Origin: an uncultured Clostridia bacterium
Lineage (GTDB): Bacteria > Bacillota > Clostridia > UMGS1883
Reading direction: 5' to 3'
Length of the DNA: 64,000 nucleotides
Assembly: GCA_947589005.1 (NCBI GenBank)
Contig: CANPZO010000011.1
Location: 1 to 64,000 of the forward strand
Shown one piece after another: positions 1-64,000 of this stretch (within the stretch, counting starts at the first letter, position 1; every line of letters starts with the position of its first letter). The notes beneath the pieces were generated by a model. It did no database searches. It was not told the origin of the DNA and saw nothing but the letters and a program-made list of their open reading frames with translations. The position numbers were made by a program, and so were the translations under genes.

Positions 1-98
1 TTCATAGTTTTTATTTTATTGGACAGATTTATCAAAACATAAATTTGCCTTAAATTAATTCATTCAGCCCTTGAACGATCTGCGCGACTTTTTTACAG
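1..98 (-). repeat. Dispersed 3' element, copy 1 (cut by window edge)
   Basis: Read on the minus strand, this stretch follows the murE-argB stop and closely matches the segments at 44196-44341 (+) and 14448-14566 (-). Shared blocks include GCAGATCGTTCAAGGGC (with copy 3), CAAATTTATGT and TGATAAA. The other two copies end in a strong hairpin; here that part would lie beyond the window edge. Its position just downstream of a stop codon, as in the other copies, suggests a mobile or conserved terminator-bearing 3' element. Confidence 0.7.
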
Positions 99-108
99 CG
101 CACCGTTT

Positions 109-2460
109 TCACTTCTTTATCGTTGTCCCAACCTTTTTCGCGGAGATAAGGCACGAGATGAGGTTGTTCTTTACCTTTCCGCTCAGTATCTCCACCTCGG
201 AAACGCCGTTTTCCACGGCCTCCACGATGTTGCTGAGCTTTGGTATCATTCCGCCGCCGACAAAACCGTTATTTATGAGCAGCCTTGCCCGCTCGGCGGT
301 GAGGGTTTCGAGGACGGTCTTTTCGTTGTCCTTGTCTATGAAGATGCCGTTCACGTCGGTGATGAACACCAGCTTGTCGGCCCGAAGCTCCCTCGCCACG
401 GCGGTGGCCGCGTCGTCGGCGTTCACGTTCAGAGGCTCGCCTTCGGGACCGGAGCTCACCGGCGAAATGACCGCCACGTATCCGGCGTCCAGCAGTTGGT
501 TTATGATGCGGGCGTCCACGGAGGTTATCTCCCCCACAAAGCCTATATCCGCCCCGTCCACAGTCTTGCGGCGGGCGGTAATGGCGCCCCCGTCCCGGCC
601 GCTGATGCCGACGGCTTTGACGCCGCACCCAGATATGGCGCCCACCAGCTTTTTGTTGACGCCGCCGCTGAGTACCATTTCCACCGTGCGTATCTCGTCG
701 GGGCCGGTGACGCGATAGCCCTTCTCGAACCGGCTCTCCGTGCCGAGGCTCTTAAGCATCGCGCTTATCTCCTTGCCGCCCCCGTGGACGACGGTCACCC
801 TTGCGCCCACCATGGAAAGCAGGGAAATGTCCTCCATGAGCGAGCGGGTCAGGGCCTCGTCCTCCATTACGCTGCCCCCCAGCTTTATGACGACGTTGCG
901 TCCGTAAAGCCGGTGCAGGGCCGGCAGTATGTCCTGAAAGCCCTTTATCTTCTCGGTGGCGTCTATCCCTCGGGCCACGTCGTACTCGTCAAGGAATTTC
1001 TTCGTATACTCCACGTCGCTGGGGCAGTCGATATAGCGCACTCCCCGCTTTTGGCGGGTCTCGTCGCCCTTGCCAGTAACAAGGACCACGGTGGGCTCAC
1101 GGCAGTCCATTATGGCGTGGCGTATGGCCTCGCCCCGGTCGTCGATTATTTCATACTCCCCTCCGGCGGCGGCCACATGGCCCGCTATCTCGGCGGATAT
1201 ACGGCCAATGGGCTCCTCTCCGGCGTCCTCCTCGGTGATGTAGACCTTTTTGGAGTACCGCCCGGCAATAACGCCCAAATCCCTGCGGCGGTCGAAAGCC
1301 TTCCCTCCCGGGCAGCCGAAAACCGCCGCGATGGAACGGTCAGGATATTCCTTGCGGACGGAGGAAAAGAGATTTTCAAAGCTCAGCTTGTTGTGCGCGT
1401 AGTCCACAATGACCGTCACGGTCTTGTCCGCGTTGGCGTAGACCTCCATACGGCCTTTGCTTCGGGCCTTCATAAGGCCGGTGAGCATGAAGCGGCTGTC
1501 TATGCCCAGCGCCATGGTGATGCCGATGGCGGCGAGGGCGTTTTCCACATTGAACAGCCCCGGTATGGTGAGGGTGAACTCCATGTCAAAATCCTTCGTC
1601 CTCACCATAAAGACGGTGTCGCTTTCGTTTTTATGCACGCCGTAGGCGAACACGTCCGCGTCGGCGCGCTTTTGAGAAAAGGTGATGACCCTGCCGGCGG
1701 CCTTCGCCGCAAGAGCCACCTCCTCGGCCCGGTCACAGTCCATATTTATGACGGCGGTTTTGCAGCTTTCGAACAGCCTGAGCTTGGAGCGGAAATAATC
1801 CTCGAAGTCCGGGTGCTCTATGGGGCTGATGTGATCCAAACCTATGTTAAGGAAGCAGCCCACCGTAAAGCCGACGCCCAGCACACGGTCGTACTTCAGC
1901 GCCTGACTGGAGACCTCCATGGTCAGGTGGTCTATGCCGCTTTTGACGGCGTTGTCAAAATGGCGGTGAAGGTCGAAGGGCTCGGGGGTGGTAAGGTGGC
2001 TCTCAAAGCTCTCCACCCCGTCATAGGTGTCGATGGAGGAGATTATGGCGGTCTCCTTTTTGCCCTGCGCCCTCATGGCCTCGTCCAGAATATACTTGAC
2101 AAAATAGGCGGTGGTGCTCTTTCCCTTTGTGCCGGTTATACCCACAAGGCTGAGCTTGTCCCACGCGTGGCCGTAAAAGAAGTCCGCCGTCAGCGCCATG
2201 GCCCGGCGCACGTCGTCCACGATGACGCAGTCACCGTCGCAGTCCTGCCTTTTTTCAGCAATATATGCGACGGCCCCCTTTGACATGGCGTCCGCGAGAT
2301 ATTCGGCTTTAAAATGGGCGCCCTTGCACAGGAAAAGGGTGTTGGGTCGGACGTCGCCGGAGTTGCAGGATATATATTCTATCCGTCTTTCAGGCTCGCC
2401 GAACACTCGTGTCTTTATGCCGTTATTTTCAAAAAGTACGGTAAAATCCCTCAGTGTCAT
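109..2460 (-). CDS. MurE-like ligase fused to an acetylglutamate-kinase-like domain
   Basis: This 783-residue protein joins two complete enzymes. Residues 1 to about 500 are a Mur ligase of the MurE type, with the ATP loop GTKGKST at 110-116, EVSSQAL at 182-188, a candidate carbamylated lysine in FRSKL, DYAHN near 353 and GKGDE near 463. Residues from about 510 are an amino-acid kinase of the acetylglutamate-kinase family, with KLGGS at 526-530, HGGGKEI, a VNADDAA block and GGGMIPK. The MurE motif that reads DNPR in diaminopimelate-adding enzymes is EDAG here (411-414), so neither meso-DAP nor canonical lysine specificity is indicated. The gene overlaps the upstream racemase by an ATGA, implying translational coupling. 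No other arginine genes are nearby, which argues against ordinary arginine biosynthesis. The exact substrates are unknown. Confidence 0.85.
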   Translation of the reverse strand: MTLRDFTVLFENNGIKTRVFGEPERRIEYISCNSGDVRPNTLFLCKGAHFKAEYLADAMSKGAVAYIAEKRQDCDGDCVIVDDVRRAMALTADFFYGHAWDKLSLVGITGTKGKSTTAYFVKYILDEAMRAQGKKETAIISSIDTYDGVESFESHLTTPEPFDLHRHFDNAVKSGIDHLTMEVSSQALKYDRVLGVGFTVGCFLNIGLDHISPIEHPDFEDYFRSKLRLFESCKTAVINMDCDRAEEVALAAKAAGRVITFSQKRADADVFAYGVHKNESDTVFMVRTKDFDMEFTLTIPGLFNVENALAAIGITMALGIDSRFMLTGLMKARSKGRMEVYANADKTVTVIVDYAHNKLSFENLFSSVRKEYPDRSIAAVFGCPGGKAFDRRRDLGVIAGRYSKKVYITEEDAGEEPIGRISAEIAGHVAAAGGEYEIIDDRGEAIRHAIMDCREPTVVLVTGKGDETRQKRGVRYIDCPSDVEYTKKFLDEYDVARGIDATEKIKGFQDILPALHRLYGRNVVIKLGGSVMEDEALTRSLMEDISLLSMVGARVTVVHGGGKEISAMLKSLGTESRFEKGYRVTGPDEIRTVEMVLSGGVNKKLVGAISGCGVKAVGISGRDGGAITARRKTVDGADIGFVGEITSVDARIINQLLDAGYVAVISPVSSGPEGEPLNVNADDAATAVARELRADKLVFITDVNGIFIDKDNEKTVLETLTAERARLLINNGFVGGGMIPKLSNIVEAVENGVSEVEILSGKVKNNLISCLISAKKVGTTIKK

Positions 2461-3167
2461 TTAACATCACCCTTCAATCTTCCGCCGCAGAGCGTGACGC
2501 AGCGTTCCGCCAACACCCTCATGGCGTCCACGTAATAGCTGTCCAGCTCATGATTGGCCCGGAACACGCTGAGCTCGGTACAGGCCAGCACCGCCGCGTC
2601 GCAGCCGTTCTTTTTGAGATAGTAGTCCACGGCGGCAAAATCCTCGCGGCTGCCCTTTTGTCCGGCCTTTATCTGGTCGTAGATAAGACTCATGACTATT
2701 TTCTGCCGCTTTTCGTCGGGGACAAAGGGCTCTATCCCGCGGCGGCGCAGAGCGTCGTGGTAAAGGCCGGCGGCAAGAGTCCCGTCGGTGGCGAGAATAC
2801 CCACGCGCCCGGCCTCGGGACGGGTGCGGAGAATGTATTCGGCGGTTTCCTCCACCATGTTTACGACGGGTATGTCAACGCTCTTTTCCACCGCCCAGAT
2901 GAAGCTGTGGCTGGTGTTGCAGGGTATGGCGATGATGTCCGCCCCGAAATCGCGGAGCTTCCTCGCGTCCGCGGCCAAAAGCCGCCCCAGCTCCTCGCCC
3001 CGACCCTCCCTTATGGCCGCAGTGCGGTCGGGCATGGAGGCGTGGCTGTAGAGCACTATGTCAATGTGGTCCTGATCTCTGGCGGCGTCGGTGAGGCCAA
3101 TTATCTCCCCGTACATGACCTGCGAGGCTTCGGGCCCCATGCCGCCGATAATTCCCAGTGTCAGCAT
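2457..3167 (-). CDS. Aspartate/glutamate racemase family protein
   Basis: A cofactor-independent amino-acid racemase of the Asp/Glu/hydantoin racemase superfamily, expected to interconvert L- and D-aspartate or glutamate by two cysteines. The N-terminus GIIGGMGPEA is the family signature. The two catalytic cysteines are seen in IPCNTSH (about residue 85) and LACTELS (about residue 195). An upstream in-frame TTG could add six residues, but the ATG at 3167 follows a purine-rich AAGTAGGG and was preferred. The gene starts 8 bases after the ATP-grasp stop and overlaps the MurE-kinase start by four bases. It probably supplies a D-amino acid to the neighbouring ligases. Substrate choice between Asp and Glu cannot be read from sequence alone. 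Confidence 0.85.
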   Translation of the reverse strand: MLTLGIIGGMGPEASQVMYGEIIGLTDAARDQDHIDIVLYSHASMPDRTAAIREGRGEELGRLLAADARKLRDFGADIIAIPCNTSHSFIWAVEKSVDIPVVNMVEETAEYILRTRPEAGRVGILATDGTLAAGLYHDALRRRGIEPFVPDEKRQKIVMSLIYDQIKAGQKGSREDFAAVDYYLKKNGCDAAVLACTELSVFRANHELDSYYVDAMRVLAERCVTLCGGRLKGDVK

Positions 3168-3174
3168 ACAAGCC

Positions 3175-4386
3175 CTACTTTCCAAGATATTTTTTGTATT
3201 TACGGAAATGAGAGGTGTGCTGCTTCAAAAGGCGCAGCAGCCGTCCGGGTTTGTTGTCGCCCTTGTAGAGCAGGGGGTTCACCACCCGTCCCTGACGTAT
3301 CAGCGACTTCATCCTCGTCTTATACTCGGCGGGCTTTATGTAATCCATGGCCACCTTTTCGGGCACCACCATCCAGAGGTTTTCCCTGTCGGCAAAAACG
3401 GTGTCACCCAGCTCCTGGCCCAGCACCCTGTCCCTGACCACATACTCGGCGATATTGTAGCCCGCGCCGGTAACGTAAAAATTGCTCCGTCCCTGGCGGA
3501 CGTTTATCTCAAAGACCTTGAACTTATTGTCGCGGCGGTCGTATTTTATGTCGAAGTTGGAGAAGCCCGTAAAGCCTATCTCCTCCAGCAGGCGGCGGAA
3601 TTTTTCCATCAGCTCACGGTCGCACTCGTTTATGATGACGGCGTGGTTGCCTATGCCGTAGGGGGTGTGCTCTTCCAGAAGCACATGGCCCAGACACATG
3701 AGCTTGACCCGTCCGTTTTTGTCGGAATAATTGGTGAGCACCCGCATATAGGTGTCGTCGCCGGGAATGAAGTCCTGCACAATGAGGTTGTCCTTATAGC
3801 CGCTGTTGTAAACGGCGGCCACGGTCCGGCGCAGCTCCTCGAGGGTGTCCAGCTTGAACACCTTTTTCTGTCCCTCGAAGGGGTGGGCAAAGTATTCCGG
3901 CCCGTTGCAGGGCTTGAGTATATACGGCGCCCCGAACTCCGGAGTCACCTCCATGGTGTTGGGCGTGCAGACGTAGGTGGCGGGGTACTCAATGCCGTGC
4001 TTGTCGCAGAGCTGATAGAACCGCTCCTTGTCCATGAGGCTGTCAAGCTGCTCCCCGCTGCCGTAAGGCGCTATTATGTTGTCCGCCAGCTTGTCCTTGT
4101 TTTCGGCGATAAGGCGAACATAGCCGTCGCCGCAGCCAATGAGCAGCACCGGCCTGGTCTGGGCCGCGGCGAACTCGTTCACCCTCCGCACAAAGACCGC
4201 CGGGTCGTCCATATCCGGCTCGGTGCGCTGGTCTATTATCCTGCTGTCGGCGCAGGGCGCGCCGGGCTTTTTGCCGATAGACGTCGATTTCATGCCGTAA
4301 GCCTCGTGAAAGGCCCTGGCCACACTGTACACGTTTATGTCGTTGCCCAGCAGCAGTGTCACAAAGCTTTGTTCCTTAAATTCCAT
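3175..4386 (-). CDS. ATP-grasp carboxylate-amine ligase, D-aspartate-ligase-like
   Basis: A 403-residue ATP-grasp enzyme resembling the D-aspartate ligase group that adds beta-linked D-Asp to peptidoglycan precursors. Visible features are the nucleotide-binding block YILKPCNG, the acidic stretch LIVQDFIPGDD, and the metal-binding end FEINVRQGRSN. An in-frame TTG at 4413 would add nine residues, but the ATG at 4386 has a TTGGGGGAT ribosome site at good spacing. It is the second gene of a tight four-gene operon with a racemase and a MurE-like ligase. That context supports ligation of a racemised acidic amino acid to a cell-wall or peptide acceptor. The function is inferred from family and context, not demonstrated. 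Confidence 0.75.
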   Translation of the reverse strand: MEFKEQSFVTLLLGNDINVYSVARAFHEAYGMKSTSIGKKPGAPCADSRIIDQRTEPDMDDPAVFVRRVNEFAAAQTRPVLLIGCGDGYVRLIAENKDKLADNIIAPYGSGEQLDSLMDKERFYQLCDKHGIEYPATYVCTPNTMEVTPEFGAPYILKPCNGPEYFAHPFEGQKKVFKLDTLEELRRTVAAVYNSGYKDNLIVQDFIPGDDTYMRVLTNYSDKNGRVKLMCLGHVLLEEHTPYGIGNHAVIINECDRELMEKFRRLLEEIGFTGFSNFDIKYDRRDNKFKVFEINVRQGRSNFYVTGAGYNIAEYVVRDRVLGQELGDTVFADRENLWMVVPEKVAMDYIKPAEYKTRMKSLIRQGRVVNPLLYKGDNKPGRLLRLLKQHTSHFRKYKKYLGK

Positions 4387-4414
4387 TGCGTCATCCCCCA
4401 AGTTAAATTTCAAA

Positions 4415-5143
4415 TCAGTTGTCCTTCAAAAAGTCTCGCACGACAGCGTTTACACGGTCGGCGGCCTTGTCAAATACAAAATGGTTGCAGTTTTGCACTA
4501 TCCTCAGCTCGGCGTCCGGTATGGAGCCGGCGATGAGCCTTGTGTGGGCGGGCTTTATCATGTCGCGGCTGCCGGCCATGACAAGCACCGGCACCTTTAT
4601 GCTCTTAAGCGACGCGGCGTCTATATTCGGCTCGCGCACCATCAGGGACATGACCGAAAGCTTCCGCCGGGCGGCGCTTTCCCGCTGGGCCTTTTTGGCC
4701 AGCAGCTTAAAGCCGGCCTCGATGGGTATCTGGTATATCTCCTTCACGCCTCCGGGCGTAAGATTGCCGCCGGCGAGGACGGCCTTTTCTATCACGCCGT
4801 TTTTGTCGCCGAGCAGCATCTCCATGGCGGCGTTGGCGCCGTCGCTGAAGCCGACCACCGAGGCCCTCTTTATCCCGAGCGCCTCCAGAAGGGCGAAGCC
4901 GTCGGCGGCTATCTGGGCGATAGTGAGCTTTTTCCTGCCGAAGCTGGAACGCCCCTGTCCCCGGCTGTCCATAGCGATTAGGGTGAAGTCGCGGCTCCAG
5001 TCCTCAAACTGCTTTTTGTAGCAGGCGGCGCAGCTTTCGCCGTTGCCGTGGAGCAGCAGTACATACTTTTCTCCCCCGCCGTATATCTCAAAGTATATTT
5101 GGGCCGTGTCGATTTGGATGTACCCGGTCTTGGAAGGCTTCAT
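4415..5143 (-). CDS. Alpha/beta-fold hydrolase
   Basis: A 242-residue alpha/beta hydrolase without signal peptide, so probably cytoplasmic. The oxyanion region LLLHGNGES is near residue 30, the nucleophile elbow GFSDGA near 98, an acid in AGSRDMI near 195 and the histidine in NCNHF near 220. The triad looks intact. It heads the operon with the ATP-grasp ligase, racemase and MurE-kinase fusion and has its own sigma-A promoter. It could be an esterase, amidase or thioesterase that releases or trims a product of that pathway. The substrate is not predictable. Confidence 0.8.
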   Translation of the reverse strand: MKPSKTGYIQIDTAQIYFEIYGGGEKYVLLLHGNGESCAACYKKQFEDWSRDFTLIAMDSRGQGRSSFGRKKLTIAQIAADGFALLEALGIKRASVVGFSDGANAAMEMLLGDKNGVIEKAVLAGGNLTPGGVKEIYQIPIEAGFKLLAKKAQRESAARRKLSVMSLMVREPNIDAASLKSIKVPVLVMAGSRDMIKPAHTRLIAGSIPDAELRIVQNCNHFVFDKAADRVNAVVRDFLKDN

Positions 5144-5186
5144 GATGTATCCCCCGTTTCAGACAGATTTTCATTGTATTGTACTT

Positions 5187-5215
5187 ATTATATCACAGTA
5201 TTTTCGATTTGTAAA
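5187..5215 (-). promoter_or_regulatory. Sigma-A promoter of the hydrolase/ATP-grasp/racemase/MurE-kinase operon
   Basis: On the minus strand TTTACA (5210-5215) and TATAAT (5187-5192) are separated by 17 bp, about 40 bp upstream of the hydrolase start. Confidence 0.7.
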
Positions 5216-5225
5216 GCATGAAGTG

Positions 5226-5314
5226 GAAAAAATAGCCGTAAAAAAACCGCGCGGACCGTATGGCTTTTTTACGGCAAATATAAGCAATACCGCACAATCT
5301 TTGCGCGGTATTGC
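5226..5314 (-). terminator. Two hairpins downstream of polC
   Basis: The first hairpin (GCAATACCGC, 5284-5293, with 5305-5314) is followed on the minus strand by a second inverted repeat (GCCGTAAAAAA, 5235-5245, with 5265-5275) and then TATTTTTTCC. This fits a terminator for polC that insulates the downstream operon. Confidence 0.65.
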
Positions 5315-5329
5315 TTTAAGCATTATAAT

Positions 5330-8300
5330 TTATAATTCGAATATGCTCACCTGTGCGCTCTCGGGCAAACCGTCGAAGCAGCCCATGGCCCGCAGCATTT
5401 CGGTGTGCTTTTCGCTGACGGAGGTTCTGCTCCTGAAATCGTCCACCGAAAGGAACGGTCCCTGCTCCCTGGCGTCGGCTATGCTTTGAGCCGCCGCCAG
5501 ACCCATGCCCGCAAGACTGTTGAAGGCGGGCATTATCTTGCCGTCCACATTCATGAACCTTGTGGGGTGGGCGGTATAGAGGTCGATGGGCGTGAACTCA
5601 AAGCCGCGGGCGTACATCTCGTTCACCACCTCGAGTATGGTGTAGGTGGACTTTTCGGTGGCGGTGGGCTTTTCAAGCGCCTTTATGTCCGCCATGGCGC
5701 GCTTACAGACCTCGCGTCCGCGAGCCATGCGCTCATAGTCAAAGGTGTCGGCCCGCACGGTGAAATACGCCTGATAAAAAGCGATAGGCCGGTAGACCTT
5801 GTACCAGGCCACGCGGTTGGCCATGGTGACATAGGCGGCGGCGTGTCCCTTGGGGAACATATACTTTATCTTATTGCAGCTGTCGATATACCACTGCGGC
5901 ACGTCGTGCGCCCTCATCTCGTCCTCGTCGCCGGGCTTGAGCCGCTTGCCCTTGCGGACCTGCTCCATTATGGTGAAGGCCCGCTGGGGCTCCAGACCCT
6001 TGTGCATCAGGTATACCATGATGTCGTCACGGCAGCAGATAACGTTTTCGAGGGTGTGGCCCTCGTTGCGGACAAGGTCCTGGGCGTTGTTGGTCCAAAC
6101 GTCGGTGCCGTGGGACAGGCCGGAAATGCGCACAAGGTCGCCCACCGTCTTAGGCTGGGACTCCACCAGCATCTGGCGGACAAAGTTGGTGCCCATCTCG
6201 GGCACGGCAAAGCTGCCGGTCTCGCTGCCGATATCCTCGGGAGTCACCCCAAGGGCCTCGGTGGAGGTGAACAGGCTGAGCACCTTTTCGTCGGCTATGT
6301 CCACCGTCTTGGGGTCAATGCCGGTCAGGTCGTGGAGCATCTTCAGCATGGTGGGGTCGTCATGGCCCAGGATATCCATTTTCAAAAGGTTTTCCTCAAT
6401 GCTGTGGTAGTCGAAGTGGGTGGTTATTATGCCGCAGTCGGTCTTGTTGGCCGGATACTGGACGGGGGTGAACTCGTTTATATCGTGGCCGTGGGGCAGG
6501 ATAACAACGCCGCCAGGGTGCTGGCCGGTGGTGGTCTTTACGCCGGTGATGCCGTTTTTCAGCCGCTCCACCTCGGCGTTATGAACGTATTTGTCCCGCT
6601 CCTCAAAGTAGTGGAGCACATAGCCGTAGGCGGTCTTTTGGGCCACGGTGGAAACCGTGCCCGCCCGGTAGACATAACCCTCGCCGAATATCTCCTCGGT
6701 GTACTTGTGGGCCTTGGGCTGATATTCTCCGGAAAAGTTCAAATCTATATCCGGCTGCTTCCCGCCGCCAAAGCCCAAAAACGTCTCGAAGGGTATGTCG
6801 AAGCCGTCCTTCACATACTGGGCGCCGCACTCGGGGCAGACCTTATTCGGCATATCGCAGCCCACAAAGTATTCGCCTTTCAGGAAAAACTCGCTGTGCT
6901 TGCACTTGGGGCAGCGGTAATGGGGCGGCAGGCCGTTGACCTCGGTTATGCCGAGGCAGAAGGCCAGGAAGGACGAGCCCACGCTGCCGCGGCTGCCAAC
7001 GATATAGCCGTCGTCGTTGGAGTGCTTGACCAGCATCCTCGCGTAGTTGTAAAGGTCGGCGTAGCCGTGGCCCACCACGCTCTCTATCTCGTCCTTGAGC
7101 CGCTTGTCCAAAAGCTCCGGCAACGGGTCGCCGTAGAGCTCCTTCGCCCTTTCGTAGGCCAGCCTCGGCACTATCTCCTCGCTGCCGTCTATCTTGGGCG
7201 GGTAGTTGCCCTTGGCTATTGGGGCGATGTCCTCGACCATATCGGCTATTTTATTCGTATTTTCCACCACAAGCTCATAGGCCCTGTCGCCGAAGTAGGC
7301 GAACTCCTCCAGCATCTCGTCGGTGGTGCGGAAATACAGCTCCGACTGGTTGTCCGCGTCCTTGTAGCCCTGGCTGGCCTGAAGGATGCGGCGGTAGACC
7401 TCGTCCCGCTTTTTCAGGAAGTGAACGTCGCAGGTGGCCACGGTGAGCTTGCCCATCTCGTCCCCCAGACGGACGACCTTACGGTTCAGCTCCCGCAGGG
7501 CCTCGTCGTCGGGAACAATTCCCTCGCGGACCATGTAGCGGTTGTTGGTGATGGGCTGTATCTCAAAGTAGTCGTAAAAGGAACCTATCTCCCTTATCTC
7601 CTCCTCCGGCGCCCCGTCCCTTATGGCCCTGAACAGCTCCCCCGCCTCGCAGGCGCTGCCGATAATAAGCCCCTCCCTGTGGGCGGCCAGCACGTCCTTG
7701 GGAATGAGCGGGCGCTTGTAAAAATACTGGGTGTGGGAAATGCTCACAAGCTGATACAGGTTTTTCAGGCCGACAAGGTTTTTGGCGAGTATTATTATGT
7801 GATAACGGCGGGTGTCCTTGTGATTGTATTTTTCCCCATCACGTATAAGGTAGCCCTCGCAGCCGTAGATAACCTTCATGCCCTCGGGCTTGGCGTGATA
7901 AATTTCCGGAAAGGACTGAACCACGCCGTGGTCGGTGAGGGCAACGGCCTTGTGGCCCCACTTGGCGGCCTGCTTCACATAAGCGGCGGCGTCCATCACC
8001 GAATCCATGGCCGAGGACTTGCTGTGGGCGTGCAGCTCCACCCGCTTAACCTCGGCGGTGTCCATTATTTCGGGCATTTTGTCGGCTATAATGTCACGGG
8101 CGGTTATGGTCAGCTCACGGCTGTAGGTGTCGTACTCCACCCGTCCGCGGACGCTGACGCAGACATAGGGCTTTTCAAGGCGTTCGTACACGGCCTCGGC
8201 CTGTTTTTTGGGAACGAAAGCCTTAACGGTAATGCTGCCGGTATAGTCGGTTATGTAGAAGGTGAGCAGATATTTGTCCACCTTTTTCAGCTCTCTCAGC

Positions 8301-8992
8301 TCCGCGCCGGGGGTCTTGCCCTTGTCGTCCGCCTTGCCGAAGATGTCGCCCCGAATGACGGCGAACTGCACGTCGTTATCTATGTCGCATATGGACATGA
8401 GCTCGCCTTCGGGGTTAAAATCCTTGCCGAAGATGACCCGTCCGTCAAAGCTTTCAAGGCTTTTGGGCTCGGGAGCCTTATCGTAGATGGGCTCCAGCTT
8501 ATGCTCCACCTCCATCTCCTTTTCCAAAAAGGCCACGGAAAGCTTTACCCCCAGCCGCTTCTGAAGCCGGGAGCTTAAATATTCGTTTGCCCTGTCCTTC
8601 TCCAGCAGGTCCTTATTGCCATGGCGGAGGGTAACGTACAGGGTGTCGCCCCGTAGGGCGGCCGCGCTGTCGCAGAGTATGGCGCCCCACAGGGGATTTG
8701 TCGTGCGCAGCCCCGCCGTGAGCTGCTCTGCCACGCCGAGGATATCCGCTTCGGTAGGCTCGGGTATGTCAAATACCGGCTCGATGGCCACCTGCGTCAG
8801 CTTGTAGGCCCGGCCTATGTCCTCGCTGTAACGGTCGAGCCAGCCCTTTGGGATAACGTGGCGGAACACCGCCTCTATCCTGGCGGTGCGGTCCTCCTTG
8901 TTGATGACCATGCGGCGGACGACCCCGCTGCGTATGCTTTCGTCCCCCTCCGCCGAGGGGAACACCTCGCGCATTATGTAGTTTTTTTCCAT
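5330..8992 (-). CDS. polC: DNA polymerase III alpha subunit, PolC type, lacking the exonuclease domain
   Basis: The replicative polymerase of low-GC Gram-positive bacteria, about 1220 residues. From the N-terminus it has the PolC-specific N domain, an OB fold (about 185-310), the PHP domain starting at RVELHAHS (about 318), a zinc-binding segment with HYRCPKCKHSEF and KVCPECGAQ, the palm with PDIDLNFSGEYQP, and helix-hairpin-helix and C-terminal parts. Typical PolC is about 1430-1460 residues and carries a DnaQ-type proofreading exonuclease inserted inside PHP. Here the PHP sequence runs from VIYGCEGYLI straight into RRYHIIILAKN (about 375-405) with no VFDVETTG-type block. The polymerase residues look intact. 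The start is set at the ATG behind AAGGTGA; a GTG lies three codons upstream. Confidence 0.93.
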   Translation of the reverse strand: MEKNYIMREVFPSAEGDESIRSGVVRRMVINKEDRTARIEAVFRHVIPKGWLDRYSEDIGRAYKLTQVAIEPVFDIPEPTEADILGVAEQLTAGLRTTNPLWGAILCDSAAALRGDTLYVTLRHGNKDLLEKDRANEYLSSRLQKRLGVKLSVAFLEKEMEVEHKLEPIYDKAPEPKSLESFDGRVIFGKDFNPEGELMSICDIDNDVQFAVIRGDIFGKADDKGKTPGAELRELKKVDKYLLTFYITDYTGSITVKAFVPKKQAEAVYERLEKPYVCVSVRGRVEYDTYSRELTITARDIIADKMPEIMDTAEVKRVELHAHSKSSAMDSVMDAAAYVKQAAKWGHKAVALTDHGVVQSFPEIYHAKPEGMKVIYGCEGYLIRDGEKYNHKDTRRYHIIILAKNLVGLKNLYQLVSISHTQYFYKRPLIPKDVLAAHREGLIIGSACEAGELFRAIRDGAPEEEIREIGSFYDYFEIQPITNNRYMVREGIVPDDEALRELNRKVVRLGDEMGKLTVATCDVHFLKKRDEVYRRILQASQGYKDADNQSELYFRTTDEMLEEFAYFGDRAYELVVENTNKIADMVEDIAPIAKGNYPPKIDGSEEIVPRLAYERAKELYGDPLPELLDKRLKDEIESVVGHGYADLYNYARMLVKHSNDDGYIVGSRGSVGSSFLAFCLGITEVNGLPPHYRCPKCKHSEFFLKGEYFVGCDMPNKVCPECGAQYVKDGFDIPFETFLGFGGGKQPDIDLNFSGEYQPKAHKYTEEIFGEGYVYRAGTVSTVAQKTAYGYVLHYFEERDKYVHNAEVERLKNGITGVKTTTGQHPGGVVILPHGHDINEFTPVQYPANKTDCGIITTHFDYHSIEENLLKMDILGHDDPTMLKMLHDLTGIDPKTVDIADEKVLSLFTSTEALGVTPEDIGSETGSFAVPEMGTNFVRQMLVESQPKTVGDLVRISGLSHGTDVWTNNAQDLVRNEGHTLENVICCRDDIMVYLMHKGLEPQRAFTIMEQVRKGKRLKPGDEDEMRAHDVPQWYIDSCNKIKYMFPKGHAAAYVTMANRVAWYKVYRPIAFYQAYFTVRADTFDYERMARGREVCKRAMADIKALEKPTATEKSTYTILEVVNEMYARGFEFTPIDLYTAHPTRFMNVDGKIMPAFNSLAGMGLAAAQSIADAREQGPFLSVDDFRSRTSVSEKHTEMLRAMGCFDGLPESAQVSIFEL

Positions 8993-9043
8993 GGGGCTCA
9001 CCTTCTTAAAGTAATGACAATTGACCGTCGCCGCGGCGCAACG

Positions 9044-9808
9044 TCAACTCAAATTTATTTCGCGTTCCAGCACTCCGGCGAAACGCTGTATCTCCTCCCC
9101 GAGGCCGGCTATCCAGCCGAGAGTCGGAGCGTCGTTTTTGTATTTCAAGGGATTTTTTCGTATCCGTATGACCCGCTCCATGACCGGCGGGTCGGGGACA
9201 AGGCCCTGTTCCACGGCCCATTCTCCGGCCATGGTCTTGCCGATTATCTTACCTGTGCGGAGGGTATATATGCACCGGGCGATGTCCAGCATCCAGCCTG
9301 CGGAATGTAGACTTTCCCGAGGTACGGCATATTTGCGTACCGTTTCGTAATGTTCACTGACGGCGGCCTTTATCATATCCGCCGAGGGATAGTCGATACG
9401 GCCGCGGACATCCTCGCCCAAAAGCAGCGTCCCGCTGTCCAAAAGCTCCATTGTGCCGAAAACGCCCATATCATAGCCGTCGGTCAGCTTTTGTCCGCCG
9501 GTGCCCCAGTAGACGCAGACCGCCTTTTTTCCCTCGAGGACGCTGAGCGGCAGTATCCCGCCCTCAAAATTCAAATAGTATTCGCCGGGGCGCCGGGCGT
9601 CCAGCTCCCGCCGCAGACCAAGGAGTTTTTCGGCGGCTTCGCCGGATATTTCGTCCTTCGCAAAGCACAGTATGTCGATATCGCTCCAACCCTCCCGAAA
9701 ATCGCCCAGCACGACCGAGCCTGTCAAATATGCCGCCGCAAGGTTGTCGCCCAATATTTCGGCCAGCTCACCGGCCAGGACATTTACACTGTTTTGAAGA
9801 ACGTTCAT
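9044..9808 (-). CDS. AadA-like nucleotidyltransferase
   Basis: A 254-residue protein with the polymerase-beta-type nucleotidyltransferase motif GSVVLGDFREGWSDIDIL (about 30-47), where the Ser-Asp-x-Asp residues bind metal. A C-terminal helical domain resembles the DUF4111 domain of streptomycin/spectinomycin adenylyltransferases. It may adenylylate an aminoglycoside or another small molecule, but many chromosomal relatives have no known resistance role. The start at 9808 follows GGAGG at good spacing; a longer frame upstream lacks support. It sits just upstream of polC on the same strand and could be co-transcribed with it. Confidence 0.75.
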   Translation of the reverse strand: MNVLQNSVNVLAGELAEILGDNLAAAYLTGSVVLGDFREGWSDIDILCFAKDEISGEAAEKLLGLRRELDARRPGEYYLNFEGGILPLSVLEGKKAVCVYWGTGGQKLTDGYDMGVFGTMELLDSGTLLLGEDVRGRIDYPSADMIKAAVSEHYETVRKYAVPRESLHSAGWMLDIARCIYTLRTGKIIGKTMAGEWAVEQGLVPDPPVMERVIRIRKNPLKYKNDAPTLGWIAGLGEEIQRFAGVLEREINLS

Positions 9809-9840
9809 TGGGTTACCTCCGTTGGGGAATGACTTAATTT

Positions 9841-9882
9841 TATAAAAAGAAAGGGTCCGGAGCTGCAACTCCGGGCCCTTTC
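9841..9882 (-). terminator. Terminator downstream of ispG
   Basis: A 14-bp stem (9849-9862 with 9869-9882, GAAAGGG.CCGGAG) is followed on the minus strand by TTTTTATA. It separates ispG from the nucleotidyltransferase gene. A weaker inverted repeat, GGTGAG...CTCACC, lies at about 9890-9926. Confidence 0.75.
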
Positions 9883-9981
9883 ACTTTTTGGTGAGACGTA
9901 TGAAATACATCTCCGATATCCTCACCTACAGTGTAGCACAAAACGCCGGATTTGTCAAGCGGTTGTTTTGAAATTATTTTA

Positions 9982-10049
9982 TTATAACGGTTAGACCTCA
10001 CATACTTTCTATCTCTTATAACGGTTAGACCTCACATACTTTCTATCTC
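9982..10049. repeat. Perfect 34-bp tandem duplication across the ispG stop codon
   Basis: Positions 9982-10015 and 10016-10049 are identical. The second copy includes the last codons and stop of ispG; the first repeats them just downstream. It appears to be a recent slippage or duplication that leaves the reading frame unchanged because the original stop is kept. Confidence 0.9.
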
Positions 10050-11090
10050 TCTGAACAGCTCGTCCACAGCCTCGTCAATATGCACCTTGCGAAGTATTTC
10101 GCCCTTTTTGAACAGCAGGGCCGAGCCTCTGCCGCAGGCGAAGCCGATATCGGCCTCCCGAGCCTCGCCTGGGCCGTTGACCACACAGCCCATGACGGCC
10201 ACGTGTATGTCCTTGTCCACGCCCTCCAGTCGGGCGGACACCCGATTTGCAATGTCTATCATATTTTCCACCTGACACCGGCCGCAGGTGGGACAGGAGG
10301 TGAGCCGCGCTCCCCTTCGGAGGTCCAGAGCCTTGAGCAGCTCGATGCCGGCTTTCACCTCGCGGACAGGGTCGGCGGTGAGGGACACCCTTATGGTGTC
10401 GCCGATGCCGTCAAGGAGCAGCGAGCCGATGCCTATGCTGCTCTTGATTATGCCGGTGTATTCCGTCCCCGCCTCGGTGACCCCCAAGTGCAGGGGATAA
10501 TCGGTGAGGGCGGCAATTTTTCTGTACGCCTCCACCATCATTGGCACGCTGCTGCTCTTTATGGAGATACCTATGTCACGGAAACCGCAGTCCTCCAAAA
10601 GCGCCGCGTGGCGCAGGGCGCTCTCGCACAGAGCCTCGGCGGTGGGGTGGCCGTACTTTTCCAGCAGGTCCTTTTCCAGAGAACCGCCGTTGACGCCGAT
10701 GCGTATGGGCACGCCCTTTTCACCGGCGGCGTCGGCCACGGCCCTGACGTTTTCCTTACCGCCGATATTGCCGGGGTTCAGGCGAATTTTGTCGGCTCCG
10801 CTCTTAATGCACTCAAGGGCCAGCCGGTAATCGAAATGTATGTCGGCCACCAGAGGGACGCGGGTCTGTTCCTTTATTGTCCTGAAAGCCTTTGCCGCGT
10901 CCATATCGGGCACCGCCAGCCTCACGATGTCGCAGCCGGCGGCGGCAAGGGCGTTGACCTGACGGACGGCGGCCGCGGCGTCACGGGTATCGGCGGTACA
11001 CATGGACTGGACGCTGACCGGAGCCCCGCCGCCCATGAGCACTCCGCCTATATTTATCTGACGGGAAATTCTCCTCTTTATTTCTGCCAT
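10032..11090 (-). CDS. ispG: 4-hydroxy-3-methylbut-2-enyl-diphosphate synthase
   Basis: IspG (GcpE) converts methylerythritol cyclodiphosphate to HMBPP in the non-mevalonate isoprenoid pathway, using a 4Fe-4S cluster. The 352-residue length is normal. The N-terminus carries the family signature VSVQSMCTADT, the barrel has VADIHFDYRLA and KIRLNPGNIG, and the cluster ligands are in SCPTCGRC (about 270) and the C-terminal MGCVVNGPGE. The final codons are duplicated downstream (see repeat). It follows the pqqD-like gene by six bases and probably shares its promoter. dxr and rseP, frequent ispG neighbours in Clostridia, are absent here. Confidence 0.97.
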   Translation of the reverse strand: MAEIKRRISRQINIGGVLMGGGAPVSVQSMCTADTRDAAAAVRQVNALAAAGCDIVRLAVPDMDAAKAFRTIKEQTRVPLVADIHFDYRLALECIKSGADKIRLNPGNIGGKENVRAVADAAGEKGVPIRIGVNGGSLEKDLLEKYGHPTAEALCESALRHAALLEDCGFRDIGISIKSSSVPMMVEAYRKIAALTDYPLHLGVTEAGTEYTGIIKSSIGIGSLLLDGIGDTIRVSLTADPVREVKAGIELLKALDLRRGARLTSCPTCGRCQVENMIDIANRVSARLEGVDKDIHVAVMGCVVNGPGEAREADIGFACGRGSALLFKKGEILRKVHIDEAVDELFREIESM

Positions 11091-11096
11091 GACCGT

Positions 11097-11366
11097 TCAC
11101 CTTTCCGCAATGCCCAAATCCACCAATTTTGTCACATATGTCTCGGCGGCCTCGCGGGCGCCGGCCTCGTCTATTTCGTACTCGTCCATAATGGCGGAAA
11201 CAAGCCCGTCCATGGTGACCTCGTTTTCAAGCTGTTTAAAAATGAAAGCGCCGGTGTCGTTGACGGTTATGAGACGGCTGAAATTCACCGACTGACCGCC
11301 GCCCAGCTTGACGACGATATAGGTGCCGCCCACCTTGCGCAGGCGGTATTTTCCGTTGAGCTTCAT
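11097..11366 (-). CDS. PqqD-like peptide-chaperone protein
   Basis: An 89-residue protein resembling the PqqD family, a small winged-helix fold that binds leader peptides for radical SAM enzymes. Visible pattern: KYRLRKVGGTYIVV, then VNDTGAFIFKQLENEVTMDGLVSAI and a C-terminal helix ending in LVDLGI. The start is at the ATG preceded by AGGAGGAAAAATT; an upstream in-frame extension crosses the promoter and is rejected. It is co-oriented with ispG and has no radical SAM or precursor peptide beside it. The only maturase in the window (54990-56339) is 43 kb away. Its client is unknown. Confidence 0.75.
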   Translation of the reverse strand: MKLNGKYRLRKVGGTYIVVKLGGGQSVNFSRLITVNDTGAFIFKQLENEVTMDGLVSAIMDEYEIDEAGAREAAETYVTKLVDLGIAER

Positions 11367-11397
11367 AATTTTTCCTCCTTTTTGTGTATACACCACA

Positions 11398-11426
11398 AGT
11401 ATAGCACATTTAAACCACAATATCAA
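11398..11426 (-). promoter_or_regulatory. Sigma-A promoter of pqqD-like/ispG
   Basis: TTGATA (11421-11426) and TATACT (11398-11403) on the minus strand with a 17-bp spacer, about 32 bp upstream of the PqqD-like start. Confidence 0.7.
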
Positions 11427-11611
11427 GTGTGTGATGATAAATTTTTTGTACAAAAAAACCGCCGTCCCAACACGGCTCCGTTCCCGCTTTGGCCGTCGGC
11501 CTGTAAATTTTATACAATCGTTCACAAATTTTTTACAATTTTGTTTTAGAAATGTCTATAATTTAGTGTAAAATAAAGGTAGAAATATGATTTGTAAAAG
11601 GACTGATGCCA

Positions 11612-12064
11612 ATGAACAGGAAAATTCTTTTGATAAACGGCCCCAATATGAATATGCTGGGCATAAGGCAGCCGGAGATATACGGCCGCGACACCCTTGA
11701 AACCGTGGAGGCGCTGACCGTGGAACGGGCGAAGAGCCGCGGCTACGAGTGCGAGTGCTTCCAATCCAACTACGAGGGAGCCATCGTCGAAAAGATACAC
11801 GAGGCTTACGGGAAGTTCGACGGCATAGTCATAAATCCCGCCGCCTTCACCCACTACAGCTACGCCGTGGCCGACGCGGTCAGCGCCGTCGCCCTGCCCA
11901 CGGTGGAGGTTCATATGTCCGACATACACCATCGGGAAAGCTTTCGCCGCAGCAGCGTCATTCTCCCCTACTGCATCGGGCAGGTGGCCGGTCTCGGCAA
12001 GGAAAGCTACGCCGCCGGCGTGGACAAGCTGATAGACCATTTGGAGGGGATAAGCCATGTATGA
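11612..12064 (+). CDS. aroQ: Type II 3-dehydroquinate dehydratase
   Basis: AroQ catalyses the third step of the shikimate pathway, dehydrating 3-dehydroquinate. The protein of about 150 residues has the family signature LLINGPNMNMLGIR at its start, the active-site tyrosine in PEIYG, FQSNYEG, the INPAAFTHYS loop and EVHMSDIHHRESFR. Two starts are possible, 11606 and 11612; the second is better spaced from AAAAGGA. The stop overlaps the start of the next gene. The order aroQ, M24 protein, efp is common in Firmicutes. Shikimate kinase (aroK) lies separately at 37723-38235. A weak promoter (TTTACA 11532, TATAAT 11557, 19-bp spacer) may precede it. Confidence 0.96.
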   Translation: MNRKILLINGPNMNMLGIRQPEIYGRDTLETVEALTVERAKSRGYECECFQSNYEGAIVEKIHEAYGKFDGIVINPAAFTHYSYAVADAVSAVALPTVEVHMSDIHHRESFRRSSVILPYCIGQVAGLGKESYAAGVDKLIDHLEGISHV

Positions 12065-13127
12065 GGAGAGGATAACGCGGCTCATGGCCGCCATAAGCGC
12101 CAGGGGCGCCGACGCCATTCTCGTGGCGTCCAGGGAAAACCGCATCTTTCTCAGCGGCTTCACGGGCGAGACCGGTGCTCTGCTGATAACCGACCGCAGC
12201 CTGACCCTCTTTGTCGAGCCCAGCTACGCCCTACAGGCGGCCATGGAAACCAAGGGCTTCAGCATAGTCAGCACCACGGGCGGACTTTACAACAGCATAA
12301 ACGACACTATCATAAACGACGGCGTAAAAAGGATAATATACGAGGACAACTACTTTACCGTCAGTCAGTTCCGCTCGCTGGAAAAGCACCTGCGATATGA
12401 GGAATTAATTCCCGCCGGGGATTTGATGCTCCGGCTCAGGGCGGTGAAGGACCCCGCCGAGGTGGAGTTGCTCACCGAGGCGGCCCGCGTCACCGACGAG
12501 GGCATGGCGAAGGTGGAGCAGCTGCTGCGTGTGGGCGTTACGGAAAAGGAGCTGGTGCTCAAGGCCGAAATATACTTCCGCGGCCTTGACGCGGAGGGCT
12601 TCGCCTTCCCGCCGGTAATCCTTTCCGGCGCGAGGACGGCCATGCCGTCGGCTGTTCCGGCGGCTAAGGAATTGGCCTTCGGCGACATAGTCGTAGTAAA
12701 TCTGGGCATAATATATAAGGGCTACTGCACGGACTGCAGCCGCACCTACTTTATCGGCAGCGCCGACAGCGCGGTCAGAGAAATGTTCGCGGCGGTGCGC
12801 GACGCCCGCGATGCGGTGCTGGCCGAAGCGCGCACGGGCTCGGCCTGCAGCGCGGTGGACGCCAAGGCCCGGGCGATGCTGGCCGAAAAGGGCTACGGTG
12901 AAAACTACCTCCACTGCGTGGGACACGGTATCGGTCTCTGCGGCAGGGAGCTGCCCGTGATGAACCTCCAAAGCACCGACACCCTCTGCACCGATATGAC
13001 CGTCAGCATCGGCGTCGGGGCCTATAAGGGCGGCATGGGCGGCGTGAGGATAACGGACACCGCCGTCATCACCCCCGAGGGCGCCGTCCGCCTGACCAAA
13101 ACCCCCGACGAAATAACCGTCATGTAA
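12057..13127 (+). CDS. M24-family protein with lost metal ligands (Xaa-Pro peptidase homologue)
   Basis: A 356-residue protein with the two-domain creatinase/pita-bread layout of Xaa-Pro aminopeptidases and the usual length. It occupies the aroQ-pepP-efp position. The catalytic set is broken: of the five metal ligands, Asp is Asn215 (VVNLG), Glu is Gly319 (SIGVG for TIEPG) and Glu is Thr333 (RITD for RIED). Only Asp226 (CTD) and His290 (GHGIGL) remain. The two accessory histidines are Ser198 and Arg297. The frame is intact, so it looks like a maintained pseudoenzyme, perhaps binding proline-rich peptides or another partner. It overlaps aroQ by eight bases. Confidence 0.85.
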   Translation: MYEERITRLMAAISARGADAILVASRENRIFLSGFTGETGALLITDRSLTLFVEPSYALQAAMETKGFSIVSTTGGLYNSINDTIINDGVKRIIYEDNYFTVSQFRSLEKHLRYEELIPAGDLMLRLRAVKDPAEVELLTEAARVTDEGMAKVEQLLRVGVTEKELVLKAEIYFRGLDAEGFAFPPVILSGARTAMPSAVPAAKELAFGDIVVVNLGIIYKGYCTDCSRTYFIGSADSAVREMFAAVRDARDAVLAEARTGSACSAVDAKARAMLAEKGYGENYLHCVGHGIGLCGRELPVMNLQSTDTLCTDMTVSIGVGAYKGGMGGVRITDTAVITPEGAVRLTKTPDEITVM

Positions 13128-13155
13128 AAATTTTACAACTATTTTAAAAAAGGGC

Positions 13156-13184
13156 TTGATTATTTTCCCGATTTGTAGTATTAT
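13156..13184 (+). promoter_or_regulatory. Probable sigma-A promoter of efp
   Basis: TTGATT (13156-13161) and TATTAT (13179-13184) with a 17-bp spacer, about 35 bp before the efp start. Confidence 0.55.
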
Positions 13185-13218
13185 ATTTGTGATATAAAAC
13201 ACGAAAGGAAGATATGAT

Positions 13219-13776
13219 ATGATTTCCGCAGGCGAATTCAGAAACGGAGTGACCTTTGAACTTGACGGCAGCGTTTACCAGATCATAGAGTTCCAGCATG
13301 TTAAGCCCGGCAAGGGCGCGGCTTTTGTGCGGACTAAGATAAGGAACGTAATTTCCGGCGGCGTGGTTGAAAGGACCTTCAGCCCCACCGACAAGATGCC
13401 CAAGGCTCACATTGAGCGCAAGGACATGGAATACCTCTACAACGACGGCGACCTCTACTATTTCATGGACCCCGAGACCTATGAGCAGATACCCATCGGC
13501 GCCGACAAGCTTGGCGACGCGCTGAAGTTTGTGAAGGAGAATATGCAGGTCAAGATACTGTCCTTTAAGGGCAACATCTTCGGCGTCGAGCCTCCGAACT
13601 TCGTAGAGCTCGTTGTCACCGATACCGAGCCCGGCTTTGCCGGCAACACCGCCCAGGGCGCTACCAAGCCCGCCACTCTCGAGACCGGCGCGCAGGTACA
13701 GGTGCCCCTGTTCATCAATCAGGGCGAGGTAATCCGCGTGGATACCCGCACCGGAGAATATATGTCCAGGGCGTAA
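13219..13776 (+). CDS. efp: Elongation factor P
   Basis: EF-P relieves ribosomes stalled at polyproline stretches. The 185-residue length and the three beta-barrel domains are normal. Domain I carries the conserved loop [10 protein letters not shown] with the tip lysine near position 32, the residue modified in many bacteria. Domain III ends with [21 protein letters not shown] (split here by family convention). No modification enzyme (EpmA, YmfI) is nearby. It has its own promoter and a GGAAG ribosome site. Confidence 0.97.
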
Positions 13777-13821
13777 GACAGTCTGATTTTCAACAACATC
13801 TAATTTAAAGGAGGCAGCGAT

Positions 13822-14265
13822 ATGAGCTACTTAACGGAAAAGGCGGCATATCTCAAGGGCCTGTTGGAGGGCTCCGAGCTTGACACCACCACCAAGGAGG
13901 GCAAGCTTTTGAATGCGGTTATCGAGCTTTTGGGCGAAATGACCGACGAGATGGAAGGCATGACCGGCGATTTTGACGAGCTTCAGGGCCAGGTCGATGA
14001 AATCGACGAGGCTTTGGCGGACGTGGAGGACGAGGTCTACGGCGAATGTGACTGTGACGAGTGCGAGGACGATGACGACGACTGGGACTTTGACGACGAT
14101 GACGAGCTTGCCGTTGAGTGTCCCCACTGCGGCGATACCATCTATCTTGACGCTTCTCTTTTGGAGGACTGTGAAAACTCCATCACCTGCCCCAACTGCA
14201 AGGAAGAAATCGAGATCGAATTTACGGACGACTGTGACTGTGGCCACGACCACGAAAAGGAATAA
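13822..14265 (+). CDS. CD1247-like acidic zinc-ribbon protein
   Basis: A 147-residue protein of a clostridial family with no settled function. The N-terminal half (1-80) is helical, beginning MSYLTEKAAYLKGLLEG and rich in Glu/Asp heptads that may form a coiled coil. A strongly acidic linker with CDCDEC follows. The C-terminal part carries a zinc ribbon with CPHC and CPNC knuckles, then CDCGHDH. It follows efp by 45 bases with an AAGGAGG ribosome site and is probably co-transcribed with it. A terminator follows the stop. The N-terminal segment matches my recollection of the CD1247 N-terminal domain family. Confidence 0.75.
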   Translation: MSYLTEKAAYLKGLLEGSELDTTTKEGKLLNAVIELLGEMTDEMEGMTGDFDELQGQVDEIDEALADVEDEVYGECDCDECEDDDDDWDFDDDDELAVECPHCGDTIYLDASLLEDCENSITCPNCKEEIEIEFTDDCDCGHDHEKE

Positions 14266-14307
14266 AATTTTGCACATTTAGTGCCGGAAAAAATGGCGCA
14301 GAACAAC

Positions 14308-14346
14308 ATCGGAACAGGCGCAACATCGCTTGTTCCGATTTCTTTT
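14308..14346 (+). terminator. Terminator of the efp-CD1247 unit (shared sequence family)
   Basis: The stem ATCGGAACAGGCG (14308-14320) pairs with CGCTTGTTCCGAT (14327-14339) and is followed by TTCTTTT. Nearly the same hairpin, including the preceding AACAACATCGG, terminates groEL on the minus strand at 60511-60551. Confidence 0.8.
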
Positions 14347-14352
14347 AAATTT

Positions 14353-14431
14353 TTCGGCGGCCCCCGGGCAAGCCGCCCTACACGCATAAAGTGATACTGT
14401 AGGGCGGGCTGCCTTCAGCCCGCCGCTTAGC
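14353..14431. repeat. REP-like palindromic segment
   Basis: The segment contains nested inverted repeats: GCCGCCCTACA pairs with TGTAGGGCGGGC, and GGGCGGGCT pairs with AGCCCGCC. It has no coding potential. Such GC-rich intergenic palindromes are common in gut Clostridia. No second copy was seen in this window. Confidence 0.5.
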
Positions 14432-14447
14432 ACGAAGGCTTAAACTA

Positions 14448-14566
14448 AAAAGAAAAACCGTCTTTTTCTCGTAAAAAGGCGGTTTTCCCACATTAATTCA
14501 CAGTTTTGATTTCATTGTCCGGTTTATCAACACATAAATTTGTCTTCAATTAAGTCATTCAGCCAA
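14448..14566 (-). repeat. Dispersed 3' element, copy 2, with terminator hairpin
   Basis: On the minus strand the segment begins GGCTGAATGA, continues with CAAATTTATGTGTTGATAAA and ends in a 15-bp stem (14453-14467 with 14473-14487) followed by TTTTTCTTTTT. It lies downstream of the M56-partner gene and matches copies at 1-98 and 44196-44341. The hairpin should terminate the blaI-M56 operon. Confidence 0.8.
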
Positions 14567-14630
14567 AATGGGGCCCCCGCAAAAGGGCGCGGCTTTTCTT
14601 TACGGCCCCGTTTTCATTCCGTCCGCGCGG

Positions 14631-15578
14631 TCAATTCTTTATCACCTTGCCGCCGTTCACCGTATAGCTGCGCGAGGCCACTATCTCGCCGTCCTCCCAA
14701 CGGTACTTTATATAGCTCAGGGTGTGGGTCAGCGGCTGCCATTGGGTCTCGTAGACAAAGCGTTCGCCGCCCTCGAGATATTCTACGGTGCCGATATAGT
14801 CGGGATACCTGTTCAATTCAGGGTCCTTTTTCATATACAAAACAGCGTTTGACGCCTCGGCGCCGATGTCCGGGAACCGGACGTCAAGGTCGGAATAGCT
14901 GACCACCTCCGCCTGGCGGCCTATGGAGCGCAGATATTCCTCGGCCTGAGCCCGAGACTGGGCGACAAGCTCGTCATAGAATTCGTCGGCGTTCATGGCC
15001 CGCTCCCAAAGCTCCTCGGGGAACATAGCCTTTATGGAGGGCTCGTAATAGCTGCCGTCGGAGGGATAGATAACGTCGTCCACGGTATACTCGCCGTCCC
15101 TTCCGGTCATAATGGCCGTCACGGGTATAGCTCCGGTGCCGCTGTCCTCCACGAACTTGCCGTTAATGAAGGAGTAGCCGCCCACCTTTGTCAGGGCGTA
15201 GACCTGATATTTCACCGACCTGTCGGCGCTGAACTCGGTGGCCTCCGCCTTAAGTATCAAATGTCCCTCGGTCCAAAGCTCGGTTTCGGCGTATTTGTCC
15301 TCGTCCTCCAAAAGCGCCCGGCCAAGCGCCGCGCCCATATCCGTGTCCGCGGCGGAGGGCTCTTTGGCGGCGGTACGCTCCTCCGCCTCGGCCGGCGCCC
15401 CTCCGTCAAACACGACCATCGCACCGACAGCCACCGCGCCTGTCAGGGCGGCGGCTATGAGCCACGCGCCCAGCCTTCGGGCCCCGGTGTTGAGAATGTT
15501 GGCAAAGCGTTTTTTCGCGCTTTTACCGCTTTCGGTAAACGATGTGGTCAAAAACGGCGGTTTAATATATTTTTTCAT
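14631..15578 (-). CDS. Membrane-anchored partner of the M56 protein (probable split-off C-terminal half)
   Basis: A 315-residue protein with a cytoplasmic N-terminus (1-35), one membrane segment (about 37-57, LGAWLIAAALTGAVAVGAMV) and a large extracellular region. The N-terminal stretch TSFTESGKSAKKRFANIL resembles the linker before the last membrane helix of ordinary M56/BlaR1 proteins. The upstream M56 gene stops just before that point and overlaps this start by ATGA. The two may therefore be one sensor-protease divided into two subunits. The extracellular part has no recognisable penicillin-binding SxxK-type signature that I can assign. The ligand is unknown. A strong AAAGGGGGTG ribosome site precedes the start. 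Confidence 0.7.
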   Translation of the reverse strand: MKKYIKPPFLTTSFTESGKSAKKRFANILNTGARRLGAWLIAAALTGAVAVGAMVVFDGGAPAEAEERTAAKEPSAADTDMGAALGRALLEDEDKYAETELWTEGHLILKAEATEFSADRSVKYQVYALTKVGGYSFINGKFVEDSGTGAIPVTAIMTGRDGEYTVDDVIYPSDGSYYEPSIKAMFPEELWERAMNADEFYDELVAQSRAQAEEYLRSIGRQAEVVSYSDLDVRFPDIGAEASNAVLYMKKDPELNRYPDYIGTVEYLEGGERFVYETQWQPLTHTLSYIKYRWEDGEIVASRSYTVNGGKVIKN

Positions 15579-16381
15579 AATGTGTCACCCCCTTTCCCGC
15601 CAATTTGCTTCATGGTTTTCAAAATCGTCATGGAGTACCGCTTCCGAAAATCAAGGTCGCGCCCTCGGGTCACGGCGTCGTCGCAGGAATATTCCATGTC
15701 GCGGTTAGCCTGACGGACCATGAGATACACGAGAGGATTGAACCAGTGGACGGCGTTGGCGGCCGTGAGCAGAAGCTTGTACCACAGGTCACGGCGGCGG
15801 AAGTGGACGTACTCGTGGGCAAAGACCATGTCCAGCTCCCCGGGCGTCAGCTCCGCTTCCGGCAGCAGTATCATCGGGCGGAAAAAGCCGGTCATCATGG
15901 GACTTTCCACAGCGCCGCACCTGTACACCGGCAGACCCCTGTACTCCCCCTCCCTTGTCAGGCAGGGACGGACGGCCAGCCTGAAAAGCCAGTATTTGAC
16001 AAGCTGATACATGAACAGCAGCGCCGCGCCCGCCGCCCATATAAGGGTCAGGAGACGTTCCAGCGGCATTATGGGCACGTAGGCGGCGGAGTCGGCGACG
16101 GTCATTCCCCGCGGGCTTCCCAGCTCGCTGTCCCTAATCACGGTCACCGGCGGCCCCGACTCCGACGGAGCCACCGCCACCGTCCGCTCGGGGGCGGCGA
16201 TTTTCACCGGAGCCGCCGGCAGGGAAAAATTAAAGGGTATGAGCAGCCGCACCGCCAAAACCAGCCAGAAGATATATTTCCCTCGGGCCATGTAACGCTT
16301 GTCGATAAAGCGGTTGAGCACAAGGGCAAGAGCGATGACCAATGATGACGAAAGGGAAACTATCAGCAGCGAGCTTATCAT
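15575..16381 (-). CDS. M56-family membrane metallopeptidase (BlaR1-like, short)
   Basis: A 268-residue membrane protein with three or four N-terminal membrane helices and the zinc motif HEYVH (HExxH, about residue 191) followed by a downstream YSCDD motif. M56 proteins sense an extracellular signal and cleave or inactivate the BlaI-type repressor encoded beside them. BlaR1 proteins are about 585 residues; this one ends right after RKRYSMTILKTMKQIGG, before the final membrane helix and sensor domain. Those missing parts seem to be supplied by the next gene, which overlaps by four bases. It also overlaps the repressor gene upstream by four bases, giving a coupled three-gene operon. Confidence 0.85.
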   Translation of the reverse strand: MISSLLIVSLSSSLVIALALVLNRFIDKRYMARGKYIFWLVLAVRLLIPFNFSLPAAPVKIAAPERTVAVAPSESGPPVTVIRDSELGSPRGMTVADSAAYVPIMPLERLLTLIWAAGAALLFMYQLVKYWLFRLAVRPCLTREGEYRGLPVYRCGAVESPMMTGFFRPMILLPEAELTPGELDMVFAHEYVHFRRRDLWYKLLLTAANAVHWFNPLVYLMVRQANRDMEYSCDDAVTRGRDLDFRKRYSMTILKTMKQIGGKGGDTL

Positions 16382-16749
16382 TCCTTCGCCCCCTTTATGA
16401 ATTCCTCCAGCTCCTCCAAATCCTTCTTTGAAACGGCCTTGCCGTCATAAAGCGAGGCCACCAGCGCCGTCAGCGAGCCCAGATGCACCCTTCGTAGGAA
16501 GCCGGCGCTCTCCTGTCGGACATAGTCCTCCCGGGCAACGAGGGGGGTGTAGACGTTTATCTTCCCCTGCTTTTCGCATTTCAGGAAGCCCCGCTCGCAG
16601 AGCCGGGAAAGAAAGCTGAGCAGAGTGGGCTTTTTCCAGCTTTTGTTCAGCCGCTCAAGCAGCAGCTCCGAGGTGGCGGGGCCCGGATGCTCCCACACGG
16701 CCATCATTATTTCAAATTCGCTTTCGGGCAGTTTTTTCATTTCTTCCAT
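16378..16749 (-). CDS. BlaI/MecI/CopY-family repressor
   Basis: A 123-residue winged-helix repressor that dimerises and blocks its own operon until cleaved or displaced by the M56 partner. The N-terminal helix-turn-helix region begins LPESEFEIMMAVWEHPGPAT, with recognition-helix residues around KSWKKPTLLSFLSRLCERGFL. The C-terminal helices provide the dimer interface. The start follows GGAGAACCTCC. It is the first gene of the operon and is preceded by a promoter overlapping candidate operators. The effector could be a beta-lactam or another envelope stress; no beta-lactamase is present here. Confidence 0.88.
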   Translation of the reverse strand: MEEMKKLPESEFEIMMAVWEHPGPATSELLLERLNKSWKKPTLLSFLSRLCERGFLKCEKQGKINVYTPLVAREDYVRQESAGFLRRVHLGSLTALVASLYDGKAVSKKDLEELEEFIKGAKE

Positions 16750-16772
16750 GGAGGTTCTCCTTTCATATTTGG

Positions 16773-16871
16773 CATTTGTCTAATATAGCGGCAAAAAACG
16801 CGGCCCACGGTCACGGAGGCGGGACGGCTTTCATTCACCTATATTTTACATCTGTCTAACACAAATGTCAA
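16773..16871 (-). promoter_or_regulatory. Promoter and candidate BlaI-type operators of the blaI-M56 operon
   Basis: On the minus strand TTGACA (16866-16871) and TAAAAT (16843-16848) have a 17-bp spacer. The spacer contains the imperfect dyad ACATCTGTCTAACACAAATGT (plus-strand view; 16848-16868, split ACATcTGT/ACAcaAATGT). The sequence CATyTGTCTAAyA recurs at 16774-16786, nearer the gene. These repeats are plausible repressor sites for autoregulation. Confidence 0.6.
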
Positions 16872-16884
16872 GAGGTATTTTAAA

Positions 16885-16944
16885 AATTTTTAAAAAAAAT
16901 AAAAAGGCGGCCGAAAAGCCGCGTAAAGCAGACTTTTCGGCCGC
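16885..16944 (-). terminator. Terminator of the rhamnogalacturonan operon
   Basis: A 12-bp stem GCGGCCGAAAAG (16907-16918 with 16933-16944) is followed on the minus strand by CCTTTTTATTTTTTTT. It lies directly after the SGNH esterase stop. Confidence 0.8.
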
Positions 16945-16949
16945 GCTCT

Positions 16950-17813
16950 TTAAAAATTCCTTTTAATATACTCGCTCACGTACTCGCCTATCAGCTTTCC
17001 GCCGATATCGTTGGGATGAGTCCGGTCGAGAGGGCCGGCCGGCGGGTGATAGAACAGCTCCCCGGCCCTTTCCCCCATGCGGAGGTAGGTCTCGGTGGTG
17101 AAGGCTTGGAGGTCTATGCAGCCGAGCCCCATCTCGCCGGCCAGATCCCGAACCGCGGCGGCGTACTCGTCAAGGTAGTCGTTGAGCCGCCCGTCCACAT
17201 AGATAAGACGGTTGATGGGGGTGCAGAGGACGCACCTGCCGCCCTTCTCCCCCACCAGCTCCGCGATTTTGCGCAGATTTTCGCGGTAGCCGTCATACGG
17301 ACGGAGCCAGGGCTGCTTCTGGTCGTTGTGGCCGAACTGGACAAGGACGGCGTCGCCGGGCCGGAGCTGGCGAAGCACCGGCAGGATATGACATTTCAGG
17401 CAGTCGCCTGTGTGAGTGCCCTGCTCGGCGTGGTTGCTGACGGCAAATCCGCCGCCCAGATACATGGGCAGGGTCTGGCCCCAGCCACAGCATCGGTCCA
17501 TGGGGCCGCCTCCGTCATACGGCTGGTCGCAGACGGTCGAGTCTCCCAGGCAGTATATCACCGGCAGCCGAGCCTCGACGGTCTTGGCCTCATATTCGCG
17601 GCAGCCGGCGACCCGAAGGGCGACGGCCTCGTCTCTGTAATTGGCCTGCTTTTGAAAATCCGCCTCGCCGGCAGCGGCGGCGAAGGAGCCCTCGAAGGTC
17701 TCCCCCGCCCTCAGTCCGAGACCGCTGAGCAGGAAACGCCGGTGGTCGGTGTACGCATTTATTACCGCGTCCTTTTCGGCCCGAATTTTCAGCTCTATCT
17801 TAAACGTCCTCAT
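16950..17813 (-). CDS. SGNH-family esterase, rhamnogalacturonan-acetylesterase-like
   Basis: A 287-residue protein without signal peptide. Residues 1-90 form a small beta-rich domain; residues from about 92 are an SGNH/GDSL hydrolase. The blocks are visible: GDSTVCD (nucleophile Ser, about 97), GWGQTLP, the GHNDQK oxyanion asparagine (about 166) and DRTHPND with the Asp-His pair near the C-terminus. The pattern matches rhamnogalacturonan acetylesterases of the RhgT type, which remove acetyl groups from pectin fragments. The start overlaps the stop of the giant lyase by ATGA. Its lack of a signal peptide suggests it works on imported oligosaccharides. Confidence 0.82.
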   Translation of the reverse strand: MRTFKIELKIRAEKDAVINAYTDHRRFLLSGLGLRAGETFEGSFAAAAGEADFQKQANYRDEAVALRVAGCREYEAKTVEARLPVIYCLGDSTVCDQPYDGGGPMDRCCGWGQTLPMYLGGGFAVSNHAEQGTHTGDCLKCHILPVLRQLRPGDAVLVQFGHNDQKQPWLRPYDGYRENLRKIAELVGEKGGRCVLCTPINRLIYVDGRLNDYLDEYAAAVRDLAGEMGLGCIDLQAFTTETYLRMGERAGELFYHPPAGPLDRTHPNDIGGKLIGEYVSEYIKRNF

Positions 17814-20800
17814 GCCGCTATACTCAAGGGCGCGTCCACGATGACCCCGTTATGCGGGGCAACGGTGACGTATTCGACGCCCAGCTCGTAGGTAAGGGCC
17901 ACGTCCTTTACCTCGTCGGTATTGTTGAACACAAAGGCTTCCTTACCGTTCACAAAAAGGTAAACGCCGTCCACTATCCGTGTCACCTCAAAGTACCCTT
18001 CGGCGGCTATGTAGCCCCGCTCCGAGGCTTCGCCGACAAAGAGAGAGCATATCTCCCTGGCCCCGGCGAAGGAAATGTGGAGCTTGTCGGCCATCTCGTT
18101 TTTGGAGCTGTCCCAAAGCTGGTAGCTGCGGCTCACATAGTCCCGTCCCACCTGAGCGAAATGCTCGCCGGCCAAAGCGTAAAGGTCGATATACGGACAG
18201 CCGGTCTCGTCGGCCACCTCGGTCACCGCGTCAAAAAATCCGCCGTTGTTGCCGTTTGGCGCCTCGTTTTCTCCGGCCGTGCCCCAGGTGTAGCCCACCG
18301 AGGGCTGGGGCTTGACAAGAATGGGAGTTATTCCCCGCCGGATACATTCGTTTATCATGTATCTGAGGGCGTCCTTCATGGTGTCCTTGCTCTTATCGTC
18401 ACGGTTGCGGTCATTGATGCCGAACTGTATGATAAGTATGTCGCCGGGCCTGCCCTGAGCCATGACCGTGGGGAAAATGCAGTCCTTCCAGTCCCTGGCC
18501 CAGTCGCCGCTGGAGGCCAGATTGACCACCTCGTAGGCGGGGCTGACGTAACGGTCCAAAAGCTGCGCCCAGCCGGTACGACGTTCGCCCGCGGGGATAT
18601 CGGCCTCGACGACGTCGGGGATAACGGGGTAATAGTTGCACAGGGTGGAGTCGCCGCCCACAAAAATCCTTGTCTTACGGGCAAAAATGGAAGGGGTCTT
18701 CACGGCCTCCACCTTGGCGAGGCGGGTGGTGCGCTGGTCAACGCGGACAGCCGCGCCACCCTGTACGTCAAAGCCCCTGTACGCGTAAACCGTGCCCTCG
18801 GGCACGCCCACGGTGCCGTACATATCCACGTTGGCCCCCACCAGCAGGGAGTTTATGTAAATATTGCCGCGCTCATTGTCGGCCTTGGTAAAGTAAAAAT
18901 CATAGGTTCCGTCCGGAATGTCGAGGGGATAATCCTCCGCCGCGTCGATGCCGCCCTCGGGGGCGAACACCCACACGGGCGCCACCTCGACGGTCACCGG
19001 ACCGGAGGCGGAGACGTTTATCCTGCCGTCCTCCGCGGCGGTACGGGTGGTAAACTCGGCGGTCTTGCTGTAAACGGGCCTGCCGTTTACGGTGAGCGAC
19101 AGGTCGGACACGTCGGTGCTGACCGCCACGCTGAACTCGCCGGCAAAGGCCAGATACTGGCGCACGTCAAAGCTGTGCTCACCCTCAAATCGGGCGGTCA
19201 TGGCATAGCCGTCGGCCCTGCGGAGGCGGAGGTCGTCAATCTGCTCAAGGCCGCCGGCGATTATCTTCGCTATCTCAAAGGCTCCGTAATAGGAAAAATG
19301 GGTGTTGTCGGCCACGCCGTCGGGATAGGAGGGGTACTCCCCCGGTCCGGCGTAGAGGTGGAGCCTTTCGCTCTCCGCGGCCCCCATGGAATTTTCCAGC
19401 TCCCGGCTAAGCTTGTTCACGTCGATGAGGGTGAGGTTCCAACGCTCGGCCGCGTCCCTGAGAAGTGAGGTGTAGCTGACGGCGGAGGGGTCGGGTTCAC
19501 CGATTACTCCGTCCTCGCCGAACCAGTGGCTCTGGGTTTGGGTGGCTATTATGGGGATAAGGCCCTTATCCAGAGCGGGGCCGATATATTTTTCGTCCAA
19601 AAAGGCCGGATAGTCCTCAAGGCTGATGTATCGCTCGGGCTTGTTCCAAGCCCCGTCGTTATGGCCGAACTGGATTATGACATAGTCTCCCGGTGCGGCG
19701 TCGTTAAGTATGGAATTCCAGCGGCCGTCGTCGTAAAAGCTTTTCAGGCTCCTACCGGCGATGGCACGGTTTTCCACGGTGACGCTGCCGTCAAAAAACA
19801 GGCCCAGCATCTGGCCCCAGCCCGCCTGGGGAGCGGCGCTGTCCCTATAGGATTGGGCGGTGGAGTCCCCGGCGACGAATATCCTCCGGGGCTGACTAAG
19901 GTCCACGGCCGCCGAAGCGGCCGTGTTTTCAACATTGATTGGCGTAACTGTCACGGGCAGGTCTCTCCTTCTGATGGTCACCTTTCGGGCTTCGCCGTCC
20001 CAGCCCACTTCCATGCCGAGGGCCTCGGATATCATCCGGACGGGCACGAGAGTGCGGTCGTTTTTCAGCACGGGGACGGTCTCCATGACGCGGGCCTCGC
20101 CGTTCACGGTGAAGTCCGCGCTGCCGACATTCATGACGACAACGTCCTCCCCTGCGGTGACGGTGATAACGCCGTTATCATAATCCACCTTCGCCCCGAG
20201 AGCCTCGCCGATGAAGCGCAGAGGCACGAGGGTGCGGCCACCGTCGATATAAGGCGCGGCGTCAAGCCGGCGTTCGAGGCCGTTGACCTTCGCGTTGTCC
20301 GAGCCGACGGTAAGCTCCACCACTCCTGCGGGATAATAACCCAGATGGGGAGGCTGGTTATAGCTGGAATTCTGCCAAACCACGCCCATGCGGTAAACGT
20401 GATCCTCCATGAGCGGCGGCAGTGAAAATTCCGTCGGTATGGTGGTGGTGTAAAGTCTCAGGCTCAGTCCGTCGGAGCTGCGCAGCAGCACCTCCTCTCT
20501 CCAGTCGCCCAAAATGTCCGCCTGAAGGCAGGGATTGGACTTTGAACCGTTGTTGGAGGCGCAGCCGGCGGCGTTGAATATCAGCTCCTGTCTGCCCTCG
20601 GAATTTATTTTGAACACCGACGTTCCGTCCAGCAGCTCCTCGTAGAGGTCGCCGTCCCAGAAAATGCGGAAGTTCATGGTATTGAAATCGTAATCCAAAT
20701 TCTCGCCGAGGGAATTTATCTTCCCCGCGCCGCTGCCGGCCCAGGCGGTGTAGGTGCCGCCGAAGGGTCCGATGTTGGCCATGACGCCGCGGCCGGTGTC

Positions 20801-22459
20801 CTTGCCGGCCTCCCTCTTTTGGAGTATCTCGCCGGTGGCAGCGTCAAAGACCGTAAAGCCGTACTGCTGGCCCTCGGAGGCGTGCTCATGGACGGTAAAA
20901 AACTCCAGCCCCGGGCGGTAGGGGTCGTAATCCCCAAGGTGCATGGCGTCGCCGTGGCCCATGAAGGAGCACCACAGCACGCTGCCGTCGTTGTCGAGGG
21001 TCAGCGCGCCGAAAAGTATCTCGTCCTTTCCGTCGCCGTCCACGTCGGCCACCGATACGTTGTGGTTGCCCTGACCGACGTACTTTTCGTTGCCCTCGTC
21101 CATGGTGTCGAAACGCCAGTATTTTTCAATCGCGCCGTTCTTATAGCTGAAGGCCGCCACCACCGTTCTGCCGGGGCCGCTGCCCTCCCGACCGCCGTAG
21201 TAACCCCGCTGGAACACCATGTAAGGGTTTTCGCCGTCAAGATACGCCACGCAGGCGTTATACCGCTCGGAGCGGTTGCCGTAGTTGTCGCCGAATATCT
21301 CCACGCTCGGCTCGTCGCTCTGTGGGTCATAGGGAACGCTGGCAAGGGCCTTGCCGGTCGCGCCCTCGAAAACCGTTACCCAAAGCGGGCCCTCGAGGTT
21401 TTTGCCGGACCAGTTGTCGGTCCAAAAGGCATTTGGGTCGCCTATGACGGCGCCCTGTCCGTCAACGGTGCCGTCCGCCGTGCGGAAGGCCACCTCCGCC
21501 TTTCCGTCGCCGTCAAGGTCATAGACAAGGAACTGCGTATCGTGGGCCCCGGCCCTGATGTTGCGGCCAAGGTCGATGCGCCAGAGGCGGGTTCCGTCCA
21601 GCTCATAGGCGTCGATATACACGTTGCCCGTCCTTCCGTTTTGGGAGGCGTCCTTGGAGTCGGAGGGGTCCCACTTGAGGACTATCTCATACTCGCCGTC
21701 GCCGTCGAGGTCGCCCACGGAGGCGTCGTTGGCAGTGTAGACAACCTCGCCCTTTATGGCCTTTACCGTGGTCATTTCGGCCTCGGTCAGGGCAAGGTCG
21801 ATGTCGCTCACCGTAAATACCGAGGCGTCGGCCCGCTCCCGAATGGTGACTTCTCCTCCCGCCGCCACGCCAAGGTACAGGCCGCTCTGCTTGCCCTTTA
21901 TGACGTAGCCGCCGCCGCTCTCCTCAAGGTAAAATTTCTGATTGTCGCCGTTGTTGAAGGCATAGGTGCCGACGCTGCCGCCCACGGCCGTAGACTGGGC
22001 GTTGACGTCCATGACGGTGCCGTCCTCCCGTACGGGCACCACGCCCCCGTCCTCAAGGGGCACAAGGTGCCAGTTATTGCCAATGCTCATGTCCGCCGCG
22101 GTCTTAAGCTCCACCGCCCTGACGCCCACGGTTATGTCGCCCAAATTCTGGGAGGGGGCCTCGACGGGTATTTCGAGGTACTGGTCCGCCCAGACGGAAA
22201 CGGGCTCCATGTCGTCGATACGGTACAACGCCGTGCCGTCGGCCCCGGCGTCAACATAGTTGGTGCCGGCGGTGACGGCTATCGCCTCGCCGTCACGGTA
22301 GAGGGTGTAGCTTTCGGCGGAGGTCTTGTTCCAGGACAGGTAAACGCCGTCCTCGGTCTTGACCGCCACCAACCCGCCGGAGCCTCCGGCCAGGGCCGGA
22401 ACCGCAATGACCAGCAGCAGCGTCAGGACGGCGGCCGTAAATGTCAAAAGCTTTTTCAT
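17810..22459 (-). CDS. Secreted multidomain rhamnogalacturonan lyase (PL11) with two SGNH esterase domains
   Basis: A 1549-residue secreted enzyme. The order is: signal peptide (1-25), a fibronectin-III-like strand domain (28-85), a ricin-like beta-trefoil insertion (about 105-235), the PL11 eight-bladed propeller with calcium loops such as DLDGDGEYEI and DVDGDGKDE (about 235-720), a copper-amine-oxidase-N-type wall-binding repeat pair (RTLVPLRFIGEALG and RTLVPVRMISEALG, about 735-830), SGNH domain 1 (GDSTAQ, GHNDG, DNTHFS; 858-1060), a linker beta domain, and SGNH domain 2 (GDSTLC, GINDR, DKLHIS; 1265-1470). It should cleave the rhamnogalacturonan-I backbone and deacetylate it. The start at 22459 has GGAAGGAT; an upstream GTG would spoil the signal peptide. 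Confidence 0.88.
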   Translation of the reverse strand: MKKLLTFTAAVLTLLLVIAVPALAGGSGGLVAVKTEDGVYLSWNKTSAESYTLYRDGEAIAVTAGTNYVDAGADGTALYRIDDMEPVSVWADQYLEIPVEAPSQNLGDITVGVRAVELKTAADMSIGNNWHLVPLEDGGVVPVREDGTVMDVNAQSTAVGGSVGTYAFNNGDNQKFYLEESGGGYVIKGKQSGLYLGVAAGGEVTIRERADASVFTVSDIDLALTEAEMTTVKAIKGEVVYTANDASVGDLDGDGEYEIVLKWDPSDSKDASQNGRTGNVYIDAYELDGTRLWRIDLGRNIRAGAHDTQFLVYDLDGDGKAEVAFRTADGTVDGQGAVIGDPNAFWTDNWSGKNLEGPLWVTVFEGATGKALASVPYDPQSDEPSVEIFGDNYGNRSERYNACVAYLDGENPYMVFQRGYYGGREGSGPGRTVVAAFSYKNGAIEKYWRFDTMDEGNEKYVGQGNHNVSVADVDGDGKDEILFGALTLDNDGSVLWCSFMGHGDAMHLGDYDPYRPGLEFFTVHEHASEGQQYGFTVFDAATGEILQKREAGKDTGRGVMANIGPFGGTYTAWAGSGAGKINSLGENLDYDFNTMNFRIFWDGDLYEELLDGTSVFKINSEGRQELIFNAAGCASNNGSKSNPCLQADILGDWREEVLLRSSDGLSLRLYTTTIPTEFSLPPLMEDHVYRMGVVWQNSSYNQPPHLGYYPAGVVELTVGSDNAKVNGLERRLDAAPYIDGGRTLVPLRFIGEALGAKVDYDNGVITVTAGEDVVVMNVGSADFTVNGEARVMETVPVLKNDRTLVPVRMISEALGMEVGWDGEARKVTIRRRDLPVTVTPINVENTAASAAVDLSQPRRIFVAGDSTAQSYRDSAAPQAGWGQMLGLFFDGSVTVENRAIAGRSLKSFYDDGRWNSILNDAAPGDYVIIQFGHNDGAWNKPERYISLEDYPAFLDEKYIGPALDKGLIPIIATQTQSHWFGEDGVIGEPDPSAVSYTSLLRDAAERWNLTLIDVNKLSRELENSMGAAESERLHLYAGPGEYPSYPDGVADNTHFSYYGAFEIAKIIAGGLEQIDDLRLRRADGYAMTARFEGEHSFDVRQYLAFAGEFSVAVSTDVSDLSLTVNGRPVYSKTAEFTTRTAAEDGRINVSASGPVTVEVAPVWVFAPEGGIDAAEDYPLDIPDGTYDFYFTKADNERGNIYINSLLVGANVDMYGTVGVPEGTVYAYRGFDVQGGAAVRVDQRTTRLAKVEAVKTPSIFARKTRIFVGGDSTLCNYYPVIPDVVEADIPAGERRTGWAQLLDRYVSPAYEVVNLASSGDWARDWKDCIFPTVMAQGRPGDILIIQFGINDRNRDDKSKDTMKDALRYMINECIRRGITPILVKPQPSVGYTWGTAGENEAPNGNNGGFFDAVTEVADETGCPYIDLYALAGEHFAQVGRDYVSRSYQLWDSSKNEMADKLHISFAGAREICSLFVGEASERGYIAAEGYFEVTRIVDGVYLFVNGKEAFVFNNTDEVKDVALTYELGVEYVTVAPHNGVIVDAPLSIAA

Positions 22460-22505
22460 TTTTATCCTTCCTTTCAATTTTATTCTATCCACAATGAGGT
22501 ATCGT

Positions 22506-23735
22506 TCAGCTGTAGCTCTCTCCGCCCCAATAGCGGGTGTTGTTGTACAGACGCTTCGGCTGCGGCAGAGGATGGCCCGCCCCGCCGTCGAGATCCACCG
22601 GAACGGCGGAGTAAACGACAGCCTCGGTCTGGGAATAGACTATGAGCTGATTAGCCCCCGTGCCAACGAGGTCTCCCCAAAGGACGTAGCCGTCGAAGGG
22701 GAACTCAAAGACGGTGTTGAGATACCCGTCGTACACCGCGTTGGGCAGCCTGCCGCGGCGGTAGGCGAGAATATTGTCCGTGCCCCTTCCGTCAAGGTTG
22801 TTAATGACCGTACACACGCTGCTCCATCCGGGGACGATGCGCCGCTCCTTGTACAGCGATTTGCCCTCCGAGCTGACGATAAATATCCCGTCCAGCCCCG
22901 GATTGCCGCGGTCTATGCGGTCAAGGCCGCAAATTTCCAGCCCCGGCAGCTCGGGACGGAGGTTGCCGATGGCGACGTTTTGGCTTTCAACCGTGTCGGT
23001 GAACCGCCAAAGCAGCCGCCCGTCGTTGGTATAGGCCGTGATGTCGTCGCCGCCTATGACGGCCTCGGGCAGACCGTCGCCGTTGATGTCCCCTATCCAG
23101 ATGCAGTCGGCGTGGTCCTTCATGTCCACCGTCCACAGGGGCTCGCCTTTGCCGTTAAGCACCGTATACCCGGCGATAAGCTCCTCGGCCCCGTCGCCGT
23201 TCAGGTCGTGGGGCCAGGGGTAGTGGCCCACGTTGCCGCGGTGCTCCCACATCACGTCAAAATTACGGTCCAGCGCCCAAAGCCTTTCGTACCTGTCCTT
23301 GAGGATAATGTTCCCCGGCCTTCCGGCCCCCTCAAGGTCGGCAATTACTATGCAGTCGTGGGCGTGGGGGTCGGGCAGGGGGCGGGCGGCTTTGAGTCTG
23401 CCCGTTTTCCCCTCGTAAAACCGAAGCTCGTCGTCCATGGCGCAGATAAATTCCAGCTCCCCGTCCCCGTCGATGTCGTAAATCTGGGCGGGGATATCGC
23501 TGCCGCTGGGCCGCGCGTCGGGGTCGGGCGCGCCTATTTGCCAAAGGATTTTGCCGCCAAGGTCAAAGGCCGTGGCGCAGCGGACGCTGTGGGGCCAGTA
23601 ACGGTCGTCGAAGCCCGAGTCCGGCTGTACCATGACTATCTCCATGCGGCCGTCGCCGTCGATGTCGCCCAGCCACATACGGCAGAAAAGCCCGGCGGCG
23701 GATATGTCAATTTTTCGTATTTCCTTAAGCTCCAT
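22506..23735 (-). CDS. FG-GAP/VCBS-repeat beta-propeller protein
   Basis: A 409-residue protein built of beta-propeller blades with calcium-loop motifs: DIDGDGRME, DIDGDGELE, DLNGDGAEE and DINGDGLPE. It resembles the propeller part of PL11 rhamnogalacturonan lyases but has no signal peptide and no recognisable lyase catalytic region that I can assign. The gene overlaps the GH105 gene by 11 bases and lies 46 bases upstream of the PL11 gene, so it belongs to the pectin operon. It may bind oligogalacturonides or be a diverged intracellular lyase. Function is unproven. Confidence 0.65.
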   Translation of the reverse strand: MELKEIRKIDISAAGLFCRMWLGDIDGDGRMEIVMVQPDSGFDDRYWPHSVRCATAFDLGGKILWQIGAPDPDARPSGSDIPAQIYDIDGDGELEFICAMDDELRFYEGKTGRLKAARPLPDPHAHDCIVIADLEGAGRPGNIILKDRYERLWALDRNFDVMWEHRGNVGHYPWPHDLNGDGAEELIAGYTVLNGKGEPLWTVDMKDHADCIWIGDINGDGLPEAVIGGDDITAYTNDGRLLWRFTDTVESQNVAIGNLRPELPGLEICGLDRIDRGNPGLDGIFIVSSEGKSLYKERRIVPGWSSVCTVINNLDGRGTDNILAYRRGRLPNAVYDGYLNTVFEFPFDGYVLWGDLVGTGANQLIVYSQTEAVVYSAVPVDLDGGAGHPLPQPKRLYNNTRYWGGESYS

Positions 23736-25536
23736 AAGTCACCTCATATATAGCGAGCAAAACTATCCCTATGCCGTGGGTGTCGTTTACCCTCGCGGTC
23801 AGCTCGTATTTGTAATAGTCGGGGCGGAAGGCGAACTCCGAGCCTCTGCACACGCCGTAGACATTACCCTCCCCGTCGGTGCAGTTTTCCACTATCGAGT
23901 TCACCGCCCGCCTTGCCATGTCCGCGTATTCCGGCCCCAAAAGGCCCATCCTTACGCCCCGCATAAAGGCGCAGGCGAACATGGCGGTGCAGCTTGTCTC
24001 ATAGTAGGCGTCGGGGTCGTCCAGCACCTGATGCCAGCGTCCGTCCGCGCTCCTGCGGGCGGCGTATCCGGCGCAAAGCTCCTTAAACACGGCCTCCATC
24101 TCCGGCCTGTCGGGGAAGTCCCCGGGCATGGCCATGAGCAGCTCGCTGAGGGAAAAGACCGTCCAGCCGTTGCCCCGTCCCCACGCCACGCCGTTTTTCA
24201 GTCCGTGGCGGAAGTCGTAAACATGGCTCATGAGCCGCTTATCCTCCATGTACAGGAGCCTTTTGTATTGGCGGAACTGGTTGGCCGCGTCGAAGAGCAG
24301 CCTCTCCTCACCCGTAACCGCGTACCGGCGGCACAAAAACGGCACGCTCATGTACAGGTCGTCCAGCCACATGGTGTCGTTGTGGAAGCTGTGGAGCTGG
24401 TTTTTACGGTAGAACGCCCCGCTTTCCCGCCGCGGCTGGCGGTTTTCTATGTAATCGAATATAAAATCGGAAATTTTTTCGGTATTTTGTACCCCAAGCG
24501 ACAACGCCGCCTCCAGGACCAGCGCCCCGAAAGCCCCGCAGTCGTCAAGGCTGTCGATGCTGCAAAGGAGATTGTGCAGGCTTGCCGCCCCGCCGTGGGC
24601 GCTTTTGTCCCAAAGGGCATAGTCAAAGGTGTCAACGCACCTTTCCACATGGGCGGCCACATAAGCCTTTATCTCCCCGTCGTCCAGAAGCTCCCCCAGC
24701 CGCAGAAGGCCGTAAAGGGTCACCCCCAGAGGATAGCTCCAACGGCCAAAGCTCCCCTCGCCGCGGTACGGCCGCAGCCACAGGTCCTTTTCGTTAAAGC
24801 GCCAATAGGTTCCCTCTGTGGGGCGGGCGAAAAGCTCTTCGCCGCCATGCTCCTCCCTGAGCGGCCACAGCCCCATCCAGGCACCGTGGCCCTCTATGCC
24901 GAACAGGTTTACATAATTTTCGTCGGGCGGAAACTCCACCCTCGTTTTGCGCACCATGACCGGGCCGTCCCCGTCCGAGGCGACAAACAGCGCGTACTCG
25001 CCGTCAAGCAGCTCGCCCGCCGCGGGTTCCTTCTCCGGCAGCCATGGGCCGTCGTTGAGCCGGTAGCGGCAGCCCTCTGTCTCCGGGTCGTCGGGGCGCA
25101 TGAAGATGTAGTCCCATTTCCCCAGCCAGGTTCCGAATATGCAGCCGAAGCCCAGCGGGGTTTTGGTCAGCTCCAGCTCCAGCAGATTTTCACCTTTGTC
25201 CATATGTATGTCCACCCGATTGTCAAGGTGGTTGTTCCTTTCGGCGAAGATGTCGGAGCGGAACACCTCCGTGCCGTTGACGCTGAGTCTCGCGGGTCCG
25301 AAAAGGGTAATCGAGAGACCGATGACCTCATCATTCCCCGCCACATACAGGCAGCGGACAAAGGCCCTGTCCCCCATTTTCGCCTCCGGGAACAAACTGT
25401 TCATATCCGCGCGGTAACGGTAGTCCGGCCCACGGCATATCCCGCCGTCGTAAAAGGCCCTCATTTTCAAGGGTCGGGGCGGATTTTCCTCCATAAATCT
25501 GCGGGCGACGGTTTTCGCCCGCTCAATAACGTCCAT
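23725..25536 (-). CDS. GH105-like unsaturated rhamnogalacturonyl hydrolase with N-terminal extension
   Basis: A 603-residue cytoplasmic protein. The C-terminal half (about 260-603) is an (alpha/alpha)6 barrel of the GH88/GH105 type, with WLDDLYMSVPFLCRR containing the probable catalytic Asp, WGRGNGW, and YETSCTAMFACAFMRG. These enzymes hydrate the unsaturated sugar left by rhamnogalacturonan lyases and release it. The first 260 residues form an extra beta-sandwich-like region not usual for YteR. The start at 25536 follows a GGCAGGTGATAGC site; 18 upstream residues in frame are rejected. It is the first gene of the pectin operon, divergent from the AraC regulator. Confidence 0.83.
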   Translation of the reverse strand: MDVIERAKTVARRFMEENPPRPLKMRAFYDGGICRGPDYRYRADMNSLFPEAKMGDRAFVRCLYVAGNDEVIGLSITLFGPARLSVNGTEVFRSDIFAERNNHLDNRVDIHMDKGENLLELELTKTPLGFGCIFGTWLGKWDYIFMRPDDPETEGCRYRLNDGPWLPEKEPAAGELLDGEYALFVASDGDGPVMVRKTRVEFPPDENYVNLFGIEGHGAWMGLWPLREEHGGEELFARPTEGTYWRFNEKDLWLRPYRGEGSFGRWSYPLGVTLYGLLRLGELLDDGEIKAYVAAHVERCVDTFDYALWDKSAHGGAASLHNLLCSIDSLDDCGAFGALVLEAALSLGVQNTEKISDFIFDYIENRQPRRESGAFYRKNQLHSFHNDTMWLDDLYMSVPFLCRRYAVTGEERLLFDAANQFRQYKRLLYMEDKRLMSHVYDFRHGLKNGVAWGRGNGWTVFSLSELLMAMPGDFPDRPEMEAVFKELCAGYAARRSADGRWHQVLDDPDAYYETSCTAMFACAFMRGVRMGLLGPEYADMARRAVNSIVENCTDGEGNVYGVCRGSEFAFRPDYYKYELTARVNDTHGIGIVLLAIYEVTYGA

Positions 25537-25631
25537 GCTATCACCTGCCCTATTGTATTTATGATACCGTAAAAACGGCCCTCTTTCCATAAGTATTTGT
25601 TAAAAGTATATTTAATTTTGTGACATTTGTA

Positions 25632-25671
25632 TTGACTTATTTCCGCGGTGGGTGTATACTGGGTGTATACT
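25632..25671 (+). promoter_or_regulatory. Promoter of the AraC regulator with an 11-bp tandem repeat
   Basis: TTGACT (25632-25637) and TATACT (25655-25660) with a 17-bp spacer. GGGTGTATACT occurs twice in tandem at 25650-25660 and 25661-25671, so the -10 is duplicated. The repeat could be an operator half-site. Confidence 0.65.
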
Positions 25672-25690
25672 TAGATAATCGGGTGATATA

Positions 25691-26494
25691 ATGCGCAGGA
25701 CTATTGTCAACCGTTTCCGCGATTTTGTGGACTTCAACGTCATACAGTACGGCCACGAGGACTGCCGGCCAAACTATTCCATAGGCAGCTTTGTGCGCTC
25801 CAACCACCTTATACATTACGTACACCGGGGCAGGGGCGTCTACCGCCTCGAGGGACGGGAGTACGTTTTGGGGCCGGGGGACGCCTTTCTGATATATCCC
25901 AAGGATGTGACATACTACCGGGCGGACGGCGAGGACCCATGGGAATATTCCTGGGTGGAGTTCACCGGCGCGGCGGCGGACATATATATAAGCTCCACGG
26001 ACTTTTCGCGCCAGTGTCCGGTAATGCGTGGCTGCGAAGGGGCGGAGGAGGCTCTGCTGCGGCTGACCGAAGCCGACGGCCTTAACCCTTACGAGCTTTA
26101 CGCCCGTCTTTTGGACGTGCTTGCGGCCTTTGTATCAAAAAAGCCCCGGCCGGCGTCCATGGCCGAGGACTATGTAAAATACGCCCTTAACTATATCCAC
26201 ACCGTCCACTATCACGGCTCCGTTTCCGTCAGCGATTTGAGCGCCTACGTGGGCGTGAACCGCAGCTATCTCTGCCGTCTGTTCAAGGAGCGCCTCGGCG
26301 TCTCGCCAAAGCAGTATATCCGCACCTACCGCATGAACAACGCCGCCCGCCTGCTGGCGGAGACCAACCTGCCCATCGGACAGATAGCCCAAGCCTCGGG
26401 CTACGAGGATCAGCTCTATTTTTCCACAGCGTTCAGGAACTTTTTCGGCCACAGTCCCACCGAGCACAGGAAAACCGCCAAGGAAAACAAATAG
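25691..26494 (+). CDS. AraC-family transcriptional regulator
   Basis: A 267-residue activator with an N-terminal cupin-type sensor domain (about 1-150, including VHRGRGVYRLEGREYVLGPGD) and a C-terminal pair of helix-turn-helix motifs (about 165-262, including VSVSDLSAYVGVNRSYLCRLF and YFSTAFRNFFGHSP). It is divergent from the GH105-led pectin operon, with about 150 bp between starts, and is very likely its sugar-responsive activator. No transporter or two-component system accompanies it. The start follows GGGTGATATA. Confidence 0.9.
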   Translation: MRRTIVNRFRDFVDFNVIQYGHEDCRPNYSIGSFVRSNHLIHYVHRGRGVYRLEGREYVLGPGDAFLIYPKDVTYYRADGEDPWEYSWVEFTGAAADIYISSTDFSRQCPVMRGCEGAEEALLRLTEADGLNPYELYARLLDVLAAFVSKKPRPASMAEDYVKYALNYIHTVHYHGSVSVSDLSAYVGVNRSYLCRLFKERLGVSPKQYIRTYRMNNAARLLAETNLPIGQIAQASGYEDQLYFSTAFRNFFGHSPTEHRKTAKENK

Positions 26495-26615
26495 GACGCC
26501 GGAGCTTTTTCCCGCTCCAAACATCCTTGCCAACGGAGGGAAGACTGTCTCGGCTTTATTAAAAACTTAAAAACCGCCCGAACCGCAGAGCGTGAAATTT
26601 TGTTGAAATTGCCCT

Positions 26616-26708
26616 TTGAAAAGCCGGGTAAACCGTGTTAAAATATGTATATCGTGTGGCGGACGGCGCGTAAATCCAGATTGGGTTTACGCGCCGTCCT
26701 CTTTTTTG
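26616..26708 (+). promoter_or_regulatory. Promoter followed by a leader terminator hairpin before the MATE gene
   Basis: TTGAAA (26616-26621) and TAAAAT (26639-26644) have a 17-bp spacer. About 12 bp past the expected transcript start lies a 13-bp stem GACGGCGCGTAAA (26662-26674 with 26686-26698) followed by CTCTTTTTTG. The hairpin sits 24 bp before the MATE gene. It either ends araC transcription or acts as an attenuator in the MATE leader. No second promoter is obvious between hairpin and gene. Confidence 0.55.
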
Positions 26709-26731
26709 AAATAATTTATGAGGTGAATTAA

Positions 26732-28174
26732 ATGGACAATTCAAGTGCTTATCTTGCCGAGGAAAGGCTCGGCAAACTGATGCGGAAGTACGCCGTGCCC
26801 TGCATCATTTCGCTGTTGGTGGCGGCATTGTACAACATTGTGGACCAGATTTTTATTGCCAACGCCGACTATTTGGGCTCATACGGCAACGCGGCGAACA
26901 CCGTCGTTTTCCCGCTTACGGTCATCGCTCTGGCCATCGCCGTCATGATAGGCGACGGCTGCTGCGCCTTTGTGAGCCTGAGCCTCGGCAGGCATAACGG
27001 TGGAGACGCTGAGACCGGCATGGGGAACGCGGTGGTGCTTTCGGCGCTCAGCGGCGTTGTGCTCTGCGTCGTTTATCTGATATTTCAGGATGCCATCGTT
27101 ACCGCTTTCGGCGGCACGGTAAATCGGGAGACCTATGACTATTCAATGGAATATTTCTTTTATATCACTCTCGGCATCCCCTTTTACGTGTTCGGCCAGG
27201 CCATGAACCCGGTCATCCGCTCGGACGGCAGTCCCAAGTTTGCCATGGCGTCCACCCTTGCCGGAGCGGTGGCGAATATTGTGCTTGACCCGATTTTCAT
27301 TTTTGGCTTTAAGTGGGGAATGATGGGCGCGGCGGCGGCTACCGTGGCCGGTCAGGTGATAACGGCGATACTCGCGGCGCGGTATCTCTTCCGCACAAAA
27401 TCGGTAAGACTCAAAAAGGCCAGCTTTAAGCTCGATTTGCGTATAATAGGGAAGATAATTCCCCTGGGTATATGCAGCTTTTTGTCACAGATATCCCTCG
27501 TTGCGGCAATGGCGGCCATAAATAACATGATACGCAAGTACGGCGCCCAGCACGAGATATTTTCTCAGGTGCGGTATGCCCAGATACCCATGGCCGTGGT
27601 GGGGATAGTTATGAAGTTTTTCCAGATAGTGATATCTGTCGTGGTAGGCATGGCGGCGGGCTGTATCCCTATTGTCGGCTATAATATGGGCGCCGGGAGA
27701 AAGGACAGGGTGAAAAATCTCTTCACGCTGCTGCTCATCTGTGAGGCGGCGGTCGGAGCCGCCGCTCTGCTGGCGGTCGAGCTTTTCCCGCGTCAGCTTA
27801 TAGCCGTGTTCGGCGCGGCCAACGAGAGCGCCTACTACACCGATTTCGCAGTAAAAGCCTTCAGGATATATCTCTGCATGATGGTTTTCGCCTGCGTAAA
27901 CAAGGCGGCCTTTATCTTTCTCCAGGCCATGGGTCGGGCCGCGGCTTCAACAATGCTTTCCATGGTGAGGGAATTTGTTTTCGGCGTGGGCTTTGCGCTG
28001 CTGCTGCCGGTTTGGTTCGGCCTTGACGGAGTGCTGTACTCCATGCCGGCGTCAGATATTTTGACCTTTGTGATTTCGGCGGCGGTCATCGTTTCCACCT
28101 ACCGGCAGCTCTCGGAGCGGCCGGCGGCGGGGGAAAATTCCGCTCAGCGTCAGGAACTGCTCTTGACAAACTAA
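26732..28174 (+). CDS. MATE-family multidrug/metabolite exporter
   Basis: A 480-residue membrane protein with about twelve hydrophobic helices in two halves, as in MATE cation antiporters that expel drugs or metabolites. The N-terminal pattern LGKLMRKYAVPCIISLLVAALYNIVDQIFI is typical of the clostridial DinF/NorM-like branch (quoted in part). The second half repeats the layout around KIIPLGICSFLSQ. The start follows TATGAGGTG. It may be controlled by the leader hairpin upstream. The substrate cannot be predicted. Confidence 0.9.
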   Translation: MDNSSAYLAEERLGKLMRKYAVPCIISLLVAALYNIVDQIFIANADYLGSYGNAANTVVFPLTVIALAIAVMIGDGCCAFVSLSLGRHNGGDAETGMGNAVVLSALSGVVLCVVYLIFQDAIVTAFGGTVNRETYDYSMEYFFYITLGIPFYVFGQAMNPVIRSDGSPKFAMASTLAGAVANIVLDPIFIFGFKWGMMGAAAATVAGQVITAILAARYLFRTKSVRLKKASFKLDLRIIGKIIPLGICSFLSQISLVAAMAAINNMIRKYGAQHEIFSQVRYAQIPMAVVGIVMKFFQIVISVVVGMAAGCIPIVGYNMGAGRKDRVKNLFTLLLICEAAVGAAALLAVELFPRQLIAVFGAANESAYYTDFAVKAFRIYLCMMVFACVNKAAFIFLQAMGRAAASTMLSMVREFVFGVGFALLLPVWFGLDGVLYSMPASDILTFVISAAVIVSTYRQLSERPAAGENSAQRQELLLTN

Positions 28175-28254
28175 GGCCGCGGCCTCGCTTTTACGCCTTT
28201 TATACAGTTATTTTTAACAATAATACGCATATATATTTTTGTGTAAAATCCCCT

Positions 28255-28283
28255 TTGACCGCCGTCAAAAAATGATGTATAAT
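28255..28283 (+). promoter_or_regulatory. Sigma-A promoter of the CarD-like gene
   Basis: TTGACC (28255-28260) and TATAAT (28278-28283) with a 17-bp spacer, just upstream of a GGGGGAA ribosome site. Confidence 0.8.
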
Positions 28284-28304
28284 TATATTATTGGGGGAAT
28301 TTGT

Positions 28305-28811
28305 ATGTATAAGACAGGCGACTATATAATCTACGGTGCGGAGGGCGTGTGCCGAGTAGAATCCGTAGGCCCGCTGGAGATGAAGGGCGCGAAAAGCGGC
28401 ACCCAATACTATACCCTTCTGCCGGTTTATAGGGACGGCAATATTTACGCGCCCGTGGACACGGCCGTGTATACCCGTCCGGTCATGACAAAAAGCGAGG
28501 CGATGGACCTTATCGGGAAGATACCCACCATAGAGGGCGAAATCCTTGACAATAAAAATCCGCGCATACTTAGCGAGCGGTATAAGGTATACCTGAAAAG
28601 CGGGAGCTGTCTGGAGCTGGTGAAGCTCGTTCGGATGATTTACGCCAAGGGGCGCACCGCCGCGAAAAGCGGAAAACGCCTGGGTCAGACCGACGAGCGC
28701 AGCATGAAGCGCGCCGAGGAAATGCTCCACAACGAGCTGGCCTTCGCTCTGGGTATCGAGCCGGGCAGGGTAAAGGATTTTATTACGGAAACCCTGGAAG
28801 AACGGAAGTAA
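28305..28811 (+). CDS. CarD/CdnL-family transcription regulator
   Basis: A 168-residue protein with an N-terminal CarD/TRCF RNA-polymerase-interacting Tudor-like domain (MYKTGDYIIYGAEGVCRVES... TLLPVYRDGNIYAPVDT) and a C-terminal helical DNA-binding part. CarD-type proteins stabilise promoter open complexes. The start is set at 28305, behind GGGGGAATTTGT; 22 upstream in-frame residues overlap the promoter and are rejected. It has its own promoter and terminator, so it is monocistronic. Confidence 0.85.
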   Translation: MYKTGDYIIYGAEGVCRVESVGPLEMKGAKSGTQYYTLLPVYRDGNIYAPVDTAVYTRPVMTKSEAMDLIGKIPTIEGEILDNKNPRILSERYKVYLKSGSCLELVKLVRMIYAKGRTAAKSGKRLGQTDERSMKRAEEMLHNELAFALGIEPGRVKDFITETLEERK

Positions 28812-28838
28812 ACTGTTATAAAATATGCGCTTAAATGT

Positions 28839-28873
28839 AATGTCCGCTCCATGACTTTGGAGCGGACATTTTA
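28839..28873 (+). terminator. Terminator of the CarD-like gene
   Basis: A 12-bp stem AATGTCCGCTCC (28839-28850) pairs with GGAGCGGACATT (28859-28870), followed by TTACT. The tail is short on both strands. It may also serve the convergent TIR gene. Confidence 0.6.
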
Positions 28874-28907
28874 CTCTGTCAATGACAATTATACTTTATC
28901 CGGCGTC

Positions 28908-31900
28908 TCACTCGCCATTGATCTCGGCCTCGGCCCGAGCGACAAGCTGCTCGCTGGAATAGTAGGGATAAACGTATATTCCGTCTGATGTTCCTATAGA
29001 TATTTCCTCACGCTCCGGCAAAATTTCACTTACGCTGTTCAGATCAAACTGCATATCACACTCCATAGTTTCAAGGTCTATGAACCACAACGGATAATGC
29101 TTATCGACCTGATAAAGATTTAACCACGAAATCACGGCCTGATTCTTTTCGAGATCCATACGTATAAAGTCAGGTTCCTCGCCAACATCCCTTGTGGATA
29201 TTTCTCCGAGCTTTTCCCCTGTTTTGAAATCATACTTATACAGTTTGCTGTTTTGGCCGTAAACCAGTATGCAATCGCTGTCAGGTATGAAGGCCGTCAT
29301 AACGACTTTAAACTCGGTAGTGAAGGTATTCACCTCTTCCATTGTCTCAGTGTCAAATATCACGACTTTATTTAATACCGATAAGGCCAGTCTGTGCATA
29401 CCGTCGTCCATACTGAACAGCTTTTTCGGGTTCTGTATTGTCTGTTCCAACCTAAAGGTATCTGTTTCGTATATTCTCTCGTCCGTTTCATAAATCTGAT
29501 ATTTTTCTCCGGTCACCAAGTCCAGTATATATACCTTATAGATAGAATCCCACGAATTATCATAGTCTATTTTATCTATATACACAAATTTGGTGCCGTC
29601 GTCGCTCGTCAAACTTACGTTATTATAAGCGTTCACATTCAAGCTATTCCTGTGCGTTCCGTCACCGTCTATACGTATGATCTCATCATACTTCGAAATG
29701 ATAAGCGCATCGCCATCGACACTTGACGATATATCGATAACGCCTTCGCCGTCCACGCCGCTCAGCACATCTTCCTCTCCGTCATCTATATTGTAATAGT
29801 ATATCTCGTCGTCCATGCAGTAAAATACATATCCGCCGCACAAACAATAACACGGAACATACTGAACGTCTCTAAGATGTATCTTCGCTTTTTGTTTTAA
29901 TGTATCCGCGTCATATACAAATAGCCAAGTGTCACCCGTATCCGTATCTTTCATAGACGTTCCCACCAGCGTATTGTCCATGCTGTATATATAGTCCATG
30001 GCCTCAAAGCCGGGCTCGGATATTTTTTTAGAATTTTTCGCGTCATTTTTAAGGGTGTAGACGGCAATATCGCACTTTGCGCAAACCGACGCGAAATAAT
30101 CTCCCGCGCAGTCGGCGCCTATTTCGGTTGGCGCTATTGTTTCAGATACGTTAGCGGTTCCTTCCACCGGATTAACGTTCCGAACAGAGCCGTCGGCGCA
30201 GATGAAACGTATGACGTTCCCGTCACCCCACACCTTAACGATATCGGAGCCCACGGAGCCGGACATTATAACTTGTCCTGAGGCTCTGTCCATGATAACA
30301 CATTCGTCATTTAAGGTCATCACTGCAACCGGGAATTGCCACCCGCCGTAACTGATGACGTGACCGTCCAAATATGGCTGAGGATATTTCACAACTCCGT
30401 TTCGCCCACCTTTTCCATCAGAAATTTCAAGTCCCGGAACCAGCTCTCCATTACCGGAGAACACAAGGTCCTGCGAGGCCACTTCCTCACCGCGAGTGAA
30501 AAGTCTCACCCCGCGGCAAAATTCAACGTTGGCGGAAGGATAGAAATAGCCTGTGGTGTCCGTCATGCACATATACGAGTCTTCCCCAAGGTAAGCCACC
30601 TCACAAAGCTTTTCCGGCACAGCCAGCATAGCGGTATATGTCTTATCTTCTATATCAAACTCAAAAAGCCGCGCGTCAACCTGAAATGTCGGATCTTTCG
30701 AAATGGCGGCAATGAATTTCGAGCCGCCGTAAAAATCGCATATTCCGCCGCCATAGAACGAAAAATATCCGGGCTCTCCGTCAATTGGCGGCAGAGTTGT
30801 ATCCCAAATGATCCGTCCGTCCGACACGTCAATGAACATCAGCCTGTCAGACGTGTTCACCTCGATTACCGAGCGGTCGTCAGACAGCATGCTTCCGCTG
30901 TTGGAAATGTCCAGCAGTACAGTTTCTTCCCCGGTCGTCACATCCAGCTTATTAATGCTGTCGAATGTATCTATAATCACAGTATCGTTATCAATAAACC
31001 GGGCATATCTTAAAGAATATTCTCTGACGGTACACAGACGTTTTCCGCTTGCGGTGTCCCATACATACAGAGCAAACGGCTGTCCCGAATCCCAGGCCAT
31101 CAGCCTCGACCCGTCGGGGCTTAACACAACTTCTTCAATTTTTGTGTCGGCCGACAACATACGGTCGAGCTTCAGGGTTGGCCGCGGCATATATGTATAT
31201 GTGGCCTTCGTTAAAAACCTCTGAGTGGATAGCAGAAGCTCATTGGGATCATTGGCATACGGGCGGACGGAAAGGGCCGTCTTCAGGGCGCCTATCCTGT
31301 CGTTGTCGTTAAACATCGTCTCGGCCGTTTTTGTGGAAATTTCGGCGTTAGCCAGCCTCAACTCGGCGTTTTGCTCATTGAGCTGAATGTTCTGCCCGTT
31401 TATTTTCAGAGCGGTGGCCCCGCTGTACACGGCAAACGACGATATCAGCACGAACACCGCCGTCGCCACGACGATCATGCGCTTAAACTTACGCCGGCGG
31501 TTCCGGTCATACAGGGCGTCGAAGTCACAGTTTGATATGGCCGCGGCTATACGCAAAAACTCGCTTTTCAGCTTTTTCATGGACTCCTTCTGGCTTTCGC
31601 CCGCAATATTTGCCGCCAGGGGCTCCACGTCCATTTCACGCTGCCACATTCTGCCGGCGCTGTCGGTGTATACCTCGACCGTGTGGCGCAGCTCCTCGGG
31701 GAAGTTTTCCGGCCCGCCCTCTATGAGCAGCGGGATTATATTTCCGGTGGAATTGTTGTGCAGCTTCTTGAAATACTCTATTTCCTCGATGCACCACCGC
31801 GACCGCCTGGTTTCGGAAGAACATATGACTATGAGATATTCTGAATTTTCGAGGGCTCTCTTTATTTTTTCGCTGAGGTCGCTGCCCGCGGAAAGCTCCT

Positions 31901-32054
31901 CCACATCCCTGAATACTCTCCAATCCTCCTTAAGACCTCTCAGTTCCTTGGGAAATTTATAAGTCTCCAACATCCTGTGCAGCTTTACGGCCACACGTTT
32001 GTCAAATTCGGTGTGCCGGTAGCTTATAAACGCCTTGAAGGTATATTCTTTCAT
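28908..32054 (-). CDS. TIR-transmembrane-beta-propeller protein
   Basis: A 1048-residue protein. Residues 3 to about 150 are a TIR domain: KAFISYRH at the start, FRDVEEL (box 2 region), YLIVICSSETRRSRWCIEEIEYF with a probable catalytic glutamate of NAD-cleaving TIRs. A membrane helix follows at about 192-213 (MIVVATAVFVLISSFAVY), then a short coiled coil with alternating LNEQNAEL-type residues (220-250). The remaining 780 residues are WD40/YVTN-like beta-propeller repeats with frequent WDT, VYDAD and IFDTET blades. The start is taken at the ATG behind GGGCGG, because the ATG 42 bases upstream lies at the predicted transcript start. The gene is AT-richer than its neighbours. It is divergent from the RyR/SLATT-like pair and probably acts as a sensor-effector in a conflict or stress system. 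Confidence 0.85.
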   Translation of the reverse strand: MKEYTFKAFISYRHTEFDKRVAVKLHRMLETYKFPKELRGLKEDWRVFRDVEELSAGSDLSEKIKRALENSEYLIVICSSETRRSRWCIEEIEYFKKLHNNSTGNIIPLLIEGGPENFPEELRHTVEVYTDSAGRMWQREMDVEPLAANIAGESQKESMKKLKSEFLRIAAAISNCDFDALYDRNRRRKFKRMIVVATAVFVLISSFAVYSGATALKINGQNIQLNEQNAELRLANAEISTKTAETMFNDNDRIGALKTALSVRPYANDPNELLLSTQRFLTKATYTYMPRPTLKLDRMLSADTKIEEVVLSPDGSRLMAWDSGQPFALYVWDTASGKRLCTVREYSLRYARFIDNDTVIIDTFDSINKLDVTTGEETVLLDISNSGSMLSDDRSVIEVNTSDRLMFIDVSDGRIIWDTTLPPIDGEPGYFSFYGGGICDFYGGSKFIAAISKDPTFQVDARLFEFDIEDKTYTAMLAVPEKLCEVAYLGEDSYMCMTDTTGYFYPSANVEFCRGVRLFTRGEEVASQDLVFSGNGELVPGLEISDGKGGRNGVVKYPQPYLDGHVISYGGWQFPVAVMTLNDECVIMDRASGQVIMSGSVGSDIVKVWGDGNVIRFICADGSVRNVNPVEGTANVSETIAPTEIGADCAGDYFASVCAKCDIAVYTLKNDAKNSKKISEPGFEAMDYIYSMDNTLVGTSMKDTDTGDTWLFVYDADTLKQKAKIHLRDVQYVPCYCLCGGYVFYCMDDEIYYYNIDDGEEDVLSGVDGEGVIDISSSVDGDALIISKYDEIIRIDGDGTHRNSLNVNAYNNVSLTSDDGTKFVYIDKIDYDNSWDSIYKVYILDLVTGEKYQIYETDERIYETDTFRLEQTIQNPKKLFSMDDGMHRLALSVLNKVVIFDTETMEEVNTFTTEFKVVMTAFIPDSDCILVYGQNSKLYKYDFKTGEKLGEISTRDVGEEPDFIRMDLEKNQAVISWLNLYQVDKHYPLWFIDLETMECDMQFDLNSVSEILPEREEISIGTSDGIYVYPYYSSEQLVARAEAEINGE

Positions 32055-32102
32055 TTTCACCGCCCGCTTTCTCATAATTTTGTCGGAATATGTCATGATT
32101 AA

Positions 32103-32131
32103 ATTATACTATGTTTGTAATGAAATGTCAA
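32103..32131 (-). promoter_or_regulatory. Consensus promoter of the TIR gene
   Basis: TTGACA (32126-32131) and TATAAT (32103-32108) on the minus strand with a 17-bp spacer, both perfect consensus. The transcript would start near 32096, so the TIR protein probably starts at the internal ATG at 32054. Confidence 0.85.
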
Positions 32132-32164
32132 GGAAATAAATTTTCCGTTAAGTTATATTTTAAC

Positions 32165-32193
32165 TTGACATTTTTTCCTCAGCATGATAAAAT
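32165..32193 (+). promoter_or_regulatory. Promoter of the RyR/SLATT-like genes
   Basis: TTGACA (32165-32170) and TAAAAT (32188-32193) with a 17-bp spacer. It lies back to back with the TIR promoter, whose TTGACA is only 33 bp away. An AAGAGGTG ribosome site follows at 32201-32208. Confidence 0.8.
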
Positions 32194-32212
32194 TTTTTTA
32201 AAGAGGTGTTAA

Positions 32213-32503
32213 ATGATGATTTATGAGCCCAAACCAATTGACACCAGCGATATAGAGCTGAGCGCGGACCTTGAACAGGTGGTGGAGGACATATCCCGCA
32301 ATATTCACGACGTCTGGGCGCTGCGGCGGATAAGCGAGGGCTGGGTCTACGGCAGCGAAAAGGACGGCTCAAAAAAAACCACGCCCTACCTCGTGGACTA
32401 CAGCCAGCTGCCGGAGCACGAAAAGGACACCGACCGCGCGACGGTCACCGAGACGGTGAAAATGCTCCTGAAGCTCGGATATAAAATCGAAAAGGAAAAA
32501 TAA
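32213..32503 (+). CDS. Stand-alone RyR-domain protein
   Basis: A 96-residue protein almost entirely made of one RyR domain (Pfam RyR), the module repeated in ryanodine receptors. Key pattern: HDVWALRRISEGWVYG, then PYLVDYSQLPEHEKDTDR and VKMLLKLGYKIEK at the end. In prokaryotes RyR domains occur in predicted nucleotide-dependent signalling and conflict systems, often with SLATT or TIR-like partners. Here the gene sits between a divergent TIR protein and a four-helix membrane protein, with only two bases to the latter. It may be the ligand sensor or adaptor of the set. That role is inferred. Confidence 0.88.
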   Translation: MMIYEPKPIDTSDIELSADLEQVVEDISRNIHDVWALRRISEGWVYGSEKDGSKKTTPYLVDYSQLPEHEKDTDRATVTETVKMLLKLGYKIEKEK

Positions 32504-32505
32504 TC

Positions 32506-34176
32506 ATGAAGTTTAATTTGGCTGTAATAGGTTACTTGCCGGAGGGGAAGGCCGTTCGCGGTCAAATCGACAAATTGACAGGCGACATCGAGAGGACAAT
32601 GTTCCCCGGGGAAAGCCCCCGCATAAACGCGATAATAAGCCCGGAATATACGGGGGACGGTTGGAGCTCTTACCTGGCGGGCAAGGGGTATGCCGTCAGC
32701 GGCTGCGCTTTGAAGGCCGACCGTTCACGTCTCGGCGGCTGCGACCGCAGCGTGCTCATCGACGCCTCGGACCGAAGTGTGATCGGCGAGTCCGTATGCA
32801 GCCGGGCCGACATGATATTAATGGTGTGGAACGAGGATATACGTGAGATGGACGGAGCGGTCTGGGAGATAATGCAGCGGGCCCAGCACGCAAAGACCCC
32901 CTGCGTTTGGGTGTCATCAGGACCGTCGTCTGCGGGGAAGGTCTGTTGGGCGTCCGGCAGCAGCTTTGAGCCTTACCGCCCCGAGCTGCTCGACGGCCTG
33001 TACAAGAGCTTTTCCGCCCGGCGGCTCGAGCCGTCGCCGCCTGAGAAAAAGCCGCGTTTTCTTCTTTCGGCGGGCATACGCCTCAGAAATAACTATCTGA
33101 ACAGACACAACGCCGGCTCCGTGGAGGTTACGGCAAAAAACGACGTCCTGCTTCGGGACGACTACATAGAAAGCGAACCGGCCGCCGAGGAGATGCGGCG
33201 GGCACTGCTGGAACGGTTCAGGGCATTTGACAGGTCCGCCATACAAAACTCGGCAATGTTCCAGTCGGTCATGTACTGGAGGGGGATACTGCCCTTTATA
33301 ACGACCGTCTTTCTGGCGGTCGCCCTGTATGCCGGCCCGATACTGAGATTTCTGCCCATCAAAATTTTTTCCGAAACTCATGTGCTTGACATCATCATGG
33401 GCATCGGCTTTCTCGTGTACGCGGCGCTCAACCTTTACGTGTACCGGCTTTCAAAAAACCCATTTGTAACAGACTGGCGCCGGCAATTCCTCGACTCAAG
33501 ATACGTGGCGGAAATGCTCCGCGTGCTCATTCACTTCACCCCTTACGGTATAAGCATGGATTTGCGGAAGCTAAGCGGCGGCGACGAAAGCATCTGTGCC
33601 ACGGTTCGCGATATCATCGACGAGAACGAGAAAAGCTCCATAGAGTTAGACAAGGGCAGGGTCCGCGGCATACTGGACCACGCGGTCGAACTGCTGAAGG
33701 ACCAGATAAGCTACCACGAATTTTCGGCGGAAAGATACAGAAGCATTGTGCGGGCGCTGAGGAAATGGTATTCCGTGATTTTCAAAATCGGCTTTGCGCT
33801 GGTTCTCTTGCGCACCATGATGCAGTTTGCGCTGGTGCTTGACGGCACGCTTTACGATATTCCTTTTTCCGACAATGTAATTTCAACCGCAAACACCTGC
33901 GCCAGCGTTATCGCCATGCTGATCCCCGCGTGGGCCGCGTATTTTTTGTCTAAGCTGACCCATTGCAGCTACGAGTATAATTACGAAAATCACTGTAATA
34001 TGGCAAAAAATCTCCGTGCCGAGCTGGAACGGCTGGAATATTCCAAAAATTTTGACAGCTCCGTCCTGCTCGAAACCCTCGGCTTCACCGCCGAACGGCT
34101 GTCGGAGGCCCTCCTTGTGGACGACACATATCCGTGGCGCGGGAAAATACAAGGCTCCAAAGTCACAACAATGTGA
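32506..34176 (+). CDS. Rossmann-like sensor fused to a four-helix SLATT-like membrane domain
   Basis: A 556-residue protein. Residues 1-170 look like a Rossmann-type domain related to TIR/LOG-like nucleotide-binding sensors: FNLAVIGYLPEGK at the start, a strand ADMILMVWNED near 101, and a helix-strand GAVWEIMQRAQHAKTPCVWVSS. A basic linker follows (182-255). Four membrane helices come in two pairs, about 261-280 and 292-313, then 423-446 and 459-482, separated by a 110-residue cytoplasmic helical part. The tail after the last helix, with YEYNYENHCNMAKNLRAEL, resembles SLATT-type proteins proposed as pore-forming effectors. It is the second gene after RyR and ends before a strong terminator. 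The domain names are tentative; the layout is clear. Confidence 0.65.
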   Translation: MKFNLAVIGYLPEGKAVRGQIDKLTGDIERTMFPGESPRINAIISPEYTGDGWSSYLAGKGYAVSGCALKADRSRLGGCDRSVLIDASDRSVIGESVCSRADMILMVWNEDIREMDGAVWEIMQRAQHAKTPCVWVSSGPSSAGKVCWASGSSFEPYRPELLDGLYKSFSARRLEPSPPEKKPRFLLSAGIRLRNNYLNRHNAGSVEVTAKNDVLLRDDYIESEPAAEEMRRALLERFRAFDRSAIQNSAMFQSVMYWRGILPFITTVFLAVALYAGPILRFLPIKIFSETHVLDIIMGIGFLVYAALNLYVYRLSKNPFVTDWRRQFLDSRYVAEMLRVLIHFTPYGISMDLRKLSGGDESICATVRDIIDENEKSSIELDKGRVRGILDHAVELLKDQISYHEFSAERYRSIVRALRKWYSVIFKIGFALVLLRTMMQFALVLDGTLYDIPFSDNVISTANTCASVIAMLIPAWAAYFLSKLTHCSYEYNYENHCNMAKNLRAELERLEYSKNFDSSVLLETLGFTAERLSEALLVDDTYPWRGKIQGSKVTTM

Positions 34177-34194
34177 TACAGGTTTAACAAGCCT

Positions 34195-34239
34195 GTATGT
34201 AAGAACCGGCGGCCCTAAGGCTCGCCGGTTCTTACATAC
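34195..34239. terminator. Bidirectional terminator between the SLATT-like gene and the HAD gene
   Basis: A 17-bp near-perfect stem GTATGTAAGAACCGGCG (34195-34211) pairs with 34223-34239. It lies between convergent genes that end at 34176 (+) and 34269 (-). Confidence 0.75.
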
Positions 34240-34268
34240 ATTCAAAAATTTTAACAAATAACGGCGTG

Positions 34269-34916
34269 TTATGCGCCCTCAATTATGCCCAGCATTTCGG
34301 ACGGCCTATCTATTATGTACTGATAGTCCATATCCATAAGCACGCGCTTATACACAAAGCCCCAGCTGCACAAAACGCTTATCATACCGGCGTTCTTGGC
34401 GGTGTTGAGGTCCACGCCGCTGTCGCCGGCGAACACGCACTCCGCGGGGCTTACGCCGAACATTCCCGCCAGCGCGAGAGCCGCGTCGGGTTCGGGCTTA
34501 CGCGGATAGCCTATCTTCTCGCCGAGAGTCCTTTCAAAAACCCCCGGGAAGCAGTTGTCCACAAGCCTTTGGGCAAAGGGATGGGCCTTGTTGGTGTTCA
34601 CCGCCAGGCGCAGGCCCCGGGCCTTAAGCTCCGTGAGAAGCTCGGGTATGCCCTCGTATATGGGAGTGGTGTCCAGCACATGGAGGTCGTAATACTCGTC
34701 AAAATACTTTCGAGCCAGCTCTATCTCGCCCCGCCTGTCCTCCGGCAGGCTCCGAAGCAGCAGCCTCGTAATTCCGTTACCCACAAAGGTGCGGTAGTCC
34801 TCCACCGTCCAGGTGGGACAGCCCATCCGCGTGAGGGCATAGTTGCCGGCGTTGGCAAGCTCGTAAATAGTGTCGATAAGGGTCCCGTCAAGGTCAAAAA
34901 TAACGGCCTTTACCAT
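34269..34916 (-). CDS. HAD-superfamily hydrolase, phosphoglycolate-phosphatase-like
   Basis: A 215-residue HAD phosphatase with motif I FDLDGTLIDT (nucleophile Asp8), motif II VNTNK, and motifs III/IV KPEPDAAL and FAGDSGVDLNTAKNAG. The alpha-helical cap between motifs I and II matches the Gph/PpaX/beta-phosphoglucomutase group. It overlaps the upstream dehydrogenase gene by seven bases. The substrate could be phosphoglycolate, pyrophosphate or a sugar phosphate. Pairing with a hydroxyacid dehydrogenase is compatible with glycolate/glycerate metabolism but does not prove it. Confidence 0.83.
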   Translation of the reverse strand: MVKAVIFDLDGTLIDTIYELANAGNYALTRMGCPTWTVEDYRTFVGNGITRLLLRSLPEDRRGEIELARKYFDEYYDLHVLDTTPIYEGIPELLTELKARGLRLAVNTNKAHPFAQRLVDNCFPGVFERTLGEKIGYPRKPEPDAALALAGMFGVSPAECVFAGDSGVDLNTAKNAGMISVLCSWGFVYKRVLMDMDYQYIIDRPSEMLGIIEGA

Positions 34917-35866
34917 ACGTCGTTCAGCTCCTTTCCTTCCTCAAGGGCGGCGATGTTTTCCGCCGTTATCCCGACGCAGCGCGCCCTGGCCTCCACGCTC
35001 GACCACGCTATGTGGGGGGTGAGGACCAGCCGCTCGGTATGCGTCACATTGAGCAGAGGGTCCTCCGCTTCGGGAGGCTCGGCGGGGAAAACGTCGATGG
35101 CGGCACCGGCAATTGCGCCGCCGTCCAAAGCCTCCGCCAAATTGGAGGAGTTGATTATTCCGCCGCGCCCAACATTGACTATCACCGCCGTGGGCTTCAT
35201 CAGGGCGAGAGTGTCTTTGTTTATTATATTTGCCGTTTTGTCGTTAAGAGGGGCGTGTATGGAGATAATATCGCTGCCGCGCATAAGCGCCGCAAAATCA
35301 ACGCGGGGGAATTTTTCCTCCCTGACGGCGCCGCTCAGAGAGGCATAGCTGACCTCCGCGCCGAAGGCCGAGGCTATCTCCGCCACCCGTCGGCCGATAT
35401 TGCCCATGCCCAGTATACCCCATTTTTTGCCCGCTATCTCGTGAAAGGGACGGCCAAGGTGATTGGCGAGGCCGCTCCGCGTGTAGCCGCCGCCCTTCAC
35501 AAAGCCGTCGTAATAGCTCAAGCTTTCGGTGAGCTGAAGCAGCAGGGCAAAAGTGTGCTGGGCCACGCTGTCAACGCAATAGGCCGGGACATTCCTTACC
35601 CGGATGCCCCGGCCGCGGCAATAATCGACGTCAATATTGTTGTATCCCACGGCGAAAACACAGACCAGCTTCACCCCAGGGGCCTTTTCCAGCGCCTCGC
35701 GGTCGATGACGACCTTGTTCACCACCACCGCGTCGGCGCCGGCAATACGCGCCGCCCTCTCCTCCGGGGCGGTGCGGGGATATATAACGGTTTCGAACCT
35801 TCGGGAAATGGGGCTGAAATCAATATCCTCCCCCATGGTAGCGCCGTCAAGTATAACTACCTTCAA
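34910..35866 (-). CDS. D-2-hydroxyacid dehydrogenase (glycerate-dehydrogenase-like)
   Basis: A 318-residue NAD-dependent dehydrogenase of the SerA/HprA family. The nucleotide-binding loop is GMGNIG (about 155), and the catalytic residues are Arg in VNVGRGG (about 232), Glu in VFPAEPP (about 262) and His in TPHIAW (about 285). The length fits hydroxypyruvate/glycerate dehydrogenases rather than phosphoglycerate dehydrogenase with an ACT domain. It is in a tight minus-strand run after ricT (one-base spacing) and before the HAD phosphatase. Confidence 0.87.
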   Translation of the reverse strand: MKVVILDGATMGEDIDFSPISRRFETVIYPRTAPEERAARIAGADAVVVNKVVIDREALEKAPGVKLVCVFAVGYNNIDVDYCRGRGIRVRNVPAYCVDSVAQHTFALLLQLTESLSYYDGFVKGGGYTRSGLANHLGRPFHEIAGKKWGILGMGNIGRRVAEIASAFGAEVSYASLSGAVREEKFPRVDFAALMRGSDIISIHAPLNDKTANIINKDTLALMKPTAVIVNVGRGGIINSSNLAEALDGGAIAGAAIDVFPAEPPEAEDPLLNVTHTERLVLTPHIAWSSVEARARCVGITAENIAALEEGKELNDVW

Positions 35867-36751
35867 TTACTTTCCCTCCAGCTTTTTAAGTTCCTTTTCA
35901 TCAACCGCGTCGTCAAAGCTGTTCTTGCCTTTGCCGTGGCCGCGGTCAAGAATTTTAAGGTCCTCCGCCTTGTACTCGTCCAGCTCCTTTTCGTCGCCCT
36001 TGTCCAGCTTGACCTTTACAAGGCCCTTGAGCAGAGAAACGCTTTGGACCACGCCGACGCCGTCGGGAGTCTTTACCTGCGCGCCCACGTTCGGCGTAAT
36101 CTTGATAAGGTCGTCATAGCAGTCCTGCTCGTACTTGAGGCAGCACATGAGCCGCCCGCAGGAGCCGCTTATCTTAGTGGGATTGAGGCTGAGGCCCTGT
36201 TCCTTCGCCATGCGTATGGAAACGGGGTGAAAATCGTCCAAATAGGCGCTGCAGCAAAGGCTGCGGCCGCAGATACCCAGACCGCCCAGCATCTTCGCCT
36301 CGTCACGGATGCCTATCTGCCGAAGCTCGATGCGGGTGCGGAACACCGAGGCCAAATCCTTGACCAGCTCGCGGAAATCCACCCTGCCCTCGGCGGTGAA
36401 GTAGAACAGTATCTTATTGTTGTCGAAGGTGTACTCCGCCTCCACCAGCTTCATCTTAAGCTTATGCTCTTTGATTTTTTCCTCACAGATGCGGAAGGCT
36501 TCCTTTTCCTTCTTTTTGTTTTCCTCAAGGTGGGCCTTGTCCGCGTCGGTGGCGATGCGTATGACCTCCTTGAGAGGCGCCACGACGTCGTCGTCCGCTA
36601 TTTCCTTCCTCTCCATGGCTATTATTCCGTATTCAACGCCCCTGGCGGTCTCTACGATGACGTGTTCGCCCATGGGAAGGTCCAACTCTCCGGGGGCAAA
36701 ATAGTACACCTTGCCGCCCAGTTTAAATTTAACTCCTACTACTGTAACCAT
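35867..36751 (-). CDS. ricT: PSP1-domain protein RicT/YaaT
   Basis: A 294-residue PSP1-family protein. In Bacillus RicT (YaaT) forms an Fe-S-containing complex with RicA and RicF that promotes RNase Y processing, sporulation and biofilm formation. The PSP1 core is seen with GGLGICGRSLCCSAYL (about 180) and SGSCGRLMCCLKYE (about 208), the conserved cysteine pairs. A charged C-terminal tail follows. It overlaps the end of holB by 23 bases, the usual holB-yaaT order of Firmicutes. RicA and RicF genes are not in the window. Confidence 0.93.
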   Translation of the reverse strand: MVTVVGVKFKLGGKVYYFAPGELDLPMGEHVIVETARGVEYGIIAMERKEIADDDVVAPLKEVIRIATDADKAHLEENKKKEKEAFRICEEKIKEHKLKMKLVEAEYTFDNNKILFYFTAEGRVDFRELVKDLASVFRTRIELRQIGIRDEAKMLGGLGICGRSLCCSAYLDDFHPVSIRMAKEQGLSLNPTKISGSCGRLMCCLKYEQDCYDDLIKITPNVGAQVKTPDGVGVVQSVSLLKGLVKVKLDKGDEKELDEYKAEDLKILDRGHGKGKNSFDDAVDEKELKKLEGK

Positions 36752-37733
36752 GCAGGTCCCTCCAGCACTTTATAAACATATTTGTTATCCAAAGGTCATA
36801 TTTCATCGACGGGTTCAGTCCCCGCGCGGTCTCCGTAACGGTGTCCACCGCCGCCGCGGCCCCGGCGGCGGTTATCTTCGCCGCAAAAGCCCTGAGACTG
36901 TCCCCGTGGTCGGTGTTAACTATCCTGCCGCCCTGCTTGCAGACCGCCGCGTCGCCAAGCCAGGACAGAAGTATGTCGAGGCAGGTACGCCAATGCTCGG
37001 CGTCCAGCTTTTTTCTGCCGCCGCAAACGGCGTCAGCGGCGGCAAGGATGCTGTCCTTTCCTCCGGTAAGGCGACTGACGGCGTCGATAAGGCTCTCCCG
37101 AAGGCCGAAAAACTCCTCGTCCTCGCAGATATCTATGGCCCGTCCCACAACGCCGCCGCTATATCCGGCCACAAATGAGCTTTTATCCCGCATATGCGGA
37201 TATTTTTTCTCCACGAAGGCCCTTATCTTGTCGCCGGTGAATGGCTCCATCAGCAGCTTGACGCCTCTGGAGCGTATGGTGGGCAGGAGGTTTTGTATAT
37301 TCTCCGACAGCAGCACTACCGTTCCATAGTCCGGCGGCTCCTCAAAGGTTTTGAGCAGGGCGTTTTGAGCGGGCTCCACAAGGCCGTCGGCTCCGTCGAT
37401 TATCAGTATCTTCCTGTCCGAGAGCCGCGGACGCATATACAGCTCCTCAGCGGCGGCGCGCACCGCGTCTATTTTTATATTGCCGTTTTCCTCGGGCTCG
37501 ATAAAGAACACGTCGGGGTGGGTGCGGGCCAAATGCCTCCGGCAGGCGAGGCAGCGGCCGCAGGGCTTCTCCTCTCCGGTGCAGTGGAGCGCGCGGGCGA
37601 ATATCTCCGCCGCCGTCCGCTTGCCTATCCCCTTGGGGCCTTCCAAAATATAGGCGTGGCTCACCGCGCCGGTTTTTACGTCCGACAGCAGCCGCCCGAG
37701 GGCCCGCTGTCCCGTAATGAAATTACTTTCCAT
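36729..37733 (-). CDS. holB: DNA polymerase III delta-prime subunit
   Basis: A clamp-loader AAA+ subunit of about 334 residues. It has the Walker A-like EGPKGIGKRTAA, the zinc module CGRCLACRR with an upstream cysteine (about 60-70), LIIDGADGLVEPAQNALLKTFEEPP, and a sensor region LLPTIRSRGVKL where the SRC motif reads SRG. The C-terminal collar domain is present. An alternative GTG start three codons upstream exists; the ATG at 37733 was kept. It overlaps aroK by 11 bases and ricT by 23. Confidence 0.9.
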   Translation of the reverse strand: MESNFITGQRALGRLLSDVKTGAVSHAYILEGPKGIGKRTAAEIFARALHCTGEEKPCGRCLACRRHLARTHPDVFFIEPEENGNIKIDAVRAAAEELYMRPRLSDRKILIIDGADGLVEPAQNALLKTFEEPPDYGTVVLLSENIQNLLPTIRSRGVKLLMEPFTGDKIRAFVEKKYPHMRDKSSFVAGYSGGVVGRAIDICEDEEFFGLRESLIDAVSRLTGGKDSILAAADAVCGGRKKLDAEHWRTCLDILLSWLGDAAVCKQGGRIVNTDHGDSLRAFAAKITAAGAAAAVDTVTETARGLNPSMKYDLWITNMFIKCWRDLHGYSSRS

Positions 37734-38235
37734 CTGTCTCACTCTTTATTCTTTGTACCACGTCCTCAATCCGGTCGCCGTTGTCGCTGTCCACGGTCAC
37801 GTCCGCCCATTCCTCGTAGAGAGGGCAGCGGCGGACATACAAATCGGCCAGAGTCTCGCCGGGCAGGAAGGCAATCCCTCGGGATTGCAGATTTTTTATC
37901 CTCCCGGTCAGGTCATCCAGCGGCACCCGAATATATACCACCGTGCCAAGAGATTTAAGGTATTCCATGGCGTCGGGGCTGGAAACCATGCTGCCGCCGG
38001 TGGCGACAACGCTGCCCGCGCACTCGAGAGACAGGGCCGCCTCCGCCTCAAGGCGGAGGAAGTCCTCGTTGGAGCAGCGGTCCACCAGCTCCTGAAGCCT
38101 GGCCCCGTTGCGGCGGCATATCACCAAATCAACGTCTATGAAGTCCATTCCCAAAGCCTTGGCCAGCACGACGCCAACCGTGCTCTTGCCCGAGCCGGGC
38201 ATACCTATCAGAATTATATTGTCACTCCCGGACAT
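37723..38235 (-). CDS. aroK: Shikimate kinase
   Basis: A 170-residue P-loop kinase that phosphorylates shikimate. Visible features: Walker A GMPGSGKST (11-19), the shikimate-binding FIDVDLVICRRNG with the DxD motif, the FLRLEAEAA block, ATGGSMV (the GGG-like substrate loop, here GGS), and a lid RRCPLYEEWADV. The gene lies between DUF5693 (14-base overlap) and holB (11-base overlap) in a dense minus-strand run. With aroQ at 11.6 kb it is the second shikimate gene in the window; they are not clustered. Confidence 0.93.
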   Translation of the reverse strand: MSGSDNIILIGMPGSGKSTVGVVLAKALGMDFIDVDLVICRRNGARLQELVDRCSNEDFLRLEAEAALSLECAGSVVATGGSMVSSPDAMEYLKSLGTVVYIRVPLDDLTGRIKNLQSRGIAFLPGETLADLYVRRCPLYEEWADVTVDSDNGDRIEDVVQRIKSETDGK

Positions 38236-40255
38236 AAAGCTTTTTCTCCGTTCTTACGATAAGGTCTATGAGCCTGAGCAAATATTTGTTGGCGATATAC
38301 ACCGCTATGCAGATAAACACGCTCAGGAACGCCCCCGTGAACACCCTTGTGTATATGGTGAACAGGTTGGTGAACACGTGGCAGAAGCTGTTGATTATGG
38401 AGGCAAAAACTATAGAGCCGCCGATGCCGAACACAAAGGACGCCAGCGGCACCCGCCGGGCCTTCATGTAATAGGCAAAAAGCATCAGGCAGGGCCAGGC
38501 GATGAACTCCTTGGTCCTCGGCCGGGCTGGGAACACCTCGGTTATGAAGCTGCGCAGGGCCGACTCAAAGCTGCTTATGGTGTTAACATTGCCGCTGCGC
38601 ATGATATATATCACGCCCACCGCTCCAAACATTGCCACGAGCAGCAGCCAGTAAACCTTTATCCTGGCGGTCATGAGCCTTTTTGCGTCGAAGAGTATGT
38701 TCACATTGTTCTTCTTCACAAATATCATATAATAGGCAAACATGCTGTATACCATCGGCGCGTAAAGGCTGAGCTTTATGCCGCGGAATATGGTGAAGTT
38801 GATATAATAGTCTATGCCGCTGAGCAGACCGCCCTGCACAAGACCGCAGAGACACATTGACGCCAGCGCCAACAGCATTATCGAGACGATATACGCCAGC
38901 CTCCCCAGTCTGTCCCTCATTCTGTCGGCGAACACAAACACCGCCGTCAGGCAGAAGCAGGGCGCCAGCACCGCGAACAGGCTCGGATAGAGCTGAACAA
39001 GACCCGCAGGCAGCTTAAAGGTGGCCGCCGCGCCCAGCACGCAGCCAATGCCCGCCAAAACCGTCAGCGGCAGATAGCTCCTGCCCATGAGCCACTCTAT
39101 CATGGTCAGCAGCATCAGGCCCATCAGCACCAGCGCCGCCGCGCTGGTAAGGGGGCGGTTGACGTCATAGTCATAGTTGAGCGAGAAGCCCTCCGTGTTG
39201 TACCCTATCCTGTTTATCTTGTCGATATAAGCGCCGACGGCCTTTTGAGTGAGCTCGTTCTGCTCCATATGTGTGCCGTAGGCGTTGGTGACCTGGGTCA
39301 CGTTGATAAAGCGGATATTCCGGTCGATGGTGGAGTTGAGATACTGCTGGTAGCGGAACATATACTCCGTGTCGTCGGGCTGAACAATATAGGTCTCATA
39401 TGCCCTGATGACCCGGCTTTTGTTCTCCTCAAATATGGTTCCGTATCCCATGGGCTTTTCGTTGCTGAGCTGGTCGGCGTTTTCCGTCACCACAAGGACC
39501 ATGTCGTTGTCGCTGATGAGCTTGCTTATGCCCTCGTAATTGGCCTTGGCGTTGGGTTCATTTTTGGGGTGGCGGGAGTTGTCGCGGATATTGAAATATT
39601 TGACGCCGTATTCCTTGATAAGCCGGTCATATTCGCCGAGATATCCCAGCTCGCTGTAATTCTTTATTTTTACGTCAAAGGCGATGTCAAAGCCCATATC
39701 CCTTATATACTTCAGCTCCTCCTCCTTGTAACCTATGCTTATCTGCCAGGTGAGGGGCGTCCCGTCGTACAGCACGTAAATGTCCGCGCCAAGGTTGGAC
39801 TGACAGTAATAATACTCGGCGGGAGAGAACTTTATCGGTATCCATTCCTTAAGGAAGGCTTTGCTCTGATCTCTCTTGGTTATGATGACGTAGCTGTCGT
39901 TGTTGATGTCCGGCAGGCCGTCCAGCTGCTTTACGAGGTCCTCGCTCTCGTCGTCGAAGCGGTGCTTGACCACGTTATATTTCAGGCAGGTGACCGTGCC
40001 GCTGGAAATGAGGGAGTTCAAATCCTCCTCCTGAACGGTCATCGTCCTCACGCCCAGCTCCTGATATTTCCTCAGCTCCCGGTCGAGCTCCTGATTTGAA
40101 AGCTTCATGCGTATGTCGTTGTACAGAAGGGAAACCACAACGTCCTTGTTCTGCTCCTCGTTTTTCACTCTGACCGCCACCGACGGCAGTATTACGGCTA
40201 TCATTACAAGAGCGATGAGGAGCTTTGCCCCGTTGTATATTCCGGCTCTTTTCAT
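38222..40255 (-). CDS. DUF5693-family multispanning membrane protein
   Basis: A 677-residue envelope protein. One N-terminal membrane helix (about 9-28) leads into a 330-residue extracytoplasmic domain, followed by about eight to nine membrane helices (about 375-660). The layout matches the DUF5693 family of Firmicutes, often found near murJ or csaB-type cell-surface genes. It overlaps murJ by ATGA, which suggests a role with cell-wall precursor or polymer export. No catalytic motif was recognised. Confidence 0.72.
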   Translation of the reverse strand: MKRAGIYNGAKLLIALVMIAVILPSVAVRVKNEEQNKDVVVSLLYNDIRMKLSNQELDRELRKYQELGVRTMTVQEEDLNSLISSGTVTCLKYNVVKHRFDDESEDLVKQLDGLPDINNDSYVIITKRDQSKAFLKEWIPIKFSPAEYYYCQSNLGADIYVLYDGTPLTWQISIGYKEEELKYIRDMGFDIAFDVKIKNYSELGYLGEYDRLIKEYGVKYFNIRDNSRHPKNEPNAKANYEGISKLISDNDMVLVVTENADQLSNEKPMGYGTIFEENKSRVIRAYETYIVQPDDTEYMFRYQQYLNSTIDRNIRFINVTQVTNAYGTHMEQNELTQKAVGAYIDKINRIGYNTEGFSLNYDYDVNRPLTSAAALVLMGLMLLTMIEWLMGRSYLPLTVLAGIGCVLGAAATFKLPAGLVQLYPSLFAVLAPCFCLTAVFVFADRMRDRLGRLAYIVSIMLLALASMCLCGLVQGGLLSGIDYYINFTIFRGIKLSLYAPMVYSMFAYYMIFVKKNNVNILFDAKRLMTARIKVYWLLLVAMFGAVGVIYIMRSGNVNTISSFESALRSFITEVFPARPRTKEFIAWPCLMLFAYYMKARRVPLASFVFGIGGSIVFASIINSFCHVFTNLFTIYTRVFTGAFLSVFICIAVYIANKYLLRLIDLIVRTEKKLYVRE

Positions 40256-41757
40256 TTCGACTTTCCTCCGTTTTCATTAGTCTCTGGCTTGGAAACGAGC
40301 TCCCTGACCATGCCCAGGGCGGCCATGGCCCCTATATATACCGCCCCGCAGACGCACAGCGGCAAAATGAACTTTATCCTGCCGGCGGTGAGGCCGGGCA
40401 TCAGCGCCTTCGTCACAAAGAAGGTGACAAGGGCCAGCGCCCCCGACGCAAGTATCTTCCCTATCCTGACCAGCTCAGCCCGGTCAAGGAAGGGCCCGAT
40501 GACCTTTCTCATGCCTATGGCCACGTTCACGGCGTAAAGAGTGAAAAGGACTGTGGTGGAGACAGCCGCGGCCTTAACCCCCCAAACGGGCACCGTCAGC
40601 GTGTTGACCGCCCACTTGAGGATAACCACCGCCACCGTGCCGGCCACCGTGTAGCCGTACTTGAAGTCAAGATACAAAACCTTATTGAACAGCTCCTGCG
40701 CCATATATCCCAGCACGCCGAGGGTGTATATCGCAAAGAGCGCCGCCGTCTGAACCGTGAGAGCGTGGGTGAACTCTCCCCTCTCGTACACCAGCCCGAT
40801 TACGTTTTCGCCGTAACAGGTGACTGTCAGGATAAAGGGCACGAATATGGCCAGCATGGTGGTGATAATGTACTGAACCAGCCGCCGAACATAGTCGGTT
40901 TTGCCCTCCTCGTAGTTCTGGCTTATGGACGGGAAGACCACGCTGCTCATGGCCACCACAAAAACGCTGGCTATGGTGACAAAGAGGTTTGAGGCGTAGT
41001 TCACGGTAGTGGCCGCCCCCTCGGTGCCGCTGACGGCCACCTTATCCAGAAGGAAGCAGAACTGGAACATCATATTTGACACAAAGACCAGAAAGACCTC
41101 CACATTCCCGCCGGAGGACAGCTTCCCCCTCCCCGCGCCGAGGAAAAGCCTGTATCCCAGCCGGTAAAAGCTGGGGAGCTGCACCACGATGTGCAGGAAC
41201 CAGCCGACGGTGGTTATGACGCTGAGCGTCAGGATGTCGATTTTCGGGAAAAACAGCGCCGCTATCAGAATAACATTAAACGGCAGACTCATTATCGAGG
41301 TGATAAAAAACACCCTGTTGTTTTGCAGTATGCCCGAAATGATGTAGGCCACCACCACAAATATCAAGCTGGGCAGCATAACGCAGGTGACCCGCAGGGC
41401 AAGTCCGTAATTCTCCGGCGATACCCCCGGCACGAGAAGCTTGGTCAGCGGCCCCGCCAAAGCGTAAAGCGCCGCCGTCACCGCGGCCAGTATAAGCGTC
41501 GTCCTCCTGATGAACCGGGCCGCGAAAGCCTTTTTGTCAAGGGCGTTTTCGCCCCTGTTCATATGCTTGATGACAAGGGTCTGCATGGCTGTGCCTATGC
41601 CGGTGAACACAAGGTTCACCACGGTGAAAATATTGAAATATATGTCGGTAAGCTCCGTGGCCCCAAAGGTGCGGGCAAAAATTATGTCCCGGAAAAAGCC
41701 CAGACCCTTGGCCAGCAGGATACCGAATACCATAAGTATATACGCCGCGGCGTTCAT
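40252..41757 (-). CDS. murJ: Lipid II flippase MurJ
   Basis: A 501-residue MOP-superfamily membrane protein with about fourteen helices. The N-terminal GLGFFRDIIFARTFGATELTD (20 residues shown in part) carries the conserved arginine of MurJ helix 1. Helices around GIGTAMQTLVIKHMNR and VFPSISQNYEEGKTDYVRRL also fit. It flips lipid II to the outer face for peptidoglycan synthesis. It heads a minus-strand operon with DUF5693, aroK, holB and ricT and is divergent from the NAGPA gene. Confidence 0.88.
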   Translation of the reverse strand: MNAAAYILMVFGILLAKGLGFFRDIIFARTFGATELTDIYFNIFTVVNLVFTGIGTAMQTLVIKHMNRGENALDKKAFAARFIRRTTLILAAVTAALYALAGPLTKLLVPGVSPENYGLALRVTCVMLPSLIFVVVAYIISGILQNNRVFFITSIMSLPFNVILIAALFFPKIDILTLSVITTVGWFLHIVVQLPSFYRLGYRLFLGAGRGKLSSGGNVEVFLVFVSNMMFQFCFLLDKVAVSGTEGAATTVNYASNLFVTIASVFVVAMSSVVFPSISQNYEEGKTDYVRRLVQYIITTMLAIFVPFILTVTCYGENVIGLVYERGEFTHALTVQTAALFAIYTLGVLGYMAQELFNKVLYLDFKYGYTVAGTVAVVILKWAVNTLTVPVWGVKAAAVSTTVLFTLYAVNVAIGMRKVIGPFLDRAELVRIGKILASGALALVTFFVTKALMPGLTAGRIKFILPLCVCGAVYIGAMAALGMVRELVSKPETNENGGKSK

Positions 41758-41918
41758 TTAACCACATCCTATGTCGACCCATAATTTCGTGATTATATTA
41801 TACATCAGAAATTAGTTTTAGTCAACATTTTTTAACATATTCTTTTTAAATTGCCTGTTGCCTTTTTTAGCATTTTGTTGTACAATGTATAAGGTATGAT
41901 AAAATACGGGGTGATTTT

Positions 41919-44186
41919 GTGAAAAAACTTATTTTGTCGCTGGCGGCGGCCCTCGCCTGCACGGTCTGCGCCGCCCAAGCCGAAATATATACATACGACG
42001 AGACCGAGGACATAATGAACGGCGTGACGCTGCGCCATATTCAGAGGTTCGACGGCGACGGCTGGCTGAACATAAACGCCGTCATAGCCGACCTCAGCGA
42101 GCCCCATGTCCGCCTTGACCTGCTTAAGGGCGCCAACATCGACAGCCTGACCAGCATGGCCGAGCTGACCTCCTCGCAGGACGGCGTGCTGGCCGCGTCC
42201 AACGCGGACTTTTTCGACAACACCCGCCCCGCCTACTCCCAAGGCTTTTCCCTGGGGATAGAGGTCAAGGACGGAGAGCTGTTGCAGTCTCAAATCGGCG
42301 AGGACATGGCGGCGGCTTTTTACGACGGTCGGCGCCTTGACTTCAGCTATATGAATATGAGCATCACCGTCACCGCTCCCAACGGCGAGACCCGCCAAGT
42401 GCGGCATCTGAACAAGCATACCGATTATTACGGCGAGCTGCTGATGTACACCTCCGGCTGGAACAACGGTCTTTCCCCCGCCCCCGGAGGCGAGGTTGTG
42501 GAGGTCGTGGTGGACGGCGGCACCGTGACCGACATAAGGCGTAACCAGCCGCCGGCGGCCATTCCCGAAAACGGCTGCGTTCTGGACGTGAGCGAGGGCG
42601 TGGACACCTTCTTTTACCGCTGCTTCAGCGTGGGCGACCCAATAGAGATAGAGGTCGCCGCCGACCCCTCCCTCGAGGGCGTGAAAACCGCTTTCGGCGG
42701 AGGAACAATGCTGCTTAAGGACGGCGTCAAGACGGAGTACACCCACGTCATAGCGGGCGCCCAGCCCAGGACCTGCGTGGGCACCAACGGCGACGGCACC
42801 GTGGTTTACATAATTACGGTAGACGGAAGGCAGGCCGCCTCCAAAGGGGTCACCATGTCGGAGCTGACGGACATAGCCGTGGAGCTGGGCTGCGTCAACG
42901 TCCTCAATCTTGACGGCGGCGGCAGCACCAGACTGCTGGCGAAAACCTTCTGGAACAGCGACCTGCACGTGATAAACCTGCCCACGGAGAACCGCAAGGT
43001 CATAAACGCCGTTTCCGTCACCACCGACGCGCGGCCGGGAGAGGCTCTGGGGCTTAGGCTTCGGGCGGAAAACGACGCTGTTCTCGTGGGCGACAGCCTG
43101 ACGGTGGAGGGCCGGTATTACGACGAAAACGGCCTGACCGTCTGGACCCATGCCGAGGAGCCGGTGTGGACGGTGAGCGGTACCGAGGGCCGCGTCGAAA
43201 ACGGACAGTTTTATCCAACCACCCCCGGCAGCGCCGAGATAACCGCTCTGTACGGCGGCGCGGCCTCCGAGCCCCTCGAGGTAAGGGTCATCGGCGGTGT
43301 CACGGACATAGCAGTGCCCGAGACCGTGACCCTCAATGTGGGCGAAAGCTACAGGCTTAGCCCGGGCATTTCCGACGGCGAGAGGGAAGCTACCGTTAAA
43401 AATATCGCCCTGCTCTCCCCGACGATTGAAAATTCCCAGTTCATTTCATATGACAACGGCGTCCTGACCGGCCTTGCCCCGGGCTACAGCCTGCTGACGC
43501 TCAGTCGCGACGGCGTGAGCGCCCACTGCCTTATCAAGGTTGGCGAGCCAGACTACGCCGCCCCCGAGGTCCCTCATGAGGATATAACAGACCCTGCCAT
43601 GGGCGCGGCGGAGGGCGGCCTCAGCTTCGGCATCTTCGCCTTTGATGGCACAAGGGACACCCTGTTCAACGACCTCCTCTATCAGCGGGGTCTGGAAAGG
43701 GTATCCGAGCTGGACAGCTACGGCTTTCTCGGAGAATACAGGAGCGACCGCCTGCCCTCGGGCATGAAGATGCCCATAAAGGCCGACACCTACAGCGCCA
43801 TAGACCGCGGCTTCGCTCTGGTCATCTCCCTGCCCTCCGGCGGCCGGCTCAGCTCCTCCAACTGGCTCAACATGGCCGAGGCCGTGGCCTCCACCTCCGC
43901 CGGAACCGTCATAGTAATGACCAAATCCGAGCCCAACGGCGCCATCCCGAAGGAGACCGAGGTGTTTTACGACTATCTCAGCCAAGTGGCCAAGAGCAAA
44001 AACGTGTTCATAGTCCGTCCCGGACTATCCAACGGCCTCACCATAAGGGACGGGGTGCGCATACTGACGCTGGCCGATTCCTCCGACTATGCCTCGGTCC
44101 CCTCAGCTATGGAAAACACATGGATACTCCGCTTCACCATAGACGGAGACGAGTGCGGATATGAATTTGAGAAAATGTTCGAATAA
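41919..44186 (+). CDS. Secreted phosphodiester-glycosidase (NAGPA) domain protein
   Basis: A 755-residue exported protein with a signal peptide (1-21, MKKLILSLAAALACTVCAAQA) and a GTG start behind GGGGTGATTTT. Residues 60-365 form a NAGPA-type phosphodiester glycosidase domain, with SNADFFDN, AGAQPRTCVGTNGDG and the hallmark VNVLNLDGGGSTRLL. Bacterial NAGPA proteins are thought to act on wall polymers or capsule, for example releasing GlcNAc-phosphodiesters. Residues 370-540 contain two Ig-like (Big-type) domains. The C-terminal 200 residues, with FGIFAFDG and FALVISLPSGG, are of uncertain fold, perhaps a degenerate metallophosphatase. A terminator-bearing repeat follows the stop. Confidence 0.78.
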   Translation: MKKLILSLAAALACTVCAAQAEIYTYDETEDIMNGVTLRHIQRFDGDGWLNINAVIADLSEPHVRLDLLKGANIDSLTSMAELTSSQDGVLAASNADFFDNTRPAYSQGFSLGIEVKDGELLQSQIGEDMAAAFYDGRRLDFSYMNMSITVTAPNGETRQVRHLNKHTDYYGELLMYTSGWNNGLSPAPGGEVVEVVVDGGTVTDIRRNQPPAAIPENGCVLDVSEGVDTFFYRCFSVGDPIEIEVAADPSLEGVKTAFGGGTMLLKDGVKTEYTHVIAGAQPRTCVGTNGDGTVVYIITVDGRQAASKGVTMSELTDIAVELGCVNVLNLDGGGSTRLLAKTFWNSDLHVINLPTENRKVINAVSVTTDARPGEALGLRLRAENDAVLVGDSLTVEGRYYDENGLTVWTHAEEPVWTVSGTEGRVENGQFYPTTPGSAEITALYGGAASEPLEVRVIGGVTDIAVPETVTLNVGESYRLSPGISDGEREATVKNIALLSPTIENSQFISYDNGVLTGLAPGYSLLTLSRDGVSAHCLIKVGEPDYAAPEVPHEDITDPAMGAAEGGLSFGIFAFDGTRDTLFNDLLYQRGLERVSELDSYGFLGEYRSDRLPSGMKMPIKADTYSAIDRGFALVISLPSGGRLSSSNWLNMAEAVASTSAGTVIVMTKSEPNGAIPKETEVFYDYLSQVAKSKNVFIVRPGLSNGLTIRDGVRILTLADSSDYASVPSAMENTWILRFTIDGDECGYEFEKMFE

Positions 44187-44195
44187 CAAAAAAGA

Positions 44196-44341
44196 GGCTG
44201 TAAAAAATGGCGCAGATCGTTCAAGGGCCGGAAAACTTTATTTAAGCCAAATTTATGTAATGATAAATCTGGCAATACAATCAAATTTGTGAATTGATGT
44301 GGAAAAACCGTCTTTTTACGAGAAAAAGACGGTTTTTCTTT
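44196..44341 (+). repeat. Dispersed 3' element, copy 3, with terminator hairpin
   Basis: It begins ten bases after the NAGPA stop with GGCTGTAAAAAATGGCGCAG, continues CAAATTTATGTAATGATAAA, and ends in the 15-bp stem AAAAACCGTCTTTTT (44303-44317 with 44323-44337) followed by CTTTTT. It matches copy 1 (1-98, -) along about 95 bp and copy 2 (14448-14566, -) including the hairpin. Confidence 0.85.
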
Positions 44342-44362
44342 TTGTTTTATGCCCTTGAACTA

Positions 44363-44470
44363 CGAACGAAAATCACCCTCGGCGTACCTGTGTACGCCGT
44401 CGGGAGGGCCTGCTCGGCGGCATTGGCCGCCTGCGCGGGCTGATTTTCGTCCGTTCTGCACGATTTTTTT
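44363..44470 (+). repeat. Structured palindromic segment with branched hairpins
   Basis: An outer stem CGAAAATCA (44367-44375 with 44441-44449) encloses two inner hairpins, GGCGTAC/GTACGCC (44381-44397) and GGCGG/CCGCC (44416-44431), giving a three-way-junction shape. It is followed by CGATTTTTTTGG. The flanks carry GGCTGTAAAAAA (44196-44207) and its inverse (44504-44515), so the whole 320-bp spacer could be a small non-coding mobile unit or a structured RNA. No gene was found in the 340-bp spacer. Confidence 0.5.
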
Positions 44471-44527
44471 GGACAGCCCCGTGCCTCCAGGTTACATTGT
44501 GAGTTTTTTACAGCCCCTTGATTTTTA

Positions 44528-45817
44528 CTATTTTCTTATACTGCTGTAATATGACCCGGCGGCGAGACCTCCCTTACGAACCTCGCCCATCTCCGAAACC
44601 GTCACAAGCTGATAGCCCTTCTCTATCAGCGCCGGCACTATCCGCTCCACGGCGTCGGCCGTGGGAGAATGTATGTCGTGCATGAGGATTATATCTCCGT
44701 CCTTGACGTTGTTTATAACGGCGTTATAGGTGCTTGTGGCGTTCCTCGTTTTCCAGTCCAGAGTGTCAACGCTCCAGAGTATGAAAGGCGCTCCGGCGGC
44801 GCTGCGCACCGAGGCGTTATGGCTGCCGTAGGGCGGCCTTACGGTGGCGGGATATACGCCCGTCAGCTCGTAGACCTTGTTGTTGGTGCGGCTTATATCG
44901 GCGGCTACACCGGACGGGCTCAAGGTCGTGAGCTGGGCGTGGCTCCAGCTGTGACAGCCTATCTCCATGCCAAGCTCGGCCTCACGCTTGAGCTGATTTG
45001 AATATGTGCCCAGACGGTTGCCGACCACATAGAAGGTGGCCTTCGCGCCGTATTTTTCAAGGCAGTCGAGAATTCTGTCCGTATAAGGCCCCGGTCCGTC
45101 GTCGAAGGTCAGAGCCACCATGGGCTTGTCGGGGTCTATTTTCCCGATGACCGGCGGCGTGAGGGTCCAGCCCTGTTCAAGGTAGCTCTCCTCCTGGGCC
45201 TTCCATATCACAAGCTCCTGTCCGTCGGGACTGTAGACCGTGGTCTGCACCTCCTCGGGGGTCCGGTACCAGCCCACGGCGAGATAGTCCTCAACCTGAG
45301 CCTTCCACACCGTCAGCTCCCGTCCGTCCTCGCTGTAAAGAGTGGTTTGCACCTCCTCGGGAGTTCGGTACCAGCCCACGGCGAGATAGTCCTCAACCTG
45401 GGCCCTCCACACTCTCAGCTCACGTCCGTCCTCGCTGTAAAGCACTGTCTGCGCCTCTTCGGGAGTTAAATACCAGCCCACGGTCAACTGAGGCTTAACC
45501 TGATAGTTCCACACCGTCAGCGTGCGGCCATCCTCACTGTAAAGGGTGGTCTGCACCTGTGCGATGTCGTCGCTCCACCCCTCCGCCTCCCATTTCGGCA
45601 AATCAATGACGAGTATCTCCATGCTCAGTCCCGCGGCGTTGTATATGACCGTATAGACCTGCTCCCTGTCATACCAGCCCACGGCGCGCCACTCGTCGGC
45701 GGCGTCGCTGGAAACGGTTATCTCCCGTCCGTCCGCGCTGTAAAGGGTAGTCTCCTTCGCGCACACAGGTATACAAAGTATGGCAAGGGTCAAAATCATC
45801 GAAATCAGGCGCTTCAC
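44528..45817 (-). CDS. Secreted polysaccharide deacetylase with N-terminal 34-residue repeats
   Basis: A 429-residue exported protein with a GTG start behind GACGGAG; the signal peptide is MKRLISMILTLAILCIPVCA. Residues 22-225 hold about six repeats of the type TTLYSEDGRELTVWKAQVED followed by YLAVGWYRTPEEVQ, period 34, with the central copies nearly identical. Residues 230-429 are a NodB-type deacetylase: TFDDGPGPYT (metal Asp), HSWSHAQL (metal His pair), RPPYGSHN, SVDTLDW and ILMHDIHS. It probably deacetylates peptidoglycan or another GlcNAc polymer. The repeats may bind the wall. It follows the 46-kb DUF6106-like gene by 49 bases. Confidence 0.88.
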   Translation of the reverse strand: MKRLISMILTLAILCIPVCAKETTLYSADGREITVSSDAADEWRAVGWYDREQVYTVIYNAAGLSMEILVIDLPKWEAEGWSDDIAQVQTTLYSEDGRTLTVWNYQVKPQLTVGWYLTPEEAQTVLYSEDGRELRVWRAQVEDYLAVGWYRTPEEVQTTLYSEDGRELTVWKAQVEDYLAVGWYRTPEEVQTTVYSPDGQELVIWKAQEESYLEQGWTLTPPVIGKIDPDKPMVALTFDDGPGPYTDRILDCLEKYGAKATFYVVGNRLGTYSNQLKREAELGMEIGCHSWSHAQLTTLSPSGVAADISRTNNKVYELTGVYPATVRPPYGSHNASVRSAAGAPFILWSVDTLDWKTRNATSTYNAVINNVKDGDIILMHDIHSPTADAVERIVPALIEKGYQLVTVSEMGEVRKGGLAAGSYYSSIRK

Positions 45818-45866
45818 GCTCGTCATCTCCGTCAAAAAGGCTCCGCCCCGAGGCGGAGCCGTCAAA

Positions 45867-46373
45867 TTATTTTACAAAAACCTTGTCAGCGGCAAATTTC
45901 TTTATCTCATCTATCATCATGTCAACCGGCTCAAAGCGGACAAGGGACTTTTCCCCGTTCCGGTCGAATACCGCGAATACCGCCGTCTTGGACGAGGGCG
46001 AGGTGCGAGCGTCGATAAGATTTTGGTATGTAGCTTTAAGGGCCTCATTGTACCGGGCGTCGTCCTCTTTGGCGCAGACCACCAGGTCCTCCATGAACAC
46101 AGGCTTGCCGATGTCGGTCTTGTTGCCCTTGAAGTCCGCGACGCGCACCGTCAGCTTATCGCCCACAAAGGCGTAAGCGTATTCCTTCTTGAACCGGAAA
46201 TTAAGGTATACAGGCACTACCACCAAAAAGGCGCATATGCCGGCTATCCACGGCACCTTTGTCACAAGAAAGGCGACCAAAGCCACTATAAATACCGTCA
46301 TGCCCACAACTATTACCCGCTCGGCCGGAGTTTTCGCCTTCGGGGCCACAAACTCCTTTTCTCTTTCAAACAT
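45867..46373 (-). CDS. Small membrane protein, DUF6106-like
   Basis: A 168-residue protein with two adjacent membrane helices (about 24-62) and a C-terminal cytoplasmic domain of about 100 residues, containing VGDKLTVRVADFKGN and FDRNGEKSLVRFEPVDMM. The layout recalls DUF6106 and PH-like membrane proteins of Clostridia. The start at 46373 has GGGAGG; an ATG 15 bases upstream overlaps that site. A probable promoter (TTTACT-17-TAAAAT) lies upstream. Function unknown. Confidence 0.65.
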   Translation of the reverse strand: MFEREKEFVAPKAKTPAERVIVVGMTVFIVALVAFLVTKVPWIAGICAFLVVVPVYLNFRFKKEYAYAFVGDKLTVRVADFKGNKTDIGKPVFMEDLVVCAKEDDARYNEALKATYQNLIDARTSPSSKTAVFAVFDRNGEKSLVRFEPVDMMIDEIKKFAADKVFVK

Positions 46374-46541
46374 AGTCTTTCCTCCCATAAATTTTTTATT
46401 ATATTATATTACGGTTATATTTTAACATAAATTATATAAAAAGTAAAGCGGAAAATAATATATTTTTGACAAATTCACTCTTTTGGGGCCTGTTTCATAT
46501 AATAAAGTGTAGCTACAAATTTATAATTCAGGAGAAATACC

Positions 46542-47468
46542 ATGCCAACACAAATTACCAACCAGGCCCGGCTGACCTACCTGTACGACGGCTCCACCCG
46601 CGGCACGGCCACCTCAAACGTAGCCACCGCCACCGTGGAGGACGCTCTGGAGGCAACCAAAACATCCCTGGAAACATCTTACCGCGCGAATGATGAAATA
46701 ACCTATATCATCACCGTAGCCAACAACTGCTGCGCCGGCGAAACCGCCGTGACCGTCACCGACAACCTTGGCTCATACACTCCCGCCGGCTGCCCGGCGG
46801 CGGTAACCCCCCTCACCTACGTCGGCCCCGCAAACCTCTATATCGACGGAGTTCTCTCCTCCTCTCTTGAGGTGGACGACGCCGGGGACACTGAGGTAAG
46901 CTTCACCATTCCCAGCCTGGCCTCCGGCTCCAACGCCATCATCATATACAAGGCACAGGTGAACGAGTTCGCTCCGCTGGCCGAAGGCTCCACCATTGAG
47001 AACACGGCCACTGTGACAATGACCGGCGCCTGCACCCAGACCGCGGAAATTTCCGACACCATAGACGTGGCCAGCTATGCCGACGTGAGCATCGTGAAGT
47101 CCATGAGCACCTGTCCCGGCGGCTGCAACGCCATAACCTACACCTTTGAACTTTACAACAGCGGCAACTCTCCCGCCACCAATGTGGCTTTGACCGACAC
47201 GTTCAATCCCGTGCCCACCATCACCGCCATCACCGTTGACGGAGACGAGATAGAGCCTGCCGAATACACCTTTGAAAACGGCACCCTCACGCTGCCCGGC
47301 GGAACCGCCACACAGACCATCACCGTTCCGGCGGCAACAGTCACCACCACCTGCGAGGGCACGACCGTTGTTCCCGGCAACACCGAGATCGTGGTCACCG
47401 GCACTCTCAATACCGCGCCCTCCCTGCCCGCCTCCGACGCGGCAGCCGCGCCTGTCCGCCGGAAGTAG
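46542..47468 (+). CDS. DUF11-repeat protein without signal peptide
   Basis: A 308-residue protein starting MPTQITNQARLTYLYDGST, with two to three DUF11/conserved-repeat beta-sandwich units (about 35-170 and 175-295), each with the NGS/DTF-type pattern such as VTVTDNLGSYTPAG and VALTDTFNPVP. It has eight cysteines, including NCCAG and CPGGC. There is no signal peptide, membrane helix or sortase motif, so export is unexplained; related clostridial proteins may be spore-surface components. CATATAATA at about 46497-46505 resembles a sporulation -10, but no matching -35 was clear. Start behind CAGGAGAAATACC. Confidence 0.65.
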   Translation: MPTQITNQARLTYLYDGSTRGTATSNVATATVEDALEATKTSLETSYRANDEITYIITVANNCCAGETAVTVTDNLGSYTPAGCPAAVTPLTYVGPANLYIDGVLSSSLEVDDAGDTEVSFTIPSLASGSNAIIIYKAQVNEFAPLAEGSTIENTATVTMTGACTQTAEISDTIDVASYADVSIVKSMSTCPGGCNAITYTFELYNSGNSPATNVALTDTFNPVPTITAITVDGDEIEPAEYTFENGTLTLPGGTATQTITVPAATVTTTCEGTTVVPGNTEIVVTGTLNTAPSLPASDAAAAPVRRK

Positions 47469-47484
47469 CCCCCCCGCTTTTACA

Positions 47485-47513
47485 AAACAAAAAATCCGTC
47501 CCGAGGGACGGAT
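47485..47513 (-). terminator. Terminator of the HPr-like gene
   Basis: The stem ATCCGTCC (47494-47501) pairs with GGACGGAT (47506-47513), followed on the minus strand by TTTTTGTTTTG. On the plus strand the same hairpin lies after the DUF11 gene but lacks a T-tail. Confidence 0.7.
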
Positions 47514-47531
47514 AGAATTACATAATATGTA

Positions 47532-47771
47532 TCAGACCAGATAAGTACAAATTTGTTCAAGGAAGGCCTTTGATTCCTCGCTGTCCTCGTCAGCGCCGAT
47601 GGAAACGGTAATCGGCTCACTCCTGTCAATACTGAATAAACCCATTATGGATTTCGCGTTTACCGTAAAGTTTTTGTCCATAATATCCACTTCAAATGGC
47701 GCCGCCGTTGCCGCCCTCACCAAATTTTGAACCTTGTCAACGGTATCAATGACAATTCTTCTGGTGAACAT
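47532..47771 (-). CDS. HPr-family protein lacking the phosphorylatable histidine
   Basis: A 79-residue HPr-fold protein. The Ser46 region is conserved as NAKSIMGLFSID, but the GLHARPA active-site loop with His15 is missing; the sequence there reads VIDTVDKVQNLVRAAT, about two residues shorter. It therefore should not carry phosphate from Enzyme I to sugar transporters. Like Crh in Bacillus, it could be a Ser-regulated partner of CcpA-type regulators. No PTS gene is nearby. It has an AGGAGGGGG ribosome site and a possible promoter (TTGATT-17-TATAAA) upstream. Confidence 0.8.
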   Translation of the reverse strand: MFTRRIVIDTVDKVQNLVRAATAAPFEVDIMDKNFTVNAKSIMGLFSIDRSEPITVSIGADEDSEESKAFLEQICTYLV

Positions 47772-47944
47772 AATGAACCCCCTCCTTATTTTGTTGGCGA
47801 AACAAATTTCGCTTTATACATATTAGCACATCAAAAATCAATTTTAAAGGGGCATTTGAGCTAAAAATTCCGAGCGCCCCGCTTTTTATTTTGTACACTT
47901 TTAATAACTCAACTGTATATTTTCAAAAAATTTATATTTTAGTG

Positions 47945-47973
47945 TTTACAAATGGATAAAATTGTATTATAAT
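47945..47973 (+). promoter_or_regulatory. Sigma-A promoter of glgA
   Basis: TTTACA (47945-47950) and TATAAT (47968-47973) with a 17-bp spacer, about 75 bp upstream of glgA. The rest of the 280-bp spacer holds the HPr promoter side and nothing else recognisable. Confidence 0.75.
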
Positions 47974-48050
47974 AAATATATAGTGATGATATAACGGGAA
48001 AGCGATGATGCTCTCTTCTGTTACTAAACTGTTTCCTGGAGGTATGAGAT

Positions 48051-49502
48051 ATGAAAAAGATTTTATTTGCGGCGTCAGAGTGCGTTCCATTTGTAAAGAC
48101 CGGCGGCCTGGCGGATGTTGTCGGGGCGCTCCCAAAGGGCTTCGACAAAAACGAGTATGACGTCAGGGTAGTTTTGCCCATGTACACCTGTATTCCTCAA
48201 AAATACAGCAAGGATTTCAAATATCTTGCCCACTTTTACATGGGTACCGGCGAATACATAAAAAACGAGTACGTCGGCATCATGGAGTATGAACTGAACG
48301 GCATAAAATATTATTTTATTGACAACAAGCGGTATTTCAGCGGCCCCGTGCCCTACGGCGACATAAGGGGGGATATAGAAAAATTCTGCTTCTTCTGCAA
48401 GGCAGTCCTCTCCATACTTCCGGTAGTGGACTTCCGCCCGGACATAATCCACTGCCACGACTGGCAGACGGGCATAATCCCCGTATACCTCAAGAACGAA
48501 TTTGCGGTGGGGGAATTCTACCGCGGCATACGCACCATAATGACTATACACAACCTGCGGTTCCAAGGCCGCTGGGACATAAAGACAATGAAGGGGCTGA
48601 CGGGCTTTGGGGATTATCTGTTCACCCCCGACAAGCTGGAGTACAACAAGGACGCCAATATGCTCAAGGGCGGCCTGGTATACGCCGACTTCATCACCAC
48701 CGTGAGCGAGACCTATGCCCGAGAGATACAGTCCGCCGAGTACGGCGAGGGGCTTGACGGCCTTTTGCGGGCAAGGGGAGCCTCTCTCTGCGGCATAGTC
48801 AACGGCATCGACTATGACATTTTCGACCCCGCGACGGATAAGCTCATCCCCCATAACTATGACAGCTCCAGCTTCTGGGCTAAAAAGTGGCTCAACAAGA
48901 CCGCCCTTCAGGAGGAGCTTGGCCTGCCCGTTGACCGGGATAAATATGTGATAGGTCTCATCTCCCGCCTAACCGACCAAAAGGGGCTGGACCTCATAGA
49001 GCAGGTCATAAACGGCATAGTGGACGACTTCACCCAGTTCATTATAATCGGCACCGGCGACCGACATTACGAGGATATGTTCAAGGGCGCGGCCTGGTAC
49101 CATCAGGGCAAGCTCAGCGCCAACATACTCTACAGCGAGGAGCTGAGCCACAAGCTCTACGCAGCCGCGGACGCTATGCTGGTGCCCTCAAAATTTGAGC
49201 CCTGCGGCCTGACCCAGCTTATGGCCCTGCGCTACGGCACCGTACCCATCGTTCGGGAGACCGGCGGTCTCCGGGACACCGTGCCCCCCTATAACGAGTA
49301 TAACAACACCGGCCTCGGCTTCTCATTCACCCACTACAACGCCGGCGAAATGCTGAACACTATAAACTATTCCAAAAAGGTGTTCTTCGACCAGCCGGGC
49401 AAATGGCAGGCCATGGTCAAGCGGGGCATGGAGACCGACTACTCATGGTCCGCCAGCATCGTGAAGTATAAGGATTTGTACGACTGGATAATCAGTTGGT
49501 AA
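48051..49502 (+). CDS. glgA: Glycogen synthase
   Basis: A 483-residue GT5 glycosyltransferase that extends alpha-1,4-glucan from ADP-glucose. The N-terminal ADP-glucose loop is FVKTGGLADVVGALP (15-29). Other family blocks are IIHCHDWQTG (about 137), TIHNLRFQG, the VSETYAREI block, GIVNGIDYD and the C-terminal PSKFEPCGLTQLMALRYGT with the catalytic Glu. It is monocistronic, with its own promoter and terminator; glgB, glgC and glgP are absent from the window. Confidence 0.96.
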   Translation: MKKILFAASECVPFVKTGGLADVVGALPKGFDKNEYDVRVVLPMYTCIPQKYSKDFKYLAHFYMGTGEYIKNEYVGIMEYELNGIKYYFIDNKRYFSGPVPYGDIRGDIEKFCFFCKAVLSILPVVDFRPDIIHCHDWQTGIIPVYLKNEFAVGEFYRGIRTIMTIHNLRFQGRWDIKTMKGLTGFGDYLFTPDKLEYNKDANMLKGGLVYADFITTVSETYAREIQSAEYGEGLDGLLRARGASLCGIVNGIDYDIFDPATDKLIPHNYDSSSFWAKKWLNKTALQEELGLPVDRDKYVIGLISRLTDQKGLDLIEQVINGIVDDFTQFIIIGTGDRHYEDMFKGAAWYHQGKLSANILYSEELSHKLYAAADAMLVPSKFEPCGLTQLMALRYGTVPIVRETGGLRDTVPPYNEYNNTGLGFSFTHYNAGEMLNTINYSKKVFFDQPGKWQAMVKRGMETDYSWSASIVKYKDLYDWIISW

Positions 49503-49571
49503 AAGTTGACCGTAAAAGTGTTCTTCTGTCCAGACGGCGGAAGTGAATGTTACTCGCTGCCGGAAAACCAA

Positions 49572-49598
49572 GGCGGACCCGCGTGGGTCCGCCTTTTT
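49572..49598 (+). terminator. Terminator of glgA
   Basis: A 9-bp GC-rich stem GGCGGACCC (49572-49580) pairs with GGGTCCGCC (49585-49593), loop GCGT, tail TTTTT. It separates glgA from the convergent spoIVB. Confidence 0.9.
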
Positions 49599-49605
49599 AA
49601 GATTC

Positions 49606-50772
49606 CTAACCGGCAAGCTCACCGGCCTGATCCAGCATATTTTCTATAAACACTCCGTAGCCGCAGGTGGGGTCGTTGACAAGCACATGGGTCACCGCGC
49701 CGACAAGCTTGCCATTCTGGATTATGGGGCTGCCGCTCATGCCCTGAATTATGCCGCCGGTCAGCTTAAGCAGCTCCGGGTCGGTTATCTCCAGCAAAAT
49801 GCCCTTAGTGACGCTGCCGAGGCGATTGACCCGCAGTATTTTTATGTCGTAGTAAGTGCGCCCGCCGCCCACATCGCAGATTATCTGCGCGCCGCCAACC
49901 TCCACGTCGCCGGCCAGTCCAACGGGATATACCTCACCCTCGCCGGTCTCGCTCAGTATGTGGCCGAAGATGCCGCACTCGGTGTTGCTCTCTATGGAAC
50001 CGAGGGTATCGGTGTCGGGCACAAAGGCGCCGGTTATCTCGCCGGGCACACCCCGCCGGCCCTTGGTGACCGAGGCCACGACGCTTTTTTCAACCGTCCC
50101 CTTCCGCACCGGAAAGGGAACGCCGGTCTCGCTTTCATTGATGCTGTGGCCCAAAGCGCCATAGATGCCGTTTTCGCTGTCGGTAAAGGTCAGCGTGCCC
50201 ACGCCGGCGGCGCTGTCCCGTACCCACACGCCCAGCCGGGCCACGCCGTCACTGCCGAGAACACAGGACGCCTCCACATTGAGCCGTCTGCCGCCGCGCA
50301 TTACCTCGAGGGCCGCTTTTTCACCCTCGGCCATACCGTCGAAGTCACGGCAGCTTTCCACCGGCTTTCCATTCACCGACAGGATAACGTCCCCCTTTTC
50401 GAGGCCGCCGCCGGGATAAAAATCCGCGAAGCCTATCACCACCACGCCCCGGCCCACCAGCTTTATACCCACAAGGCTGCCGTCGGCCGTAAGGCTTTTA
50501 GGGCTGATGACCCGAATATTTATCCGGCGGTTGGCCAGGCCAAGCAGAGACAGCCGAGCCTCATACTCGCCCTCGTCATAGGCCACTATGGTGTCGGCGG
50601 AGACGCTTATGCTGTCGGGCAGGTCCTCTATTCTTATGCCGCCGGCGAGGGTGCGGCTCTGGGGCCGGCCGGCAAACATCACCAGCTCGCGGGGCAGGGA
50701 GTCTGAAAGATTTACAAAATATACAAGGGCGCACAGTGCCGCCGCGAAAAGTATTCGTTTAATATACCTCAT
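49606..50772 (-). CDS. spoIVB: SpoIVB-type sporulation serine peptidase (S55)
   Basis: SpoIVB is made in the forespore and triggers sigma-K activation by cleaving SpoIVFA. The 388-residue protein has an N-terminal membrane anchor (5-22), a PDZ domain (about 100-165, with FYPGGGLEKGDVILSVNGKPV) and the S55 peptidase domain with GALGHSI (catalytic His) and GMSGSPIIQNGKLVGAVTHV (catalytic Ser). The catalytic residues appear intact. The start at 50772 follows GGAGGTTGCTT. In many Clostridia spo0A lies directly downstream; here the next gene is the convergent glgA. It follows the PdaA-like gene by 45 bases. Confidence 0.9.
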   Translation of the reverse strand: MRYIKRILFAAALCALVYFVNLSDSLPRELVMFAGRPQSRTLAGGIRIEDLPDSISVSADTIVAYDEGEYEARLSLLGLANRRINIRVISPKSLTADGSLVGIKLVGRGVVVIGFADFYPGGGLEKGDVILSVNGKPVESCRDFDGMAEGEKAALEVMRGGRRLNVEASCVLGSDGVARLGVWVRDSAAGVGTLTFTDSENGIYGALGHSINESETGVPFPVRKGTVEKSVVASVTKGRRGVPGEITGAFVPDTDTLGSIESNTECGIFGHILSETGEGEVYPVGLAGDVEVGGAQIICDVGGGRTYYDIKILRVNRLGSVTKGILLEITDPELLKLTGGIIQGMSGSPIIQNGKLVGAVTHVLVNDPTCGYGVFIENMLDQAGELAG

Positions 50773-50817
50773 AAGCAACCTCCGGGGATATTCTCTATTT
50801 AATATCCCCTATGGCGC

Positions 50818-51597
50818 CTACTTATATTCGTCCAGGCTCTTAAAAACGTAACCCTGCTCGCGGGCGGCGTCGATGAGCTCACCCATGGCGGCGGCGTTGT
50901 CGGAGGAGACGGCATGGAGCAAAATCACCGCTCCGTTATGGAGCTGAGGAAGGACGCTGTCGAGGGCGTGCTGCTTGCCCTGCTGCTTATCCGTCTGCCA
51001 GTCCACATAAGCGACGGACCAAAAGACGTTTTTGTAGCCCATTCTGTTTGTAATATCAAGAGTCGCTGTACTGTACTCGCCCCTTGGCGGCCGCAGGTAT
51101 TTCATATGTACGCCGTAGCCCTCGTAAAGCATAAGGTCAAGGTCGTAAAGCTCCCGCTCGATATCCTCTTCGCTGAGGTCAGGCAAAGAGGGGTGGTTTA
51201 CGCTGTGATTGCCCACGATATGGCCCTCGTCCAGCATCCGCTTTATGAGCTCGCCCTCCTCCCTGAGATAGGGGCCGGTCACGAAAAAGGCCGCCGGCAC
51301 CTGTTTTTCCTTAAGTACATCGAGAATTGCCGCCGTATAGCCGTTTTCGTAGCCCTCGTCAAAGGTGAGGTAGAGCGCCTTTTCCTTTTCGCTGCCCATA
51401 TAGAAACAGCCGTAAGCCTCCATTTCGGCGGTCTGCGCCGCGGTGAACTCCGGGCGGGGCTGCATTTTGCGGAAGCCCCAGCCCTTGGTGGTATTATCCA
51501 AAGCCACGCCGCCGCTCATGACGGTTTTTGGTGCCGGCGAACAGGCGGAAAAAAGCAGCAACGCGGCAAAAATCAAAGGTAGAAACAGGCGTTTCAC
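50818..51597 (-). CDS. PdaA-like lipoprotein polysaccharide deacetylase
   Basis: A 259-residue NodB-fold deacetylase with a lipobox LLLFSAC at 13-19, so it is probably membrane-anchored outside the cell. Motifs: LTFDEGYENGYT (metal Asp, PdaA-type wording), HSVNHPSL (metal His pair), RPPRGEYS, SVAYVDWQ and ILLHAVS. PdaA removes the acetyl group of muramic acid to form muramic-delta-lactam in the spore cortex. GWGFRK near residue 40 is another PdaA-like feature. GTG start behind AAAGGTCGTG. It lies upstream of spoIVB on the same strand, supporting a sporulation role. Confidence 0.85.
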   Translation of the reverse strand: MKRLFLPLIFAALLLFSACSPAPKTVMSGGVALDNTTKGWGFRKMQPRPEFTAAQTAEMEAYGCFYMGSEKEKALYLTFDEGYENGYTAAILDVLKEKQVPAAFFVTGPYLREEGELIKRMLDEGHIVGNHSVNHPSLPDLSEEDIERELYDLDLMLYEGYGVHMKYLRPPRGEYSTATLDITNRMGYKNVFWSVAYVDWQTDKQQGKQHALDSVLPQLHNGAVILLHAVSSDNAAAMGELIDAAREQGYVFKSLDEYK

Positions 51598-51613
51598 ACA
51601 AGCACGACCTTTA

Positions 51614-51647
51614 CAAAAAAACTGAGAATGGCAATGCCATTCTCAGT
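51614..51647 (-). terminator. Terminator of the secDF operon
   Basis: A 13-bp stem ACTGAGAATGGCA (51621-51633) pairs with TGCCATTCTCAGT (51635-51647); on the minus strand it is followed by TTTTTTG. It lies after secF and before the pdaA-like gene. Confidence 0.85.
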
Positions 51648-51675
51648 TTATTACGCTGTGAAAATTTTATTCCAA

Positions 51676-52578
51676 TTACTGATTTTTCGCCTTGGCGGGA
51701 ACGGCCTTTTTCTTTTTTCCGCCCATACCCTTCCACCAGGCCCAGAAGGAACCGGAAACGAACAGGGAGGAATAAGTGCCGACCACGATACCCACGATGA
51801 TGGGCAGAGCGAACTCCCTGATGGAGGTAACGCCCAGCACATACAGAGCGCCGATGGTGAACAGCGTCGTCAGAGAGGAATTTATCGCTCTGGCGTAGCT
51901 GTGGCGAATGGCGTCGTCCGCTATCTCGTTGGACGAAGCCTTCTGCATGAGGCGGCCGTTTTCACGGATACGGTCGAACACAACGATGGTGGCGTTGATG
52001 GAATAACCCAAAATCGTCAGCACCGCGGCGATGAAGGGACTGTTGACCGTAATGCTGAACAGGGACATGAAGCCCAGCATAATGATAACGTCGTGAGCCA
52101 ATGCCAATACCGCGCTGGCGCCGCTCTGGAAATCAAAGCGAATGGTTATATACAGAAGCATGAGCACAACGGCTATGATTATGGCCTTGAGCGCATCGCC
52201 GATAAGACGGCCGCTGACCGTACCGTTTACCTTTTCGTTGCTGATGACATCGTCCTGCTCGAGAGAGAACTCGTTCTTGACGGCGTCAAGCACCTTAAGG
52301 CTGGTGTCGTTGTCAAGTTCGGGAGTCTTAACGATGATCTGAGTGTTTCCTGTGGACTGGATGCTTACCTGCGCGCCGCCGATGGTGTCGGAAACCAGCT
52401 TTTCCATCCGGTTTTCCATATCGGTGGTCACGGTCTTGCCCATCTCAAACTGATAGAGGTTGCCGCCGGTAAAGTCGATGCCCATATTGAAGCCTTTCAC
52501 GAGCATCAGAACGATGCTGGCCACAACGAGGACGGCGGATATGGTAAAGAAGATTTTTCTGTTCTTAGTGGGACTCAT
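51676..52578 (-). CDS. secF: Protein translocase subunit SecF
   Basis: A 300-residue RND-type membrane protein that uses the proton gradient to pull secreted proteins across the membrane with SecD. It has six membrane helices and a periplasmic loop (about 35-125). Signatures: NMGIDFTGGNLYQFE near residue 30, LGYSINATIVVFDRIREN near 190 and INSSLTTLFT near 235. A basic tail KGMGGKKKKAVPAKAK ends it. Its start overlaps the secD stop by one base. Confidence 0.96.
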   Translation of the reverse strand: MSPTKNRKIFFTISAVLVVASIVLMLVKGFNMGIDFTGGNLYQFEMGKTVTTDMENRMEKLVSDTIGGAQVSIQSTGNTQIIVKTPELDNDTSLKVLDAVKNEFSLEQDDVISNEKVNGTVSGRLIGDALKAIIIAVVLMLLYITIRFDFQSGASAVLALAHDVIIMLGFMSLFSITVNSPFIAAVLTILGYSINATIVVFDRIRENGRLMQKASSNEIADDAIRHSYARAINSSLTTLFTIGALYVLGVTSIREFALPIIVGIVVGTYSSLFVSGSFWAWWKGMGGKKKKAVPAKAKNQ

Positions 52579-53942
52579 CAGGCCTCCCTCCTTTTTCTTA
52601 CTCCATAGAGCCAGGTATTTTTAACTCCGAAGTTAACTACGAGCTTGAGCAGCCACTTGGTCAGGAACACGGCGGAGAACATACTTACGATGATGCCGAT
52701 GCCAAGGGTGATGGCGAAGCTCTGAATGGTGCCGCTGCCGAAGAAGTAGAGCACCACGCAGGCGATAATGGTAGTAACATTGGAGTCGATTACGGCGGTA
52801 ATGGCCCGCTTGTAGCCGCCTTCAACGGCCGCGCCGACGCTCTTGCCCTGGCGAAGCTCGTCCTTTACCCTCTCGAAAATTACCACGTTGGCGTCAACGG
52901 CCATACCTATGGAGAGGATAACGCCGGCAATACCGGGCAGGGTCAGCGTTATGCGGTAGCCGCTTTCAACGCCGTCTCCGATAAAGAAGCCGGCCATGAT
53001 AAGCAGAGAAAGGGAAATATAGGCCACAAGGCTGATGTCCGCCACAAGGCCGGGGAGCCTGTAGAACAGCAGCATAAACAGCATTACCAGTATGATACCT
53101 ATAAGGGCCGCCATAAGAGAGGACTTTAGAGCCTCGGCGCCCAAAGTGGGGCCTACGGTGCGCATCTCGGCCGCCTCAAGAGCGAAGGGCAGAGAGCCGC
53201 TGTTTATAACGCTGGCAAGATGGCTGGCCTCGTCCGCGTCAAAGTCGCCGGTGATTACGCAGCTGTCGTCGGTTATGGGGCCGTTGCTTACCGCGGGCTC
53301 GCTTATTACGCTGTCGTCAAGAACAATGGCTATAACATTTTCCACGGCCTCGCCGTCAACGGACTGGTTGTAGGCGTTTGTGGTAGCCTTGCTGAAAGCG
53401 TCGCGGCCCTTAGAGGTGAAGTTTACAACAACATGATAGGTGGAGTTTGAATTGGTGTCAGTGGGGCCGTACTCCATCTTGGCGCTGGAGATATATTCGT
53501 TGGAGCCCTCCATGGCGGTCTCGTAACGAACGCTGCCGTCCTCATTCGGATTGGTGTAACGGTAACGGAACTCCAGCTTGGCGATGTCGCCTATGCTGGC
53601 CAAAGCCTCTTCGGGATTGTCCATATCGGGTATCTCAACGCGGATACCGGTGTCGCCCTGAATGGACGTGGTGGCCTCCTGAAGGTTCTTGTCGTCCAGG
53701 CGCTCACGGAGAACAGCCTCGGCGGTTTCAAGCTCGGCCTGAGTTGCTTCCTTAACGCCCTTTGGCTCAAAAACGATGATAGAGCCGCCCACAAGGTCAA
53801 GGCCCTGCTTTATTCCCCTCTCCCGGTCAAGGACGCTGGGGACTTTCAGATTACCGATTTGGATATCGCCGAAGCACACAACGGCAAACGCGGCAATCAG
53901 TACTATAATTAGTATGAATGAAATGACACTCTTCGATTTCAT
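52578..53942 (-). CDS. secD: Protein translocase subunit SecD
   Basis: A 454-residue partner of SecF with six membrane helices and a periplasmic P1 region (about 30-265). Signatures: GLDLVGGSIIVFEP near 48, VINSGSLPFALEAAEMRTVGPTLG (shown in parts) before helix 2, and GMAVDANVVIFERVKDELR in helix 4. The P1 part (about 53160-53780) is duplicated almost exactly in the next upstream gene at 54102-54893. The operon has a consensus promoter at 54007-54035. Confidence 0.96.
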   Translation of the reverse strand: MKSKSVISFILIIVLIAAFAVVCFGDIQIGNLKVPSVLDRERGIKQGLDLVGGSIIVFEPKGVKEATQAELETAEAVLRERLDDKNLQEATTSIQGDTGIRVEIPDMDNPEEALASIGDIAKLEFRYRYTNPNEDGSVRYETAMEGSNEYISSAKMEYGPTDTNSNSTYHVVVNFTSKGRDAFSKATTNAYNQSVDGEAVENVIAIVLDDSVISEPAVSNGPITDDSCVITGDFDADEASHLASVINSGSLPFALEAAEMRTVGPTLGAEALKSSLMAALIGIILVMLFMLLFYRLPGLVADISLVAYISLSLLIMAGFFIGDGVESGYRITLTLPGIAGVILSIGMAVDANVVIFERVKDELRQGKSVGAAVEGGYKRAITAVIDSNVTTIIACVVLYFFGSGTIQSFAITLGIGIIVSMFSAVFLTKWLLKLVVNFGVKNTWLYGVRKRREA

Positions 53943-54006
53943 CTACTAACCCTCCTTAATTCTTTCGTTGTGCAAAAACTGTGCTTTTTGATTTTGCAAC
54001 ATTATT

Positions 54007-54035
54007 ATTATACAAAATAATCAACCATTAGTCAA
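54007..54035 (-). promoter_or_regulatory. Sigma-A promoter of secDF
   Basis: TTGACT (54030-54035) and TATAAT (54007-54012) on the minus strand with a 17-bp spacer, about 65 bp before the secD start. Confidence 0.8.
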
Positions 54036-54101
54036 GAGAAATTTTCAAAAATTTTGAGGATTAAGAAAATTTTATTAAAAATGTTATGACGGCATTACAC
54101 T

Positions 54102-54893
54102 TCATCGTTTTCGGGGTTTCACCGTGCGCATCTCCGTCGCCTCAAGAGCGAAGGGCAGAGAGCCGCTGTTTATAACGCTGGCAAGACGGCTGGCCTCGTC
54201 CGCGTCAAAGTCGCCGGTGATTACGCAGCTGTCGTCAGTTATGGGGCCGTTGCTTACCACGGGCTCGCTTATTACGCTGTCGTCAAGAACAATGGCTATA
54301 ACATTTTCCACAGCCTCGCCGTCAACGGACTGGTTGTAGGCGTTTGTGGTAGCCTTGCTGAAGGCGTCGCGGCCCTTTGAGGTGAAGTTTACAACAACAT
54401 GATAGGTGGAGTTTGAATTAGTGTCAGTGGGGCCGTACTCCATCTTGGCGCTGGAGATATATTCGTTGGAGCCCTCCATGGCGGTCTCGTAACGAACGCT
54501 GCCGTCCTCGTTCGGATTGGTGTAACGGTAACGGAACTCCAGCTTGGCGATGTCGCCTATGCCGGCCAAAGCCTCTTCGGGGTTGTCCATGCCAGGTATC
54601 TCAACGCGGATACCGGTGTCGCCCTGAATGGACGTGGTGGCCTCCTGAAGGTTCTTGTCGTCCAGGCGATCGCGGAGAACAGCCTCGGCGGTTTCAAGCT
54701 CAATTTGAGAAACTCCCTTAACATCCTTTGGCTCAAAAACGACGATAGTGCCGCCATAGCGTTCAATATCCCGTAAGGCACTTTCTTCCCTTTCTTCCCT
54801 TTCTTCTTTTTCTTCCGACTCCGAACCGCAGCCGCACATAAACGACAGCGACAGCATAACGGCGAGAAGAAGCGATAAAAATTTTCTCATCAT
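54102..54893 (-). CDS. Lipoprotein carrying a duplicated SecD periplasmic domain
   Basis: A 263-residue protein with a lipoprotein signal peptide (MMRKFLSLLLAVMLSLSFMCGC, lipobox SFMCGC shown in part) and a short Glu-rich linker (EEKEEREEREES). From about residue 45 to the end it is nearly identical to the SecD P1 region, including RLDDKNLQEATTSIQGDTGI and VINSGSLPFALEATEMRTV, then stops with KPRKR before any membrane helix. The matching DNA (about 54117-54735 against 53155-53775) is also nearly identical, so duplication is recent or kept similar by gene conversion. It has no translocase channel and may sit outside the cell as a competitor, chaperone or decoy. The start at 54893 follows GGAGTG. 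Confidence 0.85.
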   Translation of the reverse strand: MMRKFLSLLLAVMLSLSFMCGCGSESEEKEEREEREESALRDIERYGGTIVVFEPKDVKGVSQIELETAEAVLRDRLDDKNLQEATTSIQGDTGIRVEIPGMDNPEEALAGIGDIAKLEFRYRYTNPNEDGSVRYETAMEGSNEYISSAKMEYGPTDTNSNSTYHVVVNFTSKGRDAFSKATTNAYNQSVDGEAVENVIAIVLDDSVISEPVVSNGPITDDSCVITGDFDADEASRLASVINSGSLPFALEATEMRTVKPRKR

Positions 54894-54989
54894 TAATACA
54901 CTCCATATTATATTTTGCGCACACACTTTTACGTACCGTGATTAGGCAGATTTTCGCGATGGCAAACGCCGAGCGGCCGCCCGTTTATC

Positions 54990-56339
54990 TCATTCCGCCA
55001 GGGCCGCCGCCATTGCTATGGCGCACTCGGTGCGCTTTTTCTGCATTTCGCAGGCGATGTCGTAGGGCTTGTCTATATCGCCGTTCATGTTAAAGGCGTT
55101 GGCCGCGCAGCCGCCGCTGCAATAGAAGCGGTTCCAGCAGGAGGAGCAAGCCTCCTTTGTGTAGATGTTGCTTTTCATGAAGCGGTTCCTGATATTCTCG
55201 TCCAGCCTGCCCTCAAAGACCGTGCCCATTTTGAACTCGGGCTTGCCCACGAACTGATGGCAGGGGTAAAGGTCGCCGTTAGGGGTCACCGCCAGATACT
55301 CGTGTCCGCTGCCGCAGCCGGAAAGCCGCTTGTAGGCGCAGGGGCCCTGCTCAAGGTCAACCATAAAATGGAAGAAGTTTACAAACTTACCGCTTTTGCG
55401 GGTGTTTGTCAAAAGCTCCGCCAGCCGGTCATACTCGGCGAAAATGGCGGGCAAATCCTCACGTCGGAGGGAATAGTCCTCGGTCTCGGGAGCGACCACG
55501 GGCTCCACGCTTATCTGCTCAAAGCCCAGCTCCATCAGATGCTTGACGTCCTCCGCAAAGTCCAGATTGTCCCTCGTGAAGGTGCCCCGCACATAGTAGT
55601 TGTTTTGATGGCGGCTGTCGGCCAGCTTTTGAAACTTTGGCACCACCCGGTCATAGCTGCCGCTGCCGTCCGCGCGGACGCGGACCGCGTCGTGAACCTC
55701 CTTGCGGCCGTCAAGGGAGAGAACCACGTTGCTCATGTTCTCGTTTATGTACTTCTGCTTCTCGTCGTCCAGGAGAACTCCGTTGGTGGTGATGGTAAAG
55801 CGGAAGGTCTTGCCGTGCTTCTCCCCCTGCTCCTTGGCGTACTCGGTTATCTCCTTCACCACGTCAAAGTTCATCAGCGGCTCGCCGCCGAAGTAGTCTA
55901 TCTCGATATTTTTGCGGTTTTGGCTCTGCCCGATAACAAAATCGATGGCCTTCTTCCCCACCTCGGCGCTCATCAGCTCACGCTTGCCCATGTATTCGCC
56001 TCCGCCGGCAAAGCAGTATTTGCAGCGGAGGTTGCAGTCGTGAGCGATGTGCAGACAAAGGGCCTTGACTACCGACTGCTTGTCCCAGTGTTTGGCCAGC
56101 TCCGCGTAGATATCCTTTGTGAACAGGAACTTTTCGTCTATAAGGCTCTGAAGCTCGGCCCCGGCCTCCTCGTATTCCGGGCCGGTAAGCCCCATTTCCG
56201 CCGCCTTCTCGGGGAGGAACGCCCCGTTTTCATCGTAGCAGTCCAAGAGCTTATACGCCTTTTCGTCAAGGGCGTGTATCGCTCCGCTGGCAACGTCGAG
56301 AACTATGTATTGGCCCAGATTGTGGAATTTATGTATCAT
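54990..56339 (-). CDS. scfB: SCIFF-peptide radical SAM maturase
   Basis: A 449-residue radical SAM/SPASM enzyme that installs thioether bonds in the SCIFF ranthipeptide. The N-terminal 90 residues form a RiPP-recognition-like region. The radical SAM cluster motif is CNLRCKYC (about 109-116). C-terminal SPASM cysteines occur in CGSGHEYLA, YPCHQF, CSSCWNRFYCSGGCAAN and ACEMQKK. The precursor peptide gene is directly upstream with a hairpin between. The TIGR04086 protein gene further upstream has the opposite edge of the locus. Mature product and role are unknown. Confidence 0.94.
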   Translation of the reverse strand: MIHKFHNLGQYIVLDVASGAIHALDEKAYKLLDCYDENGAFLPEKAAEMGLTGPEYEEAGAELQSLIDEKFLFTKDIYAELAKHWDKQSVVKALCLHIAHDCNLRCKYCFAGGGEYMGKRELMSAEVGKKAIDFVIGQSQNRKNIEIDYFGGEPLMNFDVVKEITEYAKEQGEKHGKTFRFTITTNGVLLDDEKQKYINENMSNVVLSLDGRKEVHDAVRVRADGSGSYDRVVPKFQKLADSRHQNNYYVRGTFTRDNLDFAEDVKHLMELGFEQISVEPVVAPETEDYSLRREDLPAIFAEYDRLAELLTNTRKSGKFVNFFHFMVDLEQGPCAYKRLSGCGSGHEYLAVTPNGDLYPCHQFVGKPEFKMGTVFEGRLDENIRNRFMKSNIYTKEACSSCWNRFYCSGGCAANAFNMNGDIDKPYDIACEMQKKRTECAIAMAAALAE

Positions 56340-56356
56340 AAAATCATCCTTTTGTG

Positions 56357-56386
56357 CGTAATAAAGGGGCTGTTTTGCAGCCCCTT
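56357..56386 (-). terminator. Weak intercistronic hairpin between SCIFF precursor and maturase
   Basis: The stem AAGGGGCTG (56364-56372) pairs with CAGCCCCTT (56378-56386). On the minus strand it is followed by only TATTACG, so it is probably a leaky terminator or processing site that gives more precursor than maturase mRNA. Confidence 0.6.
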
Positions 56387-56404
56387 ATCCTTTTGTTCCC
56401 GTGC

Positions 56405-56551
56405 TTATTTGCTCTTCCGCTCACACTTCTGGTTGGCTACGGTGCAGGAAGTCTTGCAGGCGGACTGGCATGACGTCTGACACTCGCCGCAGCCTCCCTT
56501 GTTCACGGACTTAGCCAGGTTAGCGCCGGAAATCGTCTTGATATGCTTCAT
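56405..56551 (-). CDS. scfA: SCIFF (six cysteines in forty-five residues) ranthipeptide precursor
   Basis: A 48-residue peptide, too short for most gene callers. It starts MKHIKTISGANLAKSVNKGG and continues CGECQTSCQSACKTSCTVAN, ending QKCERKSK. The six cysteines are at 21, 24, 28, 32, 36 and 43. The sequence is close to the canonical SCIFF consensus conserved across Clostridia. Radical SAM maturation makes cysteine-to-gamma-carbon thioether bridges. An AAGGAGG ribosome site precedes the start and a consensus promoter lies 43 bp upstream. Confidence 0.96.
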   Translation of the reverse strand: MKHIKTISGANLAKSVNKGGCGECQTSCQSACKTSCTVANQKCERKSK

Positions 56552-56593
56552 AAAAATTGCCTCCTTATCTAAATTGTGCCTTTTGTTGTACTT

Positions 56594-56622
56594 ATTATAT
56601 CATGGAGAGGCGGGTTTGTCAA
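56594..56622 (-). promoter_or_regulatory. Consensus promoter of the SCIFF locus
   Basis: TTGACA (56617-56622) and TATAAT (56594-56599) on the minus strand with a 17-bp spacer. Confidence 0.85.
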
Positions 56623-56627
56623 TAGTT

Positions 56628-57014
56628 TTATTTTAAGTTTATCCCGATTATGCCGCCCACTATCCCCGCCACGGCTCCGTATACAAGCTTGAGCGCGGCC
56701 TCGGCGCCAAGCTCCAGCTGTCCGAAAGCGAGATAGCCTATCAGGTAAAGTATGACCATGTATAAAACGCCGCTGACGCCGCCCACCAGCCAGCCGCTGC
56801 GCTTGCCGCTTTTGGCGCAGAGGGCGCCGGCAAGGGCCACTGAAAATACGGTTATTATTTTTGCTCCCCGTCCTATCCACGCCTCGCTTATGTCGGTGTA
56901 GCAAAGCAGCAGGGCGAAAAGCATCACCAGCACCACGGTCACGGCGTATGCCGTTATGAGATTGAGGACGCAGCGCAAAACGGCCGGCCACTCCTTTTCC
57001 TTAACAAGCTTCAT
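56628..57014 (-). CDS. TIGR04086-type membrane protein
   Basis: A 128-residue protein with four membrane helices (about 16-38, 48-65, 74-94 and 103-126) and glycine-rich turns, ending AGIVGGIIGINLK. The family is found in Firmicutes, often near secDF/yajC or SCIFF genes; here it sits between the SCIFF locus and a phosphoribosyltransferase. The ATG at 57014 is chosen behind GGGGGTGG. Function unknown. Confidence 0.75.
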   Translation of the reverse strand: MKLVKEKEWPAVLRCVLNLITAYAVTVVLVMLFALLLCYTDISEAWIGRGAKIITVFSVALAGALCAKSGKRSGWLVGGVSGVLYMVILYLIGYLAFGQLELGAEAALKLVYGAVAGIVGGIIGINLK

Positions 57015-57093
57015 AAAAACCACCCCCGCTATCTATATATGCGGGGGCGGCCGTAAATATACTCACGCGATAAAACAGGCCCCGTTATATCGC

Positions 57094-57654
57094 CTACTTG
57101 ATAGGCTCGCCCTCGGCGTCAAAGAGGGGTATGCCGCCCAGCACGGTAACGTCTCCGCGGCTCAGGGCGTCGCCCTCGGCCAGCACCGCCATCTTGCCGG
57201 CAATTATGCCGCCGGCCGTCTTTACAAGCTCCTCCATGGCGGCGAGAGACTCGCCGGTGCTTATCACGTCGTCCACGATAAGCACACGCTTGCCCTTAAG
57301 AGCCTCGGCGTCCGCCTCACCCAGACAGAGTATCTGGTCGCGCTCGGTGGTTATGGAGCGCACATGGACCCGGGTCACCCTGCCCATGTATACCTTGGGG
57401 CCCTTGCGGGCCACTATGTAGGGCATGCCGTTTTCCTGACGGGCCATTTCATACACCAGCGGCAGACTCTTACACTCGGCGGTGAAGATAACGTCGTGTT
57501 CGGGCGCCTTTTCCAAAAGCGCCCTCGCAGAGGCGACGGTGACCTCCACGTCGCCGAACATGATAAAGGCCGCTATCTGGAGTCCGCCCTCTATGGGGAA
57601 CAGCGGCAGCGAGCGCCTTACGCCCGCGACCTCGATATCGTAGCTGTTTTTCAT
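57094..57654 (-). CDS. Purine-type phosphoribosyltransferase
   Basis: A 186-residue PRTase of the adenine/xanthine phosphoribosyltransferase group. The PRPP loop VLIVDDVISTGES is at about 121-133. A hood region with FTAECKSLPLVYEMAR and KGPKVYMG precedes it. It salvages a purine base to its nucleotide, though some relatives are transcription regulators (PurR-type without enzyme activity). The second ATG (57654) is better spaced from GAGG than the first. It has its own promoter. Exact base is uncertain. Confidence 0.8.
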   Translation of the reverse strand: MKNSYDIEVAGVRRSLPLFPIEGGLQIAAFIMFGDVEVTVASARALLEKAPEHDVIFTAECKSLPLVYEMARQENGMPYIVARKGPKVYMGRVTRVHVRSITTERDQILCLGEADAEALKGKRVLIVDDVISTGESLAAMEELVKTAGGIIAGKMAVLAEGDALSRGDVTVLGGIPLFDAEGEPIK

Positions 57655-57695
57655 TTTCATGACCTCGGTTTCATATTATTTTCTCACATAAAACC

Positions 57696-57724
57696 ATTTT
57701 ACCGCAAACGGAAGTATTTTTCAA
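57696..57724 (-). promoter_or_regulatory. Probable promoter of the phosphoribosyltransferase gene
   Basis: TTGAAA (57719-57724) and TAAAAT (57696-57701) on the minus strand with a 17-bp spacer. Confidence 0.65.
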
Positions 57725-57742
57725 GGGGTTTGAGAAATTTTT

Positions 57743-58246
57743 TCAACCCAGGGCGGTTTCTTTAAACACGGGGGTCTTTGAAATGAGCTTCGCGAATATA
57801 AGGCCGCAGACGCCGCAGGATATGACCTGACCCGCCGCGACGTAGGCCATGGACAGCCATACGGGTATATCTATCCCGTAGACCGCCGGCAGATACCCAC
57901 CCACGATAAGGCCGTTGAGGATTATGGGGGGCAGCACGGCCAGCAGCCAGTTTTTGCGCAGCTTGTAGGTACAGAAGGCCGCGAGCAGCGTTGTCAGCGA
58001 GCCGAAAATTATATCGACCGCCGCCGCGCCGCCGGCCAGCAGGTTGCCGAGCAGACAGCCCACGAACAGCCCCGGCACCGCCGCCGGTGTAAAAATGGGC
58101 AGCACCGTCAGCAGCTCGCTGACCCGGCACTGGACGGCGCCCGACATACCGAAGCTTATCGGCTCGAAAATTTTCGTCAGCGCCACGTAAACCGCCGCTA
58201 TCATCGCCCCCTGAACCAGATACCTTGTTGACATTTTCTTTCGCAT
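57743..58246 (-). CDS. queT: QueT-family queuosine precursor transporter
   Basis: A 167-residue membrane protein with about six helices of the QueT (COG4708) type, the substrate-binding S component of an ECF transporter for queuosine precursors such as preQ1. Typical blocks: FGMSGAVQCRVSELLTVLPIF and GLFVGCLLGNLL. The assignment is strengthened by the preQ1-I-like riboswitch and terminator in its leader. The start follows AGGAGG. Generic ECF ATPases and the T component are not in the window. Confidence 0.92.
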   Translation of the reverse strand: MRKKMSTRYLVQGAMIAAVYVALTKIFEPISFGMSGAVQCRVSELLTVLPIFTPAAVPGLFVGCLLGNLLAGGAAAVDIIFGSLTTLLAAFCTYKLRKNWLLAVLPPIILNGLIVGGYLPAVYGIDIPVWLSMAYVAAGQVISCGVCGLIFAKLISKTPVFKETALG

Positions 58247-58260
58247 AAAATTTTCCTCCT

Positions 58261-58289
58261 AAAAAAATTGGCGGAGGTGTGACCTCCGC
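58261..58289 (-). terminator. Riboswitch-controlled terminator in the queT leader
   Basis: On the minus strand GCGGAGGT (58282-58289) pairs with ACCTCCGC (58271-58278), followed by CAATTTTTTT. It lies between the aptamer and the queT start; an alternative hairpin AAAGGG/CCCTTT (58296-58316) lies between them. Confidence 0.85.
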
Positions 58290-58318
58290 GCTTTTAAAGG
58301 GCATAAAATACCCTTTAT

Positions 58319-58360
58319 CCCGTAGTTTTGTTTATAGACAGGATGGTCACGAACTGTCTG
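58319..58360 (-). ncRNA. PreQ1-I-like riboswitch aptamer upstream of queT
   Basis: On the minus strand AGACAG (58354-58359) and CTGTCT (58336-58341) form P1, enclosing the loop TTCGTGACCATC (58342-58353). The A-rich tail ATAAACAAAACTACGGG follows. CGTG in the loop can pair with TACG in the tail to make the pseudoknot. The layout closely follows known preQ1 class I aptamers (stem, UUC loop, AAAACUA tail). It starts ten bases after the mntP stop and precedes the terminator of queT, so ligand binding should control transcription of queT. Confidence 0.85.
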
Positions 58361-58368
58361 TTATTATA

Positions 58369-58944
58369 TTAAAAGAACAAATGCTCTATCAAAATTTTTA
58401 TACCTATTATACAAAGTACAATTCCGCCGGCAAGCTCGGCCTTGTCCTTGAGCAGACCGCCGATGCGCTTGCCCATCATCGCTCCGGCAAAGCCGAAGAT
58501 AAAGGCCACCGCCCCGATAACGGAGCAGGACAGCCACATATCCACGTCCGGCAGGAGGGAAAAGCTGACCCCCACGGCCAGGGCGTCTATGCTGGTGGCT
58601 ATGGCCTGCAAGGTCAAAACCTTGGCGTTAAGGGCCTCCTTAGCGGTGCGGGGCTCCGCCGTCTCGCCGTCGCCGGTGAGACTTTCCCTTATCATATTGC
58701 CGCCGATGAGGGCCAGCAGACCGAAGGCTATCCAGTGGTCAAATGCCTCGATATACTCCCGCAGGCCGCTGCCCAGCACATAGCCGACGAGCGGCATGAC
58801 AAACTGGAACGTCCCAAAGTACAGCCCCATTTTGACCCCATGGCGCGGACGGATATCCGCGACGGTTATGCCGTTGGTGACTGACACCGCGAAGGCGTCC
58901 ATGGCCAGCGACACCGCCGTGAGAAAAATCATTATCAGGTTCAA
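58369..58944 (-). CDS. mntP: Manganese efflux pump MntP
   Basis: A 191-residue membrane protein with six helices, exporting Mn(II). The MntP signatures are present: AVSLAMDAFAVSVTNG in helix 1 with conserved Asp, and ATSIDALAVGVSFSLL in helix 4 with the second Asp. The start is a TTG at 58944 behind AAGGTGAG; an ATG four codons later is the alternative. It follows tyrS by nine bases, so it may be read from the tyrS promoter. The yybP-ykoY manganese riboswitch is not seen. Confidence 0.9.
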   Translation of the reverse strand: MNLIMIFLTAVSLAMDAFAVSVTNGITVADIRPRHGVKMGLYFGTFQFVMPLVGYVLGSGLREYIEAFDHWIAFGLLALIGGNMIRESLTGDGETAEPRTAKEALNAKVLTLQAIATSIDALAVGVSFSLLPDVDMWLSCSVIGAVAFIFGFAGAMMGKRIGGLLKDKAELAGGIVLCIIGIKILIEHLFF

Positions 58945-58953
58945 TATCTCACC

Positions 58954-60180
58954 TTATTTTAAAGTGATTTTCAGGAACGACTTTTTACCCTTTTTCGCCA
59001 CGAGCTTGCCGCCCGCAAAGCTGTCCTTGGTGATGAGCATGGCTATGTCGGCGACCTTTTCGTCGTTTATGCTAAGGCCGTTCTGTTGAATGAGCCTGCG
59101 GCCCTCGCCCTTGGACGGTATGAACTTCACCGCCGCGAGCAGGTCAAGCACGGGCATTCCCTCGCCCAGCTCGGCCTCCGTAATTTCGGCGGTGGGCATA
59201 TTGGCGTCGTCGCCGGCCCCGCCGAACACGGCCTTTGCCGCGGCGTCGGCCTTTTCAGCCTCCTCCCTGCCGTGAACCATGGCCGTAAGCTCGTAAGCCA
59301 AGCGGGCCTTTACGGTGTTGAGGGCGCTGCCCTCCAGCTTTTCATACTCCCTTATCTCGTCCATGGGGATAAAGGTCAAAAGGCGCAGGCACTTGCACAC
59401 GTCGGCGTCGTCCACGTTGCGCCAGTACTGGTAAAATTCGTAGGGGCTGGTCTTGGCCGGGTCCAGCCACACCGCGCCCTTGGCGGTCTTGCCCATTTTT
59501 TTGCCCTCGCTGGTGGTCAGCAGCGTAAAGGTCATGCCGTACACCTGACGGCGGTCCTTGCGGCGGTTGAGGTCTATGCCGCCAAGGATATTGCTCCACT
59601 GGTCGTCGCCGCCCAGCTGCATCTTACAGTCGTAATTCCTCGCCAGCATAAGGAAATCATAGCTCTGCATGAGCATATAGTTGAACTCGAGAAAGCTGAG
59701 TCCCTTTTCCAGCCTCTGCTTGAAACATTCGGCGGTGAGCATCTGATTTACGGAGAAGCAGGAGCCGATGTCCCTTATAAAGTCCACATAGTTGAGCTTC
59801 AAAAGCCAGTCGGCGTTATTGACCATAATGGCCTTGCCGTCTGAAAAATCCACAAGGGTGCCCATCTGCTTTTTAAAGCACTCGCCGTTGTGACTGATGG
59901 TTTCGGTAGTCATCATCTGGCGCATATCCGTGCGGCCCGACGGGTCGCCGATATGGGCCGTGCCGGCGCCGATGAGGGCGATGGGCCGGTGGCCGTGGTC
60001 CTGCATATGCTTCATAACCACCATCTGGAGGAAATGCCCCACATGGAGGCTGTCAGCGGTAGGGTCAAAGCCGATATAGAACGAGATTTTCTCCTTTCCC
60101 AGAAGCTCGCGAATTTCTTCCTCGTGAGTCGTCTGCGCAATGAGGCCCCGTTCCTTGAGAACGTCAAATACATTTTCCAT
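58954..60180 (-). CDS. tyrS: Tyrosyl-tRNA synthetase
   Basis: A 408-residue class I synthetase of the TyrRS type. The HIGH-like motif is DSLHVGH (about 46), preceded by YIGFDPTA; the KMSKS-like motif is KKMGKT (about 228). The tyrosine pocket has [12 protein letters not shown]-terminal S4 domain begins near [23 protein letters not shown]. The ATG at 60180 is chosen over an upstream TTG. It has a promoter (TTGACA-17-TAGAAT) and no T-box leader in the short 5' region. Confidence 0.97.
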
Positions 60181-60230
60181 GTCGGACAATCCTTTCTTTT
60201 AATATTTGCGTCTTTGGTGACGCTTTAAAT

Positions 60231-60259
60231 ATTCTAACACAGAAAGGCCCGTTTGTCAA
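60231..60259 (-). promoter_or_regulatory. Sigma-A promoter of tyrS
   Basis: TTGACA (60254-60259) and TAGAAT (60231-60236) on the minus strand with a 17-bp spacer. The leader is only about 45 bases, with a small GCGTC/GACGC hairpin. Confidence 0.8.
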
Positions 60260-60291
60260 TGTTTATTTGGCGATTTTTTTGATTTTGGGTA

Positions 60292-60320
60292 TTGACTTAT
60301 CTCCAAAAATAATGTATAAT
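60292..60320 (+). promoter_or_regulatory. Sigma-A promoter of tRNA-Pro
   Basis: TTGACT (60292-60297) and TATAAT (60315-60320) with a 17-bp spacer, 16 bases before the tRNA. Confidence 0.85.
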
Positions 60321-60336
60321 GTTTAAGTGCACAAAT

Positions 60337-60413
60337 CGGGGTGTAGCGCAGTTTGGTAGCGTGCTTGGTTCGGGACCAAGAGGCCACGGGTTCAAGTCCC
60401 GTCACTCCGACCA
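60337..60413 (+). tRNA. tRNA-Pro(CGG)
   Basis: The 77-base sequence folds as a cloverleaf. The acceptor CGGGGTG pairs with CACTCCG; the anticodon stem CTTGG/CCAAG encloses TTCGGGA with anticodon CGG; the T arm reads ACGGGTTCAAGTCCCGT; CCA is encoded. It reads CCG proline codons. Confidence 0.97.
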
Positions 60414-60415
60414 AT

Positions 60416-60454
60416 GCGTCGGGGCAAAGCCTGTCTTTGCTCCGACGCTTTTTT
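60416..60454 (+). terminator. Terminator of tRNA-Pro
   Basis: The stem GCGTCGGGGCAAAG (60416-60429) pairs with CTTTGCTCCGACGC (60435-60448), followed by TTTTTT. Confidence 0.9.
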
Positions 60455-60510
60455 CTTACGAAAAAAGGTCGTCGCACGAAGGCTTGCGATGACGCGTCCG
60501 CCAAAAATAA

Positions 60511-60551
60511 TTTTAAAAAATCGGAACAAGCGCCATAACGCTTGTTCCGAT
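60511..60551 (-). terminator. Terminator of groESL (shared sequence family)
   Basis: On the minus strand ATCGGAACAAGCG (60539-60551) pairs with CGCTTGTTCCGAT (60520-60532), followed by TTTTTTAAAA. Sequence and upstream AACAACATCGG match the terminator at 14308-14346. Confidence 0.85.
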
Positions 60552-60596
60552 GTTGTTTTGTGCGATTTTCTGTCCGAGCCCCGCGGGGCACGTCAA

Positions 60597-62240
<1,644 letters not shown>

Positions 62241-62249
62241 CTATTCTAA

Positions 62250-62546
<297 letters not shown>

Positions 62547-62568
62547 CTAAAATTTATTTGCCTGTCTG

Positions 62569-62628
62569 TTAGCACTCTATCCTCTTGAGTGCTAACAATA
62601 TATTACTTCCTATCGTCCCATATATCAA
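62569..62628 (-). promoter_or_regulatory. CIRCE operator and promoter of groESL
   Basis: A perfect CIRCE element, TTAGCACTC-N9-GAGTGCTAA, lies at 62569-62595. On the minus strand TTGATA (62623-62628) and TAATAT (62600-62605) have a 17-bp spacer and end just before CIRCE. HrcA should repress groESL here; hrcA itself is not in the window. Confidence 0.95.
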
Positions 62629-62777
62629 CCCTCGTTTTTACGAGCAAAACTGCCGTCAGCTTTATATTTCTTCGTTTTCCTTAATTTTCCTCCGCATATT
62701 TCACTTTTTAATTTTTTATCATTTTATTTTCGGCGGCGCATAACGTGATATTAGTATATGGAAGGAGCGATATTTTC

Positions 62778-63359
62778 ATGACAAAAAGGATAGAGTTAAA
62801 GCCCCTCGCCGAGCTGGGCAGGGGCTATGCGCTTATAGATGACGGCCGCCTTGAGGTCAGGGTAAACGGGATAATGGGCGCGTTGAAGGTCTGGCTGATA
62901 GGCGAAAGCAACGTGCCCATAGGCAACGTCACCGGTGGCAAGCTCGTCCGCGAGACCGACACGAGGCCGTACAGGGCCCTGCTCATAACCCAGTCCGGAC
63001 GCCAGATGTTCTACGGTCAGTGGAAAGAGGCGGTCTCCGCGCCCGAGCCGGAAAAGGAAGCTCCGGCCGAGCCCGAGAAGGCAGAACCACCCGAGCCGGA
63101 AAACCCGTGGTCTCCCCTACCTGACCTGAGCTGGGTAAAAATAACGGGACGTGACTTCCCCACCGCCGACGAGCGAGTGCGCTTCGCTCTCAGCAACAAC
63201 GCCTTTTACGCCGCCTTCAAGCGGCACAAGTTTTACCTTTTCGGCCGTGACGGTGACCGCTATGCCCTGGCGGTGAAGCACACTCCCGGCGACCCGGCCC
63301 CCTTCCCCTGCACCGAGGGCGCGAAGGCGGCGGGAGAATATATTTATGTGGTGATTTAG
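62778..63359 (+). CDS. Unrecognised two-part protein with Pro/Glu linker
   Basis: A 193-residue protein I do not recognise. The N-terminal part (1-88) is beta-rich with LGRGYALIDDGRLEVRVNGIMG and LITQSGRQMFYGQWK. A linker of repeated Pro-Glu-Lys/Ala-Glu-Pro residues follows (about 90-115). The C-terminal part (118-193) has WVKITGRDFPTADERVRFALSN and FKRHKFYLFGRDGDRYALAV. There is no signal peptide or membrane helix. The start at 62778 follows GGAAGGAGCG. It is convergent with the amidotransferase-like gene, ending within four bases of its stop. Confidence 0.7.
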   Translation: MTKRIELKPLAELGRGYALIDDGRLEVRVNGIMGALKVWLIGESNVPIGNVTGGKLVRETDTRPYRALLITQSGRQMFYGQWKEAVSAPEPEKEAPAEPEKAEPPEPENPWSPLPDLSWVKITGRDFPTADERVRFALSNNAFYAAFKRHKFYLFGRDGDRYALAVKHTPGDPAPFPCTEGAKAAGEYIYVVI

Positions 63360-64000
63360 CACATCTCCACAAACCTCCGAATTATTTTCATCTCAGCCCC
63401 GTCGGTCCTCCACGAAAACTCCGGGTGCCACTGGACGGCCCAGACGAAACGCTTTTCAGGGGCGTAAACCGCCTCCACAAGGCCGTCCGGAGCCTCGGCC
63501 ATGGCCAAAAGGGACGGGGCCAGGGTCTTTATCCCCTGATGGTGATAGCTATTCACTCCCAGCGCCGGAACTCCTAAAAGCTCCCGCAGGGGGCCGCCGA
63601 CGTTGAGATTTACCCGGTGCCACACCCGGTCGTAGGGCGGGGTCATTTTGTGATGAGGGATGTCCTGCCAGAGGGAGCCGCCCAGGACGGCGTTGATTAA
63701 CTGTATACCGCGGCAGATACCGAAAATCGGCTTGTCCGCTCCGTATGCCAGGCGGAAAAGCTCGGCTTCCAGCTTGTCCTTTGGCGGATACGCCTCGCCG
63801 CAGGCGGGAATTGGCTCCTCACCGTAGAGGGACGGGCTAACGTCCTGACCGCCGGTGAAAAGAAAGCCGTCGCAGATACCGAGCGTCCGCTCCAAGGTTC
63901 CCGCCCCGCTGTCAAAGGGCAATATCACCGGCAGAGCGCCGCAGGCCGTCAACGCCTCCATATATCCCGGCAGCATCCATACACTGTCCTTTTCCGTATC
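63356..64000 (-). CDS. Gamma-glutamyl-gamma-aminobutyrate hydrolase-like protein (5' end outside window)
   Basis: At least 214 residues of a class-I glutamine-amidotransferase-like hydrolase (peptidase C26, PuuD-like) that hydrolyses gamma-glutamyl amides. Seen are LFTGGQDVSPSLYGE, the nucleophile elbow FGICRGIQLIN, NSYHHQGI and AVQWHPEFS with the catalytic His. The frame continues to the window edge (DTEKDSVW upstream of MLPGYMEAL), so the true start lies beyond 64000. It could process polyglutamylated or gamma-glutamyl compounds. Confidence 0.88.
   Translation of the reverse strand, partial: DTEKDSVWMLPGYMEALTACGALPVILPFDSGAGTLERTLGICDGFLFTGGQDVSPSLYGEEPIPACGEAYPPKDKLEAELFRLAYGADKPIFGICRGIQLINAVLGGSLWQDIPHHKMTPPYDRVWHRVNLNVGGPLRELLGVPALGVNSYHHQGIKTLAPSLLAMAEAPDGLVEAVYAPEKRFVWAVQWHPEFSWRTDGAEMKIIRRFVEMC

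Follow-up and report, generated by a model that had tools for sequence, protein, structure and literature searches.

The locus examined here raises the question of why a Mur ligase should be fused to a complete acetylglutamate-kinase-type enzyme, and which pathway the fusion would serve together with a neighbouring racemase and ATP-grasp ligase. The locus lies at the start of a 64,000-nucleotide stretch of DNA from an uncultured Clostridia bacterium (the whole stretch is referred to as the window), and the window start is the end of contig C11. Four open reading frames run in tight succession on the minus strand, hydrolase first and fusion last, with few-base overlaps or a 1-base gap between neighbours (Table 1). 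Pfam and NCBIfam profiles matched an alpha/beta hydrolase in the first frame, a weak ATP-grasp domain in the second and Asp_Glu_race in the third. In an AlphaFold model of the fusion both halves were confident (mean pLDDT 86), and their fold matches were MurE (2xja, 4c13) for the ligase half, hereafter MurE2, and N-acetylglutamate kinase (NAGK) for the kinase half (2jj4 at 1.5 Å and 2bty at 2.2 Å). An assembly artefact can be excluded, since dozens of other genomes encode full-length homologues of the fusion; the open reading frame, domain profiles, predicted fold and relatives all confirm the preliminary description of a Mur ligase joined to a complete amino-acid kinase.

Table 1. Features of the locus, in window coordinates, with the basis of each assignment
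Feature	Position	Strand	Basis or remark
Alpha/beta hydrolase	4415–5143	minus	Adjacent; kept in the closest relative only; outside the module
ATP-grasp ligase, predicted D-aspartate ligase (AslA) type	3175–4413	minus	Homology to lactobacillus ligases; weak ATP-grasp profile match
Aspartate racemase-like protein	2457–3185	minus	Catalytic cysteines C89 and C202 of the open reading frame
MurE-ArgB fusion, 783 aa	109–2460	minus	Mur_ligase_M, Mur_ligase_C and AA_kinase in one open reading frame
MurE2 ligase domain, fusion residues 1–494	979–2460	minus	GTKGKS P-loop, TTPE motif, Lys226 (carbamylated-lysine position by homology), GKGxE
Putative diamino-acid specificity motif, E411-D412-A413-G414	1219–1230	minus	Alignment; DAP-type MurE has D-N-P-R there
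ArgB (acetylglutamate-kinase) domain, fusion residues 506–783	112–945	minus	Complete catalytic set; arginine-site positions changed (A514, C770, K776)

A scan of contigs across genomes retained 80 loci, mostly from gut Clostridia. The conserved module consists of the ATP-grasp ligase, the racemase and MurE2, which occur together in most of these loci, in Oscillospiraceae, Lachnospiraceae and other groups, with differing flanks. The preliminary description had counted four coupled genes; three of them hold as a unit, and the alpha/beta hydrolase, present only in the nearest relative (L036), was dropped. Loci from the window's genus, from several Clostridia lineages and from much of the Oscillospiraceae carry an intact kinase domain, and a degraded remnant persists in 12 loci, mostly of Oscillospiraceae, from two lineages. 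Cultured carriers of the fusion include Intestinimonas, Pseudoflavonifractor capillosus and [Clostridium] viride DSM 6836. The domain is absent from the Lachnospiraceae loci and from f3, a family related to that of the window, and MurE2 stands unfused in both. In many f3 loci, chiefly non-sporulating ones, the D-aspartate ligase was not found beside MurE2.

The two smaller members of the module resemble enzymes of peptidoglycan cross-bridge synthesis. In the known pathway, AslA adds beta-activated D-Asp to the L-Lys of the stem peptide, RacD makes the D-Asp and AsnH amidates it (PMC4155827). The racemase of the window scores 210 bits against TIGR00035 (cut-off 93), conserves both catalytic cysteines as in RacD-type enzymes, and is 35% identical to the Lactobacillus curvatus racemase and 42% to that of Subdoligranulum variabile. 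Compared with carboxylate-amine ligases of L. crispatus, L. curvatus and L. fermentum, the ATP-grasp protein shows 36–40% identity across about 95% of its length; its identity to the S. variabile ligase is 46%. A search of PDB sequences with its profile gave no match. In L. curvatus the related ligase adjoins an amino acid racemase gene, and in S. variabile a ligase gene is followed by a racemase gene and an asparagine synthase-like gene (asnB-like, named from its own sequence). Genes for D-Asp cross-bridge synthesis have been described in this same pairing of ligase and racemase (PMC4155827), and the ATP-grasp protein is predicted to correspond to the lactobacillus D-aspartate ligase. The ligase homology and the racemase neighbours thus support the initial suggestion that the two enzymes act in cross-bridge synthesis.

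Which residue MurE2 adds to the stem peptide can be approached through its specificity motif. MurE2 exceeds the cut-off of the general MurE model TIGR01085 (290.9 bits against 257.3) and scores 339 bits against the L-lysine model NF010628, below its cut-off of 536. In diaminopimelate (DAP)-type MurE, the arginine of the DNPR motif binds the extra carboxylate of DAP, whereas Staphylococcus aureus MurE lacks this arginine and holds L-Lys through an aspartate and a glutamate in an acidic pocket (PMC3829189). At the aligned position MurE2 has EDAG in the window and EDPG, EDAG or EDSG in most loci, with no arginine, and the glutamate of the GKGxE loop is kept; the corresponding motifs are DDPG in L. 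curvatus MurE and DDPA in the Enterococcus faecalis L-Lys ligase. With acidic residues in place of the DNPR arginine and the glutamate retained, as in L-Lys-type MurE, MurE2 is predicted to add L-Lys or L-Orn. The two cannot be told apart from the sequence, and the EDxG motif by itself is no pointer to ornithine, since fused proteins and the unfused f3 proteins share it.

The window genome also encodes a second MurE, which does carry the DNPR motif in alignment (DNPRTEDP) and lies on contig C4 between a PASTA-type penicillin-binding protein-like gene and an mraY-like gene. A separate argB stands beside argC on contig C33. These genes bear on the simplest explanation of the fusion, a plain housekeeping join of murE and argB, which the preliminary description had named as its own refutation should the genome have no other murE and argB. 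Both halves do resemble housekeeping enzymes, and in one genome (G501) the fused domain is the sole ArgB above the cut-off. Nevertheless, among 13 Oscillospiraceae genomes in which the fused frame is complete, 12 encode a free ArgB as well, so the fused copy is no replacement for it, and for the window genome the separate DAP-type murE and argC-argB refute such a join. We regard the probability of this explanation as negligible.

The relation between the two MurE types and sporulation was examined in family f3, in which 83 of 150 genomes encode MurE2. With spoIVA alone as the mark of sporulation and a DAP-MurE profile as the mark of the second enzyme, a second MurE was found in 37 of 38 spoIVA-positive MurE2 genomes but in only 4 of 45 spoIVA-negative ones (Fisher p = 7e-18, a value that ignores kinship); the genomes at family level were at least 90% complete, and the absence calls hinge on that completeness. 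One genome, G442, was scored as having no second MurE because its second match is a duplicate of MurE2. On the MurE2 tree, a quick search that gave some long-branch warnings, eight independent sporulation contrasts could be drawn, and the second MurE changed in the same direction in about 7.3 of them and in the opposite direction in none (median p = 0.016). Contrasts occur even within genera: G344 has spores and two MurEs, whereas G107 has no spores and MurE2 only, and G407 and G435 form a further such pair. The exceptions in f3 are G422, a spore former with one MurE (90% complete), and four genomes without spores but with more than one MurE (G346, G362, G377 and G403).

In about 41 near-complete non-sporulating f3 genomes, MurE2 is thus the only MurE found. 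MurE2 must therefore make the wall precursor there, and the gene-loss pattern implies that it alone supports growth and that the DAP-type MurE was lost with sporulation. This result weighs against a different reading of the locus, akin to the small peptide suggested in the preliminary description, in which the racemase, ATP-grasp and MurE-like enzymes form a pathway of their own that makes a peptide or small molecule and has no connection with the wall. The folds concerned include peptide makers, and a fold search with the ATP-grasp protein resolved only the general superfamily, in which PylC and an amino acid ligase were the best matches; the closest solved folds thus include amino acid ligases. 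However, a sole MurE that also keeps its UDP-MurNAc-dipeptide-binding motifs largely refutes a small-peptide role for the MurE2 family, and we consider such a pathway highly improbable.

Instead, the f3 patterns suggest that the module builds the wall of growing cells and that a DAP wall is kept for spores. Alternatively, both MurEs could be active in growing cells, giving a mixed wall of DAP and Lys or Orn to which sporulation is linked only indirectly. The DAP-type murE of the window genome does have a normal wall-synthesis location, beside mraY and the PASTA-like penicillin-binding protein gene, and G104, a genome of another family, has two MurEs without spoIVA. Such a mixed wall seems unlikely to us given that the second MurE is missing from 41 of the 45 non-sporulating MurE2 genomes, in a pattern that recurs over the roughly eight independent contrasts. 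The most likely reading is that MurE2 serves a vegetative wall with an L-Lys or L-Orn to D-Asp cross-bridge and that the DAP-type MurE serves the spore cortex. A DAP-type MurE that goes with sporulation was seen in f3 only; every tested genome of the window's genus carries spoIVA and both MurE types are present there, so that the vegetative and cortex roles in that genus are extrapolated.

What, then, might the kinase contribute? Its domain scores 228 bits against the argB model TIGR00761 (cut-off 151). A tree built from ArgB domains (62 fused, 37 free), again from a quick search with some long-branch warnings, separates the fused domains from the free ones at a branch with support of 100. On the MurE2 tree, the kinase undergoes four state changes, interpreted as a single gain followed by two degenerations and a deletion: the kinase joined MurE2 once, and as it was degraded twice and deleted once it is an accessory, dispensable in the fused clade. 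Where the domain is intact, seven catalytic positions that we checked are unchanged in 61–62 of the 62 proteins. By contrast, Tyr23 and Gly287 (C. glutamicum/P. aeruginosa numbering), which are present in all 37 free ArgBs, occur in none of the 62 fused domains, and Glu281, likewise present in 37 of 37 free enzymes, is found in 21 of 62; we take the alignment columns to correspond to these residue numbers. Tyr23 and Glu281 presumably belong to the arginine site, and the residues expected there of an arginine-sensitive NAGK are thus not those of the fused kinase. The N-helix and the C-lobe of NAGK flank this site, and in C. glutamicum substitutions of the G287D type lessen inhibition by arginine and increase ornithine output (PMC10464499, PMC6962107).

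Conserved catalytic residues together with a lost arginine site indicate a kinase that appears to have been selected for its activity and freed from arginine. The preliminary description had envisaged phosphorylation of a carboxylate; a kinase acting on the wall peptide finds no support, and phosphorylation of a new carboxylate fits less well than ornithine supply, because the N-acetylglutamate kinase active site is whole and the arginine-site residues are gone. Extra ornithine for an ornithine-containing wall would be the simplest use of the fused kinase, and we give roughly even chances to its being a putative feedback-free ornithine supply for the wall. The main competitor accepts the vegetative L-Lys to D-Asp wall but regards the kinase not as a source of ornithine but as a structural or regulatory appendage that serves oligomerisation or metabolite sensing. 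In its favour, MurE2 works without a kinase in Lachnospiraceae and f3, and the remnants that persist in the 12 loci of two lineages are catalytically dead. Yet the intact proteins keep every catalytic position checked while the kinase domains outside the window's genus are only 42–55% identical, and they have lost the arginine-site positions, which an arginine sensor would be expected to retain. An appendage is accordingly possible, but we think it the less probable role.

Taken as a whole, we lean towards a model in which the racemase would make D-Asp, the ATP-grasp enzyme would attach it to the side-chain amine of Lys or Orn to give an A4-type wall (L-Lys or L-Orn to D-Asp) in growing cells, and the separate DNPR-type MurE would make a DAP precursor reserved for the spore cortex. 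The kinase half of the fusion would be an N-acetylglutamate kinase with a dismantled arginine feedback site, so that wall ornithine could keep flowing even when arginine is plentiful. The parts of this model differ in strength. A vegetative wall of D-Asp on a basic residue is, in our judgement, quite probable. More tentative is the specific version in which the growing wall contains L-ornithine and D-Asp, the cortex contains DAP, and the ligase-kinase fusion of one clade uncouples wall ornithine from arginine control. In a literature search that included the wall composition of Intestinimonas and Oscillospiraceae, no wall analysis turned up for a species carrying the fusion; some relatives may have been described as containing meso-DAP, which would speak against the proposed wall.

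Several known systems resemble parts of this arrangement. The AslA/RacD pathway of Lactococcus lactis, Enterococcus faecium and lactobacilli shares the ligase family and length (the likeness was computed against the lactobacillus members, at the 36–40% identity given above), the adjacent aspartate racemase and a Lys-type MurE in the cell, but here MurE2 lies inside the cluster, a DAP-type MurE coexists with it, and the cluster is found in Clostridia, many of which are predicted from their genes to form spores. The classical precedent for two walls is Lysinibacillus (Bacillus) sphaericus, which according to Tipper and co-workers has an L-Lys to D-Asp vegetative wall and a meso-DAP spore cortex. 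Our loci resemble that case in having two MurE types in a spore former, with the DAP type tied to sporulation and a D-Asp bridge predicted from the genes, and differ in belonging to another class, in a MurE2 of streptococcal type and in the ArgB fusion of one clade. The kinase matches ArgB NAGKs (Thermotoga maritima, 2bty; Synechococcus, 2jj4) in its whole fold, N-terminal helix and catalytic residues, at 40% identity, although it is fused to a Mur ligase and has lost Tyr23 and Gly287 throughout. MurE-MurF fusions (8f5d, NF008896) likewise join MurE to a second enzyme, but their partner is the next wall ligase, whereas the partner here is a kinase of amino acid biosynthesis.

No MurE-ArgB fusion and no operon of this kind came up in a literature search; as far as that search went, the fusion is a hitherto undescribed case of amino acid supply being joined directly to wall synthesis. 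It occurs among bacteria whose walls are poorly documented: for most gut Oscillospiraceae and Lachnospiraceae, wall chemistry is unrecorded (PMC11382707). The gene-loss pattern would allow the reason for DAP retention in the cortex to be tested across many lineages. If growing cells indeed lack DAP and spores contain it, host sensing would differ between growth and sporulation, because NOD1 senses DAP peptides.

In genome G501 (locus L267), the only ArgB scoring above the curated cut-off was the kinase domain fused to MurE2, the MurE-like ligase of the proposed D-Asp-type wall module.

In several genomes of f3, the related family in which MurE2 lacks the kinase fusion, the second, DNPR-type MurE was only ~386–428 residues long (L323, L324, L325, L326, L327 and L328). 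Because the profile match of these short proteins begins only at about position 92–104, we conclude that their N-terminal domain is missing. Separately, in the Lachnospiraceae-type loci L104, L105, L106, L111 and L112, a DNPR-type murE lies close downstream of MurE2 and is followed by putative priA-like and def-like genes.

The gene neighborhood upstream of the ATP-grasp ligase, a D-aspartate ligase (AslA)-type protein, also held an additional candidate, which immediately precedes the ligase gene in part of the Oscillospiraceae and would encode a protein of ~355 residues.

Candidate gene upstream of the ATP-grasp ligase
Feature	Loci	Status
Alanine racemase-like gene	L064, L073, L090, L094, L096, L099 and others	Putative; named by sequence alone

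The MurE of Collinsella aerofaciens (L120) shares 40% identity with MurE2 and carries the motif EDPA, and an asnB-like gene directly precedes it. Wall and housekeeping genes were present on the PLSDB plasmid records of this species, S. variabile and M. pectinilyticus (L120, L116 and L122, respectively), and these records may be chromosome fragments mislabelled as plasmids.
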